NCBI GenBank assembly: GCA_018058095.1
Contig: JAGPCO010000004.1
Coordinates: forward strand, 1-64,000
Source: Kofleriaceae bacterium
Lineage (GTDB): Bacteria > Myxococcota_A > Polyangia > Haliangiales > Haliangiaceae
DNA length: 64,000 nucleotides
Direction of reading: 5' to 3'
The notes under the pieces were generated by a model, which saw only the letters and a list, made by a program, of their open reading frames with translations, ran no database searches and was not told where the DNA came from. Position 1 is the first letter of the stretch. Every line of letters begins with the position of its first letter. The translations under genes were made by a program, and so were the position numbers. Below, one piece after another: positions 1-64,000 of this stretch.

Positions 1-765
1 GTGCAGGCCGACCCACCGTCGCGGCGCTGGCGGGTGTCGGGCCGGGGCGGGCGGGACGACCGCGAGGTGCGCGACGCGGTGGCCCAGGTCGGCACCGACC
101 GCCGCGTGCTGGCGCTGGCCGGCGACGCGGTGGCGGCGGCCGACCCAGCGGCGGCGCTGACCTCGGCGCGCGCGATCGGCGCCGCCACCGGCGCGGCCAG
201 CCTGGTGGTGCTGCCGACCACCCGCGCGCTCGACCGCGCCCGCCTGCAGCTGGTCCGCCGCGGCGGCGCCTACCAGCGCGCCGTGCCCGCGGGGTACGAG
301 CCGGGGTACCCGCGCCTGTCCGTCGCCGCGGCGACACCGGGCACCTCGCTCGATCCCGACCTGGTCAAGCAGCTCATCCAGCTCCACCTGCTGGCCCGGC
401 TGCGCGCGTGTTACCAGCGGGCCCTGCCGACCGCGCCGCGCCTGGCCGGCGTCCTCACGCTCGAGCTGCTGCTGGCCGACGGCGAGGTGGTCACCGCCGA
501 CAGCCAGGGCCTGTCCCACCCAGCCTTCCGCGCCTGCGTCGAGCTGGCCGCGCACCAGCTCGACGTGCCGGTGGTGAGCGATGACAGCTTCATCCGCGTG
601 CGCTACCCCATCAACTTCACGATCGCCGCCGACAAGCCGCAGGTGGTGCTGGGCGACGCCGACTCGGCCGAGCCGCTCGATCCGTCGCTGCTGCCGAGCA
701 CGGTGCCCATCGACGACGCGGCGACCGACCAGCCGCTCGGCGGCGAGCTGCCGCGGGCGCGCTGA
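1..765 (+). CDS. AgmX/PglI C-terminal-domain protein (5' end cut by the window)
   Basis: The frame is open from base 1, so the true start is probably upstream and this is a C-terminal part of 254 residues. Residues about 125-200 look like the AgmX/PglI C-terminal module: ARLRACYQRAL with Cys137, a strand block after LAGVLTLELLL, and a second Cys179 in FRACV. This TonB-like module is common in Myxococcota envelope and gliding proteins, with the two cysteines probably paired. No other domain is visible. The next gene starts 15 bp downstream on the same strand, so the two may be cotranscribed. The exact function is unknown. Confidence 0.6.
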   Translation: MQADPPSRRWRVSGRGGRDDREVRDAVAQVGTDRRVLALAGDAVAAADPAAALTSARAIGAATGAASLVVLPTTRALDRARLQLVRRGGAYQRAVPAGYEPGYPRLSVAAATPGTSLDPDLVKQLIQLHLLARLRACYQRALPTAPRLAGVLTLELLLADGEVVTADSQGLSHPAFRACVELAAHQLDVPVVSDDSFIRVRYPINFTIAADKPQVVLGDADSAEPLDPSLLPSTVPIDDAATDQPLGGELPRAR

Positions 766-779
766 CGGCGCCACCGGCG

Positions 780-2939
780 ATGGCACCAGCCGCGCCGCCG
801 CGGTACCACCGGGTGGTGCTCGACCGCGTGCTGTCCACCACCCTGCTCGTCTCCCTGCTGTCCACCGCCTGCGCTGGACCCGCGCCCGAACCGGTGGCGC
901 CACGGCCCGAGGAGGTGGTGGTGAGCGACGACGTGCTGGTGGCGCCGGCGGTGCGGGCGGCCGCGGTGACCGCGCTGGTCACCCGCCACGGCGAGGGCGC
1001 GCGCGCCGACATCGAGCGCGGGGTGGCCCAGGTCGCGGCCGCCTGGCGCGAGTCGGACGGCGACCTGGTCGAGTTCTGCCAGGCCCAGTACCTGCCCGAC
1101 GCGGCCAGCCGCGACGCGGTGTTCGCCCGCCTGCAGGTGGTGTTCGAGCAGATGCGCGGCCACGTGCGCGAGCTGGGCCGCACCCTGACCTGGCACGCCG
1201 ACGTCGACACCGGGCCCGAGCTGGCGGCCGACGCGGTCATCGCCTCGTTCGATCCGGGGGCGCACCTCGTCGACGACCTGTTCGCCAGCAAGATCGCCTT
1301 CGTCGCGCTGCTCAACTTCCCGCTGTCGACCGTCGACGAGCGGGCCCGGGACGGCGCGCGCTACGGCCGGCGCGACTGGGCCGAGCGCCGCTTGACCGGC
1401 CTGTTCGATCGCCGCGTCCCGGGTGACGTGGCGCGCCGGGTCAGCGCGGCCGAGGTCGCGGCCGAGGCGTACGTCAACAACTACAACCTGTGGATGCACC
1501 ACGTCGTCGACGGGCAGGGGCGCCGCCTGTTCCCGGCCGGCAAGCGGCTCATCAGCCACTGGAACCTGCGCGACGAGCTCAAGGCCGCGTACGCCGACCG
1601 CAGCGCCGACGGCCTGGCCCGGCAGCGCATCATCGCCACCATCATGGATCGCATCGTCACCCAGGCCATCCCGGCCGCGGTCATCGACGACCCGCGCGTC
1701 GACTGGGACCCGGCCACCGGCGCGGTCGCGCTGGCGCCGGCGGCGACGATCGAGCCGCGGGGCGACGGCTCGGCCCGTCCCGGCTTGACCACCGTCGCGG
1801 CGACGCGTGAGGCCGACGTGCGCTTCGGCCACGTCCTGGCCATCGCCGCCGCCGAACGCGCCGTCGATCGCTACGCGCCGACCGCGCCGAGCGCGTCGGC
1901 CCGCGCCTTCGCCGACGCCGAGCTGCCCGAGGCCCGGGTCCGCGCGCTGCTGGTCGAGCTGCTGTCGTCGCCGGTGGCGGCCGAGGTCGGCGCCGAGCTG
2001 CAGCGCCGGCTCGGCCGGCCGCTCGAGCCGCACGACCTGTGGTTCCCGCTGGCGCGACCGGGCCAGGCCGAGGCCGAGCTCGACGCCCTGACCCGGGCCC
2101 GCTACCCCCGGGCCGAGGCGTTCGCGGCCGACCTGCCGCGCATCCTGACCGGCCTCGGCTTCACCGCCGAGCGCGCCGCCTACCTGGCCCGGCACATCGT
2201 CGTCGACCCGTCACGCGGCGCCGGCCACGCCATGGGCGCCGAGCGGCGCGGCGACCAGGCCCACCTGCGAACGCGGGTCGAGGCCGGCGGCATGGACTAC
2301 AAGGGCTACAACATCGCCATCCACGAGCTCGGCCACAACGTCGAGCAGGTGTTCTCGCTGTACGACGTCGACTACACCTTGCTGGCCGGGGTGCCGGGCA
2401 GCGCGTTCACCGAGGCGCTGGCGTTCCTGTTCCAGGCCCGCGACCTCGAGCTGCTCGGGCAGGCGCCGGCGGCCTCGGCCGACGCCGATCGGGCCCGCGT
2501 GCTCGACGCCTACTGGAACACGCGCGAGATCGCCGGCTCGGCCCTGGTCGAGCTCGACGTGTGGCGCTGGCTGCAGGACCACCCGACGGCGAGCGCGGCC
2601 GAGCTGCGCGAGGCCACGGTGCGGCTGGCGCGCGCGGCGTGGAACCAGTACTTCGCGCCCGTGCACGGCGGTCGCGACGCCACCCTGCTCGCCATCTACA
2701 GCCACACCATCTCGACCCCGCTGTACCTTTTCCACTACGTCATCGGCCACCTCGTCGCCTTCCAGCTCGAGGCCGCGCTGGCCGGCAAGGACCGCGCCGC
2801 CTTCGCCCGCGAGTTCGAGCGGGTCAGTCGCCTGGGCAACCTCACGCCCGACCGCTGGATGACCCTGGCCACCGGCGCCCCGGTCAGCGCCGCCCCGCTC
2901 CTGGCCGCCACCCGCGCCGCCCTCGCCGCGCCGCGCTGA
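780..2939 (+). CDS. zinc-metallopeptidase-like lipoprotein
   Basis: The 719-residue product begins with a lipoprotein signal peptide: a hydrophobic run followed by the lipobox LSTAC around residue 31. Residues 515-519 are HELGH, the HExxH zinc site. A TEALAF stretch about 30 residues later could supply a third Glu ligand, as in gluzincins. The long N-terminal part (residues 40-480) matches no family I recognise. The ATG at 780 directly follows the previous gene; a start slightly downstream would still leave a signal peptide. Peptidase activity is inferred from the motif. The family is probably an uncharacterised lineage-specific one. Confidence 0.65.
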   Translation: MAPAAPPRYHRVVLDRVLSTTLLVSLLSTACAGPAPEPVAPRPEEVVVSDDVLVAPAVRAAAVTALVTRHGEGARADIERGVAQVAAAWRESDGDLVEFCQAQYLPDAASRDAVFARLQVVFEQMRGHVRELGRTLTWHADVDTGPELAADAVIASFDPGAHLVDDLFASKIAFVALLNFPLSTVDERARDGARYGRRDWAERRLTGLFDRRVPGDVARRVSAAEVAAEAYVNNYNLWMHHVVDGQGRRLFPAGKRLISHWNLRDELKAAYADRSADGLARQRIIATIMDRIVTQAIPAAVIDDPRVDWDPATGAVALAPAATIEPRGDGSARPGLTTVAATREADVRFGHVLAIAAAERAVDRYAPTAPSASARAFADAELPEARVRALLVELLSSPVAAEVGAELQRRLGRPLEPHDLWFPLARPGQAEAELDALTRARYPRAEAFAADLPRILTGLGFTAERAAYLARHIVVDPSRGAGHAMGAERRGDQAHLRTRVEAGGMDYKGYNIAIHELGHNVEQVFSLYDVDYTLLAGVPGSAFTEALAFLFQARDLELLGQAPAASADADRARVLDAYWNTREIAGSALVELDVWRWLQDHPTASAAELREATVRLARAAWNQYFAPVHGGRDATLLAIYSHTISTPLYLFHYVIGHLVAFQLEAALAGKDRAAFAREFERVSRLGNLTPDRWMTLATGAPVSAAPLLAATRAALAAPR

Positions 2940-2943
2940 CCGC

Positions 2944-3010
2944 CACCCGGCGCAGCCGGGTGTCAGGAACAGGCTGGCGGATCCGCCCAGACACCCGGCT
3001 TCGCCGGGTG
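2944..3010. repeat. REP-type paired hairpins upstream of the RAYT gene
   Basis: Two near-identical hairpins, CACCCGGC-GCA-GCCGGGTG at 2944-2962 and CACCCGGC-TTC-GCCGGGTG at 2992-3010, face each other. The sequence between them carries GTGTC and GACAC arms and a GGCGGATCCGCC palindrome, so the whole 67 bp can fold as nested stems. This is BIME-like REP architecture. It lies in the only gene-free stretch over 300 bp (2940-3281). The rest of that stretch shows no gene, only an AT-rich TATATA at 3267-3272 that could be the -10 of the transposase gene. Confidence 0.65.
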
Positions 3011-3281
3011 ACCCCCAACCCTCAGGGTCCCCCGGTCAAGAGACCCCCGTCCGGGCCGCTCCCCAGGCCCGGGCGGACTGCTGTGGGCAGGCGCCCCCCT
3101 TGGCTCGCCCTCCTCCCGCCGCGCCACGCCCGGCGCCTGTCCACAGCAGCAGGCTTTAGCCGACGCCCGGGCCGGTCCACGCCCCGCACCCGCACTCCTG
3201 GCGACCCAAACCACCCTGAAAACCACGTCTCGCCGTCGAAATCCCTGGCGCTCGTCGCTTGAATCATATATACGCCTTAAA

Positions 3282-4097
3282 GTGTCGTCCGCCACCTCCC
3301 ATCCCCGAAGCGACCGGCGCCGCCGCGCCCTGCTGCCGGGAACCCAGGTGAGCTTCGACGACCTCATACGCGGCATCACCACCGCTCCAACGCGGCCGCG
3401 CCGCCCGCGCCGCGGCCGTCCACCCCTGGCACGCCGCAAGCTAATCGTGCGCTGCAAGAGACCGCGCTTCGCGCGGACCACCGTCCACCACGTCAGCCTG
3501 CGCACCGTCGACACCCTGCCCAACCTGCGCTGCCGCGGCGGCCGCGAGGTGCTCGAGCGCGCCCTCCTCGGCGCGCGCGACCACAGCCGCGTCACCGGCT
3601 TCCGGGTCCTGCACTACGCCCTCGAGGGCAACCACCTCCACCTCATCATCGAGGCCCAAGACCAGACCGCCTTGTCGCGCGGCATGCAGGGCCTGTCCAT
3701 TCGCCTGGCCCGCGGCTGGAACAAGGCGTTTGGCCGGCGCGGCCGCGTCTTCGCCGACCGCTACCACGCCCGTCCGGTCACCTCACCGACGCAGATGCGC
3801 AACACGCTGCGTTACGTGCTGCTCAACCACGTCAGTCACGCCATCCGGGATTGGCGAGCCAATCCCCGGCCGCTTCGCCAGCGCCTGCGCTGGTTCGAGC
3901 CCGATCGATGGTCGTCGGGACGATGGCACCCGACGAAGTCGGGTGTCTGGGTCATCGACGGGTCGCCGCCTCCCGCGGGCTCCCCGTTGAGCGCTCCGAA
4001 GACCTGGCTCGCCCGCGAGGGCTGGCTCCGCGCCGGCGGGCCGATCGACCCAGTCGAGATGCTCGACCGGCGCCCGGCACGCCCGACCCGCGGGTGA
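3282..4097 (+). CDS. REP-associated tyrosine transposase (RAYT, IS200-like Y1 family)
   Basis: The 271-residue protein has the Y1/HUH transposase signature. GNHLHLIIEA places the HUH histidines at 118 and 120. GRRGRVFADRYH and LRYVLLNHVSHA follow, with Tyr178 the likely catalytic tyrosine by analogy with RAYTs. The N-terminus is Arg-rich. The GTG start lies 9 nt after TATATA. RAYTs are single-copy, IS200-related proteins that act on REP hairpins; here matching hairpins lie upstream (2944-3010) and inside the C-terminal coding region (3927-3945). The C-terminal 80 residues are less conserved. A decayed relative is at 39005-39367. Confidence 0.8.
   Translation: MSSATSHPRSDRRRRALLPGTQVSFDDLIRGITTAPTRPRRPRRGRPPLARRKLIVRCKRPRFARTTVHHVSLRTVDTLPNLRCRGGREVLERALLGARDHSRVTGFRVLHYALEGNHLHLIIEAQDQTALSRGMQGLSIRLARGWNKAFGRRGRVFADRYHARPVTSPTQMRNTLRYVLLNHVSHAIRDWRANPRPLRQRLRWFEPDRWSSGRWHPTKSGVWVIDGSPPPAGSPLSAPKTWLAREGWLRAGGPIDPVEMLDRRPARPTRG
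3927..3945. repeat. REP-type hairpin inside the RAYT coding sequence
   Basis: CACCCGAC-GAA-GTCGGGTG is a perfect 8-bp stem with a 3-nt loop. It has the same plan as the two upstream hairpins (CACCCGRC-N3-GYCGGGTG) and, like the first of them, is followed by TC. It encodes part of the C-terminal tail (HPTKSGVWV), so it is a coding sequence that may also be a recognition site. Confidence 0.55.
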
Positions 4098-4358
4098 CGC
4101 CGCCCTCCGCGCCGGCCCGGTCCGCTTGCCGGCGGAAGGCGTGGCCGCTGCCGACCGAGGTCCGCAAACCGGGCCGGCGCTGTCGCACCCTCGGTGACGG
4201 CGCGCGAGGGTGGCGACGGCGGTGGCCAGGGCCGGCAGTTCGCGCCAGGGCGCGGTCGGCGCATGTCAGGGGGTGGCGGCCGGCCCGGCCGGTCGGGCCC
4301 TACCTCCGCGCCCTGTGCGACAGAGCCGGCTGGTACGCCTGGTGCAGCACGCGGCACC

Positions 4359-4895
4359 ATGCCCAAACCCGACCTTCGCCTGGCCACCCTGCTGCTCCTC
4401 GCCGCCACCGCCGCCTGCGCGGCCGAAGGAGACGACGACGACACGCCGTGGACCGACGACGACAACCTGGTCAGCGACGACGAGGTGGCGAGCGACGCCG
4501 AGCTCGACGGCATGTTGTCCGACGGCAAGGCCGACAGCGCGCTCGGCTACCAGGCGGTGGCCCAGCTCGCCCACGACGCCGGCATCCCGTGCACCGGCGA
4601 ACGCATCGCCCTGGCCACCGCGGTCGCCAAGGCCGAGTCGGGTTTCCGCCCGCGCATCACCAACACCGCCGGCAACGCCCACGGCATCGACCGCGGCCTG
4701 TGGCAGATCAACAGCTACTGGCACCCCGAGGTGTCGGCCACGTGCGCGCTCAGCGCCAGCTGCAACGCCCGCGCGGCCGCCCGCATCAGCCGGCAGGGCC
4801 GGCGCTGGAGGGAGTGGTGGACCTGGAAGAACAACAAGCACGTGCCGTTCATGAGCCGGGCCCGCGCGGCCCAGGCCGCGGTGTGCGGCGGCTGA
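4359..4895 (+). CDS. lysozyme/transglycosylase-like lipoprotein
   Basis: The 178-residue product has a lipoprotein signal (LLLLAATAAC, Cys20) and then an Asp/Glu-rich linker to about residue 60. The rest resembles a lysozyme-like (SLT) fold: KAESGF with candidate catalytic Glu93, DRGLWQINS at 111-119, and paired cysteines late in the domain. The frame extends upstream to 4194, but only the ATG at 4359 yields a proper signal peptide. The likely role is trimming peptidoglycan at the outer-membrane face or in the periplasm. The stop is followed after 3 bp by the converging barrel gene. The 260 bp upstream shows no gene or clear promoter. Confidence 0.7.
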   Translation: MPKPDLRLATLLLLAATAACAAEGDDDDTPWTDDDNLVSDDEVASDAELDGMLSDGKADSALGYQAVAQLAHDAGIPCTGERIALATAVAKAESGFRPRITNTAGNAHGIDRGLWQINSYWHPEVSATCALSASCNARAAARISRQGRRWREWWTWKNNKHVPFMSRARAAQAAVCGG

Positions 4896-4898
4896 ACG

Positions 4899-7094
4899 CT
4901 AGAACTTGCTCTCGTAGTGCAGCCACAGCCACAGCTCGGGGCTCGGGCTGCGGGTCTGGGTGCTCATGCGGCTGTCGAGGTAGGTGTAGGCATCGGCGCG
5001 GACGCGCAGGCGGTCGCGCCGGCTGACCGCGTAGGTGGCGTCGACGTAGGTCCAGATCGAGTGCTCGAGGTAGCCGTTGTCGGTCACGTCCTCGTTGAGG
5101 TAGCGGATCCGGCCGCGCAGCCGCCACAGCTTGTTGGGCTTGAACAAGGCGATGGCCCAGGTCGAGACGTCGTTGCGGAAGCCGCCCGGGTGGTTGCCGT
5201 CGTCGAGCAGCTCGTGCTGGAGCTGCCCGGTCAGGGTGAGCTGACGGCTGACGTCGGCGCTGACCCGGCCGATCGTCGTCACCTTCATGCCGGTGCACGG
5301 CACCGGCTCGCCGTTCTCGTCGTTCTCGATCGACACCTCGAAGCACTCGTCGCTGCCGGTCTGGCTCAGGTCCTTGTCGTCGAACTGCGCCCACAGGCCC
5401 CAGCGCACGGTGTCGGTCGCCTGCACGTCGGCCCGCACGTAGGCTGAGACCTTGGGCGCGTCGGCCGACTGGTTGATCCAGGCGTCGAGCGACGCGCGCA
5501 CGCCGACCACACCATGCCGGCCCTGGTAGCGCACCCGCGCGCCCAGCTCGTCGCGCGCACGCTGGCCCTCGAACTCGTCGTCGGCGGCGATCGGCCGGGC
5601 GTACGGGTTGACGTAGTCGATGTCGTAGTACCGCAGCGACGCCTCGAGCTCCTGCTTCTTCGTGCCGGCCACCGTCGCCCGCACGATCGCCGCCGGGCCG
5701 CCCCCGCCCTCGACCGGGCCGGTGCCGTCGGGCAGCTGGTCGAAGCTGTAGGCGACCTCGCCGGTGACGTCGAGCGCGCCGCGGCCGACGCCGGCGTTGA
5801 CGCCGACCGCGCCATAGCGCCCGCCCGGGGGCAGGCGCGACCACTCCTGGGTGTCGAGGTCGAGGCCAGACGTCAGCGGCGTGCGATCGGCGCCGTACCC
5901 GGTCACGCCGGCGTAGTTGCGACGGTCCGCGAAGTACGTGAGGTTGGCCCCGGCCAGCGTCTCCGAGAACATCGCCGGCAGGGTCTGGAAGCTGTACCGG
6001 TCGGTCGGCGTCAGCAGGTCACCGTCGGGGCGCACGTACACCTGCGGCGCCGCGCAGGCCGGGTTGCTGTCGTCGCGCGGGTCGTCACAGGCGCCGCCGT
6101 CGACCAGCTCGTACTGGTAGATCGAGCGGCGCTGGAACGAGCCCCAGCCGTACGCCTGCAGGTAGCCGGCCCCGAGCGTCACGTGTTTGGCCCCGGCCGC
6201 CACGCCCATCAGGGTCTCGCGCCAGCGGAAGTCGGGAGACACGTAGGTGTCGGGCCGCTCGCACACCGCCGCGATCTCGCCGGCCGAGCGCTTGCACTCG
6301 CGCGTGAGCGACTCGTCGAACGACAGCTGGTCGTCGAGGTACAGGCCGTTGGGCGTGTAGTCGCTGGAGTTGTCGAAGGTCAGGCGCTGGCCGAAGCCGA
6401 TGCGGTAGCTGCCGGCGATCGCCGCCAGCTTCTCGTCCTCGTAGCGCACGAACACCTTGGGCACGTGCAGCTGCAGGCTCTCCGGCTCGGCCAGCAACGC
6501 GTCGCGGTTGGGGTCGTACACGATCTCGCCCAGGCGGTATCGCGTCACCGTGGCCGCCGCGCCGGCGCTGACGTGGCCAAGCGCGCTCAGCCGGGCCCGC
6601 ACCCCGATCGGCGGCAGGGTCCGGTCGGTCACGGTGGCGCGGGTCGAGGCGCGGACCCAGCCGTGGGCCTGGCCGGGCCGCCCGGGCGCCGCGCCCAGCA
6701 CCAGGAACGGGGCGATCGCCAGCAGCTTCTCCTCGGTCAGGGCCCCGGCCGCGACCAGGTCGGCCGGGTCGCGGATGAAGCCCTGCTCGGTCCGGTAGGC
6801 CAGGATGGCGTCGACGTCGGCGTAGGTCAGGTTGGGCAGCGAGTACAGCTCGTCGCGCCCCGCGGTGGCCAGCTCGACGCCACGGGTGAGCAGCGCCAGC
6901 AGGGTGTCGAAGGTCTCCTCGCCGATCTGGCGCGAGGCCAGCAGGTCGTACAGGTCCTCCTCCGTCTCGATCGAGACGAAGGCCTCGTACGGGTTGGCCC
7001 CGGCCGGGGTCGCCCGGGTCGCCACCAGGGCGGCCACCAGCATCACCATCGCGCCGGCCCGCCAGCGGGCCACCTGACACCGGTCGAGCCTCAC
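4899..7094 (-). CDS. helix-hairpin-helix outer-membrane beta-barrel protein
   Basis: The mature N-terminus carries two ComEA-like helix-hairpin-helix units: LYSLPNLTYADVDAILAYR, then DPADLVAAGALTEEKLLAIAPF. The remaining ~600 residues alternate polar and hydrophobic residues, are rich in Tyr and Trp, and end in Phe, as outer-membrane barrels do. Similar HHH-plus-barrel proteins are known from Bacteroidota. I chose the GTG at 7094 over the longer frame (to 7232). It gives a normal signal peptide ending around TPAGA, and a TACAGT hexamer lies 9 nt upstream. HHH motifs bind DNA in ComEA; whether they do here is inference. The neighbouring nuclease operon makes surface DNA handling an attractive idea. 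Confidence 0.65.
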   Translation of the reverse strand: MRLDRCQVARWRAGAMVMLVAALVATRATPAGANPYEAFVSIETEEDLYDLLASRQIGEETFDTLLALLTRGVELATAGRDELYSLPNLTYADVDAILAYRTEQGFIRDPADLVAAGALTEEKLLAIAPFLVLGAAPGRPGQAHGWVRASTRATVTDRTLPPIGVRARLSALGHVSAGAAATVTRYRLGEIVYDPNRDALLAEPESLQLHVPKVFVRYEDEKLAAIAGSYRIGFGQRLTFDNSSDYTPNGLYLDDQLSFDESLTRECKRSAGEIAAVCERPDTYVSPDFRWRETLMGVAAGAKHVTLGAGYLQAYGWGSFQRRSIYQYELVDGGACDDPRDDSNPACAAPQVYVRPDGDLLTPTDRYSFQTLPAMFSETLAGANLTYFADRRNYAGVTGYGADRTPLTSGLDLDTQEWSRLPPGGRYGAVGVNAGVGRGALDVTGEVAYSFDQLPDGTGPVEGGGGPAAIVRATVAGTKKQELEASLRYYDIDYVNPYARPIAADDEFEGQRARDELGARVRYQGRHGVVGVRASLDAWINQSADAPKVSAYVRADVQATDTVRWGLWAQFDDKDLSQTGSDECFEVSIENDENGEPVPCTGMKVTTIGRVSADVSRQLTLTGQLQHELLDDGNHPGGFRNDVSTWAIALFKPNKLWRLRGRIRYLNEDVTDNGYLEHSIWTYVDATYAVSRRDRLRVRADAYTYLDSRMSTQTRSPSPELWLWLHYESKF

Positions 7095-7103
7095 GGTCCG
7101 GCC

Positions 7104-7109
7104 ACTGTA
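7104..7109 (-). promoter_or_regulatory. putative -10 (TACAGT) of the HHH barrel gene
   Basis: TACAGT on the minus strand ends 9 nt before the GTG at 7094. It supports that start and suggests a very short or absent 5' leader. Confidence 0.4.
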
Positions 7110-7213
7110 GCGCACGCTCGTGCGGGTCGTCCGCCGTGGCGCCGGTGATCGACCAGGATCGACGTGCCTGGCAGCCGGTGCGGCCGGCCTCGGGGCCATA
7201 CTGGGGGTGGCCG

Positions 7214-7456
7214 ATGTCGACCACGCAACCACGCAACCCGCTGCACGGGCTCACGCTCGAGGCGATCGTGACCGCGCTGGTCGCCCACTACGGCTGGGCC
7301 AGCCTGGCCACCATGGTGCGGATCCGCTGCTTCGCCGAGAACCCGTCGGTGCCATCGACGCTCAAGTTCCTGCGCAAGACGCCGTGGGCGCGGGCCAAGG
7401 TCGAAGGGCTGTACCTCTTCATGCTGCGCGAGCGCGAGCGCGCCGCGCGGCGCTGA
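7214..7456 (+). CDS. VF530 family protein (DUF2132)
   Basis: This short protein of 80 residues matches the VF530 family almost end to end: NPLHGLTLEAIVTALVAHYGW, IRCFAENPSV and LKFLRKTPWARAKVEGLYL. VF530 members are small helical proteins regarded as probable DNA-binding proteins; no function is established. The ATG at 7214 follows a weak TACTGG hexamer (7199-7204). The gene is divergent from the HHH barrel gene and convergent with the S55 gene. Confidence 0.85.
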   Translation: MSTTQPRNPLHGLTLEAIVTALVAHYGWASLATMVRIRCFAENPSVPSTLKFLRKTPWARAKVEGLYLFMLRERERAARR

Positions 7457-7483
7457 CCTGGTCGGGCGACGCGCCCGACACGC

Positions 7484-9385
<1,902 letters not shown>

Positions 9386-9392
9386 CCCCGCA

Positions 9393-9398
9393 AGCGTA
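9393..9398 (-). promoter_or_regulatory. putative -10 (TACGCT) of the S55 gene
   Basis: TACGCT on the minus strand sits 7 nt before ATG 9385. It implies that the S55 gene has its own promoter besides any readthrough from the nuclease operon. Confidence 0.4.
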
Positions 9399-9429
9399 CC
9401 TCGAACCGGGCCGGCGCGCCCGCGCCCGG

Positions 9430-9909
9430 TCAGTCGCAGGTGACCACGTCGCACACCCCCCACATGCCCCGACCCGCGGCCTCGGCCTGGGCCTGCAGGG
9501 TCTCGAACTCGATGCGGCGGTCGGCCCCGTTGGGCGGGATGTACAGGGTGCAGGCGTAGCCGCGCTCGACCAGCAGGCGGTTGACGTCCTGGCCATCGAC
9601 GGTGATCCACGCCAGCAGGCGGCCGAAGCGGTCGGTCGGCTCGACGTCGTAGCCGAGCTCGATGGTCTTGCCGAGCACCAGGTCGGTGTTGAACTGCTTG
9701 GCGTTCTGGCCGAAGCAGTCGGTCGCGCCGCCGGTCGACTCCGGCGTGTCGACCAGCAGGTAGCGGATGCGCTCACCGCTGTCGAGGTCGATGGTGTCGC
9801 CGTCGACGACGTTGCTGACCACGGCCGAGGTCGGCCCCGGCGCCGGGCTGCCGCATCCGGCCAGCGCCAGGACCAGCGCCGGCGTCAGGCCGGCGCGGCT
9901 CCGGCTCAC
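9430..9909 (-). CDS. thermonuclease-family (SNase-like) lipoprotein
   Basis: The 159-residue product has a lipoprotein signal (LVLALAGC) and a staphylococcal-nuclease fold. VVDGDTIDL is followed by IRYLLVDTPES, holding the first catalytic Arg and the Glu, and DRFGRLLAWI supplies the second Arg. The domain ends with AEAAGRGMWG. All catalytic residues seem present, so it should cut DNA or RNA outside the cytoplasm with Ca2+. The GTG start overlaps the upstream stop as GTGA, implying translational coupling to the three-LTD lipoprotein. It is last in the 13530-9430 run. Confidence 0.85.
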   Translation of the reverse strand: MSRSRAGLTPALVLALAGCGSPAPGPTSAVVSNVVDGDTIDLDSGERIRYLLVDTPESTGGATDCFGQNAKQFNTDLVLGKTIELGYDVEPTDRFGRLLAWITVDGQDVNRLLVERGYACTLYIPPNGADRRIEFETLQAQAEAAGRGMWGVCDVVTCD

Positions 9910-11672
9910 GGGCACTGCAGGTTGGCCGCCTTCGGCGTGCCCTTGTTGGTGAGCAGGCCGTACGCGGTGGTGGCCGCGCAGAAGTTGGCCTCCACGCTGC
10001 CGGCCACGCTCTCCTGGTCGGGGTCGAGCTGGCGGGCGGCGGCGTTGGGCGCGCTGGTCCACACCACCGCGTCGAGCTCGGCCCCGGCGCTGTCGAGCAC
10101 GCGCAGGTCGCCGCTCGGCACCAGCGAGAAGTTGAAGGTCGCATCGACCGCCGGCAGCATGTCGTTGTCGGCCGGCACCGTCGAGCGCGCGAACAGGGCG
10201 TGGCCGCCGCCGGCGACCGGCTTGCAGTCGACCGAGCGCACGCCGACCGGCATGAGCGTGTCACCGACGCGGTCGAGCTGCAGGTCGTTGAGGTCGAAGC
10301 TGTCGACGCCGACGTTCTTGATCTCGAACCACTCCTGCTTGGTGTCGTCGCCGGCCGGGCTGACCATGAACTCGGTGATGACCAGGTTGCCGGCCTGCGG
10401 CGGCGCGACCGGGCGCAGCGTGGCCCCGTCCATACACATGCCGGCTGGCGGCAGGATCGTGCACTCGGCGTTCATCGCGCCCGGGGTGCCGAGGTCACCG
10501 GCGCCGTACGGCGTGGTGGCGTCGCACCACACACCCGGCATGTCGTTGGCGGTGGCGTCGGCGAAGTCGGGGTCGACCTGCAGGGCGGGGGCGCGCGACG
10601 AGGTCCAGGTGATGGCGTCGATCAACGTGCCGTTCATCGTGAGCTGGACGTCACCCGGGCTCGACACCGAGCCGCCCACCATCGAGAAGCCGAACAGGCC
10701 GTCGACGCGCGGCAGCATGCCGTTGGCGATCGGGTCCATCGACTTGGCGAAGACCAGGCGGGTCCCGGCGGTGACGTGCAGGCAGGCCTCGTCCTGCAGC
10801 TCGTCGCCGGCGCTGCTGTCACCGGCGCGATCGAGCACCAGGCCGTTCAGATCGAGATCGCGGTGGACCTCGACCTCGAACCACTCGCCGGTGGTGTCGC
10901 TGACCGCGCCCGGGCTGGGCATGACCTCGGTGATGACCAGGTCGCCCGGCATGGCCGGGACCGAGGCCCGCATCGTGCCGCCGTCGCTGCACATGCCGGT
11001 GACGATGACCGCGCAGTCCTCGTTCTGCTCGCCCGGCGTGCCGTAGTTGTCGACGTCGAACTCGAGCGAGCCCTCGGGCGTGGCCTCACACCAGTTGGCG
11101 GCGTCGTCGTTGCCGGTGTAGTCGGGACGGGCCCCGCCGTCGTACTGGCGCGACGCGCCAGGCTTGACGTTGTCGTAGATGGCCTCGTCGATGATCGTGT
11201 CGGTACACTTCAGCGTGAGCTTGCCGCCGTTGGTGTTGAACAGGTCGCCCAGGTCGGAGGCGTAGCCGTAGGTGACCCAGCCCGGCCGCAGGTCGGGCAG
11301 GATGTTGCCGAGCACGGCGTAGCCGCCGGCTGGCACCGTCAGCGTGCCCATGATGTGCTGGTTGGGCCGGGTGTCGTCGGGGCGGGCGTGGACGATGGTC
11401 AACCCCTCGAGGTCGATGGCCCCGCCTGAGTTGTTGTAGATCTCGAACCACTCGCGGCCCTCGTCGGCGCCGCTCGAGCCCTCGGGTGCGCTGGCGTCGG
11501 CGAACACCTCGGAGATGACGATGTCCCCGGCCAGCATCGCCTGCTTGCACACGCCGGGGTCGGTGCCGTCGTCGGGTCCACATCCGGCGGCGCAGGCCAG
11601 GAGCGCGCTCAGGCCCAGCCCCAGCAGCGGGCGCGTCGACCAGGGCGAAGGCGGGCGGGAGGCGAAGGCCAT
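9906..11672 (-). CDS. lipoprotein with three lamin-tail domains
   Basis: After a lipoprotein signal (LLACAAGC), three similar units follow. Each starts with (D/N)(I/L)VI(S/T)E(V/F) and contains a (E/Q)WFE(I/V) strand. They also carry LDRxGD-type or comparable segments and end near a WC(D/E)AT- or FCAAT-type Cys motif and LGTPG-like turns. These are lamin-tail (LTD) Ig-like folds, which often accompany nucleases or phosphatases on bacterial surfaces and are thought to be binding modules. ATG 11672 gives the clean signal peptide. A GTG at 11720 overlaps the upstream stop (GTGA) and would add 16 residues. The gene overlaps the downstream nuclease by 4 bp. Confidence 0.8.
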   Translation of the reverse strand: MAFASRPPSPWSTRPLLGLGLSALLACAAGCGPDDGTDPGVCKQAMLAGDIVISEVFADASAPEGSSGADEGREWFEIYNNSGGAIDLEGLTIVHARPDDTRPNQHIMGTLTVPAGGYAVLGNILPDLRPGWVTYGYASDLGDLFNTNGGKLTLKCTDTIIDEAIYDNVKPGASRQYDGGARPDYTGNDDAANWCEATPEGSLEFDVDNYGTPGEQNEDCAVIVTGMCSDGGTMRASVPAMPGDLVITEVMPSPGAVSDTTGEWFEVEVHRDLDLNGLVLDRAGDSSAGDELQDEACLHVTAGTRLVFAKSMDPIANGMLPRVDGLFGFSMVGGSVSSPGDVQLTMNGTLIDAITWTSSRAPALQVDPDFADATANDMPGVWCDATTPYGAGDLGTPGAMNAECTILPPAGMCMDGATLRPVAPPQAGNLVITEFMVSPAGDDTKQEWFEIKNVGVDSFDLNDLQLDRVGDTLMPVGVRSVDCKPVAGGGHALFARSTVPADNDMLPAVDATFNFSLVPSGDLRVLDSAGAELDAVVWTSAPNAAARQLDPDQESVAGSVEANFCAATTAYGLLTNKGTPKAANLQCP

Positions 11673-11716
11673 GCCCTGCTTGTGGCACGTCGGCGTGGCG
11701 GTGTCGGTGGGGCGGG

Positions 11717-12895
11717 TCACGGAGCACCTCCGGGGGCGGTCGAACCAGGCGCGGCCTCGGCCGACGCCGACGGCGCGGCGGCGTCGCCGACCGGCGCGGG
11801 CAGGGTCAGCCCGGGGATGGGCGAGAGCGTGATCTGGCTGGGGCGGTCGACGACGATCTGCAAGGTTTTCTTGTGGTTGTGCCGGTTCTCGTACTCCGTC
11901 ACGACCCCGGTCACGGCGATGAACTCGCCGCGCCAGCCGATCAACCCGGACGCCACCAGGGCGTCCTTGTCGAAGAACACCAGCGGGAAGTCGGAGAACA
12001 TCCGGCGCGACAGGAGGACCCGGGTCGGGCCGCGGTCGCCGATCTTGACCTCGCCGACCGTGCCGAGCAGCGTGACCTGCTTGCCGACCAGGGCCTCGAG
12101 GTGGCGGGTCAGGTCCCACTGCGTGACCGGGAAGTGGTCGGTCCGGCCCTCGGCCTGGCGGTCGAACGCGGCGATGAACTCGGCCCGCGCGTCCCACCAG
12201 GCCTTGCGCTCGTCGTAGTCGCGGTAGCTCATCGCGGTCGGCGCCCAGATGCCGCGCCCGGCTGCGCGCGCCTCCCGCTCGGCGGCGACGAACTCCTGGT
12301 GGTAGCGGCGCGAGTAGCCGTACTTGGAGAAGTACGGGCTCATGCCGGCCCGCACCACCTCGACGTTGTAGTTGACCCAGGTCCCGCGCCGCTGCACCAG
12401 CACGTACGCCAGGTAGCGGTTGTAGCGGTCGCGGATCTCGCGTGCGTCGTCGCGCTCGAGCCGGACCTTGTCGGCGTCGGCGAAGAACTGCTTGCCGAAC
12501 TGCTTGGCGATCTCGCCCATCGGCGTGGCCGCCTTGACCGGGCGCTTGGAGTCGCCGCGCTTGTTGACCAGGTAGGCGTTCCAGTCGGTCTCGACCCCGC
12601 GCTTGTCATCGTCGTTCTTGAACGTCTCCTCGCAGTCGAGGGCGATGAGGCGGAGCGAGCTGTCGAGCCCGTCGACCTTGACGGTGTCGCCGTCGACGAC
12701 CTGGGTCAGGGTGAACTCGCCCAGCAGCAGGCCCGGGGTCTCGAGCTTCTGCAGCGACTTCTGCGCCTGCTTGCGCGAGTAGCGCGCCGAGTGGCCGGGG
12801 CCACACCCGGCGGCCGGGACCAGCGCGGCCGCCAGCACGGCGGCGGTGACGAGGCGGGCCGGCCAGCGCCACGTGGGCCGGGTCGGCGCGGCCAT
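11717..12895 (-). CDS. thermonuclease-family lipoprotein with C-terminal OB-like domain
   Basis: The product (392 residues from ATG 12895) has a lipobox VPAAGC. It then has an enlarged SNase domain: VVDGDTVKVDGLDSS, LRLIALDCEETF with Arg and Glu, and RDRYNRYLAYVLVQ with the second Arg. ARAAGRGIWAP closes the domain. After a Trp-rich linker, residues about 255-350 (GKQVTLLGTVGEV to TGVVTEYE) look like an OB fold, a nucleic-acid-binding type. The domain differs strongly from the shorter nuclease downstream, so the two are not recent duplicates. ATG 12922, inside the previous gene, is an alternative start. The C-terminal tail is Ala/Pro-rich. Confidence 0.8.
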   Translation of the reverse strand: MAAPTRPTWRWPARLVTAAVLAAALVPAAGCGPGHSARYSRKQAQKSLQKLETPGLLLGEFTLTQVVDGDTVKVDGLDSSLRLIALDCEETFKNDDDKRGVETDWNAYLVNKRGDSKRPVKAATPMGEIAKQFGKQFFADADKVRLERDDAREIRDRYNRYLAYVLVQRRGTWVNYNVEVVRAGMSPYFSKYGYSRRYHQEFVAAEREARAAGRGIWAPTAMSYRDYDERKAWWDARAEFIAAFDRQAEGRTDHFPVTQWDLTRHLEALVGKQVTLLGTVGEVKIGDRGPTRVLLSRRMFSDFPLVFFDKDALVASGLIGWRGEFIAVTGVVTEYENRHNHKKTLQIVVDRPSQITLSPIPGLTLPAPVGDAAAPSASAEAAPGSTAPGGAP

Positions 12896-12906
12896 GGCGG
12901 CGATGA

Positions 12907-13530
12907 TCACAGGGTTGGACATGGTGGGTTGGCCGCTCCAGGCGTGCCGGGCGCGGCCAGGCCGGTCCCGTCCACGGTCTCGTTGTTGCACCACGCGGTC
13001 GACACGTCGTTGCCGTCGGCCGTCGGCGGCGTCGGCCCAAGCGAGTAGGTCCCGGTCCGGGTCAGGCCACTGTAGGTCAGGCGATCGATCAGCACGTCGC
13101 AGGCGATGAGGTCGACCGCGGCCGACGGCATGATGGCGCCGGGCAGGTCGCCGGCCACCCCGTAGTCGACGTAGGAGGGGCGGTCGGCGTCGAGGCCGGC
13201 GCCGAGGACCACGTAGCCGTCGGGCGCTACCAGCAGCGAGCGACGGACCAGCACGGTGTCGCTGTCGCTGCCGTCGAGGCGACGCCACAACACGCGCAGC
13301 CCGAGCAGGTCGAGCTCGGTGCCGCTGGCGTTGTACAGCTCGATCCACTGGCCCTGGCTGTCGGATCCGGTCTGCTCGCCGCGCAGCTCGCTGACCACCA
13401 GCTCCCCGGCGACCACGTCGGGGCACAGCGCCGGGGCGGCGTCGCGGGTGCACCCGGCCGGCGCGCCGGCGGCGCCGATGCTGACGCCGACGCCGACCAG
13501 CACGGACCAGGATGGCAGGGCACGGCGCAA
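12907..13530 (-). CDS. lamin-tail-domain lipoprotein, first gene of the nuclease operon
   Basis: The 207-residue product has a signal ending APAGC and a single LTD: GELVVSELRGEQ, GQWIELYNASG, LDLLGLRVLW and a closing AWCNNETVDGTG-type segment. Domain order and Cys positions resemble the units of the three-LTD protein downstream. The start is a TTG at 13530, chosen because TATGCT lies 9 nt upstream and the signal peptide begins at once. It probably heads a run of four tightly packed genes (13530-9430). Confidence 0.75.
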   Translation of the reverse strand: MRRALPSWSVLVGVGVSIGAAGAPAGCTRDAAPALCPDVVAGELVVSELRGEQTGSDSQGQWIELYNASGTELDLLGLRVLWRRLDGSDSDTVLVRRSLLVAPDGYVVLGAGLDADRPSYVDYGVAGDLPGAIMPSAAVDLIACDVLIDRLTYSGLTRTGTYSLGPTPPTADGNDVSTAWCNNETVDGTGLAAPGTPGAANPPCPTL

Positions 13531-13539
13531 GGTCCGGCC

Positions 13540-13545
13540 AGCATA
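13540..13545 (-). promoter_or_regulatory. putative -10 (TATGCT) of the LTD/nuclease operon
   Basis: TATGCT on the minus strand ends 9 nt before the TTG start at 13530. It would drive the four LTD and nuclease genes as one transcript. Confidence 0.45.
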
Positions 13546-13722
13546 TCACCGCCCGACGCCGCCGGATCTGGCCCCGGGCGACGTCGTGCGGCGTCGATGT
13601 CGCGTGGCCGATCCCACGGTCGGGCGGCCGCGCCGGCGACCCGCGGCCCGAGGTGACGGCGCGGTGACGGTGCGACACCACGGCGCGTTGCCGGCGCTGG
13701 CGTCGCGCGGTAGAAGGGCGCG

Positions 13723-14796
13723 GTGTCGTCGCTGCCGCTCTCCGTCGACGTCGTCGTGGTCGGTGGCGGCCTGGCCGGGCTGGCCAGCGCTCGCGCCCTG
13801 GCCGGCGTCGGCGCGTCGGTGCTGGTGCTCGAGCGCGAGGCCGCGTGTGGCCAGCACGCCTCGGGCCGCAGCGTCGGCATGGGCCGGCAGCTGACCGACG
13901 ACGATCTCACCACCACGCTGGCGGTGCGCGGCGCGTCGGCCCTGCGGGTGATGGCCGCCGCGCCGGGACGGGCCGCGCTGTGGCGACAGCACGGCTCGCT
14001 CCTGACCTTCGACCGGGCCGACGGCGCGGCCGCCTACGCGGCGCGGGCGGCGCGGGTCGGCGTCGTGGCCGAGCCGATCGGCCCGGCCGAGGTGCGGGCG
14101 CGCTGGCCCCAGGTCGACGGCGGGGCGGTGGCCGCCGGGTTGTGGATCGCCAGCGACGGGTTGATCGACCTGCCCGCGCTGGTGGCGGCGCTGGTCGACG
14201 ACGTGACCGCCGCCGCCGGCGTGGTCGCGTGCGGGTGCGAAGTGACCGACGTGCAGGTCGCCGGCGACGGCGCCACCGTCCACACCGGTCGCGGCGTGGT
14301 GCGGGCGAGCGCGGTGGTCGATGCCGCCGGGGCCTGGGCCGGGACGCTGGCGGCGGCGTGGGGCGCGCGTGATCCCGGGCTGGTGCCGCGGCGACGCCAC
14401 GTGTTCGCGCTGCCGGCGCCGGCGATGGCGCCGAGCGGGCCGTTCTGGTGGCACCTCGGCCAGGCCGAGATCTACCTGCGGCCCGCACCCGGCGAGATCC
14501 TCACCTCGGCCTGCGACGCCGAGGAGGTGCCGCCGCACGATCCCGCCCCGGTACCCGGCGCCGACGTGGCGGCGCGGGCGCGCCTGGCCCAGCACGGCGT
14601 CGCGGCCGGCGACTTCACCCGGACCTGGGCCTGCCTGCGCACCTTCGGCCCTGGCGCCGGCCCGGTCGTCGGCCGCGACCCGGATCGCCCCTGGTTGTGG
14701 TGGGCCGCTGCGCTCGGTGGCCACGGCGCCACCACCGCGCTGGCGATCGGCGCCGACCTGGCCGCGGCGCTGGCGCCGACGCTGCACCCACGCTGA
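13723..14796 (+). CDS. FAD-dependent oxidoreductase, DAO/glycine-oxidase type
   Basis: The 357-residue product opens with the Rossmann FAD motif VDVVVVGGGLAGLASARALA and an acidic strand end VLVLEREAACGQHASG. The middle (residues 90-270) is the substrate domain. The C-terminal TFGPGAGPVVGRDPDRPWLW and GGHGATTALAIGADL return to the FAD site, as in DadA/ThiO/MnmC-like oxidases. It probably oxidises an amino acid or related amine; the substrate cannot be read. The GTG start is preceded by TAGAAG 6 nt upstream, which could be a weak -10 or a Shine-Dalgarno (AGAAGG). It is monocistronic and followed by a dispersed repeat. Confidence 0.8.
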   Translation: MSSLPLSVDVVVVGGGLAGLASARALAGVGASVLVLEREAACGQHASGRSVGMGRQLTDDDLTTTLAVRGASALRVMAAAPGRAALWRQHGSLLTFDRADGAAAYAARAARVGVVAEPIGPAEVRARWPQVDGGAVAAGLWIASDGLIDLPALVAALVDDVTAAAGVVACGCEVTDVQVAGDGATVHTGRGVVRASAVVDAAGAWAGTLAAAWGARDPGLVPRRRHVFALPAPAMAPSGPFWWHLGQAEIYLRPAPGEILTSACDAEEVPPHDPAPVPGADVAARARLAQHGVAAGDFTRTWACLRTFGPGAGPVVGRDPDRPWLWWAAALGGHGATTALAIGADLAAALAPTLHPR

Positions 14797-14817
14797 GCGC
14801 GGCTCGTACCCTGGCAG

Positions 14818-14871
14818 GCAGCCTGCTGAAAACACGGAGCCCGTCCCGTCGGCAGGAGCCGCCAGCACGGG
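14818..14871 (-). repeat. 54-bp dispersed repeat, copy A
   Basis: Read on the minus strand, this 54-bp segment matches 62277-62330 at 51 of 54 positions. It carries GCTCCTGCCGACGGGACGG in the middle and ends in CAGCAGGCTGC. It sits between two convergent genes, a usual place for REP-like elements or bidirectional terminators. Confidence 0.7.
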
Positions 14872-14882
14872 GCCAAGGGCGG

Positions 14883-15218
14883 TTACTTACTCTCGCCGCA
14901 CTTGCCGGCCTCGTCGATCGACTTGGCCGCGAGCATGCAGTGCACCGTCGGGCCGGGCATCTCCTTGCTGCACTTCTTGGTGAACTCGGGACCCTTGGCC
15001 TCGAGCACCGCCGCCTTCTGCTTGCCGAGGTCGGCCTGCATCTCCGGGGTGAGGCCCTTGCCACCACCGGCGGCGCCGATCTCCAGCTCGACCAGGTGGT
15101 CGAGCAGCTTGCCGCACTGGGCCGCCGACGGCGCGTCGGCGCCGCAGCCGGCCGCCGCGGCCAGGAGGGTGACCAGGGCGAGGGACGACGCCAGGACGGA
15201 GGCGGGCAGGCGCAGCAT
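14883..15218 (-). CDS. small Cys-containing lipoprotein
   Basis: This 111-residue product has a lipoprotein signal (LLAAAAGC). The helical mature part has four further cysteines, in AAQCGKLLDHL, TKKCSKEM, VHCMLAAKS and AGKCGESK. Proteins of this shape are common in Myxococcota genomes and have no assigned function. ATG 15218 is used; a TTG nine bases upstream (15227) is an alternative. It follows the TPR lipoprotein by 14 bp on the same strand and is probably cotranscribed with it. Confidence 0.6.
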   Translation of the reverse strand: MLRLPASVLASSLALVTLLAAAAGCGADAPSAAQCGKLLDHLVELEIGAAGGGKGLTPEMQADLGKQKAAVLEAKGPEFTKKCSKEMPGPTVHCMLAAKSIDEAGKCGESK

Positions 15219-15232
15219 CGCCGCCAAGGCTA

Positions 15233-16903
15233 CTACGGATCGGTCAGGCGCAGGGCGGCACGCCGGGCGTCGATGCGGGCCCGCAGCGGTGGGCGGGCCA
15301 GCGCGCGTGCCTCGGTCAAGACCGAGCGGGCCCGGTCGCGCGCGCCGGTGGCAGCCAGCGCCTCGCCGTAGTGCAGCAGGATCTCGGGGTCGCGCGGGGC
15401 CAGGCGGTGGGCCTGGGCCAGCACCCGCACCGCGGTGCCGCCGTCGCCGCGGCGCAGCCGGACCCAGCCCCAGCTGTCGAGCAGGGCCGGCTCACCGGGC
15501 GCCAGGCGGCGGGCCCGGGCCAGGTCGCGCTCGGCCCGGGCCAGGTCCAGGCCGAGCTCGGCCCGCAGGTAGCCGGCCAGGTTCAGGGCCGGCACGAAGT
15601 TGGGGCGCGCCCGCAGCAGCGCGTCGAGCACCACCAGCGCGGCGGCGCGATCGCCCTGGGCCACCTCGAACTCGGCCAGCACCATGGCGGAGTCGGGCCG
15701 CTCGTGATCGAGGCCGCGCCGCAGCGCCCGGCGGGCGGCGCCGACCTCGCCGCGCCCGGCCTGGACCCGGGCCGCGGCCGCGCGTACGGCGACGTCGTCG
15801 GGGAAGCGGGCCGCGATCGGGCCGATCACCTCGGCCGCGGCGTCGAGCTGGCCGCGCTCACGCAGGAGGTCGGTCAGCAGCGCCGCGACCTCGGCGGCCT
15901 GGGCGTCGTCGGCGCCGACGGCGCGCAGCGCCGCGATGGCGTCGTCGTCGTCGCCGCCGAGCTGGGCGGCGCGGGCACGTACCAGCGCGCCCCAGCCGAC
16001 ATCGGCGCCGGCGGTCACCACCGCGGTGGCCGCGGCCGCCTCGTGCAGGGTGAGGTACAGCCGGGCCAGCTCACGCCGGGTCGCGTCGGTGGCCTGGGCG
16101 TCGTCGAGCAGGCCGAGCAGGTCGAGCGCGCCGCGGCGGTCGTCGTGCTCGCACAGCAGCCAGAACAGCTCCTCGGCCACGGCCAGGTCCTGGCCGCTGC
16201 GGTCGAACGCGCTGCGGGTGTGGGTGATGGCCTCGGCCAGGCGGCCGCGGATGCGCAGGACCCGGGCCAGGTCGAGGCGGGCGTCGAGGTGGTCGGGATC
16301 GAGCTCGACCACCTTGCGCAGCGGCGGCTCGGCCTCGGCCAGGCGGTCGCGCTCGGCCAGGTACCGCGCCAGCTCGTAGCGCGCCTCGATCGTCGTCGGC
16401 ACCGCGGCGATGAGGCGGCGCCACACCGCGGCCGCCTCGTCGGGGCGCCGGCGGGCGATGGCGACCGAGGCCTGGCCGAGGTAGCCGCGCTCGTCGCGCG
16501 GGGCCAGCCGGGTCGCGCGCGCGTAGGCGGTTCCGGCCTCGGCCAGGGCGCCGGCCCGGCGCGCCAGCTCGGCGCTGACCAGCCAGATCTCCGGCTCGCC
16601 GGGCCAGCGCCGCTCGCCGGCGCGGATGACCGCGCGCGCCTGCGCCTGCTCGCCGGCCTTGGCCAGGGCATCGGCCAGGCTGGCGGCGATCATCGGCTGG
16701 TCGGGCGCGGCGGCGGCGGCGGCGCGCAGCTCGTGGACGGCCAGGGTGTGATCGCCCTCGAACAGCGCGACCCGCGCCCGCAGGTAGTGCGCGTAGGCGT
16801 CGCGCGGCAGCGGCGGCAGCGGCGTCGTCGGTGCCGGTCGGCCGCACCCGGCCAGCCCGAGCGCGACGGCCAGCACGGCGGCGAGCGGCGCACCCGGTCT
16901 CAC
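15233..16903 (-). CDS. TPR-repeat lipoprotein
   Basis: The 556-residue product has a lipobox GLAGC and then is almost entirely tetratricopeptide-like helical pairs, with recurring A-x-x-x-Y/L-A-x-L-x-P spacing (for example AYARATRLAPRDERGYLGQA and LRKVVELDPDHLDARLDLA). I estimate ten or more repeats. It should be a periplasmic scaffold anchored to a membrane. GTG 16903 is chosen because the signal peptide starts there and TACAAC lies 6 nt upstream. It is followed by the small lipoprotein gene. Confidence 0.75.
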   Translation of the reverse strand: MRPGAPLAAVLAVALGLAGCGRPAPTTPLPPLPRDAYAHYLRARVALFEGDHTLAVHELRAAAAAAPDQPMIAASLADALAKAGEQAQARAVIRAGERRWPGEPEIWLVSAELARRAGALAEAGTAYARATRLAPRDERGYLGQASVAIARRRPDEAAAVWRRLIAAVPTTIEARYELARYLAERDRLAEAEPPLRKVVELDPDHLDARLDLARVLRIRGRLAEAITHTRSAFDRSGQDLAVAEELFWLLCEHDDRRGALDLLGLLDDAQATDATRRELARLYLTLHEAAAATAVVTAGADVGWGALVRARAAQLGGDDDDAIAALRAVGADDAQAAEVAALLTDLLRERGQLDAAAEVIGPIAARFPDDVAVRAAAARVQAGRGEVGAARRALRRGLDHERPDSAMVLAEFEVAQGDRAAALVVLDALLRARPNFVPALNLAGYLRAELGLDLARAERDLARARRLAPGEPALLDSWGWVRLRRGDGGTAVRVLAQAHRLAPRDPEILLHYGEALAATGARDRARSVLTEARALARPPLRARIDARRAALRLTDP

Positions 16904-16909
16904 CGCCCG

Positions 16910-16915
16910 GTTGTA
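16910..16915 (-). promoter_or_regulatory. putative -10 (TACAAC) of the TPR lipoprotein gene
   Basis: TACAAC on the minus strand lies 6 nt before GTG 16903. The identical hexamer at the same spacing precedes the pseudokinase gene at 59997. Confidence 0.45.
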
Positions 16916-16932
16916 GCACCTCGCGCGCGTGA

Positions 16933-18012
16933 TCAGCGCAGCCACGGGCTGCGCCGCAGCAGCGCGGCCTGCGCGGCGCTGAGCTGGTCACTGTCGCCGT
17001 TCATCAGGTTGGGCTGGTCGGGGCTGGTGTCGTTCAGGCCGTCGTCGAGGCGGGCCGCGCTGACCAGCCGGTCCTCGGGGTGAGCCAGGCCGAGGTAGTG
17101 GCCGAGCTCGTGCGCGGCGACCCGGGCCAGCCGCGCCGGGTCAGCCTGCCGACCGACGACCACGCCGGAGTAGTAGGTGTCGGCGCGCGGCGGGCCCGGC
17201 GTGCCCAGGCTGAGGCCGGCCACCCCGACCGGCAGCCCGTCGACGACGAACAGCGGCAGCGCCGGGCTGGCCGGCCCGCGCCCGAGCAGGCCGGGCAGCT
17301 GGGCCGCCGCCGACGACGGCACCTCGCTCGGCTCGTGCTGGAGCTCCAGCCCCGGTGGCGCCGCCTGATCGAGCACCAGGCGCTGATCGATCACCAGCTC
17401 GAGGCCGGCGCCGGCCAGGATCGTCGTCAGCGGCGCGACCAGCGCGTCGAGGTCGGGCCCGGTCGCGGCCGGACCGATCGACACCAGCGCCAGGTGCAGC
17501 CGGCGCGCGTCGGTGGCCGGCGCGGCATCGACCTCGACGGTGATCGGGCCAGGCCGGTCGGCCAGGGCGACCAGGGTGAGCGGCCCGGGCGGCGGGGTGA
17601 TCGTCGGCGTGGTCGGCCAGATCAAGGTGTACAGGCCCTGGCGCGCGGTCTGGCGCAGCGCGCCGGCGACGCGACCGCCGCGGTGGTCGATGGCCTCGGC
17701 CAGGATCTGCGCCGGTGCGCCGACACTGGCCGGCAGGCCGATCAGGTCCGGCTGATCGCCGATGGCCAGGGCGCCGAGCGCGTAGCGCGCCCCCGGATCG
17801 CCGCGCACGACGATGGCCAGCGATCGCGTCGCCGGCGGGATGACGAACGTGAGCGGCGGGCTGCGCCCGTCGGCGCCGATGACGCTGGCCTGACGCCACG
17901 ACCGGGTCGGCGCGCTCGGGCCGGCGGGATCACCGTCGGCGCGTTCGCCGCCGCAGCCGACGGCGAGCAGCAGGCCCAGCAGCGGCGCCGGCGACCACGG
18001 CCCGGCCCGCAC
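16933..18012 (-). CDS. metzincin-type metalloprotease lipoprotein
   Basis: The 359-residue product has a lipobox LLAVGC (Cys20). Residues 301-311 are [11 protein letters not shown], a complete HExxHxxGxxH metzincin zinc site, followed by a segment (LMNGD) that may provide the Met-turn. The first 250 residues form a beta-rich prodomain or binding domain of unknown type. It is likely an exported, lipid-anchored protease. The GTG start is one base beyond the stop of the upstream NicO gene, so the two are probably coupled; a functional link is not obvious. Confidence 0.75.
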
Positions 18013-18013
18013 C

Positions 18014-18685
18014 TCAGCCGCCGAGGCTGACCAGGAGCCACCAGCCGCCGATCAGCACCGAGGTCAGGCCGAGGCCACCGTCGAGCCAGCGCCGGCTGCG
18101 GGTCGGCGTGGCCCGCACCAGCAGGCCGCCCACGGCCGAGGCCGCCGCCATGCTGAGGGTGGCGCCGAGCGCGAAGGCGACCAGGTAGCCGACGCGGTGG
18201 CCGTCGGTGCTGGTGCGCGCGGCGATCAGGCTGACCAGCGTCCCGGTGCCGGCCAGGCCGTGGACGGCGCCGATGAGCAGCGGGCGCCAGGCCAGGGCCA
18301 GGCCGAGCGTGTGGACGTGGGCGGCGCCGGCGGGGTGGACGTGGCGCAGCGCGCCGTGGGTGTGCGGGCGGGCCGGACCGGTCGAGGCCAGCCGGCTGGC
18401 CCGGCGCACGGCCAGGGCGCCGAGCACGATGAGCATCACGCCGACGCCAGCCTCGAGCGCGCTGACCACCGCCGGCGGCATGGCGGCGCCGAGCAGCGCC
18501 AGCACGACCACCGCGGCGAGGATGGCAGCGGTGTGGCCCACGCCCCACAGCGCGCCCAGCACCGCGCCGCGGCGCCAGCTGGCGCCGTCGCTCACCAGCG
18601 TGGACACCGCCGCCAGGTGGTCGGGCTCGAGCGCGTGGCGCAGGCCGACGACGAGGCCGAGCGCGGCGATCGACAGGGCGGACAC
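18014..18685 (-). CDS. NicO/UreH-type nickel-cobalt transporter-like membrane protein
   Basis: The protein (223 residues from GTG 18685) has about six membrane segments. Residues 17-23, HALEPDH in the first helix, are the HX4DH metal motif of the NicO/HoxN group. A His-rich loop in the middle ([19 protein letters not shown]) and [10 protein letters not shown] fit transition-metal transport. Nickel or cobalt is likely, but the ion is not proved. The frame runs open to 18922; I chose 18685 because TACTAC lies 6 nt upstream and the first helix starts there. It is divergent from the ABC ATPase gene. Confidence 0.7.
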
Positions 18686-18691
18686 GGCGAG

Positions 18692-18697
18692 GTAGTA
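18692..18697 (-). promoter_or_regulatory. putative -10 (TACTAC) of the NicO-type gene
   Basis: TACTAC on the minus strand ends 6 nt before GTG 18685. It shares the 133-bp divergent intergenic region with the ABC promoter. Confidence 0.4.
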
Positions 18698-18803
18698 ACA
18701 CGGCCCCGCCGCCGGGCGGGTCGGCGCCGCGGCCGGTGGTGCCGGGCCCCGGCGCGCGCCGGTCGTCCGGGCCACAGGCATGGCCTGGGCCAGGGGCATG
18801 AGA

Positions 18804-18809
18804 TATGGT
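18804..18809 (+). promoter_or_regulatory. putative -10 (TATGGT) of the ABC ATPase pair
   Basis: TATGGT lies 8 nt before ATG 18818 in an otherwise GC-rich context. Confidence 0.45.
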
Positions 18810-18817
18810 GCCGCCCC

Positions 18818-19827
<1,010 letters not shown>

Positions 19828-19831
<4 letters not shown>

Positions 19832-20874
19832 GCGAGGCCACCAGCAAGGACGGCGCGACCGACCTGGTCGCCGTCGACGGCCTCAGCAAGGTCTTCCCGG
19901 CCAAGGTGCCGTGGCCGGCCCAGGCCGGGCTCGGTCCACACCAGCGGCTGTGGCGCGCGCTCACCCGCATGGACGCCAAGGTCAAGGCGGTGTCGGAGGT
20001 CAGCTTCGCCATCGCCGCCGGCGAGACGCTCGGCCTGGTCGGCGAATCGGGCTGCGGCAAGTCGACGCTCGGCCGCACCATCCTGCGCCTGACCGAGCCG
20101 TCGGCCGGGACCATCCGCTTCGACGGCCAGGACCTGACCCGGATGGGGCACGAGCAGCTGCGGCCGGCGCGCCGGCACATGCAGATGATCTTCCAGGACC
20201 CGTACGCCTCGCTCAACCCGCGCATGACGGTCGGCGCGGCCATCGGCGAGCCGCTCGAGATCCACGGCCTGGCGGCCGGGGCGGCGGCGCGCGCGGCCCG
20301 GGTCAGCGAGCTGCTCGATCGCGTCGGGCTGCCGGCCGACGCTGCCCGCCGCTACCCCCACGAGTTCTCGGGCGGGCAGCGGCAGCGCATCGGCATCGCC
20401 CGCGCGCTCGCGGTCAAGCCCAAGTTCATCGTCTGTGACGAGCCGATCAGCGCGCTCGACGTGTCGATCCAGGCCCAGATCGTCAACCTGCTGCAGGACC
20501 TGCAGCGCGAGGAGCAGCTGACGTACCTGTTCATCTCGCACGACCTCAAGATCGTCCAGCACATCTGCGACCGGGTCGCGGTCATGTACCTGGGGCGGAT
20601 CGTCGAGATCGGCCCGGCCACCGGGCTGTACGGCCAGCCGCTCCACCCCTACACCCAGGCCCTGCTGTCGGCGGTGCCCCGCATCGATCCGGCGGCCCGG
20701 CGCGATCGCATCATCCTCACCGGCGACGTGCCGAGCCCGCTCAAGCCGCCGCCCGGGTGCGCGTTCCATCCGCGCTGCCCGGTGCCCAGCAAGCCCGAGG
20801 CCTGCAAGACCGAGATCCCCAAGCTGCGGGTGCTCGGCAACGGCTGCCAGGTCGCCTGCCACGTCGCGACCTGA
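19828..20874 (+). CDS. oligopeptide/dipeptide ABC transporter ATP-binding protein (DppF/OppF type)
   Basis: The 348-residue partner of the previous gene has Walker [27 protein letters not shown], signature FSGGQRQR, Walker [13 protein letters not shown] and H-loop ISHDL. The oligopeptide C-terminal motif [12 protein letters not shown] is present. An N-terminal stretch before the ATPase core (residues 15-50, containing [16 protein letters not shown]) is longer than in DppD and typical of the F-type subunit. The GTG start overlaps the preceding stop by 4 bp. Confidence 0.9.
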
Positions 20875-20953
20875 CGGCGCGGCCGGTCCCGCCGCCGGCG
20901 TCGACCGCGCAGGTTGGTCGCCGCCCCCCGCGCGCGCCGCTGGTCGCCGCTGA

Positions 20954-20959
20954 TATTCT
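20954..20959 (+). promoter_or_regulatory. putative -10 (TATTCT) of the DUF4388 gene
   Basis: TATTCT ends 6 nt before GTG 20966, the only AT-rich hexamer in this intergenic stretch. Confidence 0.45.
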
Positions 20960-20965
20960 GGGCTG

Positions 20966-23704
20966 GTGTCCGAACCGCGCTCCGGGGAGCTCGCGACGCG
21001 CCGCCTGGCCGCCGTCCTGCTCGATCTTCACGACGTCCGCGCCACTGGTCGGTTGCTGCTCCGGCGCGGCCGCATCAGCAAGACGATCGACCTGGCCGAT
21101 GGCGATCCGGTCAGCGCGTCGTCGACGATGCGCGACGAGACGCTCGGCCACTTCCTGGTCAGCCAGGGCGTCATCACCGACGCCATGCACCGGGAGGCGG
21201 TGGTCCTCGCCGCCGGCCGCGGCGGTCGCGTCGGCGCCGCCCTGGTCGAGCTGGGTGCGCTCACGCCCGAGCGCCTGCTCGAGATGTTGACCCAGCAGAC
21301 CCGGCACAAGCTGGTCTCGGCCCTGCGCTGGCCGCAGGGCGCCTGGCGGTTCGATCCGAGCGGCGCCGGCGCGGTCGACGGCATCCGCCTGCCGGCGGTG
21401 GACCTGGTGCTGACCGGCCTGCGCGACACCGCGTCCGAGGTCGACGATCTGCGCCGCCTCGACGGCATGGCGGTCGAGCTGACGGCGCGAGGGCGCGCCC
21501 TGCTCGGGTCGCTGTACGCGGTGTTCGGCGCCGGGGTCATCGACGCCATCGTCGACGAGGCCGAGCTGGGCCGGATCGAGCGCCGGCTGAGCGACGCCCG
21601 CACCGCACGCGCGACCATCGACGCCCTGCTCCAGGCCGGCCTGGTCGAGGCGCGGGTCGCGACCATCGGCCTGGGCCAGGCCGGCGCCGCCCCGGTGGCG
21701 AGCGGCGACGGCGATCACAGCCTGTACGAGCTGCTGTTCGGCGAGGCGCCGGCGCCGGTGGTCAGCGACGGCTCGGTCCCGCTCGAGCTGGCCGACCGCG
21801 AGGACTCCGGTCAGCTCGCCGTCGGCGCCATGTCGGAGGCGATGGCGTTCTACGACGAGCGCCTGCGGGCCCGCACCGACCTCCTGACCGAGGCGCTGCG
21901 TGTCGCCGGCGCGGAGGACCACTACGCCGTGCTGCTGGTCGGGCGCAAGGCCGAGCCGGCCGCGCTGGCCGCGGCGCTGGCCGAGCGCCAGGCCAAGTTC
22001 TCGCGCGAGTACTACGCCCGCTTCTCGCTCGACAGCGACGGCAGCAAGCTCGACGAGGTCCAGGCCGCCTACCTGCGCGCGCGCGACGTCCTGCTCGACG
22101 ACGCCCGGCGCCGGACCTACGACCGCGAGCTGGCCGGGGGCGAGCTGAGCTCGACCGCGCCGGCGCTGTCGGCCGAGGTCGCGTTCCGCGCCGCCGAGGA
22201 CCTGATGGCGCGCGCGCAGTGGGCGGAGGCGATCCGCGTCCTCGAGGGCGCCCTCGCCACCAGCCCGACCGAGCCGGCCTATCGCGCCGCCCTCGGCTGG
22301 GCGGTGTGGAACGCCGGCGACCGCACCGCCAGCGCGGCCGATCAGGCCCGGGTCCACCTCAACGCGGCCCTGGCCAGCGCGCCCGATGGCGCGGCCGCGC
22401 ACGAGTACAAGGCGCGCATCGCGCTGGCCATCGACACCGACGAGCATGAGGGCCTGTTCCACCTCGAGCGCGCGGTGGTGCTGGACCCGGCGCGCCTGGC
22501 CGCGCTGGCCGAGCTCGACCGCCGCCTGATCGGCCGCGGCGAGGCCCGCCAGCTCGAGCGCCTGTACCGGCGCCTGCTGCACCAGGTCAGCGGCCGGGCC
22601 GCGGCGGTCGAGCAGACCCTGTGGCTGGGGCTGGCCCGCGTCTACGGTGACCAGCTCGACGATCATCCCCGCGCGGTGCAGGCGCTAAGCACCGGCCGGC
22701 GCCTGGCCGGCGCGGGCGCCGGAGCGGCCCTGGCGGCGTACCAGGCCGAGCTCGAGCAGCGGCGGGCGGCGCGCCGACCGACCGCCGGGGTCGCGGTCAG
22801 CGCGGCGCGCGACCGGCAGTACCTGGCGGCCGCGGTCGACGTCGCCACCGGCATCGACGACGCCGACGGCAAGAGCCTCCACGCGCGGACCCGCCCGACC
22901 CACCTGCCGTCGGTGCGGGCCGGGCTCGACGCGGCGGCGTGGGCCCTCTTGCGCCACCGCGACGACAGCGTCGATCTGGGCTCGGTCGTCGAGCTGCTGG
23001 CCCCGGTCATCCAGCGCATGGCGCCGCTGACGATGGCCGAGCTCGACCTCGACGGCGTCGGCCCGGTCGACGAGTCCGAGCTTCCGACCACGTTCGTCCG
23101 GGTCCGACGCTACGTCGCCGACGCGCTCGGCGTGCCGATCGCGCCCGTCTACGTCCGGCCCGAGCTGCGGCGCCAGGTCCACGTCGCCGCCATCGACTCG
23201 CCGGCCCTGCTGGCCGGCGACGAGGCGGTCACCGCGCCCGAGCGTCCCGAGCTGGTGTTCTGGCTGGCGCGGGCCATGACCATGCTGTGGCCCGGGCGCT
23301 CGCTCGGCGCGTCCCGGCCGGCTCGCGTCATCAAGACCGCGGTGCTGGCGGTGTTCCACGAGGCCTCGGGCACGCCGACGCCACCTGGCCTCGAGCACGA
23401 CGCCCTGCACGCGGCGGCCCGGGCCGGCCTGGCCGTGCTCAACTTCGACGCGCGCGGCCAGGCCCGGGCCGCCGTGCTGCGCCTGTTCTCGCGCGGGCAC
23501 GACCTCAACCTGACCCAATGGAGCCGCGGCCTCCTGCGCAGCGCCGACCGGGCCGGCCTCTTGCTGTGTGGCGACCCGGCGGTCGCGCTGGCGGCGATCC
23601 GCGAGCTCGACACGCCGGTGGCCGACCTGGCCGACTTCGCCGTGAGCGACGCCCACCTCGAGCTGCGCCAGCGCCTCGGCCTCGCGGTCGAACCGCCGCC
23701 GTGA
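20966..23704 (+). CDS. DUF4388 (PATAN) protein with degenerate J-domain and TPR-like repeats
   Basis: The 912-residue cytoplasmic protein starts with a PATAN/DUF4388 region (residues 1-150, including SQGVITDAMHREAVVLAA and ELGALTPERLLEML). Around residues 305-390 is a J-domain-like helical unit, YAVLLVGRK through ARDVLLDDARRRTYDREL. The HPD tripeptide needed to stimulate Hsp70 is missing (REY stands there). TPR-like helices follow to about residue 610, then a C-terminal domain I do not recognise. This architecture recurs in Myxococcota and is usually linked to signalling or assembly. The GTG is supported by the -10 hexamer 6 nt away. Confidence 0.7.
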   Translation: MSEPRSGELATRRLAAVLLDLHDVRATGRLLLRRGRISKTIDLADGDPVSASSTMRDETLGHFLVSQGVITDAMHREAVVLAAGRGGRVGAALVELGALTPERLLEMLTQQTRHKLVSALRWPQGAWRFDPSGAGAVDGIRLPAVDLVLTGLRDTASEVDDLRRLDGMAVELTARGRALLGSLYAVFGAGVIDAIVDEAELGRIERRLSDARTARATIDALLQAGLVEARVATIGLGQAGAAPVASGDGDHSLYELLFGEAPAPVVSDGSVPLELADREDSGQLAVGAMSEAMAFYDERLRARTDLLTEALRVAGAEDHYAVLLVGRKAEPAALAAALAERQAKFSREYYARFSLDSDGSKLDEVQAAYLRARDVLLDDARRRTYDRELAGGELSSTAPALSAEVAFRAAEDLMARAQWAEAIRVLEGALATSPTEPAYRAALGWAVWNAGDRTASAADQARVHLNAALASAPDGAAAHEYKARIALAIDTDEHEGLFHLERAVVLDPARLAALAELDRRLIGRGEARQLERLYRRLLHQVSGRAAAVEQTLWLGLARVYGDQLDDHPRAVQALSTGRRLAGAGAGAALAAYQAELEQRRAARRPTAGVAVSAARDRQYLAAAVDVATGIDDADGKSLHARTRPTHLPSVRAGLDAAAWALLRHRDDSVDLGSVVELLAPVIQRMAPLTMAELDLDGVGPVDESELPTTFVRVRRYVADALGVPIAPVYVRPELRRQVHVAAIDSPALLAGDEAVTAPERPELVFWLARAMTMLWPGRSLGASRPARVIKTAVLAVFHEASGTPTPPGLEHDALHAAARAGLAVLNFDARGQARAAVLRLFSRGHDLNLTQWSRGLLRSADRAGLLLCGDPAVALAAIRELDTPVADLADFAVSDAHLELRQRLGLAVEPPP

Positions 23705-23725
23705 GGCAAGCGCGCGCCCGCGCGC

Positions 23726-23731
23726 TATAGT
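23726..23731 (+). promoter_or_regulatory. putative -10 (TATAGT) of the 23738-25366 gene pair
   Basis: TATAGT, close to the sigma-70 consensus, ends 6 nt before ATG 23738. Confidence 0.5.
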
Positions 23732-23737
23732 CACGCC

Positions 23738-24088
23738 ATGGCCCAGCCTCTCGTCCCCGCCACGCCACCCGCTCGCCCTGGTGGATGGGCCGCGGCCCAC
23801 GTCGCTGGCCTGCTCGCGCTGGTGCTGGGGGTCGTCGGCTTCATGGTGGTGGCGCTCACCGCCGACAAGTTCTGGGCCACGCCCGACTGGCGCCTGACCG
23901 TGCCGTTCTTCGTCGCCACCGTCGCCGCCGCGGTGGTCAGCCTGGTCCGGCGCGAGGGCACGCCGGCGCTGCCGCTGCTCGGCCTCGGCCTGGCCGGCGC
24001 CGCCATGGTGCTCGGCTGGTTCCTCATCACCGCGATCGTGATCGGCGTGACCGCGGTGATCATCCTCATCCTCAGCACGGTGATGTGA
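23738..24088 (+). CDS. small inner-membrane protein, three predicted helices
   Basis: The 116-residue product has three hydrophobic segments: about 22-42, about 53-68 and a long double stretch at 78-115. The N-terminus is short and Pro-rich. I recognise no family. The next gene starts 3 bp after its stop, so it is cotranscribed with the isopropylmalate-synthase-like gene, though a membrane role in that pathway is not obvious. Confidence 0.55.
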   Translation: MAQPLVPATPPARPGGWAAAHVAGLLALVLGVVGFMVVALTADKFWATPDWRLTVPFFVATVAAAVVSLVRREGTPALPLLGLGLAGAAMVLGWFLITAIVIGVTAVIILILSTVM

Positions 24089-24091
24089 CGC

Positions 24092-25366
<1,275 letters not shown>

Positions 25367-25385
25367 GAAACGCCGTTGGCGTTTC
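25367..25385 (+). terminator. hairpin terminator candidate
   Basis: GAAACGCC-GTT-GGCGTTTC is a perfect 8-bp stem with a 3-nt loop directly after the TGA of the preceding gene. No T-run follows, so termination may need Rho, or the hairpin may protect the 3' end. Confidence 0.5.
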
Positions 25386-25439
25386 GAAGTCACCCTGCCC
25401 CGTGCCCGCGTCGGGCGGTCAGGGGCGGCCCGGCCCTGC

Positions 25440-25943
25440 TCAGGCTCGCAGCGGGTGCTCGGCGCCGGCGGCGACGAGCACGAAGTGGTCGGCCGCGCGC
25501 TCCTCGATGCGGGTGGTCACGGTCTGGTAGGCGGCGCCGGCGATGCGGCCGCGCAGCCGACCGCCGCGGGCCGGGACGAGCAGCGCGTGGTCGGGGCCGA
25601 CCACGAGCTGGCCGTACGCCAGCTCCTCCTCGGTGCCGTCATCCCACGTGACCAGGCAGCGGTCGCCGTCCCAGCGCGCGGTGACGGCGCGTAGGTGCTC
25701 GGCCTCGACCTCGACGTAGGCGTAGCGGACCGGGTCGAGCCGGACGATGGCGCGGCCGTCGGCGGCGACGTCGAGCCAGCGCAGCAGCGCGGCGTGCAGG
25801 CGCGGGTGCGTGACCTCGTGCCCGTCGTGCCAGAAGCGGCCGGCCCGGTCGAGCCGCAGCCCGATCGTGCGCATGCGCTCGAGCGCGTCCGGGCTCAGGC
25901 TGGCCAGCGGCGCCGACGTGTCGTCGGCCGGGGGCCCGCTCAT
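25440..25943 (-). CDS. DUF1285-like protein
   Basis: The 167-residue soluble protein has LRLDRAGRFWHDGHEVTHPR followed by LLRWLDVAADGRAIVRL and a beta-rich C-terminal half. The pattern 'x-G-x-W-x-x-G-x-x-h-p-x-L' resembles DUF1285, a two-domain beta fold of unknown role; the match is loose. It overlaps the upstream YdcH-like gene by ATGA, so the two are translated together. No signal peptide is present. Confidence 0.55.
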   Translation of the reverse strand: MSGPPADDTSAPLASLSPDALERMRTIGLRLDRAGRFWHDGHEVTHPRLHAALLRWLDVAADGRAIVRLDPVRYAYVEVEAEHLRAVTARWDGDRCLVTWDDGTEEELAYGQLVVGPDHALLVPARGGRLRGRIAGAAYQTVTTRIEERAADHFVLVAAGAEHPLRA

Positions 25944-26146
25944 CGCGACAGGAGCGCGATCCGTTCCTTGGTGCGCAGCTTGTGCTTCTTGAGCTCGGCC
26001 AGCTCGGCCCGCTCGTCGCTGGTCATGGCCAGGTGGCGCTCGAGCTGCTTGATGCGGTCGTCGATCTGCCGGTGCTCGGCGGTGAGCTCGGCCAGGAGAC
26101 GGGCATGCTCGGCGGGGTCGGCAGGCGGGCGCTCGGAGGTGATCAT
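25940..26146 (-). CDS. YdcH/DUF465-like coiled-coil protein
   Basis: The 68-residue protein is almost all helix: LTAEHRQIDDRIKQLERHL, a short turn, then ELAELKKHKLRTKERIALL. This matches DUF465 (YdcH), small helical-hairpin proteins of unknown role. TATCGT on the minus strand at 26184-26189 could be its promoter and would leave a 30-odd-nt leader. Its stop overlaps the next start as ATGA. Confidence 0.8.
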   Translation of the reverse strand: MITSERPPADPAEHARLLAELTAEHRQIDDRIKQLERHLAMTSDERAELAELKKHKLRTKERIALLSR

Positions 26147-26211
26147 CGGCGTCGGGGCTCCGCGGCGAAGGCCGGTTTCCTCGACGATAGCACGGCCCGG
26201 CGGCGCGGCAT

Positions 26212-27573
<1,362 letters not shown>

Positions 27574-27575
27574 GG

Positions 27576-28763
27576 CTACTTCTTGGGCTTGGCCTTGAGC
27601 ACGACCTGCTGGTCCTTGATGATCACGGAGAACTCGACGCCGGCCGCCTTGTGGTCCGCCATGATCTTGGGCGCCTGCTTGTGCAGCGTCTTGACCAGCT
27701 GGGCGTAGGTCTGACCGTCGGCGGGCTGGCCGACCAGGGCGCGCGCCTTGGCGTACTGGGCGTACAGCGCGCGCACGTCGGCGTCGGACATGCCGGGTGG
27801 TGGGGCGGCCGGCGGCGCCGGGCGGCTGGCGCCCGGCGAGGTCGGCGCGCGTGGTGATGCCGGCGCGCCGGTCGGCGCCCGGCCGGCGCTGACGTTGGCC
27901 GGCGCCGGCGGCCTGGCTTGCGGCGGTGGGCGCGCCGGTGACGGTGCTGGGCTCGGCGCCGGCGCGGTCGGGCGCCCCGGTAGCGGCGGCAGCGGCGGCG
28001 CCTCGGCGCCCATCGGTGGCGCCTTGGTCGTGCCGGGCGGCACGAAGCGCACGCCCGACAGGGTGCTCGAGCGCGTGCGGGCTCCGGCCGGGATGACCGC
28101 GCTCGGGTCCGGCGCCGGCGGGGACGATGGCACGACCGGGCGTGGCGGCGGCGGCGGCGGCGCGTCGTCGCTGGCGACGGCCGCGAACATCGCGTCGACG
28201 TCGAACTCCTCCGACAGGTCGAGCCGGTGGGTGTTGGGCGCCATCGGCGGCGTGGACGGCTCCTGGGTGCGCGGCGGCGGTCGGTCGACGATGAGGGCGG
28301 CGCCGTCGCTCTCTGGCTTGGCCCGCCGGCTGGCCTGGGCCACCGCCACCTCGCGGTCGCGCCGGACCTGGTCGCGCATGCGGGCCGGCATGGCCGCCAG
28401 GATCTCCTCGGGCAGGTCGAGGCCCTGGGCCGCCTGCCGGCGCAGCTTGGCCAGGTTGCGCACGTAGCGGCCCTGCTCGATCTCGCGCAGGGTGCGGCGC
28501 CAGTACTGGTTGTACGACCCGAACTTCTGGGTGACCGTGGCCAGGCGGTAGCGCAGCGCGGTGTTGCGGATCTGCAGCTGGGTCAGGTCGCGCAGGCGGC
28601 GCTCGGCGTCGGTGTGCAGCTGCGACGGCGCCTGCTTCTGGATGCCGAGGAAGTACTGCTCGTACAGCACCTTGAGCCGGTCGAGCGCCTTCTCGAGGAC
28701 CTCGAGCAGCTCGACGACCTCGGCGCCCTTCTCGGAGTCGAGGTAGGCAGACTTCGAGGCCAC
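27576..28763 (-). CDS. MXAN_5187-type protein, coiled-coil N-terminus and conserved C-terminal domain
   Basis: The 395-residue product has a helical N-terminal half (EVVELLEVLEKALDRLK, then LREIEQGRYVRNLAKLRR) and a long Pro/Ala-rich linker (residues about 130-310). The C-terminal domain (DADVRALYAQYAKARAL to the Lys-rich end) is of the Myxococcota-specific MXAN_5187 type. No enzyme motif is present. A role as a cytoplasmic scaffold is a guess. GTG 28763 is preferred to the frame's upstream start because TTACCC lies 6 nt before it. It is cotranscribed with thrC. Confidence 0.65.
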   Translation of the reverse strand: MASKSAYLDSEKGAEVVELLEVLEKALDRLKVLYEQYFLGIQKQAPSQLHTDAERRLRDLTQLQIRNTALRYRLATVTQKFGSYNQYWRRTLREIEQGRYVRNLAKLRRQAAQGLDLPEEILAAMPARMRDQVRRDREVAVAQASRRAKPESDGAALIVDRPPPRTQEPSTPPMAPNTHRLDLSEEFDVDAMFAAVASDDAPPPPPPRPVVPSSPPAPDPSAVIPAGARTRSSTLSGVRFVPPGTTKAPPMGAEAPPLPPLPGRPTAPAPSPAPSPARPPPQARPPAPANVSAGRAPTGAPASPRAPTSPGASRPAPPAAPPPGMSDADVRALYAQYAKARALVGQPADGQTYAQLVKTLHKQAPKIMADHKAAGVEFSVIIKDQQVVLKAKPKK

Positions 28764-28860
28764 GGCCCAGGGTAACACCCAAACTGGGGTCGGGGCAGAC
28801 CCGGTCCGCCATGGCCGTCGCCGCCCGGGCTGGTCCGTGTTACGACGCGCCGCAGCTGGC

Positions 28861-30503
<1,643 letters not shown>

Positions 30504-30507
<4 letters not shown>

Positions 30508-31259
30508 GCCTGGTCCTCGGCCTCGACAGCGCGACCCTGACCGCCAGCGCCGCGCTGCGCCGCGATGGTGCGCTGGCGACGGCGCGCGACGGGCAGAGCC
30601 ACACCCACTCGAGCGACCTGCTCACCCTGGTCGACGCGGTGGTGGCCGAGGCTGGGGCCGGCCCGGCCGACCTCACCGCCATCGCCGTCGGGCTGGGCCC
30701 GGGTTCGTTCACCGGGCTGCGCATCGGCCTGGCCAGCGCCAAGGGCCTGGCCTTCGCGCTCGGCCTGCCGCTGCTCGGCGTGTCGTCGCTGGCGGCGCTG
30801 GCCCAGGGCGCCGTGCGGCAGCGCCCGTCGCTGGCCCGGCCCGACCTGCTGCTGGTCCCCGCGCTCGACGCCCGCCGCGGCGAGCTGTACGCCGGCTTCT
30901 ACCGCTGGGCCGGCGACCACGTCGCGCCGGTCGCGCCCGAGGTGGTGATCGCGCCGACCGCGCTGGCCGCGGCCATCGACGCCGCGCGGGCGGCCAGCGG
31001 CGCCGAGCAGGTCGTCGTGGTGGGCGACGCCCTCGCCGCCCACGCCGCCGCCCTGGCCGGGCTGTTCGTCGACGGCGGCGCGATCGAGGCCGCGCCCGAC
31101 CTGCGCGCCACCCCGTCGGCCATCGACGTCGCCGCCCTGGCCGAGCTCGGCGGCGGCGACGTGCTCGACGTCCTCGAGCGCGGCGCCCCGAGCTACATCC
31201 GCCCGTCCGAGGCCGAGGTGATGTACCCCGACGGCGTGCCGGGCGCGCTGCCGCGCTGA
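30504..31259 (+). CDS. tsaB: tRNA threonylcarbamoyladenosine biosynthesis protein TsaB
   Basis: The 251-residue protein has the ASKHA-like fold of TsaB: an N-terminal LVLGLDSATLTASAAL, LGPGSFTGLRIGLASAKGLA and the PALDARRGELYAGFY segment. TsaB is the inactive scaffold partner of TsaD in making t6A at position 37 of ANN-decoding tRNAs. The ATG overlaps the rseP stop, implying coupled translation. A small unrelated gene follows 13 bp later. Confidence 0.9.
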
Positions 31260-31272
31260 CACGGAGGCGGAC

Positions 31273-32739
31273 ATGCGATCGCCACGCCGTCCCACCGACC
31301 TCTCGCTCGACGCCATGGTGGCGCTGCTGGGACAACCGGTGAGCGCGCTCGCCGACTGCGCCGAGCTGCCAGCCCTCACCCGGAAGGGCGACTACCTGAT
31401 CGCGCCGCGGGCCGGCTTCGACGTTCTGACCCGTGGGCGTGGCCGGAGCGCGACCATCGAGGAGGTCCGCTTCCACGCCGGTGGAGCCTACCAGCCGCAC
31501 GGCCTTGCCCTCGGCCACCGGGACCAGCTGCTGGCGGTTCACGTGCCGCGCTCGACGTGGGACCGGAGCGCCTACCTGGTGCGCGTCGACCGCCAGGACC
31601 CGGCGGTAGACGTCGTCGCCTGCGGCGGCGCCTTCGCGCGCGTTCGCTACACCGATCGGACGATCTCCTCGATCACCCTGGTCGCCGAGTACCTGGGCGA
31701 CGTGCGGATCGGCACGAGTAACCCGCTGGCGGCGGTGCCGCGCCCGGCCGACGCCGCACCCGCCGGCGTCGACCTTCCGCTCGCGCTGCTGCATGCGTGG
31801 ACGCAGCGCCGAGCCGGCGCCGGGCGGTCGGAGGGATCGCCGCTGCACCAGCTGTGCGGCGCGGTCGAGCCGCCGACCCGCACCAGGCACGCGCTCCTGT
31901 GGCGGACCTTGCCCGGGCGGACGGTGCCGGTCGAGCTGCGCGAGTTCCTGTACGTCTACACCGACGGGGCCTACGACCCGGAGGGCCGCCGGGCCGGCTG
32001 CGACGCCGAGATCGCCAGGTTGCTGGGCGGCTCGCCGCCGGCGGGCCGCTTCTCCTTCGCGACCGACTACGCCGCCGCGTTCGTGCACCTGGGCAACCTC
32101 TGGCGGGTCGCGGACGACGAGGCCTCGGTGCAACACCTCGCGGGCCTGCTCGAGGCGCGGCTGGCCGACTACCAGGAGACCCGGTTCCTGCGGCCGCCGG
32201 CGAGCTGCGCCCGGTACGGCGGCGTCCTGAAGGCCGAGCCGGACCAGGCGGCCCCGACGCGACCGACGTCCTCTGGCGCCGACGAGCGGGCCAGGGCTCG
32301 CGACCGGAGCGAGGCGCTGTGCCGGTGTGTCGGCACGCCGGTGGCGAGCGCCGACACGAAGGCCGTGCTGCGTGACGCCGGGTTGATCCACGCGCGCGCG
32401 CACGTGGCCAACTTCGCGGCCGGCATCAGCCTGATGAAGCGGGGCCGCCCCGCCGAGGTCGAGTCGGTGACCTTCCACGCCGGCGGGAGCGTGCTGACAC
32501 TGATGGGCACCTCGCAGCCGTGTGCGCTCGAGGAGGCGGTGTTCCCCTTCGGGTTCGCGCCGGGCCAGCCCGCCGCCGCGGTGCGCGCCACGGCCGCGAC
32601 CGCGGGGTTCACCGAGCTGCAGGCGCAGCCGGTCCATGGCGGGACGACGTGGGTCACCTTCGAGCGGCGGTCCCTCCGCCTCACCTGCACGCTGGGCACC
32701 GACGGGCGCCTCACCGAGTTGGTCGCCGAGGCGGCCTGA
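31273..32739 (+). CDS. uncharacterised protein with similar N- and C-terminal modules
   Basis: I do not recognise this 488-residue soluble protein. Its ends look like copies of one module. LLGQPVSALADCAEL and IEEVRFHAGGAYQPHG at the start correspond to CVGTPVASADTKAVL and VESVTFHAGGSVLTLM near the end. The middle (residues 200-290) has REFLYVYTDGAYDPEGRRAGC. There is no signal peptide. A good Shine-Dalgarno (GGAGG at 31263-31267) precedes ATG 31273, unlike the leaderless-type genes nearby, which fits a position downstream in an operon with tsaB. The repeated pattern resembles immunity- or sensor-like proteins, but that is only a suggestion. Confidence 0.5.
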   Translation: MRSPRRPTDLSLDAMVALLGQPVSALADCAELPALTRKGDYLIAPRAGFDVLTRGRGRSATIEEVRFHAGGAYQPHGLALGHRDQLLAVHVPRSTWDRSAYLVRVDRQDPAVDVVACGGAFARVRYTDRTISSITLVAEYLGDVRIGTSNPLAAVPRPADAAPAGVDLPLALLHAWTQRRAGAGRSEGSPLHQLCGAVEPPTRTRHALLWRTLPGRTVPVELREFLYVYTDGAYDPEGRRAGCDAEIARLLGGSPPAGRFSFATDYAAAFVHLGNLWRVADDEASVQHLAGLLEARLADYQETRFLRPPASCARYGGVLKAEPDQAAPTRPTSSGADERARARDRSEALCRCVGTPVASADTKAVLRDAGLIHARAHVANFAAGISLMKRGRPAEVESVTFHAGGSVLTLMGTSQPCALEEAVFPFGFAPGQPAAAVRATAATAGFTELQAQPVHGGTTWVTFERRSLRLTCTLGTDGRLTELVAEAA

Positions 32740-32838
32740 GGCGCGGGCGAAGGCCGCCTGCTGCTGGAAGCCGTACAGCCGGTGCAGCCTGACCGGATGG
32801 GCCGCCGCGCCCCCGGTGACCTGTGGTGAGATGCGCCC

Positions 32839-34167
32839 ATGCGCAGGTCTCTCCTCGTCGCGCTGGTGTTGCTCGGTGCGTGCAAGGTGAAGGCGAACGA
32901 CGCAGCCGGCACGCCAGTCGACAAGGTGGCCGACGACAGCCGGGCGGGGTTCGTCGCGCCTGGAGTCGATCTCCCGCAGGTCGCTGCCAGCGGCACGGTG
33001 CCCTTTGATCCCAACGTCCCCGTCCTGATCGCCTCGCAGAGTGAAGTCGTATTCGAGGGCCTTCCGCGGATCCAACTCCGGGATGGTGCCGTCGATCCCT
33101 CGGAGCGGAGTGGAGACGCGCGCGGACGGACGATCGGGCGCTTGAGCGCGGCGCTGGCGGCGTGGAGAAGCGCCACGCCAGGCGGCGAGGTCCTGGGGAT
33201 CGCCATCGACCACCGCCTGACCTTTGGTCTCCTGTACGACCTTCTGTACACGGCCAAGACGCCACCGGCGGGGTGGAAGCGCTTCGTCGTGCTCGTGCGC
33301 ACGAAGGGCACGACCGCGGGGCTCCCTCTCGCGCTGCCCGACCGGCATCACTGGGGTGACGCGGGGTCGAGGATCGAGATGATCGACGAGAGCGGCGAGG
33401 TCCTGCGGCCGGGTGCGGCCGACCGTGAGTCGCGCTCGACCTCGGAGTGGCCCCTGCAGCTCGTGCTCTCCATCAGCAGCGACGACTTCAGGGTGTGGTC
33501 ATTGTCGGGCATGGAGGGGACCCTGCACGGCCCACGGCTTCGTGTGCCGCGCTCGGAACCCAACGGGTTGACCAAGGTCGGCGTCGCGTTGGCCGAGATC
33601 GCCAAACGTCGCTGGGCTGGCAAGCCTCGGAGCGAGGAGTCTCACGAGATCATCGTCATGACCGCCGCCGCCACGCCGATGCAGGTGGTGGCCGAGGTCG
33701 TGGCGACGGTGCGTGCGACCCCCGCGGGTGAGGAGCTGTTTCCCGCCGTCACGTTCGCACTCGCGGAGGGGCTGGAGATCGGGCCGGAGACCGCCGGTAT
33801 CTCGATCTCCGAAGGGGCCAGCCCGAGCGGCCGGATTACCCTCCCGGATACACAGGGAGCCGACGAGTCGTCGCTCACGCCCGACCTGGTGCTCGCGAAG
33901 ATCCAGTCGGCGTACTTCGGAGGGATCAAGGCCTGCTACACCGCCTACCTCGCCAAGGATCCTGTCGCACGTGGCAAGGTGACGCTCCGCTTCACGGTCG
34001 ATCGACGTGGCCGTACGGTCGGAGGCGCGGCGGACGGCTTCGCCGCGGAGATCGATGCCTGCATCGAGCAGGCGCTGGGGTCGTGGGTGTTCCCAATCCC
34101 GAGGAACAAGGGCGGGTCGTCCGCAGATGCCTCGTTCTCGATCGCGCTCCAGCTAACGCCAGACTAG
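32839..34167 (+). CDS. lipoprotein with two ExbD/TolR-like regions and AgmX/PglI C-terminal domain
   Basis: The 442-residue product has a lipobox LLGAC. Two regions (about 50-160 and 195-320) follow the ExbD/TolR periplasmic pattern: an 'x-V-x-F-x-G-x' strand, a helix, then a value strand and a helix. Residues about 355-440 are an AgmX/PglI module: GGIKACYTAYLAKDP, KVTLRFTVDRRG, then IDACIEQALGSWVFPIP. No transmembrane helix is present besides the lipid anchor. It probably binds envelope motor or TonB-type parts, by family analogy only. The ATG is set by the lipobox. Confidence 0.6.
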   Translation: MRRSLLVALVLLGACKVKANDAAGTPVDKVADDSRAGFVAPGVDLPQVAASGTVPFDPNVPVLIASQSEVVFEGLPRIQLRDGAVDPSERSGDARGRTIGRLSAALAAWRSATPGGEVLGIAIDHRLTFGLLYDLLYTAKTPPAGWKRFVVLVRTKGTTAGLPLALPDRHHWGDAGSRIEMIDESGEVLRPGAADRESRSTSEWPLQLVLSISSDDFRVWSLSGMEGTLHGPRLRVPRSEPNGLTKVGVALAEIAKRRWAGKPRSEESHEIIVMTAAATPMQVVAEVVATVRATPAGEELFPAVTFALAEGLEIGPETAGISISEGASPSGRITLPDTQGADESSLTPDLVLAKIQSAYFGGIKACYTAYLAKDPVARGKVTLRFTVDRRGRTVGGAADGFAAEIDACIEQALGSWVFPIPRNKGGSSADASFSIALQLTPD

Positions 34168-34264
34168 CCTGGGCGCCGCCTCGGTCGCCGACGCATCCGC
34201 CGGAGCCACTCACGTGCGCGGCCCTTCCGCCGGCTGACACGGCCAGGGGTGAGCCGCCGCCCGG

Positions 34265-34789
34265 CTACCGCCGATCGAGCTGGTGCAGGATCACGCCGTT
34301 ACCGTCGGGATCGACGAAGTTGCCCATGCGGCAGTGCGGCCCCTTGATCACGCCACCACGCGCCGTCTGCCCGACCTCGGCCATGCGCGCCAGCCAGCGG
34401 TCGAGGTCGTCGACCTCGAACGCGATGTTGCCGCCGCCGGGGCGGGCGGCGTTCTTGTCGGGGTGGCAGAACAGGGCCAGGCAGCCGCCGCCCGGCAGGT
34501 CGTACTCGGTCCACGTGCCGTGCGGCGCGTGCAGGCCGCGCTCGAGGCCGAGCGGCCCCTCGTAGAACGCGCGCGCGCGCTCGGGGTCACTGATCTGGAA
34601 CATCGTGAACGCGACCTTCCGCAGCGCCGGCGCGGCGCCCGGCGCGGGCCTCGCGGCCGCCGACGGCTTGGTCGTCGCCTTCGCCTTCGCCTTCGCTGAG
34701 ACGCGGCGCGCGGCCACCTTCGCCGGCGCGCCTCGCTTCGAACCCATGCCAGTCTTCCTCGTCCGCGCGCCAGCCGCTCGTTTGCTCAT
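34265..34789 (-). CDS. VOC (glyoxalase/bleomycin-resistance) superfamily protein with basic tail
   Basis: Residues about 56-174 form one VOC unit: KVAFTMFQISDPERARAFYE, YDLPGGGCLALF, NIAFEVDDLDRWLARM and NFVDPDGNGVILHQL. Metal-site positions look kept (Glu in AFEV, His in VILHQ). The first 55 residues are rich in Lys, Arg and Ala (AKAKAKATTK), like histone H1 tails, and are not part of the VOC fold. The enzyme activity is unknown. ATG 34789 has TACCGT 6 nt upstream. Confidence 0.75.
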   Translation of the reverse strand: MSKRAAGARTRKTGMGSKRGAPAKVAARRVSAKAKAKATTKPSAAARPAPGAAPALRKVAFTMFQISDPERARAFYEGPLGLERGLHAPHGTWTEYDLPGGGCLALFCHPDKNAARPGGGNIAFEVDDLDRWLARMAEVGQTARGGVIKGPHCRMGNFVDPDGNGVILHQLDRR

Positions 34790-34795
34790 GCCCCG

Positions 34796-34801
34796 ACGGT
34801 A
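34796..34801 (-). promoter_or_regulatory. putative -10 (TACCGT) of the VOC gene
   Basis: TACCGT on the minus strand ends 6 nt before ATG 34789, the same hexamer and spacing as upstream of 42121. Confidence 0.45.
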
Positions 34802-34845
34802 ACGCCGCTTTCCACGGCAAGGGAAACCCTGTCAGGGATCCGGAA

Positions 34846-34860
34846 GGAACCACCGGTTCC
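34846..34860 (-). terminator. short hairpin after the island operon
   Basis: GGAACC-ACC-GGTTCC lies 79 bp beyond the stop of the last island gene. It is a weak terminator candidate without a T-run. Confidence 0.3.
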
Positions 34861-34938
34861 CTCGGAGAATTCGCCGCAGGCCCGGCCGCAGCCTGTGGGC
34901 GCGGCGGCAGATCCGGAGCCACGAGATGAGTTGGCGGC

Positions 34939-36504
34939 CTATGGTCGTCGGGCCCATTCAACGACGGCCGCGCCGCCGCCCGTGGATGGGTCCGGGAAGA
35001 CGTGCTGCACGGTGCTACCGAACGACATGCCACCGACCACGAATACCCGGTCATCCATCGTAGCGACGTCCAGGACCTGCTCTTGGCCGGGTCCGCCGAC
35101 CTGGCGAGCCCAGCTGGACATACCCGTCGAGGTGCTCAAGGCGACGAATAGCCCATCATTGGTTTCGTTGAGCGCCAGGTTCGCGAACGGGGAGTACGGA
35201 CTGGCTGCCAGCTGGTGCCCGTCAATGTCCAGGCTGCCCATGAAGGCCCCAGCGACTAGAAGTTGATCGCCGAGGAGCGCGAGCCCGCCAAGTCGATCAG
35301 CACCGGTGCTGGCGATGTTGCGCCTCCACAGTACGGCACCGCTCGTATCCACCCGCGCAACAAGCAGATCAGAATAGCCGGCGGTTGGCGACCCTTCGAC
35401 GCCGGTAAACGAGGCGGCGACGACATGGCCGGAATCCAACGCTAGAAGCTCGGCCCGCTCGGCTGCGACCGACCCCAGGTCCGCGCTCAAGTTCCAATCA
35501 CTCATGTCACCAGAGACATCGAAGAGGACTAGCCCTGCCGGCAACGGCAGGCCCGGTACCAGTCCGGCCTGCGGGGCGCGCGTCAGAACCGTGACCCGAT
35601 CAGCGACCGTGCTTGGCGCAATCGCCATCACGACGTCGTCCCCAGGCCCCCCAACCGATACTGCGGTCCAATCGCCGCCAGCACCGCGTGCCGCGACGAA
35701 TCCATCGAGGCCGCCGCTCGAGACCAAGTTGACGCTGCCGAACGTCATTGCGCCGGAGAACGAGCCTGTCAACCAGAGCGTCTCCCCGATCCAGATCGCG
35801 TCCTCCACGATTCCGGATCCGCACTCGAGCAACGTGTTCTCCATCACCACACCGTCGTCGATGACAGCGAAGAAGCAGCCACGGGCTGCTGGCAGGCCAA
35901 TTGTCACGGCGCCCACGGCGAAGGAATCGAAGAAGCCGCCGGCAAGGACCGTGCGGCTGCCGCTCGACTCCAGCACTGGGAGCGATGGCCAGCCGCCGGC
36001 GATAGTGCTCAGCGGGATCCGCCACCTGTCGGCGCCGTCCGCTCCACTCGCGACAAGTTGCCAGGCATTCTCCCCGTTCGCTTGGGCCTCCACGACGCTT
36101 ACCAGCGCGCCATCGCTCACTGTCGTCTTGTAGGCCCACGACGGCTGCGCACTCGACAGCAGGTGCGCAGCGACCGGCACGACCGGGCCGAACTCCGCCA
36201 CCACGAAGGCGCTCTGCACAGGCCCAATGCTGCATGGGCCGGCACCCGAGCAGTCCCCCTGCCAGCCAAGGAACACGCCATCGGCTTCGGGCACGGCGTG
36301 CAGCGTGAACGGTTCCCAGCTGCCACGAAACTGATGTTGACACTCGCGACCGCACTCGATGGGGACGTCATCTGAGACTACGAGGCCGCCTCCGCCATTG
36401 GAGACCTGGAGCGGACGGTCCGGATACGATCCCTCTTCGTCATCGCATCCGATGCCGGCAGCCACGGCAGCACACAAGAACAAGTGCGACTGAAGGTGGC
36501 GCAT
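34939..36504 (-). CDS. lipoprotein with InlB-like B-repeat and beta-propeller-like body
   Basis: The 521-residue product has a lipoprotein-like signal (AAVAAGIGC). Residues 32-110 (GGGLVVSDDVPIEC, FTLHAVPEADGVFLGWQGDC, then FVVAEFGP) match the divergent InlB B-repeat seen in surface proteins. The rest repeats strands such as VLAGGFFDSFAVG and LLVAGAFMGSLDIDG. This is the pattern of 'SBBP'-like propellers that look like logged measurements. It is probably a cell-surface binding protein. It starts 2 bp after the metalloprotease stop, and its GC content is lower than that of flanking genes. Confidence 0.6.
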   Translation of the reverse strand: MRHLQSHLFLCAAVAAGIGCDDEEGSYPDRPLQVSNGGGGLVVSDDVPIECGRECQHQFRGSWEPFTLHAVPEADGVFLGWQGDCSGAGPCSIGPVQSAFVVAEFGPVVPVAAHLLSSAQPSWAYKTTVSDGALVSVVEAQANGENAWQLVASGADGADRWRIPLSTIAGGWPSLPVLESSGSRTVLAGGFFDSFAVGAVTIGLPAARGCFFAVIDDGVVMENTLLECGSGIVEDAIWIGETLWLTGSFSGAMTFGSVNLVSSGGLDGFVAARGAGGDWTAVSVGGPGDDVVMAIAPSTVADRVTVLTRAPQAGLVPGLPLPAGLVLFDVSGDMSDWNLSADLGSVAAERAELLALDSGHVVAASFTGVEGSPTAGYSDLLVARVDTSGAVLWRRNIASTGADRLGGLALLGDQLLVAGAFMGSLDIDGHQLAASPYSPFANLALNETNDGLFVALSTSTGMSSWARQVGGPGQEQVLDVATMDDRVFVVGGMSFGSTVQHVFPDPSTGGGAAVVEWARRP

Positions 36505-36506
36505 GA

Positions 36507-38204
36507 CTACTCCTGGTACTTAAAGATGTGGTATCTTAGTAGACCTGATGAATTCGCACTCATCGTGACACTGGAGAATTTCATACTCGGAGATGTCACT
36601 TGCATGACCATCGAGAAGAGCGCGCCCGTGGAAGGAGCCTTCTTGTAGATCGCGTACTGAGTCGTCGTCCCATATCTCTTCTGCGTTCCTAGATAGAATC
36701 TATTGTCACTGGTGGAAAATGAAACAGTCGGCGAGAGGTCGAGTTCGATAGCGGTCTGAGCGCGATCGCCAGAGCTTTGCCAAGCACCGGAGGCGGAGAG
36801 CCCGCCCTCTATCCACTGCAGAACAGGCTTGGGTTGTGAGGTGCTGAAGGCGATAATGCAGCGGTCTGTCGCGTTGCTGGTTCGATGGCAGGCAATCGTT
36901 GGCGTAGCGAAGGAATGGTGAGAAAGCGATGTGCGAACGTTTGTCTGCAGCGCACTTCCTGGGCCCGGCATTGCGATGACTCGCAGTTCATTGCAGGCCG
37001 GATAACACAGTGGGCCCGGAGCACCATCCTCGTCATCGTCATTGTAGAGAATGATGTAGTTGCTTGTGGTCCAGTCGAACGCTGCGGCGACACCGTCACG
37101 ACGACTCCGCACAAAGGAGTTGTTTACCACTACGTCGACTGGGGCTCCCCATGTGCCACCTGACCGTTCCCGATAGACGAGGCGCTTGCGATCACTTGCC
37201 AAGGGGGTTCCGGAGTCTTCGTGAAAGTAGTAGATTCGCCGCTTACTCGGGCCATAGACAGCCGCAGGTTTCGAGTAGCTTGGCACGTTGCCCACGTACA
37301 AGTCTGATTGCCAAGATCCGTCCGCCGCTTGACGCATGGCTGCGAGGCCCGACATGTTTGGAGACCCAAGACCCCACACCAGTTCAGGAGCGCCCGGTCC
37401 TGCTGGGGCACTCGCACTGCCAGGGAGAGGGAAGAAGACTTGGCCATTCGCGGGAGGCCATGCGGTGAGGGAGGAGAATTGGGTGCCGCTTAGGGTGCTG
37501 GAGAAGCCGAGAGGTCTTTGGGTGCCATACTTTCCCTGAAAGAATACCTTGTCATATCGTGTAAAGTGTCGAGCCCAGATTGGCACTACTGATTGCATAA
37601 CTGATGCATTGGTAATGTTGCAGTAGTTGTCGGGATGCTTGGCGCCGATCCCGTGCCCAAACTCATGAATGAGAACATTCGTTGGGTCATACGTGTTTGG
37701 AATCGCTGGCGACCCACCTTGTGGCAGCAGGCGTGGATCCCAATAGATGTCTTGGCAACTAGTGCCTGTCTGTCTAAAAAGCGTGATCTTGCTGCTGCCG
37801 ATCGCGCCGGGATTGAGTAGATTGTAGTTGGTGTCTTCGAATCCAATGTATGAAGTGCTACAGTCGTTGCTCCCAATAACAACGATGGCGCCACCTATTC
37901 TCGACTGAGTAGTAGTTCCAGCATAGTACAAATTCAGCGCAATGCCGCTATTCTCGCGAAAGATATTCAGAACAGTTTGAACGATTCGTTCCCACGAGGC
38001 GGCTGTGCGTGCGGGCAGCAGGTTGGCGCTCATCGTCGCGCTGTTGACATACACGGGAACCGCGTCGTCACCCCAAGCGCAAGGGCAAGGAAATGTTGTC
38101 TGGTCGCAGGCGTGCGCCGCCGACCTCATGCCAACCAAGATTGTCAGTGCAGTGAGCAAGATGGCAATTGCCGCTCGTGTTTTCCATTGGGTCATGGCGA
38201 TCAC
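36507..38204 (-). CDS. matrixin-like secreted metalloprotease
   Basis: The 565-residue product has a Sec signal peptide (AILLTALTILVGM, cleavage near AAHA). Residues 180-190 read HEFGHGIGAKH, a full metzincin zinc site, with MQSVVP after it as a possible Met-turn. The N-terminal ~180 residues form the catalytic domain. The remaining 350 look like a beta-propeller-type binding domain with YNDDDEDGAPGP as a possible Ca2+ loop. The GTG at 38204 overlaps the upstream stop (GTGA); ATG 38195 is also possible. It is secreted rather than lipid-anchored, unlike its neighbours. Confidence 0.75.
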   Translation of the reverse strand: MIAMTQWKTRAAIAILLTALTILVGMRSAAHACDQTTFPCPCAWGDDAVPVYVNSATMSANLLPARTAASWERIVQTVLNIFRENSGIALNLYYAGTTTQSRIGGAIVVIGSNDCSTSYIGFEDTNYNLLNPGAIGSSKITLFRQTGTSCQDIYWDPRLLPQGGSPAIPNTYDPTNVLIHEFGHGIGAKHPDNYCNITNASVMQSVVPIWARHFTRYDKVFFQGKYGTQRPLGFSSTLSGTQFSSLTAWPPANGQVFFPLPGSASAPAGPGAPELVWGLGSPNMSGLAAMRQAADGSWQSDLYVGNVPSYSKPAAVYGPSKRRIYYFHEDSGTPLASDRKRLVYRERSGGTWGAPVDVVVNNSFVRSRRDGVAAAFDWTTSNYIILYNDDDEDGAPGPLCYPACNELRVIAMPGPGSALQTNVRTSLSHHSFATPTIACHRTSNATDRCIIAFSTSQPKPVLQWIEGGLSASGAWQSSGDRAQTAIELDLSPTVSFSTSDNRFYLGTQKRYGTTTQYAIYKKAPSTGALFSMVMQVTSPSMKFSSVTMSANSSGLLRYHIFKYQE

Positions 38205-38902
38205 TGTGCTTCTTCGAGCGCGGGAATGGCCGTTCTCGGAAAAGTCTTTCCCATGTAGTTAACTGAGAATTCTGTGAGTGCAGCAACTGAGAGATCGTCA
38301 TCCGGAATTGTGATTTGTTGCCCGGGCAAGGTGCGCCGTGGCAGCAGTAGATAGTCTTGGCCTGCGCTGTACACAGCGCCATGGGACGACGTGGTCTGGA
38401 TTGCTTGCCAGGTGCCACCAGCAACGTCGCCAGTGATGTCCGTCTCTGCAAGCGAGCCGCGGAGTACCTCGATAACGGAAAACCGAACACGGCTCCTGAC
38501 CTCAGGCTCATCACCCGGGGTGGCGACATGAAGGTACGGGGCAACCTCGAGGCACCTTGCCACAAGGGCAGTTGAGGAACTTGCTAGCAGGGTGCGAAGT
38601 GACTCTTGTGCGACCTCGACCAGGCTGGGCTGCATTGGGTCAGTGCCCTCGCCACTGTCGCCGGGGGCTGGCGGTTCGACCTGAGGTCGCGCTGCGTCTA
38701 CCAGCGGCGACTCTGCGACTTCCGCAGGTGCTGCGTCCAACGCCTGATATTCTTCGACGACTGGATTCGGTCCTATGCGGCCTGCTGCCTCGGACAGGTC
38801 GTCGTTTTCGTGGTTGGCGCCACAGGCGGAGAGAGCAAGGATAGCGGGTATCAGATGAGAGAATAGTTGGGGGGGGCTCGCGGGGTTAGCTCGACCTCTC
38901 AT
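38201..38902 (-). CDS. island lipoprotein, first gene of the operon
   Basis: The 233-residue product has a lipobox ALSAC and an acidic, Pro-rich linker to about residue 90. A small domain with AQESLRTLLASSSTALVARC and RSRVRFSVIEVLRGSLAETD follows. I recognise no family, although the 'F-x-V-I-E-V-L-R-G' pattern is seen in small secreted proteins that carry an OB-like or NTF2-like fold. It overlaps the metalloprotease gene and may be its partner or inhibitor (speculation). No clear -10 hexamer precedes ATG 38902. Confidence 0.55.
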   Translation of the reverse strand: MRGRANPASPPQLFSHLIPAILALSACGANHENDDLSEAAGRIGPNPVVEEYQALDAAPAEVAESPLVDAARPQVEPPAPGDSGEGTDPMQPSLVEVAQESLRTLLASSSTALVARCLEVAPYLHVATPGDEPEVRSRVRFSVIEVLRGSLAETDITGDVAGGTWQAIQTTSSHGAVYSAGQDYLLLPRRTLPGQQITIPDDDLSVAALTEFSVNYMGKTFPRTAIPALEEAQ

Positions 38903-39004
38903 CGTTTGATCATCGCCCGACCCCGAGCCCAAGCAAAGAACGAAAGTTGAAGGCCGTGGGGCGTTGGGGAGGCCAGCAGCGGCGCCGGGGTGCAAGCCGT
39001 TTAG

Positions 39005-39367
39005 TACGGCCGGCGCGGGCAGGTCTTCGCTGACCGCTACTACGCCGAGCCCATCACCTCGCCGCGCCAGGCCCGGCACGTCCTCGCCTACGTCCTCGGC
39101 AACTGGCGCCGGCACCGCTGCGATCAAGTCGGCGACGCTCGCCGCTGGTGGGTCGACCCGTACTCCACCGCCGTCATGTTCCCCGGCTGGCGTCAGCGCG
39201 CGGGACAGCACCTCCTCATGCCGTGGCCGGCGGCCTACGCGCCCATCCCGGTCGCCTTCCCGCGCACCTGGTTCCTGCGCGTTGGCTGGCTACGGCACGG
39301 CTTGATCGACATGGCCGAGGTGCCGGGCCCGGGCGGCACCCCGGCCTCACAGCGACGAACCGCGTGA
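39005..39367 (+). pseudogene. 3' remnant of a RAYT transposase
   Basis: The frame 39005-39367, immediately after an in-frame TAG (39002), encodes GRRGQVFADRYYAEPITSP and RHVLAYVLGNWRRH. These align with GRRGRVFADRYHARPVTSP and NTLRYVLLNHVSH of the intact RAYT at 3282-4097. The HUH half is missing, so only the tyrosine part and the C-terminal tail remain. It lies at the right edge of the low-GC island, probably truncated by that insertion or by later deletion. Confidence 0.75.
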
Positions 39368-39423
39368 CGCCGACAATGCGCCAACCCCCGCAAAAGCGAT
39401 GGACCGGCGGGCCGGGCCCTGGC

Positions 39424-39429
39424 TATACC
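39424..39429 (+). promoter_or_regulatory. putative -10 (TATACC) of the ceramidase-like gene
   Basis: TATACC lies 7 nt before ATG 39437, just downstream of the transposase stump. Confidence 0.4.
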
Positions 39430-39436
39430 CGGGGCG

Positions 39437-42055
39437 ATGAGGAACCAAGGTTTCGGGGCCGGCGCGCGCCGGCAGCCCGGGAGTGTGCGCGTGATCCTGC
39501 TGGCGGCGGCGCTGGTGGCGGGGGCCGGCTGCGGCGATGACGGCGGGGCGCTGCCCGACGCGGCCCCGGCCGACGCGGCGCCGAGCAACGTCACGACCGA
39601 CCACTGCACGTACCAGCCGATGACGGCGACGGCGCGCGCGGGCGGCACGGTGGCGCCGGGGGCGCTCAGCGCCGGTGCGGCCGAGCGCGTGCTCGACGTG
39701 CCGGTCGGCACCGCGCTCGGTGGCTACACCGGGCGGGCCGGCTTCCTCGGCGACGCCGGCGAGGTCGACCTGCGCAAGAACGCGTGGTCGGGTTCGTTCA
39801 ACCCGTCGGTCGGCGTGGTGACCCGGCCGCGCGCCAAGGCGCTGGCGCTCACCACCGACGGCGCCGGCGGCGACACGGTGATCATCGTCAAGGTCGACGC
39901 CATCTTCGCCTACGAGGGCCTGCTGTTCGACCTCGAGGAGCGGCTCGGCCCCGACTTCGCCGGCAAGGTGCTGTACGCGACGTCCCACAGCCACTCGGCC
40001 TGGGCCCAGCACACCGGTCACAGCGCCCTCAAGCTCGGCAGCGGCGAGCTACGCGCGGTGGTGTACGACCGCGTGCTGGCCGGCATGGAGGCCGCGGCCC
40101 GCGCCGCGCTGGCGGCGCGGGTGCCGGCCCGCCTCGGCGTGTTCAGCACCGACGCGTTCGACCCTGGCAACACGATCACCCGCGACCGCCGCGGCGAGAA
40201 CAACGACCTCATGGGCGGCCCGCGCAAGGACGACCGGATGTTCCTCATCCGCGTCGACAACGCCGCCGGTGACCCCATCGCCGCGGTGCCGATCTACGGC
40301 GTACACGGCACCATCAACGACCAGGACAACCCGCTCGCCACCACCGAGGCCGCGGGCGCGGCCGAGCGCATGCTCGAGACCCGGCTGCCCATCGACGTCG
40401 TGGTCATGCACCTGCAGAGCGCCGGCGCCGACACCTCGCCCACGCCGCGCGGCGGCGTCGACTGCGCGGTCGAGCCGGGCCGGCCGAGCGACCCGTGCTT
40501 CTCGTGGACGACCGAGGAGGGCCACGGCCAGGCCGCGGCGGCCCAGCTGCTGGCGGCGTGGGAGCAGGCCGGCGAGGGCATGCAGGACACGCTGGCGCTG
40601 GAGATGGTGACCCGCTCGGTCGAGCTCGGGCCCGACCCGGCCACCTTCACCATCCGCGACGGCGCCCTGGCCTACGCCCCGTTCGACCTCGGCCGGCTGC
40701 CCGACGGTCAGGTGTTCGACGGCAGCGGCAACCTGATCTCGCCCATCGACGAGTTCAACGCCCCGGTCGGCGCCGCCCTGTGCGAGACCGACACCCCGAC
40801 CTTCCCGGCCGCGGTGATCCCCGGCGCCGAGGGCATCGTGCCGTACGGCTCGTGCCAGCTGCTCGACGTCGCCGGCGACATCCTCGAGCAGGTCTTCCGC
40901 ATCCCGTTCGAGGTGACCCCGACCGGGCCGATCTGCCAGAGCACCCGCACCAACCTGTCGGCGCTGCGCCTGGGTGACCACGTCATCGGCACGTTGCCGG
41001 GCGAGGTCAGCGTGCTGATCGCCGACAAGGTCCGCGCCACCTCGCCGGTGGCCGCCGCCAACACGATCGTCGTCGGCTACGCCCAGGGCCACGTCGGCTA
41101 CCTGATGGCGCCGGAGGACTGGGCGCTGGGTGGCTACGAGCCGAGCGTGACGTTCTGGGGCCCGCTCGAGGCCGAGTACCTGGCCGAGCAGCTGGCCGAC
41201 CTCATGCCGGCGGTGATGACCCCGGCCCGCGAGGACGGCACCACCGGTGGGCGCGACCGCCTGGCGACCGCACGCGCGACCGACGACCTGCCCATCGACG
41301 ACCCGGCGCCGATGGCCGGCACGGTGGCGACGACCCCGCCCGGCTTCATCTGGCTGCGCTCGGGCACGCCGACGACCGGGCAGCCGGCGCCGACGGTGTC
41401 GCGCCTGTCCGGCATCGCCACCTTCGTGTGGAACGGCGATGACCCGCTGGTGAAGACCCCGGTGGTGCGGGTCGAGCGCGAGACCGCGCCGTCGGTGTGG
41501 GCGCCGCTGACCCGGGCCGGCGGCCGCGTCGTCGAGGACGGCGAGGTCGTGCTGGCGTACACCCCGCAGCCGCTCCGGCGCATGACCGGCATGCCGCAGA
41601 TCCACACCTGGGCGGTCGAGTTCCAGGCGGTGTCGCCGTGGTCGGCCGCGGCCGCCGCCCGCCCCGGCAACCTGCCGCTCGGGCGCTACCGGTTCCACGT
41701 CGAGGGCGACGGCTGGACCCTCGACAGCGATCCGTTCGAGGTCGTCGGCGGCGGGCTCGAGGCCAGCGCGACCCGGCCGAGCGCGACCTCGGCCCGGGTC
41801 ACCGTCACCATACACGCGCCGCGCGGCTGGCGCCTGCTCGACCCGGCGCTGCCGTCGAACCGGCCGGTGCCGCTGCGGGCGACCGCGATCACCGTCGCCT
41901 TCCTCGGCGCCAGCGGCAACGTGCTGGCCACCGCGACCGGCACCACCGACGCGGGCGGCGTGGCCACCGTCGACGGCGGCGCGGCCGCCACCGGCGCGAC
42001 CCAGGTCCGGGTCACCGACGCCGACGGCAACGTCGCGCCGCCGGCCGCGCTGTAG
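39437..42055 (+). CDS. neutral/alkaline ceramidase-like lipoprotein
   Basis: The 872-residue product has a lipoprotein signal (AAALVAGAGC). It shows the ceramidase family order: VPVGTALGGYTGRAG near the start, ATSHSHSAW with candidate zinc ligands His184 and His186, TLPGEVSVLIADKVR, and NTIVVGYAQGHVGYLMAPEDW. The C-terminal 200 residues form Ig-like strands. Ceramidases hydrolyse the amide of ceramides; myxobacteria make sphingolipids, so an endogenous or prey substrate is possible. I cannot confirm the whole catalytic set. It is followed by an MBL-fold enzyme. Confidence 0.7.
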   Translation: MRNQGFGAGARRQPGSVRVILLAAALVAGAGCGDDGGALPDAAPADAAPSNVTTDHCTYQPMTATARAGGTVAPGALSAGAAERVLDVPVGTALGGYTGRAGFLGDAGEVDLRKNAWSGSFNPSVGVVTRPRAKALALTTDGAGGDTVIIVKVDAIFAYEGLLFDLEERLGPDFAGKVLYATSHSHSAWAQHTGHSALKLGSGELRAVVYDRVLAGMEAAARAALAARVPARLGVFSTDAFDPGNTITRDRRGENNDLMGGPRKDDRMFLIRVDNAAGDPIAAVPIYGVHGTINDQDNPLATTEAAGAAERMLETRLPIDVVVMHLQSAGADTSPTPRGGVDCAVEPGRPSDPCFSWTTEEGHGQAAAAQLLAAWEQAGEGMQDTLALEMVTRSVELGPDPATFTIRDGALAYAPFDLGRLPDGQVFDGSGNLISPIDEFNAPVGAALCETDTPTFPAAVIPGAEGIVPYGSCQLLDVAGDILEQVFRIPFEVTPTGPICQSTRTNLSALRLGDHVIGTLPGEVSVLIADKVRATSPVAAANTIVVGYAQGHVGYLMAPEDWALGGYEPSVTFWGPLEAEYLAEQLADLMPAVMTPAREDGTTGGRDRLATARATDDLPIDDPAPMAGTVATTPPGFIWLRSGTPTTGQPAPTVSRLSGIATFVWNGDDPLVKTPVVRVERETAPSVWAPLTRAGGRVVEDGEVVLAYTPQPLRRMTGMPQIHTWAVEFQAVSPWSAAAAARPGNLPLGRYRFHVEGDGWTLDSDPFEVVGGGLEASATRPSATSARVTVTIHAPRGWRLLDPALPSNRPVPLRATAITVAFLGASGNVLATATGTTDAGGVATVDGGAAATGATQVRVTDADGNVAPPAAL

Positions 42056-42108
42056 CGCTCGCCCGCGCCGTCGTTGCCCGGAGCGAGCCCCGCGTCCGGT
42101 CGGCCTGC

Positions 42109-42114
42109 TACCGT
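42109..42114 (+). promoter_or_regulatory. putative -10 (TACCGT) of the MBL-fold gene
   Basis: TACCGT ends 6 nt before ATG 42121. Confidence 0.45.
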
Positions 42115-42120
42115 CGCCGC

Positions 42121-43344
42121 ATGTCCCGCCTGCGCGCGCTCGCCGACGATCTGTGGACCGGGGCCCGCCAGACCGACCACACCTCCATCTTCACCACGGT
42201 GGTCCCGCTCGAGGAGGTGGCGCCCGGCGTCGCCTTCCACGCCGGCCTGGCCAACGTCATCGCCGTCGCCACCGACGATGGCCTGGTGCTGGTCGACACC
42301 GGGTCGGAGCTGACCGCCGCCGCGGTGCACCAGCAGGTCCGGGCCTGGTCGGCCGCGCCGGTGCACACCGCGATCTACACCCACGGCCACGTCGACCACG
42401 TGATGGGCACGGCCCGGTTCGAGGCCGAGGCGCCGCTGCGGGTGGTCGGGCACGAGGCCATCGCCGCCCGCTTCGCCCGGTACCAGCGCAGCGCCGGCTG
42501 GAACAGCGCCATCAACCAGCGCCAGTTCCGCATGCCCGGGCTGCGCTGGCCGACGCAGTACCGCGTGCCCGACCTGACCTACCGCGACCGGCTCGACCTC
42601 GACGTCGGCGGCACCCGGCTCGAGCTGCACCACCACCGCGGTGAGACCGACGACCACAGCGTGGTGTGGATCCCGCACGCACGCGTGCTCTGCACCGGCG
42701 ATCTGTTCATCTGGGCCGCGCCCAACTGCGGCAACCCGCAGAAGGTGCAGCGCTACGTCGGCGAGTGGGCCGACGCGCTCGACGCCATGCGCGGCCTCGG
42801 CGCCGAGCTGCTGCTGCCCGGCCACGGCCCGCCCATCTTCGGCGCCGACCGGGTGGCGCGGGCGCTGGCCGACACCGCGGCGCTGCTGCACAGCCTGCAC
42901 GACCAGGTGCTGGCGCTGATGAACCAGGGCGCGCGGCTCGACGACATCGTCGCCAGCGTGGTGGTGCCGGCCGAGCTGCTGGCCCGGCCCTACCTGCGCC
43001 CGGTCTACGACGACCCGGCCTTCATCCTGCGCAGCGTGTGGCGGCAGTACGGCGGCTGGTGGGACGGCAACCCGGCCCGGCTGCTGCCGCCGCCCGATCG
43101 TGCGCTGGCGGCCGAGGTCGCGGCGCTGGCCGGCGGCGCGGTGGCGCTGGCGGCGCGGGCCGACGCCGCCGCCGGCCGCGGCGACCTGGCCCTGGCCTGC
43201 CAGCTCGTCGAGTGGGCCCACCAGGCCGACCCGGCCGACGCCGGCGTGCGCGCGCGCCGGGCCGCGCTGTACCAGCAGCGCGCCGCCAGCCAGCCCAGCC
43301 TGATGGCGCGCAGCATCTTCACCGCCGCCGCGACCGAGCCGTAG
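42121..43344 (+). CDS. MBL-fold hydrolase, linear alkylsulfatase-like
   Basis: The 407-residue enzyme has the metallo-beta-lactamase motif THGHVDH (His88, His90, Asp92, His93) and later ligands HHHRGETDDHS and LLPGHGPPI. The C-terminal part (residues 280-400, ending in ALACQLVEWAHQADP) resembles the alkylsulfatase dimerisation region. SDS-hydrolase-type enzymes cleave primary alkyl sulfates. The size is smaller than the ~600-residue SdsA1 type, so the substrate is uncertain. There is no signal peptide. It lies downstream of the ceramidase-like gene but has its own promoter candidate. Confidence 0.7.
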   Translation: MSRLRALADDLWTGARQTDHTSIFTTVVPLEEVAPGVAFHAGLANVIAVATDDGLVLVDTGSELTAAAVHQQVRAWSAAPVHTAIYTHGHVDHVMGTARFEAEAPLRVVGHEAIAARFARYQRSAGWNSAINQRQFRMPGLRWPTQYRVPDLTYRDRLDLDVGGTRLELHHHRGETDDHSVVWIPHARVLCTGDLFIWAAPNCGNPQKVQRYVGEWADALDAMRGLGAELLLPGHGPPIFGADRVARALADTAALLHSLHDQVLALMNQGARLDDIVASVVVPAELLARPYLRPVYDDPAFILRSVWRQYGGWWDGNPARLLPPPDRALAAEVAALAGGAVALAARADAAAGRGDLALACQLVEWAHQADPADAGVRARRAALYQQRAASQPSLMARSIFTAAATEP

Positions 43345-43415
43345 CCCGGTGCGGAGGAAGCGGCGCAGGCGGTTCGACGTCATCGTGCCCGCTGGCCGCG
43401 CAGGACGCGAGCCGC

Positions 43416-43421
43416 TATGCT
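43416..43421 (+). promoter_or_regulatory. putative -10 (TATGCT) of the small-partner gene
   Basis: TATGCT lies 7 nt before ATG 43429. Confidence 0.4.
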
Positions 43422-43428
43422 CTTGGCG

Positions 43429-43743
43429 ATGGAGCGTGTGCTTCGCAAGACGACGTTCGCCGGGGCCGTCGCCGACGACGTCGCGTACTGGCGCAAACGC
43501 ACCGTGAGCGAGCGGATCGCCGGCGTCGAGCTGGCGCGCGAGCGGACGCTGGGGGTCTACCGTGCAGCTTCCCGCCGACTGGTCCGAGTTGCTCGCCACG
43601 TTGACGCGCCATGGCGTCCGCTTCCTCCTGGTCGGAGCCCACGCCCTGGCGGCGCACGGCCGGGTGCGAGCGACTCACGATCTGGACGTCCTGGTCGAGC
43701 CAACCCCTCGCAACGCACGCCGCGTCGCCGCCGCTCTCGCTGA
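43429..43743 (+). CDS. small partner protein of a nucleotidyltransferase (probably frameshifted)
   Basis: The first 55 residues (ERVLRKTTFAGAVADDVAYW and RKRTVSERIAGVELAR) look like the ~80-residue protein that often precedes DUF6036-type nucleotidyltransferases. The expected ending does not appear. Instead the frame runs 180 bp into the next gene in another frame, with Arg/Pro-rich nonsense sequence. This suggests a frameshift near 43600. Its function, perhaps antitoxin-like, is unknown. Confidence 0.4.
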   Translation: MERVLRKTTFAGAVADDVAYWRKRTVSERIAGVELARERTLGVYRAASRRLVRVARHVDAPWRPLPPGRSPRPGGARPGASDSRSGRPGRANPSQRTPRRRRSR

Positions 43744-43882
43744 GTTCGGTTTCGAGGCGTACGGCGCCGACTGGCGCTGGTTCGCCAAGCCCTATCGCAT
43801 CGCGATGCTGGGGCGAGTGCCCCTCCGTGTCGACCTGCTCACCAGCATCTCGGGGGTGTCGTTCGCGACCGCCTGGCGATGA
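43562..43882 (+). CDS. DUF6036-like nucleotidyltransferase, truncated
   Basis: The 106-residue product shows FLLVGAHALAAHG, RATHDLDVLVEP and LRVDLLTSISGVSFATAW, the nucleotidyltransferase core of this family. Full-length relatives continue some 40 residues, to a conserved ALIANKRA-type end. Here the frame stops at 43880 and the rest is missing, so the protein is probably inactive. Members of this family occur in toxin-antitoxin-like or defence pairs. The GTG start lies within the preceding frame. Confidence 0.6.
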   Translation: MQLPADWSELLATLTRHGVRFLLVGAHALAAHGRVRATHDLDVLVEPTPRNARRVAAALAEFGFEAYGADWRWFAKPYRIAMLGRVPLRVDLLTSISGVSFATAWR

Positions 43883-44029
43883 GATGTCGCCGCCTCCGCG
43901 CCGGCAGCGCCCCCTGCGCCCGCCGCGGCCGCCGGCGCGGCGCCGACGGGCTCGGACCCCACGCTGACGGACCTCCCCGGCCGCGGCGCAAACCGCGTCG
44001 GCGCCGCTGGCCCGGCCGGACCGATCGTG

Positions 44030-44035
44030 TATGGT
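44030..44035 (+). promoter_or_regulatory. putative -10 (TATGGT) of the S1-domain gene
   Basis: TATGGT lies 9 nt before ATG 44045, the same hexamer as upstream of 18818. Confidence 0.45.
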
Positions 44036-44044
44036 CCGGCCGCG

Positions 44045-45259
44045 ATGGCCACCGACGACGAAGACTTCGCTTCCATGTTCGCTCAGGACGAGCAGGCCCG
44101 GACCCAGGCCCAGGGCAAGGGTGGCCGGCGCCGGCCCAAGCCGGGCGACATCGTCCGCGGCAAGGTCATCTCCATCGGCAAGGACAGCCTGTTCGTCGAC
44201 CTCGGCGGCAAGGCCGAGGGTGTGCTCGACCGCGGTCAGGTCGAGGACCGCGACGGCACGCTCACGGTCGCCATCGGCGACACCGTCGAGGCCCGGGTCG
44301 CCGAGGACGCCGGCGGCGTGCTCACCCTGCGGATCAAGGTCAGCCGCGGGCCCGAGGCCCGGGCCGAGCTGGTCAGCGCGTTCGAGCTGGGCATGCCGGT
44401 CGAGGGGCTCATCACCGAGGCCATCAAGGGCGGCGTCGCCGTCGACGTGGCCGGCGTGCGCGCGTTCTGCCCGGCCTCGCAGGTCGACGTCCGCTTCGTC
44501 GATGACATGGCCACCCTGGTCGGCCAGCGCCACACCTTCCGCATCACCCGCTACGAGCCCGGCCCGCGCGGCAACCTGGTGCTGTCGCGCCGGGCCCTCC
44601 TCGAGGAGGAGAACGCCAAGAAGGCGGCCGCCATCCGCGGCTCGCTGGTGCCGGGTGCGGTCGTGCGCGGCAAGGTGGTCGGCATGAAGCCGTTCGGCGC
44701 CTTCGTCGACCTCGGCGGCATCGAGGGCATGCTGCACGTGTCCGAGCTCGGCTACGGCCGGGTCGAGGGCCCCGAGGAGGTGCTGTCGCTCGGGCAGGAG
44801 ATCGACGTGCAGATCCTCAAGATCGAGCCCGACGACCGGCCGGCCCGCGAGGGCAAGAAGCCGGGCGAGCGCATCAGCCTGTCGCTCAAGGCGCTGGCCA
44901 GCGACCCGTGGGGCGAGGCGACCCGCAGCCTGGGCGAGGGCGTGCGCGTGCGCGGCAAGGTGACCCGGCTGCAGCCGTTCGGCGCGTTCGTCGAGATCGC
45001 GCCCGGCGTCGAGGGCCTGGTCCACATCAGCGAGCTCGGCGCCGGACGCCGCATCGCCCACCCCAAGGAGGTGGTCGAGCCCGGCCAGGAGGTCGAGGCG
45101 GTGATCCTGTCCGTCGACACCGACAAGCGCCGCATCGCCCTGTCGATGGGCCGCAAGGACGACGCCGAGGCCGCCGACGTCGCCACCGTGACGCGGGCCC
45201 AGGCCCAGGCCCCGCGCGCCCTCGGCACCTTCGCCGACCTCCTCAACAAGCGGAAGTAG
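44045..45259 (+). CDS. multi-S1-domain RNA-binding protein (short ribosomal S1-like)
   Basis: The 404-residue protein carries four S1/OB RNA-binding repeats. The first is GDIVRGKVISIGKDSLFVDLG; the third and fourth have MKPFGAFVDLGGIEGMLHVSEL and LQPFGAFVEIAPGVEGLVHIS. The second is more divergent. Ribosomal S1 of other bacteria has six repeats, so this is either a shortened S1 or a separate RNA-binding factor. It has no partner operon. The ATG is set by its TATGGT hexamer. Confidence 0.8.
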   Translation: MATDDEDFASMFAQDEQARTQAQGKGGRRRPKPGDIVRGKVISIGKDSLFVDLGGKAEGVLDRGQVEDRDGTLTVAIGDTVEARVAEDAGGVLTLRIKVSRGPEARAELVSAFELGMPVEGLITEAIKGGVAVDVAGVRAFCPASQVDVRFVDDMATLVGQRHTFRITRYEPGPRGNLVLSRRALLEEENAKKAAAIRGSLVPGAVVRGKVVGMKPFGAFVDLGGIEGMLHVSELGYGRVEGPEEVLSLGQEIDVQILKIEPDDRPAREGKKPGERISLSLKALASDPWGEATRSLGEGVRVRGKVTRLQPFGAFVEIAPGVEGLVHISELGAGRRIAHPKEVVEPGQEVEAVILSVDTDKRRIALSMGRKDDAEAADVATVTRAQAQAPRALGTFADLLNKRK

Positions 45260-45310
45260 CGCGCGCCGCCGGCGCTGCACCGGCACGCTTGCTCGCTCCT
45301 CCCGGGCATG

Positions 45311-45316
45311 TTAACA
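45311..45316 (+). promoter_or_regulatory. putative -10 (TTAACA) of the arsR-type operon
   Basis: TTAACA ends 9 nt before ATG 45326 and lies just in front of the operator-like repeat. Confidence 0.4.
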
Positions 45317-45317
45317 G

Positions 45318-45333
45318 TGAACCAGATGGTTCA
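45318..45333. promoter_or_regulatory. putative ArsR operator overlapping the start codon
   Basis: TGAACCA-GA-TGGTTCA is a perfect inverted repeat with 7-bp arms. Its centre covers the ATG at 45326. Similar AACCA-N2-TGGTT sites occur at ArsR/SRPBCC operons, so autorepression by the encoded regulator is likely. Confidence 0.6.
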
Positions 45334-45703
45334 GCGTTCGATCGCCCGCCTCGACGCCTCCTTCGCAGCGCTGTCCGACGTGACGCGGCGCGGGGTGCTC
45401 GAGCAGCTCGGGCGGTCCGACGCCTCGATCTCGGACCTGGCCGAGCGCTTCCGCATGACCCTGACCGGGATGAAGAAACACGTCGGCGTGCTCGAGCAGG
45501 CCGGGCTGGTCACGACCGAGAAGGTCGGGCGGGTCCGGACCTGCCGGCTCGGCCCGCGCCGCCTCGACGAGGAGCTGGGCTGGATCGACGCGTACCGCCA
45601 GCGCTGGGCCGCGCGTTTTGGTCGACTGGACGAGGTGCTGGCGGAGCTGATCCGGACCGAGCACGACGAGGGCCGCAAACCGCCACGGAGAGGAACGCCA
45701 TGA
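45326..45703 (+). CDS. ArsR-family transcriptional regulator
   Basis: The 125-residue winged-helix protein has ARLDASFAALSDVTRRGVLE, the recognition helix in RFRMTLTGMKKHVGVLEQAG, and the wing VTTEKVGRVRTCRLG. It lacks the metal-binding cysteines of true arsenic sensors, so the signal is unknown. ATG 45326 fits family starts better than ATG 45308, and would give a leaderless transcript. It overlaps the SRPBCC gene by ATGA and probably represses the operon. Confidence 0.85.
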   Translation: MVQRSIARLDASFAALSDVTRRGVLEQLGRSDASISDLAERFRMTLTGMKKHVGVLEQAGLVTTEKVGRVRTCRLGPRRLDEELGWIDAYRQRWAARFGRLDEVLAELIRTEHDEGRKPPRRGTP

Positions 45704-46194
45704 TGCACACCACCACCACCGAGCGGACGTCCGAGCGAGAGCTCGTCGTTCGCCGCACCTTCGATGCCCCGGCCCGGCTGGTGTTCGCGGCCTGGACCCG
45801 GTCCGAGCTGTTCGCGCGCTGGTGGGTGCCGGCCTCGTGCGGCCTGACGCTGCAGGCGTGTGAGCTGGACGTCCGCGTCGGCGGCCGCTACCGGCTGGTG
45901 TTTGCCCACCCGGCCGCGCCTGAGACGATGGAGGTGTTCGGCCGCTACCTCGAGGTCACGCCGAACACCCGCCTGGTGTGGACCAACGAGGAGGCCGGCG
46001 ACCAGGGCCAGGTCACCACCGTCACCTTCGAGGAGCGGGCCGGCCAGACCTTGCTGGTCATGCACGACCTCTACCCGTCGAAGGAGGCGCTCGACGAGGC
46101 CATCGCCTCCGGCGCCACCAGCGGCACCAGCGAGACCTGCGAGCAGCTCGACGGGGTGCTCGCCAGTCAGGCGGCCGGCGCCGCGCTGGCATGA
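45700..46194 (+). CDS. SRPBCC/AHSA1-domain protein
   Basis: The 164-residue START-like protein has LVVRRTFDAPARLVFAAWT, LFARWWVPASCGL, VRVGGRYRLVFAHP and TVTFEERAGQTLLVMHDLY, ending with an ATSGTSETCEQLDGVL helix. The fold has a deep ligand pocket; the ligand is unknown. Pairing with an ArsR regulator is widespread. A Shine-Dalgarno (GGAGAGGAA) precedes its ATG, and it overlaps the neighbours on both sides by 4 bp. Confidence 0.85.
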   Translation: MMHTTTTERTSERELVVRRTFDAPARLVFAAWTRSELFARWWVPASCGLTLQACELDVRVGGRYRLVFAHPAAPETMEVFGRYLEVTPNTRLVWTNEEAGDQGQVTTVTFEERAGQTLLVMHDLYPSKEALDEAIASGATSGTSETCEQLDGVLASQAAGAALA

Positions 46195-46637
46195 CGCGGG
46201 CGCCGCGACGGCGCGCGGCCGCCGCGCTGCCAGTGGCTATGACCGGGCGGGCCAGCCCGGCCAGGGCCGCCGACGGCGACGCGCCGGTGTTCGCGTACCT
46301 CGCCAGCCTGCCGCAGCCGCAGCGCGGGGTGGCCGAGCGCGTCGATGCGCTGGCGGCGCGGACCTTGCCTCGGCTGCAGCGGTGCGTGAAGTGGGGCATG
46401 GCCTGGTACGGCGTCGGCGACGGCTGGTGCTTCTCGTGCGGCGGGTTCGCCGACCACGTCAAGCTCACCTTCAGTCGCGGCACGGCCCTGTCCCCCGTCC
46501 CGCCGGCCCGCCCGATCGGCATGGGCAAGGACGCGCGCGGCGTCGAGCTGGTGTCGGTCGGCGACCTCGACCCGCGCAAGGTGGCGGCGTGGATGCGCCA
46601 GGCCACCGCCCTGCCGGGCTTCGGCAAGCGGCGGTGA
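46191..46637 (+). CDS. DUF1801 protein
   Basis: The 148-residue product has VFAYLASLPQPQRGVAERVD, then LPRLQRCVKWGMAWYGVGDGW and KLTFSRGTAL, ending in ALPGFGKRR. This is the DUF1801/YdhG-like fold. Some relatives are proposed metal or iron-sulfur chaperones. The first ~28 residues are Arg/Ala-rich and not part of the domain. It is the last gene of the ArsR operon, overlapping the SRPBCC gene as ATGA. Confidence 0.75.
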   Translation: MTRAPRRRAAAALPVAMTGRASPARAADGDAPVFAYLASLPQPQRGVAERVDALAARTLPRLQRCVKWGMAWYGVGDGWCFSCGGFADHVKLTFSRGTALSPVPPARPIGMGKDARGVELVSVGDLDPRKVAAWMRQATALPGFGKRR

Positions 46638-46665
46638 GGCGCGGCGCCGCCCGGATCGACGACGA

Positions 46666-47901
46666 TCAGCGCAGCAGCTCGCGGGCGCGGGCGAGGAAGG
46701 GATCGTCGGCCTCACCGCCGACGGCGTCGACCCGGATCGGCGGCAGCCAGCGCTCGCGCGGCGTGCCGTCGAGGTGGAGCAGGCGCTCGATGGGGAAGCG
46801 GACCGGGATGTGGGTGCGCGGCAGCTCGAAGGAGTCGACGCCGCCGCGCAGCTGCGCCATCGCGCTACCGACGACGGTGGCCCGGCCCAGGCCATCGAGG
46901 CCGATGGCCATGCCCTCGCCCATGCTGCCGGTCCAGCGGTCGACCAGCACCACCAGCGGGCGGGCCTCGTGCGGCGCGCGCGGGCGCACCTGCTTGGGCC
47001 AGGGCCGCGCGTCGCGGCCGTGGACCTCGACCAGCTGGTAGCCGGCGGCGACCGCGACGAAGCGGCCGAGGATGGGCTCGGCCACCTCGGACGATCCGCC
47101 CGACGGCGTGTCGCGCAGGTCGAGGACGAGGGCCTTGGCCGACGCCAGGGTGGCCAGCGCGGCGTCGAACGCGGCGACGGTGGCGTCTTCACCCAGGCTG
47201 TTGTGCAGGCGGAGGATGCCGAGGTCGCCGTCGAGACGGGCGCCGACCAGGCCGTCGGTCGGTGGCGCGTCGGGGGCCCCGAGCGTCAGGTCGACGCAGG
47301 CCGCGGCGCCCTGGCACACGGTCAGGCGGCGTGGCCGGTCGTGCTGCCCGGCCAGCAGCACGCGCAGGGCCCAGCTCGCCGCCTCCGGGTCGTCCTGGCC
47401 ACGCACCGCGGGCCGGCGCCGGGCCACGGCCTGCGCGGCCGGCTCGCCGGCGATGGTGCGGACGGTCATGCCGGCGCGGACGCCGGCGCGCTCGGCCGCG
47501 CCACCCGGCCGCACCGCCGTGATCCGCGCGACGTCGCCCTCCATCTCCGCCCACAGGTCGGCCCCCGACGGCACCAGCCGCGGCGACGCGGGGGTGTTGG
47601 TGCCGAGCGAGGCGTGGTGGTCATGCAGCTCGCCCAGCACGTCCTCGAGGACGGCGATCCACCCGGCGCGGGTGGTGGCGGCGGCGGCGCGGTCGCGGTA
47701 GTGGGCGCGGACGGCGTCGGCGTCGAGGCCGTCGACGTATGCGGCGCGCCGCGCCACGGTCGCCAGCAGCCAGTCGAGGTCGGCCAGGCGCTCGGCCGCG
47801 CCGGGCCCGTCAGCCGACGCCGGCGTCTCCAGCGGCGGCGTGGACGGGCCACACCCCGCGATCAGCGCGACGGCGAGGACGAAGCGGGCAGCGTGCGGCA
47901 T
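46666..47901 (-). CDS. S41-family (CtpA-like) serine protease lipoprotein
   Basis: The 411-residue product has a lipobox LIAGC. A PDZ-like segment (GGAAERAGVRAGMTVRTIAG) is followed by the S41 core, LGILRLHNSLGEDATV, KALVLDLRDTPSG and WTGSMGEGMAIGLDGL with the candidate Ser. The catalytic Lys usually four turns later is not clear to me, so activity is uncertain. It is likely outer-membrane or periplasmic. The gene is divergent from the 47934 lipoprotein. No -10 hexamer is obvious. Confidence 0.7.
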   Translation of the reverse strand: MPHAARFVLAVALIAGCGPSTPPLETPASADGPGAAERLADLDWLLATVARRAAYVDGLDADAVRAHYRDRAAAATTRAGWIAVLEDVLGELHDHHASLGTNTPASPRLVPSGADLWAEMEGDVARITAVRPGGAAERAGVRAGMTVRTIAGEPAAQAVARRRPAVRGQDDPEAASWALRVLLAGQHDRPRRLTVCQGAAACVDLTLGAPDAPPTDGLVGARLDGDLGILRLHNSLGEDATVAAFDAALATLASAKALVLDLRDTPSGGSSEVAEPILGRFVAVAAGYQLVEVHGRDARPWPKQVRPRAPHEARPLVVLVDRWTGSMGEGMAIGLDGLGRATVVGSAMAQLRGGVDSFELPRTHIPVRFPIERLLHLDGTPRERWLPPIRVDAVGGEADDPFLARARELLR

Positions 47902-47921
47902 GGGGGGGACGCTAGCTCGGA

Positions 47922-47927
47922 TACACT
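47922..47927 (+). promoter_or_regulatory. putative -10 (TACACT) of the 47934 lipoprotein gene
   Basis: TACACT ends 6 nt before ATG 47934. Confidence 0.45.
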
Positions 47928-47933
47928 GCGGCC

Positions 47934-48806
47934 ATGAGGTCGATCGTCGTCGTCGTCTCGCTCGGGCTGGCGGCATGTGACAGCGGAAGCCCCGGCAGCG
48001 GCGACGCCGGGCCCGGGGCCGACGGGGCGGCCGGCACCACCGACGGCGCCACCGGCGACGCCGCGGCCGGGCTCGACTGCAGCGCACGTCCGCTGTGCGT
48101 GACGTTCGACGATCTCGCCGCCGGGGCGCTGGCCGACGGCGCCCGTCTGGGTGACCTGCGGGCCGAGGTCGGCGACAGCGGCAGCCTGGCCATCGACACC
48201 ACGCGGGCCTACTCGGGTGGGCACAGCCTGCACGCCCACGTCGACGGCGGCCAGCGCGGCGGCGGCCGGATCTGGGCCGAGGGTGGGGCGCTGTTCGCGC
48301 CGACCCAGCGTCACCTGTACGGGCGCTTCATGATGTGGAACCAGAGCGCCGCCAGCAGCGTGCACTGGACCATCGCCGGCGCGTCCGGCGTGGTGCCGGC
48401 CGGGTCGCCGGCGGCCGGCCACACCACCACGTACCTGTATTCCGCCGCCGACGACGGCAAGTTCATGGCGGTGTTCTACGACAACCAGACCGCGCAGGAC
48501 TGCTGGCACCACAGCGACGAGCCCATCCCGGTCGCCCCGCCCGGCGACGCCTGGACCTGCGTCGCCTTCGAGGCCGACGCCGACGGCATCCGCTACCGGC
48601 TCGGCATCGACGGCCGCGACGTGCCGAGCTTCGCCGTCGACACCACCGGCGACGGCTGCCTGAACGCGCCGGCGATGACGCCGTGGTACGGCCCCGACTT
48701 CGAGCGGCTGTACCTGGGCGCCCTCAGCTTCCACCCGATGACCGGCCCGCTCGACGTGTGGTTCGACGACCTGGTGGTCGACACCGCGCCGGTGGCGTGT
48801 CCGTAG
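47934..48806 (+). CDS. lipoprotein with concanavalin-A/polysaccharide-lyase-like fold
   Basis: The 290-residue product has a lipobox GLAAC and a Gly/Ala/Asp-rich linker to about residue 45. The remaining 240 residues are a jelly-roll-like domain: GGHSLHAHVDGGQ, LYGRFMMWNQS, DAWTCVAFEADADGIRYRL and WFDDLVVDTAPV at the end. Such domains bind or cleave polysaccharides; no clear catalytic residues are visible. The gene converges on the IgGFc-type gene. Confidence 0.6.
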   Translation: MRSIVVVVSLGLAACDSGSPGSGDAGPGADGAAGTTDGATGDAAAGLDCSARPLCVTFDDLAAGALADGARLGDLRAEVGDSGSLAIDTTRAYSGGHSLHAHVDGGQRGGGRIWAEGGALFAPTQRHLYGRFMMWNQSAASSVHWTIAGASGVVPAGSPAAGHTTTYLYSAADDGKFMAVFYDNQTAQDCWHHSDEPIPVAPPGDAWTCVAFEADADGIRYRLGIDGRDVPSFAVDTTGDGCLNAPAMTPWYGPDFERLYLGALSFHPMTGPLDVWFDDLVVDTAPVACP

Positions 48807-48836
48807 CGCGGCAGATCGACCACGGGCACGGGCTGC

Positions 48837-50561
48837 CTACTCGACGATCTCCTCGAGGTCGAGGCCGCCGGCGAACAGGTACGACACGGCGTCGTCGTAG
48901 CCCATGACCTCGAGCCCGCAGCCGGGGTCGCACCGCAGCACGTGCTGGCCGGGCTGGATCGGCAGCCGCATCGCGACCAGTCCACCCGGCATCGGCGTCA
49001 TGGCCGACGGGCTCACCGCCACGCCGTCGAGCAGCACGCCGCCGCCGGCCGGGGCGATGATCGCCGCGTGCTGGCTGGCGTACTGCGACGGCGCCAGGAA
49101 CGTGTACGACGTGCGGTACTGCTCGACCGGCGCGACCAGCGCCAGTGACGGGTCGCCGTTGCCCTCGAACACGCTCTCGTTCTGCCAGATGGCCGACTGC
49201 AGGTAGTGGCCGACCAGGGCCGGGCCGTCGGTGACGATCTCGGTGTCGGTGGTGATCTCGAACTGGCAGTGCTGCCCGGCCGCGAGCACGCCGCAGCCGC
49301 CCGACGCCGGCGCCGGCTGGATGGTGACGCCGGTGTTTGCGCCCAGCGCCAGCACCCGCACCACGTCGCGCTCCATCGTGCCGCGCGGCGCCGCCCGCGC
49401 CACCGCGAAGCGCCGGCCCCAGGTCCGGGCCGGGAACATCATCTCCTCGAGGTGGTCCGCGCAGCACGGGCCCGACCACGGCTGCTCGCGCCGCACCGTC
49501 GGCTCGATGATCGTCGCCTCGTGGCCGGCGAACACGCCGAACGTGGCCCCGTCGGCGCCGCGCACCCGCGTCCCGGTCAGGTCGCCGCTCTGCGCCTCGA
49601 GCGTGAGCACGTCGTACGCGCCCAGCGTGAACTGCACGGTCTGGCCGGCGGCGATGGCCGGCTGGGTCGCGCTGGCCCGGACCGGCGCGGTCGGCGTCAC
49701 CTCGACGACGGTGCCGTCGCGCCAGGCCACGACCGAGACGAAGCCGTCGTAGTCGTGGGCCGACACCCCGGGCAGCGTGCGCCGGCTCAGCGTCGGCCAG
49801 CTCATGGCCACGTACTCGCTGCCGAAGGTGGCGCGCGGCAGCAGCAGCGAGCCGTCGTTGGAGAACACGCCGACGTTGTCGAGCGGGTTGAACTGGTAGG
49901 CGACGATGGGGCGGTCGGACGTGACCTGGTAGGCGACCCGGTGCACGCCGGAGCGGTCGACCGACTGGTCGGCCGCGCCCAGCTGGGACGGGAACAGCGT
50001 CTCGACCGCGCCCGGGGCGACGGTGCGGCTGTCGATCGGCCCGGCCGCGTTGTGCAGCGTGACCACCGCGGGCTCGATCTGCGGGTTCGACACCACGATC
50101 GCGAACGGGGCGTGGGCGGCGTCGAGCACGCACACCTGCGGCATCGTCGTGCAGGTGAAGCCGCTCGGGCAGGTGTTGCCGGGCGGGTCGCACAGGCCGG
50201 CCTGGCCCAGCTGCGGGATGAGCTGGCCCGGCTTGTAGCAGATGGGCAGGTTCTGCACCGCGTGGGCATCGGCGTTGTAGCCGGCGCAGCTGCCGGCGGT
50301 CGGCGGCCCATACACCTCCATCGCGTTGTCGAGGTCGACCGCCCAGTACTCGCAGCCGACGTAGCTGCGACCACCCGAGGCGTCCGCGCAGGCGCTGGCG
50401 ATGCCGCCGCCGTCGCCACCGCTGCCGCCGCCATCCCCGCCGCCGCCGCCGACGTCGTCACGCGGGTTCGAGCCGCAGGCGGCGAGGGCGGCAAACGTGA
50501 TGGCCAGCGCGGCCCGACAGGTCGTGAACACGGTCCAGTATCCGGAACCCAGTTGCTTCAT
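48837..50561 (-). CDS. IgGFc-binding-like lipoprotein
   Basis: The 574-residue product has a lipobox ALAAC and a Gly/Asp linker. A long beta-rich body shares the IgGFc-binding N-terminal pattern: HRVAYQVTSDRPIVAYQFNP, LLLPRATFGSEYVAMSWPT, DGFVSVVAWRDGTVVEVTP and RTYTFLAPSQYASQ-like strands. Several cysteines suggest disulfides. In myxobacteria these large secreted proteins are common and probably adhesive; binding to antibodies is only a name from eukaryotic homologues. ATG 50561 is set by the signal peptide. Confidence 0.7.
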   Translation of the reverse strand: MKQLGSGYWTVFTTCRAALAITFAALAACGSNPRDDVGGGGGDGGGSGGDGGGIASACADASGGRSYVGCEYWAVDLDNAMEVYGPPTAGSCAGYNADAHAVQNLPICYKPGQLIPQLGQAGLCDPPGNTCPSGFTCTTMPQVCVLDAAHAPFAIVVSNPQIEPAVVTLHNAAGPIDSRTVAPGAVETLFPSQLGAADQSVDRSGVHRVAYQVTSDRPIVAYQFNPLDNVGVFSNDGSLLLPRATFGSEYVAMSWPTLSRRTLPGVSAHDYDGFVSVVAWRDGTVVEVTPTAPVRASATQPAIAAGQTVQFTLGAYDVLTLEAQSGDLTGTRVRGADGATFGVFAGHEATIIEPTVRREQPWSGPCCADHLEEMMFPARTWGRRFAVARAAPRGTMERDVVRVLALGANTGVTIQPAPASGGCGVLAAGQHCQFEITTDTEIVTDGPALVGHYLQSAIWQNESVFEGNGDPSLALVAPVEQYRTSYTFLAPSQYASQHAAIIAPAGGGVLLDGVAVSPSAMTPMPGGLVAMRLPIQPGQHVLRCDPGCGLEVMGYDDAVSYLFAGGLDLEEIVE

Positions 50562-50759
50562 GGCGCCGCCCTCAGCACGGCCCGTGCCGACGGTGTGGGT
50601 GTCGCACCCGGCCGCCAACTGGTGGCGCGGTGTGGGGCCCGGCCGGGCCGTGTCGCCTCCGGGCAGCAACGCTGGCTGCCGCGGTGGTCGTCGATCGCTG
50701 CCGGCGGGCCTCGATCGCCGCGCTGGCGTCGCACGTCGCACGTCGCGCGCGGCGCGCAG

Positions 50760-52100
<1,341 letters not shown>

Positions 52101-52119
52101 CGGCACGAGCGGCCGGCGC

Positions 52120-53586
52120 TCAGGTGCGACGGCGTCGACGCAAGAGGCCAGCCAGGACGAGCCCACCGAGGCCGAGCTGGGCCGCCAGCGCGCCCGTGGT
52201 GCTGCCAGGGCCACCGACGCTGCAGCAGCCACCGCCGCCGCCGTCACCATCGGACGGGAAGCACAGGCCGTTGTTGCCGTCGATACGCTCGCACGCGAAC
52301 CCGGTCGGGCAGTCGCCGGTCACGCCGACGAAACACGCCTCGGTGCACTGGCCCTCGCACCGCCCGGCGATGCAGTACTGGTCGTACTCGCACGCGTCGC
52401 CCAGCTCGCCGACCGGCGGGTCCCAGAAGCACTTGCCCTCGCCGCACTGCTGGCCCTGGGCGCAATCGGTGGCGGCGTCGCTGCACGGCGCGCCCTTGGT
52501 GACCTGGATGACGTCGCTGCCGTAGGCCATGCCGAGGTCGTCCCAGGCCCGGATCTCGACGTCGATGACGCCGTCGGGCACGTTGTCGGGCGCGGTGACC
52601 TGGTACACCGCGGTCAGGGAGTCGAACGCGCGGCCCTCGGTCTCGGCCCACTTGTAGCCGTTGAGCCACAGCTCGACCCGGGAGATGCCGCGGGTCGAGC
52701 CGACCGCCGCCAGCACCGCGAAGCGGTTCTCGACGGCGCCGGGCAGGGGCGACTGGATGTCGACGCTGGCCGGCTCGGGCGCGGTGCCCGGCCCGAACAC
52801 GTCGAGCAGGCGGACGTGCGAGTTCTGCTTGACCCCGCACTGGCAGGCCGGCTGCTGCGCCGCGAACTCGCCGCAGTCGTAGGTGACGTTGCGGAAGAAC
52901 TTCCGGCCGCAGCCCGGCAGGTAGGTCATCGGGTCGTGGCAGTCGAACGCGTGCGACAGGCCGTAGGTGTGGGCGGTCTCCTGCGCCACCGTCCAGCACA
53001 GGTCCTCGATGTTGGAGTGGGCGTTGGCGAACGAGAACGAGATGCCGTTGTCGTACGGGGCGCAGGTCGGCGAGACCGTGCCGACGCCGAGCGCGCCGGT
53101 CCGGCCGATCTCCTCGACCCGGCCGGCGACGATGGCCTCGTGGTGCAGGACCGAGCCGGGGTCGACGTCGGTGACCATGACGTTGTACGGCCGGTACACC
53201 TCGCGCACGCACTCGACCAGCTGCTGCCACTGCGCGTCGCCGCGCGAGAACTCGCTGACGGTGTGCTGCGTCCCGGGCGCGCCGGCGACGATGGTCGACG
53301 TGTTGTTGCGGGCGTCGGACTGGCCGCCGGTGGCGGTGAGGACGCAGCCGCCGGTGCAGCGGTTGAGGAAGATGATGTTCGACACCTCACCCGCTGCCAG
53401 GACCTCGCCCTCCTTGGCGACCCGCATGACCGGGCGCAGGTCGGTCTCGAGCCCGGGCTTGTCGCCGGGACCAGGGCCCTGGTTGCCGCCGGTGTCCTCG
53501 GACGGGTCTCCGGGTGCGGCCACGGCCACGGCCGCCAGGGACGGAGTCATCAACATGGCCAGCACGGCCAAGGTCAGGCGCTTCAT
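52120..53586 (-). CDS. MYXO-CTERM secreted protein with metzincin-like site
   Basis: The 488-residue product has a Sec signal (SLAAVAVA). Residues 202-212 are QETAHTYGLSH, a metzincin-type motif in which the first zinc His is Gln. Next is DCHDPMTYL. A Cys-rich segment (residues about 385-455) precedes a C-terminal Cys-Cys, a hydrophobic helix and an Arg cluster (RRRRR). That tail is the MYXO-CTERM plan, in which the helix-Arg end is removed and the Cys is processed for surface display. Peptidase activity may be lost. ATG 53586 follows a TAGTAT at 53598-53603. Confidence 0.75.
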   Translation of the reverse strand: MKRLTLAVLAMLMTPSLAAVAVAAPGDPSEDTGGNQGPGPGDKPGLETDLRPVMRVAKEGEVLAAGEVSNIIFLNRCTGGCVLTATGGQSDARNNTSTIVAGAPGTQHTVSEFSRGDAQWQQLVECVREVYRPYNVMVTDVDPGSVLHHEAIVAGRVEEIGRTGALGVGTVSPTCAPYDNGISFSFANAHSNIEDLCWTVAQETAHTYGLSHAFDCHDPMTYLPGCGRKFFRNVTYDCGEFAAQQPACQCGVKQNSHVRLLDVFGPGTAPEPASVDIQSPLPGAVENRFAVLAAVGSTRGISRVELWLNGYKWAETEGRAFDSLTAVYQVTAPDNVPDGVIDVEIRAWDDLGMAYGSDVIQVTKGAPCSDAATDCAQGQQCGEGKCFWDPPVGELGDACEYDQYCIAGRCEGQCTEACFVGVTGDCPTGFACERIDGNNGLCFPSDGDGGGGGCCSVGGPGSTTGALAAQLGLGGLVLAGLLRRRRRT

Positions 53587-53672
53587 AGAAGGTCGAGATA
53601 CTACAGGGCCCGCCCTTTGGGGAGGGGATTCCTCACACCGGGCCTGACCGGGCGCGGCTCCCGCACCGCGAC

Positions 53673-55478
<1,806 letters not shown>

Positions 55479-55658
55479 ACGCGGACGTCTCGACGGTACC
55501 AGGCTCAGCATGGCTTTCTAAGCGAATTCAACGACCTGAAGCGGTCGGCCATTCCCGCGCCGGGGTCGCGCCGCGGCCCGGGCGGTCCCTCTTGACCCCG
55601 GCCGCGCGGCACGGTAGTCAAACCGCGCCCTTAGCCCCGTTGGGCCCCGCCGTCGCGG

Positions 55659-57818
<2,160 letters not shown>

Positions 57819-57846
57819 CGCGCCTGCCCCCGATGGGCGGGAGGTC

Positions 57847-57879
57847 CGAGGCCCGGCGTGGACACCCACCCGGGCCTCG
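57847..57879 (+). terminator. GC-rich terminator hairpin after fusA
   Basis: CGAGGCCCGG (57847-57856) and CCGGGCCTCG (57870-57879) form a perfect 10-bp stem with a 13-nt loop, 28 bp after the fusA stop. A short CCGTTTCGG follows without a T-run. Confidence 0.55.
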
Positions 57880-57943
57880 CGCCGTTTCGGCGCCGGCGCG
57901 GTCGCGGATTGACCCGGCGCGAGGGGTGCGGGACCATGGCGCC

Positions 57944-58855
57944 GTGCGCGTCGTCGTGGTCACCCTGGGCTGCCTGCTGGCGGTCGGCTGCTTCGCCGGC
58001 CCGGACGCTGGCGGGTTGCCATGTGGGCCGACGCTGGCCTGCCCGGGCGACCAGGTGTGTAGCCTCGACGGGGTGTGCGTGCGGATCGGCGGCGGCGACG
58101 CCGGCCGGCCCGACGGCAACGGCGACAGCGACAGCGACGGGCTGGTGGACACCCTGGACAACTGCCCCCAGGTGGCCAACCCGAGCCAGGTCGACGAGGA
58201 CGGAGACGGGCTGGGTGACCGGTGTGACCTGTGCCCGATGGTGGAGGATCGCGATCAGGCCAACCGAGATGGCGACGGCGTGAGCGACGCCTGTGATCCG
58301 AGTGATGAGACGTTCGAGACCACCCTCCGGTTCTGGGGCTTCGACGAGCGCGACCCGCCCGTCCTGGACGGGGCACCCTCCTCGTGGGGCATCGAGGAGG
58401 GCGCGCTGGTCGTGCTGGGCGATGGCCTCGGCGTCCTGGGCGACGAGCTACCGACGGACCAGGGCGCGGTCTACGTCGTCACGGCGGCCGAGGTCCGCGC
58501 CGCCGGCATGGCCCCCGGCCTGGGCCTGGGCCTGTTCGGTTCGGCCGCGGGGGTGCTTTGCGGCGTCAGCGAGGAGCCGGCCGGGCTGGTCCTCGCCGCC
58601 GTGGTCAACAACCAGGTGACGAACACCGCCCCGACCGGCGTGCCGGCGTGGGGCGCGCCGACGTCGATGTTGCTGCAGGTCGCGCTGTCGCCGACGACGC
58701 TGGGGTGTATGGCCTGGCTCGACACCAGCCAGCCGGCCGGGCCGATCACCGTCGCCGCGCCGGGGCTCGCCGCACCACGCGTCTTGCTGTCGAGCTCCCG
58801 GGTCGAGGCGCGCCTGGAGTTCGTGTGGGCCCTCGCCACACGTGCCGCCCCGTAG
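57944..58855 (+). CDS. thrombospondin type 3 repeat lipoprotein
   Basis: The 303-residue product has a lipobox LAVGC. Cysteine pairs (CGPTLACPGDQVC) come first, then Ca2+-binding TSP3 repeats: DSDSDGLVDTLDNCPQ, DEDGDGLGDRCDLCP and NRDGDGVSDACDPSDE. The last 200 residues form a beta-rich domain, probably a jelly roll, of unknown ligand. The GTG start is taken from the signal peptide; no -10 hexamer is clear. Calcium-stabilised surface exposure is likely. Confidence 0.75.
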   Translation: MRVVVVTLGCLLAVGCFAGPDAGGLPCGPTLACPGDQVCSLDGVCVRIGGGDAGRPDGNGDSDSDGLVDTLDNCPQVANPSQVDEDGDGLGDRCDLCPMVEDRDQANRDGDGVSDACDPSDETFETTLRFWGFDERDPPVLDGAPSSWGIEEGALVVLGDGLGVLGDELPTDQGAVYVVTAAEVRAAGMAPGLGLGLFGSAAGVLCGVSEEPAGLVLAAVVNNQVTNTAPTGVPAWGAPTSMLLQVALSPTTLGCMAWLDTSQPAGPITVAAPGLAAPRVLLSSSRVEARLEFVWALATRAAP

Positions 58856-58928
58856 CGTCACGTGAGCGCCGGCCGGCGCCCGGGAAAGTTCGCAGCCGGG
58901 CGCGGGCGCGTGGCATCCTCGACCCCCC

Positions 58929-59951
58929 ATGGGCCTGTTCCGCACGCAGCTGCGCTACGACATGTTCGACTTCGCGCGGTCGGCCGACGAGGCCAAGCGC
59001 TTCGTCAAGTGCGCCAACATCTACCACCGCGGCCAGGAGCTGGCGTGGGACGGGCGCGACATCCTCGGCGAGCTGATCGCCAAGCACGGCGGCGTGCACC
59101 TGGACGATCCGGCCAAGCGGCAGGCCCTGGCCCGGGTCTTCAACATCATCCTGTGGGGGGAGCTGGCGGCGTGGAAGATCTCGGCCCAGCTGGCCGATCG
59201 GCTGGTGCCGATGGAGGCCAAGCTGGCCGCCACCGCGCAGGCGTTCGACGAGGCGCGCCACTTCTACGTCATGCACGACTACCTGGACGCGCTCGGCTTC
59301 CGGCCGACCCGGATGGACCGGGCGCCGCAGGCGCTGCTCGACGTGGTGCTCGAGACCGACGACCTGGCGGTCAAGATCCTCGGCATGCAGCTGATGGTCG
59401 AGACCATGGCGCTGACCCTGTTCCAGACCGTGCGCGACCTCGAGGTCGAGCCGGTGCTGACCGAGCTGCTGCGCTACTTCGAGCGCGACGAGGCGCGCCA
59501 CGTCGGCCTCGGCATGCAGTTCCTGCCGACCTTGATCAAGGACATGTCGAAGCGCCAGCTGCTCGGGCTCATCACCCAGCAGACCCGCCTGCTCGGCTGG
59601 GCCATGGCCGAGCAGTGGGTGCTGCGGCGCGACTTCGAGGCGCTCGGCCTCAACCCGCGGGTGGTGATGGAGCGGGCCCGGCGCAAGCAGGTCGCGGCCA
59701 TCAGCTCCGCCTACGCCGCCCTCGGCATCGACTTCAACGAGCTGCGCAACCCGGCGTCGATGAGCCTCAACGCCGCGGTCGAGCTGCTGTTCCCGTATGC
59801 GCCGACCGGCCCGGTCGGCCGGGTCCGGAACGCGGTGGCCGCGCTGTGGCGAACCGAGCCGATGCCCGACGCGTCGGAGCTGGGTCAGCACGGGGCCCAC
59901 CCCATCCGCACCGCGCGCGGCAAGGTGGCCGGCGCCGACGCCGAGGCCTAG
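58929..59951 (+). CDS. ferritin-like diiron protein
   Basis: The 340-residue helical cytoplasmic protein has two carboxylate-His motifs, FDEARHFYVM (about residues 104-113) and ERDEARHVGLG (about 184-194). The other two Glu ligands may lie in GELAAWK and VETMALT. The layout is that of ribonucleotide-reductase-like/ferritin-like oxygenases. Likely oxygen activation on a small molecule cannot be narrowed further. ATG 58929 is preceded by CATCCT 9 nt upstream, a weak hexamer. The gene is followed by a microsatellite and the pseudokinase gene. Confidence 0.75.
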   Translation: MGLFRTQLRYDMFDFARSADEAKRFVKCANIYHRGQELAWDGRDILGELIAKHGGVHLDDPAKRQALARVFNIILWGELAAWKISAQLADRLVPMEAKLAATAQAFDEARHFYVMHDYLDALGFRPTRMDRAPQALLDVVLETDDLAVKILGMQLMVETMALTLFQTVRDLEVEPVLTELLRYFERDEARHVGLGMQFLPTLIKDMSKRQLLGLITQQTRLLGWAMAEQWVLRRDFEALGLNPRVVMERARRKQVAAISSAYAALGIDFNELRNPASMSLNAAVELLFPYAPTGPVGRVRNAVAALWRTEPMPDASELGQHGAHPIRTARGKVAGADAEA

Positions 59952-59983
59952 TGCCCGTGCCCGTGCCCGTGCCCGTGCCCGTG
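59951..59983. repeat. (GTGCCC)5 hexanucleotide microsatellite in a promoter region
   Basis: Five perfect GTGCCC units plus GTG start 1 bp after the previous stop. They end 1 bp before the TACAAC hexamer of the next gene, so they fill the spacer and -35 region of that promoter. Unit-number changes could alter promoter spacing. Confidence 0.7.
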
Positions 59984-59984
59984 A

Positions 59985-59990
59985 TACAAC
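59985..59990 (+). promoter_or_regulatory. putative -10 (TACAAC) of the pseudokinase gene
   Basis: TACAAC ends 6 nt before GTG 59997, the same hexamer and spacing as at 16910-16915. Confidence 0.45.
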
Positions 59991-59996
59991 CGCCAG

Positions 59997-61277
59997 GTGG
60001 GGCGTCGGGACGTGTCGATCGCAGCGCCGCCGGGCTTTCGCGACAGCGCCCACACCGCGCTGGCGCCAGGCGACGTGGTGGCCTCGGCCTACCAGGTGCG
60101 CGCGCACGTGGCGCGGACCGACAGCGGCGACGTGTTCGCGGCGTGGGACCTGCTCCTGCTGCGCCCGGTCGCGCTCAAGCTGGCCTGGCGTGACGCCGGC
60201 GCCCCGGCGCTGCTGCCCGAGGCGCGCTGGTGCGGCCGCGTGCGCGACCCGGGGGCGGTCGAGGTCTATCACGTCGGCACCCATCAGGGCCTCGAGCTGG
60301 TGGTGGCCGAGCGGGTCGACTGCCGCATCTTGACCGACTGGCTGGCCGAGAAGGGCCGGGCGTCGGCGGCCGACGTGCTCGGCCTCCTGCAGGCGGTGGC
60401 GCGCGCGACCTCGGCCGCGCACGACGCCGGCATCGCCGTCGGGGAGCTGTCGAGCCAGACCATCGGCGTCGAGTCGGAAGGGCGGGTCGTGCTCGGCAAG
60501 TTCTCGCTGTCGCAGGTCCCGCCGGCCGGGGACGACGACGTGTGCCTGGTGCCCGAGGTGCTGCGCGGCAGCGTCGGCCGGCACGATCCGGCCGCGGCCG
60601 CGCAGATCGATCTGTACCAGCTCGGCTGCGTCGCCTTCGAGCTGGCGACCGGCGCGCCGCCGTTCGGCGCCGATCGCGCCGCCGCCGCCGCCGCCCACGT
60701 GCACGAGGTCGCGCCGGTGCTGGCCGCGTTGCGGCCCGACCTACCGCGCGAGCTGTCGGACCTGGTGGCCGAGCTGCTGCACAAGGAGCCGGCGACCCGG
60801 CCGGGCTCGGCCGCGGTGGTGCGCGAGCAGATCGACGCCATCGTCGCTCGCGCCTGGGCCTCGCGCCGCGGCCTGCGGGTGATGGTCGTCGACGACGACC
60901 CCGAGCGGGCGCAACACACGGCCAGCCTGGTCCGGCGCGGGCACCCGTGGGCGACCGCGATGATCGCCTCGAGCGGCGGCGAGACCATCTCGCGGCTGCG
61001 GCGGGACCGGCCCGACCTGGTCGTGCTCGAGGCCCGCCTCGGCGGCGAGATGAGCGCGCTCGAGCTGGCGATGGAGATCCAGAGCGACGGCCCGGGCGCG
61101 GCCCGCGTCGCGGTCGTGGCCGCACACTTCGAGGAGCACGATCGCGCGCTGTGGACCCAGCTCGGGGTGGCCCATCAGCTCGAGCGCGACCCCTCGCTGG
61201 CCGAGGTGGTGGGTGGCCTGGTCCGGCGGCTGGCCGATCAGCCCGATCCGCGCCGTCCCCTCCCCGTCGGAGGCTGA
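59997..61277 (+). CDS. pseudokinase fused to a degenerate response-regulator receiver
   Basis: The 426-residue protein has a Hanks-like fold to about residue 285. Lys61 (VALKLAW) is present, but the HRD loop is VGELSSQT (148-155) and DFG is GKF (167-169), so catalysis should be lost. The C-terminal part is a receiver domain: VVDDDPE with acidic residues 299-301, but the phospho-acceptor Asp is Glu345 (VVLEARL). The usual Thr and Lys are also missing. Both halves look like signalling platforms rather than enzymes. The coding end lies in a 56-bp tandem repeat, so the last residues RRPLPVGG come from it. Confidence 0.75.
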   Translation: MGRRDVSIAAPPGFRDSAHTALAPGDVVASAYQVRAHVARTDSGDVFAAWDLLLLRPVALKLAWRDAGAPALLPEARWCGRVRDPGAVEVYHVGTHQGLELVVAERVDCRILTDWLAEKGRASAADVLGLLQAVARATSAAHDAGIAVGELSSQTIGVESEGRVVLGKFSLSQVPPAGDDDVCLVPEVLRGSVGRHDPAAAAQIDLYQLGCVAFELATGAPPFGADRAAAAAAHVHEVAPVLAALRPDLPRELSDLVAELLHKEPATRPGSAAVVREQIDAIVARAWASRRGLRVMVVDDDPERAQHTASLVRRGHPWATAMIASSGGETISRLRRDRPDLVVLEARLGGEMSALELAMEIQSDGPGAARVAVVAAHFEEHDRALWTQLGVAHQLERDPSLAEVVGGLVRRLADQPDPRRPLPVGG

Positions 61278-61399
61278 CCGGGGCCGATCAGCCCGGTACC
61301 ATCTGGCGCCGTCCCCTCCCCGTCGGAGGCTGACCGGAGCCGATCAGCCCGGTACCATCTGGCGCCGTCCCCTCCCCGTCGGAGGCTGACCGGGGCCGA
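61251..61399. repeat. 56-bp tandem repeat, 2.7 copies, across the pseudokinase stop
   Basis: Two full units (61251-61306 and 61307-61362) differ at one base, and a partial third (37 bp) follows. Unit 1 contains the last eight codons and stop of the pseudokinase gene. Each full unit holds a TACCAT hexamer (61297-61302, 61353-61358). Upstream, a weaker copy of GATCAGCCC lies inside the coding sequence. Confidence 0.75.
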
Positions 61400-61440
61400 C
61401 CGGGGCCGAGAGTGGTACGCCGCTTGCTGCACACGGCGGC

Positions 61441-62256
61441 GTGAGTGCCCCTCGTGCCCCCGTGTCGTCCCGTTCGGCCCTGGCCGGCCGCGCCCTCTGG
61501 CTCCTGGTCCTCGCCGCCTGTGGGGGTTCCACTCGCCAGGCCCCCACCGGGGCCGGGCCTGCCGGCGACGGAGGAGGCAGCGTCGGCTCGCCGGACCGGC
61601 TGCCCGAGGTCCATGTCGCCGCGGTGGCGCCGACTCGGGCCACCGTCGTCGCGCAACACATGCGCGACCGCTTCCAGGATCTGCGCAGTATCGAGCGCTA
61701 CCTGCTCGCCGGTGAGCTCGATGCCGTGCGTGACTACGCCACCGCGCTTGCGCTCGACCGCACCGATCCGACCCTGGCGGCGTGGGCTCCGGCCCGGGCT
61801 CGCATGCAGGAGGCCGCACGCGAGCTGGCCACCGCGGCCACGCTCGAGGACGCCACCCGGCTGCAGCCGGTCCTGGCCGAGGCCTGTGGCGGGTGCCACC
61901 TCGCCGCCGGGCGTGGCCCGCGCTTCGAGCCCGACCCCGCGCCCGACGACGGTCCCACCGCCGAGGCCCGGATGGCCCGCCACCAGTGGGGCGCCGACCG
62001 GTTGTGGGAGGCGCTGGTGACCCCCTCCGACGACGCCTGGGCCGCGGGCCTCGACGTGCTGGCGGTGACGCCGCTGCCGGTCCGGGCCCTGACCACGGTC
62101 GCGCCCCCGGGCACCGCCGCGCCCATCGCCGAGCTGGGGCTGACCCTGCAGCGCCAGGCGACCGCGGCCCGCACCGCCGGAGATGCGCCAGCGCGCGCAC
62201 ATGCGTACGGCCAGATGCTCCTGACCTGCGCGCGCTGCCACCAGCTGGTGAAGTGA
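61441..62256 (+). CDS. diheme c-type cytochrome lipoprotein
   Basis: The 271-residue product has a lipobox LVLAAC and two heme-attachment motifs, CGGCH (residues ~150-154) and CARCH (residues ~263-267). The helical region between them is Arg/Ala-rich. It should carry electrons at the periplasmic face, lipid-anchored. The two-heme spacing is wide and no other redox gene is beside it, so the partner is unknown. The GTG start is set by the signal peptide. No -10 hexamer is obvious apart from the TACCAT copies in the upstream repeat. Confidence 0.7.
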   Translation: MSAPRAPVSSRSALAGRALWLLVLAACGGSTRQAPTGAGPAGDGGGSVGSPDRLPEVHVAAVAPTRATVVAQHMRDRFQDLRSIERYLLAGELDAVRDYATALALDRTDPTLAAWAPARARMQEAARELATAATLEDATRLQPVLAEACGGCHLAAGRGPRFEPDPAPDDGPTAEARMARHQWGADRLWEALVTPSDDAWAAGLDVLAVTPLPVRALTTVAPPGTAAPIAELGLTLQRQATAARTAGDAPARAHAYGQMLLTCARCHQLVK

Positions 62257-62276
62257 CCCAGCAGGCCGCTGAAATA

Positions 62277-62330
62277 CCCGTGCCGGCGGCTTCTGCCGAC
62301 GGGACGGGCTCCGTGGTTTCAGCAGGCTGC
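62277..62330 (+). repeat. 54-bp dispersed repeat, copy B
   Basis: This segment matches copy A (14818-14871, opposite strand) at 51 of 54 positions. Its end, AGCAGGCTGC (62321-62330), pairs perfectly with GCAGCCTGCT at 62364-62373, so a stem with a 33-nt loop can form. It lies in the 177-bp gap between two plus-strand genes. Confidence 0.7.
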
Positions 62331-62419
62331 GAGATCGAAAATGACCAGGAGGCTGCTTCTTCAGCAGCCTGCTAGGCCTGGCGCCGTCGGGGTGTCCGCC
62401 GCGTCCGTCGGGCCGGTGA

Positions 62420-62425
62420 TATCGT
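62420..62425 (+). promoter_or_regulatory. putative -10 (TATCGT) of the last gene
   Basis: TATCGT ends 7 nt before ATG 62433. Confidence 0.45.
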
Positions 62426-62432
62426 GGTGGTG

Positions 62433-64000
62433 ATGAGGCCAACCACGTGGATGGGTCACCTGGCGACGGTGGGGCTGGCGACGACCCTGATCGCCGCGGG
62501 CGCGGGCGGATGTGACCCCAAGGAGCCGCCGCCGTCGACGTTGCCCGACGCCCGTGGCACCGGCAGTGCGTGCGGCGCGGCCATGCCGTGTGGCGGCGGC
62601 CTGGTGTGTATCGCCGGGACGTGTGGCCCGGAGGGCAGCGCCGGGCCCGGCCAGGAATGCTCGGCCACCCGCGATTGCGCGACCGGGCTGTACTGCGCCG
62701 AGGTCGGGCTGTGCGCGCCGGCCGGCACCGGCACGGTGGGCGATCCGTGCGGCACCGGCGCCGAGTGTGAGCGTGGCCTGTACTGCGAGTCGGTCGGCCT
62801 CACCGGCCAGTGCCAGGCTGGTGGTGCGGTCGACCTCGGCGGTAGCTGCACGACCCAGCGCGACTGCCTGGCCGGCCTGGCCTGCGCCGGCGACGGGACG
62901 TGCCAGCCGCCCGCGGTCGCGTTCCCGCCGTTCACCGGCGTGGCGTGTGAGCCGGATGCGGGCCCGTTCAAGGCGTTCTTCCAGCTGCCGCGCCCGGGCG
63001 CGCCGCTGGCCGACTTCTTCCGCCTGCCGTTCCCCAACGACGCCCGCGTCGACGCTGGCGTGCTCGACCTGTCGGACTTCCCGCGGCCTGGGCCGACGCT
63101 GATCGGGTTCGATCTGGTCGGCGCCTACGCCGACGCGCTGGCGGCCGACTTCGCCGGCTTCTCGTCGGTCGCGCCGGTCACCTTCCGCTTCTCGCAGGAG
63201 CTCGACTTCGACACCCTGGGCGCGAACGGGGCCAACCTGCACTACGTCGACGTCACCGTCGGCGCGCCTGGCTTCGGCAACGATCGTAGCCGCGGCTACT
63301 CGTACGATACCGGCCGCGGCAAGCTGCTGTGCCAGCAGTCGCTGGCGGTCAGCAACGCGCTCGGTGAGCCGCTCGAGCCTGGCCACACCTACGCGGTGTT
63401 CGTGACCACCGCCATCCGGTCCCGGACCGGCGAGGTGCCGACGATCGACGCCGACCTGCAGCGGGTGCTCGGCCCGACCGCGCCGGCCGACGCCGTGGCG
63501 GCGCGGGTGTGGACCCAGTACGCCGGGTTCCGGCAGTACCTGACCCAGAACGGGATCGCCGCCTCGACCATCGCCGCCGCCGCGGTGTTCACCACCGGCA
63601 CGCCGCTGGTGCCGGCCCGGCGGCTGGCGCAGGCCGTGCTGGCCGAGCCGGTGCCGGCCCTGACCGACCTCACGCTGTGCGACGGGGTGGTGAGCTCACC
63701 GTGCGGCAGCGACGCCGAGCGAGCGTGCGGCGACTCGAGCGGCGCGTTCTGGGAGATCCACGGGCGGTACCGCGTGCCCAACTACCAGGCCGGCACGATC
63801 CCGTTCGCGCGGCCCGCCGACGGTGGCGCCATCACCTGGGACGCTGGCGGCGCGCCGGTCAAGCAGGGTGACCTCGCGGTGTGCTTCGCGTTGACCATCC
63901 CCAAGGCCACGGCCCCGGTCGGCGGCTGGCCCATGGTCGTCCACGCCCACGGCACCGGCGGCGGCTTCCGCGCCGCCATCACCGGGGGGATCGCCGCCGC
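62433..64000 (+). CDS. Cys-rich lipoprotein with alpha/beta-hydrolase-like C-terminal part (3' end cut)
   Basis: The frame is open to the end of the window (522 codons, no stop). A lipoprotein signal (LIAAGAGGC) precedes an EGF-like, Cys-rich region (residues about 40-155: CATGLYCAEVGLC, CERGLYCESVG, CLAGLACAGDGTC). Next comes a domain with FFRLPFPNDARVD and DLSDFPRPG, seen in secreted Myxococcota lipases and Ig-like proteins. At the cut end MVVHAHGTGGGFR looks like an oxyanion-hole loop of a hydrolase. Lipase activity is only suggested, since the catalytic Ser lies beyond the window. Confidence 0.65.
   Translation, partial: MRPTTWMGHLATVGLATTLIAAGAGGCDPKEPPPSTLPDARGTGSACGAAMPCGGGLVCIAGTCGPEGSAGPGQECSATRDCATGLYCAEVGLCAPAGTGTVGDPCGTGAECERGLYCESVGLTGQCQAGGAVDLGGSCTTQRDCLAGLACAGDGTCQPPAVAFPPFTGVACEPDAGPFKAFFQLPRPGAPLADFFRLPFPNDARVDAGVLDLSDFPRPGPTLIGFDLVGAYADALAADFAGFSSVAPVTFRFSQELDFDTLGANGANLHYVDVTVGAPGFGNDRSRGYSYDTGRGKLLCQQSLAVSNALGEPLEPGHTYAVFVTTAIRSRTGEVPTIDADLQRVLGPTAPADAVAARVWTQYAGFRQYLTQNGIAASTIAAAAVFTTGTPLVPARRLAQAVLAEPVPALTDLTLCDGVVSSPCGSDAERACGDSSGAFWEIHGRYRVPNYQAGTIPFARPADGGAITWDAGGAPVKQGDLAVCFALTIPKATAPVGGWPMVVHAHGTGGGFRAAITGGIAA

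Follow-up and report, generated by a model that had tools for sequence, protein, structure and literature searches.

What joins a run of lipoprotein genes in which lamin-tail-domain (LTD) proteins alternate with thermonucleases? Exported nucleases go with the use of DNA by bacteria (PMC8289736), and for the Kofleriaceae locus studied here a preliminary description had proposed a surface machine that binds and degrades DNA or RNA, either for prey killing or for phosphate and nucleotide feeding. The sequence that we analysed (the window) is a 64,000-nt stretch of contig JAGPCO010000004.1 from this Kofleriaceae bacterium, and all coordinates given below are window positions.

Organization of the lipoprotein genes

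Four adjacent genes on the minus strand make up the alternating array. Gene A (12907-13530) starts at a TTG codon and encodes a lipoprotein of 207 aa with a single LTD; gene B (11717-12922, with an alternative start at 12895) encodes a lipoprotein of 401 aa in which an SNase domain is followed by a C-terminal OB-like domain; gene C (9906-11720) encodes a lipoprotein with three LTD stretches and starts at a GTG or, alternatively, at an ATG at position 11672; and gene D (9430-9909) encodes a small SNase lipoprotein of 159 aa with four conserved cysteines. Pfam SNase (PF00565, cut-off 21) matched B with 51.6 bits and D with 64.6 bits, and Pfam LTD (PF00932, cut-off 34.3) matched C with 83.2 bits over three copies. 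The LTD of A matched with 24.4 bits (E 3.9e-5), below the cut-off; A aligns with the C-type LTDs across relatives, where its orthologues (34-55% identity) occupy the same position. The lipobox cysteine, read from the sequence, lies within PAGC in A, AAGC in both B and C, and LAGC in D. Judged by these lipoboxes and export signals, A to D are all exported lipoproteins, the lipobox itself giving neither the membrane nor the face on which they reside. Using a simple pattern, a lipobox was also found in 44 of 54 B, 46 of 56 D, 92 of 117 LTD and 1 of 82 E proteins (E is described below), in a set of sequences less strictly made unique than that of the E-centred counts. The gene content proposed in the preliminary description is therefore borne out by coordinates, Pfam matches and lipoboxes, with the LTD of A below the cut-off.

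The junctions had been described as touching or overlapping. C and D share the GTGA at 9906-9909, and this overlap is firm because D offers no usable signal peptide shorter than the one read here. The other two overlaps depend on the choice of start codon. The GTGA overlap between B and C at 11717-11720 holds only with the GTG start of C, since a start at the ATG leaves a gap of 44 nt; A and B overlap by 16 nt when B starts at 12922 and are separated by 11 nt when it starts at 12895.

Conservation of the array and association with a barrel gene

This 7.57 Mb genome encodes no SNases besides B and D. Among 36 genomes (the source genome and relatives), 32 contained SNases, and most genomes of the same genus, family and order carried two of them 2.4-2.9 kb apart, in loci that keep the order and strand of A-B-C-D at about 35-70% identity. 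Because this order recurs across Kofleriaceae and other Myxococcota, and because B and D are the sole SNases of the genome, the arrangement of A to D is beyond chance.

A fifth gene, E (4899-7073, minus strand, start uncertain between 7049 and 7073), encodes a protein with a ComEA-like helix-hairpin-helix (HhH) domain, to which a large predicted beta barrel is fused. A-B-C-D followed by E was found in relatives belonging to the same family or the same taxonomic order, and also in a different family of this class. The unit is also present in Nannocystaceae (Plesiocystis, Enhygromyxa and Paraliomyxa) and in other Myxococcota, as found by sampling the phylum and by a pattern scan of 84,980 species (63 loci), whose records were labelled almost wholly myxobacterial or deltaproteobacterial. 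An Oligoflexales origin for one locus, L190, was rejected, as its genome and G070 give one and the same contig match, and the placement of G070 is in the phylum of the source genome. Variants exist: A or D is absent in some families, and the order becomes E-B-C-D in a few lineages. B-type SNase-OB lipoproteins with neither LTD nor E occur in family f24 (L123, L124 and L127), in L123 after an OmpA-family outer-membrane gene.

Median distances from the upstream stop codon to the first profile-matched residue were 3 nt for LTD to B, 142 nt for B to LTD (a value that includes the signal peptide), 36 nt for LTD to D and 32 nt for D to E, calculated on the less strictly unique sequences mentioned above. 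The suggestion that the pairing is selected thus agrees with an order conserved at near-zero spacing over many species; a lack of conserved order in relatives, named beforehand as a refuting outcome, was not what we observed. Across 235 genomes, B and a close E were both present in 16, B alone in 2, E alone in 1 and neither in 216 (Fisher p about 1e-21, uncorrected for kinship). From two partly overlapping routes we gathered 86 sequence-distinct E loci, 45 of them with enough flanking sequence; an LTD gene lay near E on the same strand in 43 of these 45. E is a core member of the unit.

Two other genes lie in this region. One, between D and E (7484-9388, minus strand), carries an S55/SpoIVB-like peptidase domain (23.9 bits versus a cut-off of 25); the other (7136-7456, 110.7 bits) belongs to the VF530 DNA-binding family and is on the plus strand, opposite to A-E. 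Neither gave a tblastn match in the 40 loci of relatives that were examined, and both were rejected as members of the unit. E directly follows D in most relatives, and the S55-like gene, having no match in their loci, is probably a later insertion. Thus, of the neighbours said to fit a nucleic-acid theme, the HhH barrel belongs to the conserved unit and VF530 does not. Among the conserved neighbours we identified neither a nucleotide transporter nor a phosphatase. Upstream of A, genes for a DAO oxidoreductase, a small lipoprotein and a TPR protein (13723-16945) are common to loci L060, L061 and L062, from three other genera of the family (G018-G020), and were not found in the loci of same-genus genomes; D is closest to that of G018 (about 70%). 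The placement of the contig, or a transfer of the region, may deserve checking.

Two nucleases of separate ancestry with intact active sites

Equivalents of the catalytic residues R35, E43 and R87 were kept in all 65 unique B and all 56 unique D sequences, including those of this locus, so that the Arg-Glu-Arg triad noticed earlier in both nucleases proves to be invariant. The equivalents of D19 and D21 were also invariant in both sets, and that of D40 was D or N. B and D share with the staphylococcal-type thermonucleases the fold, the metal ligands and the catalytic residues; they differ from them in being lipid-anchored, in the OB-like domain added to B and in the presence of two lineages within one operon. 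The AF2 model of B (pLDDT 84.5) aligned to staphylococcal nuclease with a VIA-align Z of 17. Its OB-like domain is suggested by strands in the model at residues 263-366 (pLDDT >90) and by the sequence pattern; Pfam listed no OB match for B, nor did the structure searches, in which hits to the SNase domain took up the whole list. In D, cysteines C65, C120, C153 and C158 are invariant, as expected of an exported protein.

In a tree of 62 SNases, built by a quick search with SH-aLRT as its sole support measure, B and D fell into separate clades, B together with other SNases of the phylum (support 88) and D elsewhere. These are old clades, which rejects a recent duplication of an LTD-SNase pair, as had been judged from how different the two proteins are, and implies that the pair was assembled.

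Acidic LTD proteins and a predicted outer-membrane barrel

LTDs occur at eight places in this genome, three of them within the A-D operon, and C has mostly 2 to 5 LTD repeats in relatives. The LTD proteins are strongly acidic (median pI about 4.05, net charge about -11 per 100 residues). So is the HhH domain of E (median pI 4.09, net charge -11 per 100 residues), which matched PF12836 (HHH_3) with 28.2 bits against a cut-off of 27; HHH_3 was present in 19 of 19 E homologues. Similarity of this domain to ComEA (8DSS) was detectable (E 3.9e-6). Both ComEA and E carry the tandem HhH of PF12836, but in E it is acidic and fused to a barrel, and its hairpin in this branch reads PNLT or similar where ComEA 8DSS has PGIG; some divergent members of E have PGLT. 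Because of this strong acidity and the non-canonical hairpin, DNA binding by the LTDs or by the HhH domain of E would be questionable, and a DNA-handling role of E appears doubtful. D is acidic too, and of these B alone is basic. Xds of Vibrio cholerae stays active as a nuclease and keeps its localisation when its LTD is deleted, whereas the OB domain is required (PMC6746945). Taken together, these features suggest that B is the likely nucleic-acid-contacting subunit, and that the LTDs and E's HhH domain probably serve in scaffolding or assembly. As nucleic-acid binders of the proposed machine, the LTDs look unlikely given the low pI and the dispensability of the LTD in Xds.

In the AF2 model of E (pLDDT 76), about 24 long strands close into a barrel. 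E also has a signal peptide and, in most homologues, a C-terminal F, and it is predicted to be an outer-membrane beta barrel. The closest folds were the usher pores FimD/PapC (VIA-align Z 14.7, 8-10% identity); Pfam matched no usher family among 19 E sequences. The barrel region is covered by neither a Pfam nor an NCBIfam family, and no NCBIfam family was found for A, C or E. Transfer of E on plasmids was rejected, as no plasmid match was found.

The nuclease next to E is exchangeable

A recognised exported nuclease stood beside E in 40 of the 45 flanked loci, of the SNase type in 36 and of the PLD/Nuc type in 5; the other five loci lacked a recognised nuclease, a number in which some neighbours may have been missed. 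E proteins of a second set, from other families and more divergent, again had multi-LTD neighbours with a different nuclease: some of these loci carried a D-like SNase, and others a small PLDc_2 lipoprotein directly before E. The best solved match of the PLDc_2 protein was endonuclease Nuc (1BYR, 1e-22), and NucT, implicated in purine salvage and in the transformation of Helicobacter pylori (PMC5714352), also matched. The HKD motif was intact in 6 of 6 PLDc_2 proteins. At two further loci (L204 and L214), metallo-beta-lactamase proteins, two per locus, adjoin E and LTD genes; the one examined, an exported protein from L214, resembles the metallo-beta-lactamase domain of ComEC. That one nuclease family can stand in for another while the partner genes stay the same is the strongest argument for nucleic-acid cutting as the shared function. 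The alternating pair-of-pairs, noted earlier as an unfamiliar arrangement, does recur in relatives and is one version of a more general system of barrel, multi-LTD protein and nuclease, which can do without A or D and can take nucleases of different types.

Two further arrangements were seen. In L201, a divergent E with no LTD neighbour is directly preceded by another gene (5981-6502 of that locus), whose protein has ComEA-like HhH repeats of the canonical form. On a Klebsiella oxytoca plasmid (L227), a thermonuclease gene adjoins a phospholipase D family gene, the two types that interchange in E loci.

Discussion

In our reading, A-B-C-D-E form a conserved operon whose products make up a nuclease complex anchored in the outer membrane and feed the cell by cutting external nucleic acid; we give this reading a probability somewhat above one half (about 0.55). 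The acidic LTD lipoproteins A and C would act as scaffolds that keep the nucleases on or close to E. The centre of the complex would be E itself, a beta barrel of the outer membrane whose N-terminal part is a ComEA-like HhH domain; the basic SNase-OB protein B and the acidic, disulfide-stabilised SNase D would cut extracellular DNA and/or RNA; and the products would supply the cell with phosphate, nucleotides and carbon, with fragments possibly entering through E. This reading is supported by the conserved content, order and spacing, the intact active sites, the export and lipidation signals, the barrel prediction and the replacement of SNase by PLD/Nuc. The following points we infer: the proteins come together in a single complex, this complex is turned outwards, fragments pass through E, and the cell uses the system to feed. 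We found no support for prey killing.

The closest known system is Xds, an exported, cell-associated nuclease of V. cholerae with LTD and OB domains as here (PMC6746945), to which ExeM of Shewanella oneidensis is related in kind. Xds and ExeM combine LTD, OB and EEP domains in a single chain, whereas here the domains are split over separate genes without an EEP; the A-E unit further differs from Xds in having separate LTD and nuclease lipoproteins, an enzyme of the SNase or PLD type and a dedicated outer-membrane barrel. In Riemerella anatipestifer, the barrel protein RA0C_RS04915, its surface partner RA0C_RS04920 and the HhH protein RA0C_RS02645 form a similar combination and are all essential for transformation (PMC8459023); these are separate proteins with no LTD or SNase reported. 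The PADLOC candidate defence family PDLC01096 (SNc+LTD) links SNase and LTD as here, but names them as a combination in one model while here they are separate genes; only the SNase parts of B and D matched it, and A and C did not. Our literature search found no description of a combination of LTD, HhH-barrel and exported nuclease.

A broader reading, which we hold tentatively, is that the loci represent a previously undescribed Myxococcota outer-membrane import machine, in which an HhH-barrel and LTD core works with exchangeable SNase, PLD/Nuc or ComEC-like metallo-beta-lactamase cutters and DNA or RNA fragments are taken across the membrane. A DNA-uptake apparatus for natural transformation, with the nucleases nicking or trimming bound DNA and E serving as a pore with a ComEA-like ratchet that hands DNA to ComEC, seems to us rather unlikely. 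The match of the E HhH domain to ComEA speaks for it, as do the ComEC encoded in this genome, the ComEC-like exported metallo-beta-lactamase beside E and LTD genes at two loci, the canonical ComEA-like gene that precedes E in L201, the requirement for barrel and HhH proteins in R. anatipestifer transformation (PMC8459023) and the role attributed to NucT in H. pylori. However, the E HhH domain is acidic and its hairpin degenerate, a pair of active SNases would be apt to degrade the DNA needed for transformation, and no competence gene lies within the conserved unit. The presence of ComEC was rejected as a test for transformation, being nearly universal in the relatives (32 of 36 genomes, some of them lacking the cluster) and therefore not discriminating.

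Alternatively, the main task of E might be to assemble or export the LTD and nuclease lipoproteins, as a channel by which they reach the surface, and not to serve as a pore for nucleic acid. Its fold is nearest to the chaperone-usher pores, no neighbour of E is as constant as the LTD gene and an acidic HhH domain suits protein binding better than DNA binding; yet no Pfam usher family matched, and fold similarity between large barrels at 8-10% identity is generic, which leaves this option improbable. Little probability likewise falls to a protective or matrix role, in which the surface nucleases would degrade phage or foreign DNA or remodel matrix DNA. B and D do match the PADLOC candidate family, but through the SNase part alone, as general SNases may too; no defence gene was identified near the locus, E has no plasmid match, and the DAO, small lipoprotein and TPR genes upstream are neighbours common to the genera of L060-L062. 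Finally, the absence of A and D in some families, and of E and LTD beside B in f24, would fit genes for surface proteins that are loosely grouped and do not work together. Order, strand and spacing kept over many families, and a nuclease replaced by one of another type beside the same partners, make such mere co-location very improbable.

To return to the feeding complex, the A-E unit links LTD proteins, HhH-barrel proteins and exported nucleases, whose bacterial roles are poorly tied together, and the cluster, kept in many myxobacteria, looks like a system not described before by which cells deal with DNA or RNA from outside. If this reading is true, bacterial LTD proteins would gain a testable role, an outer-membrane barrel dedicated to nucleic acids would be named, and the unit would suggest how predatory and scavenging myxobacteria use external DNA or RNA.
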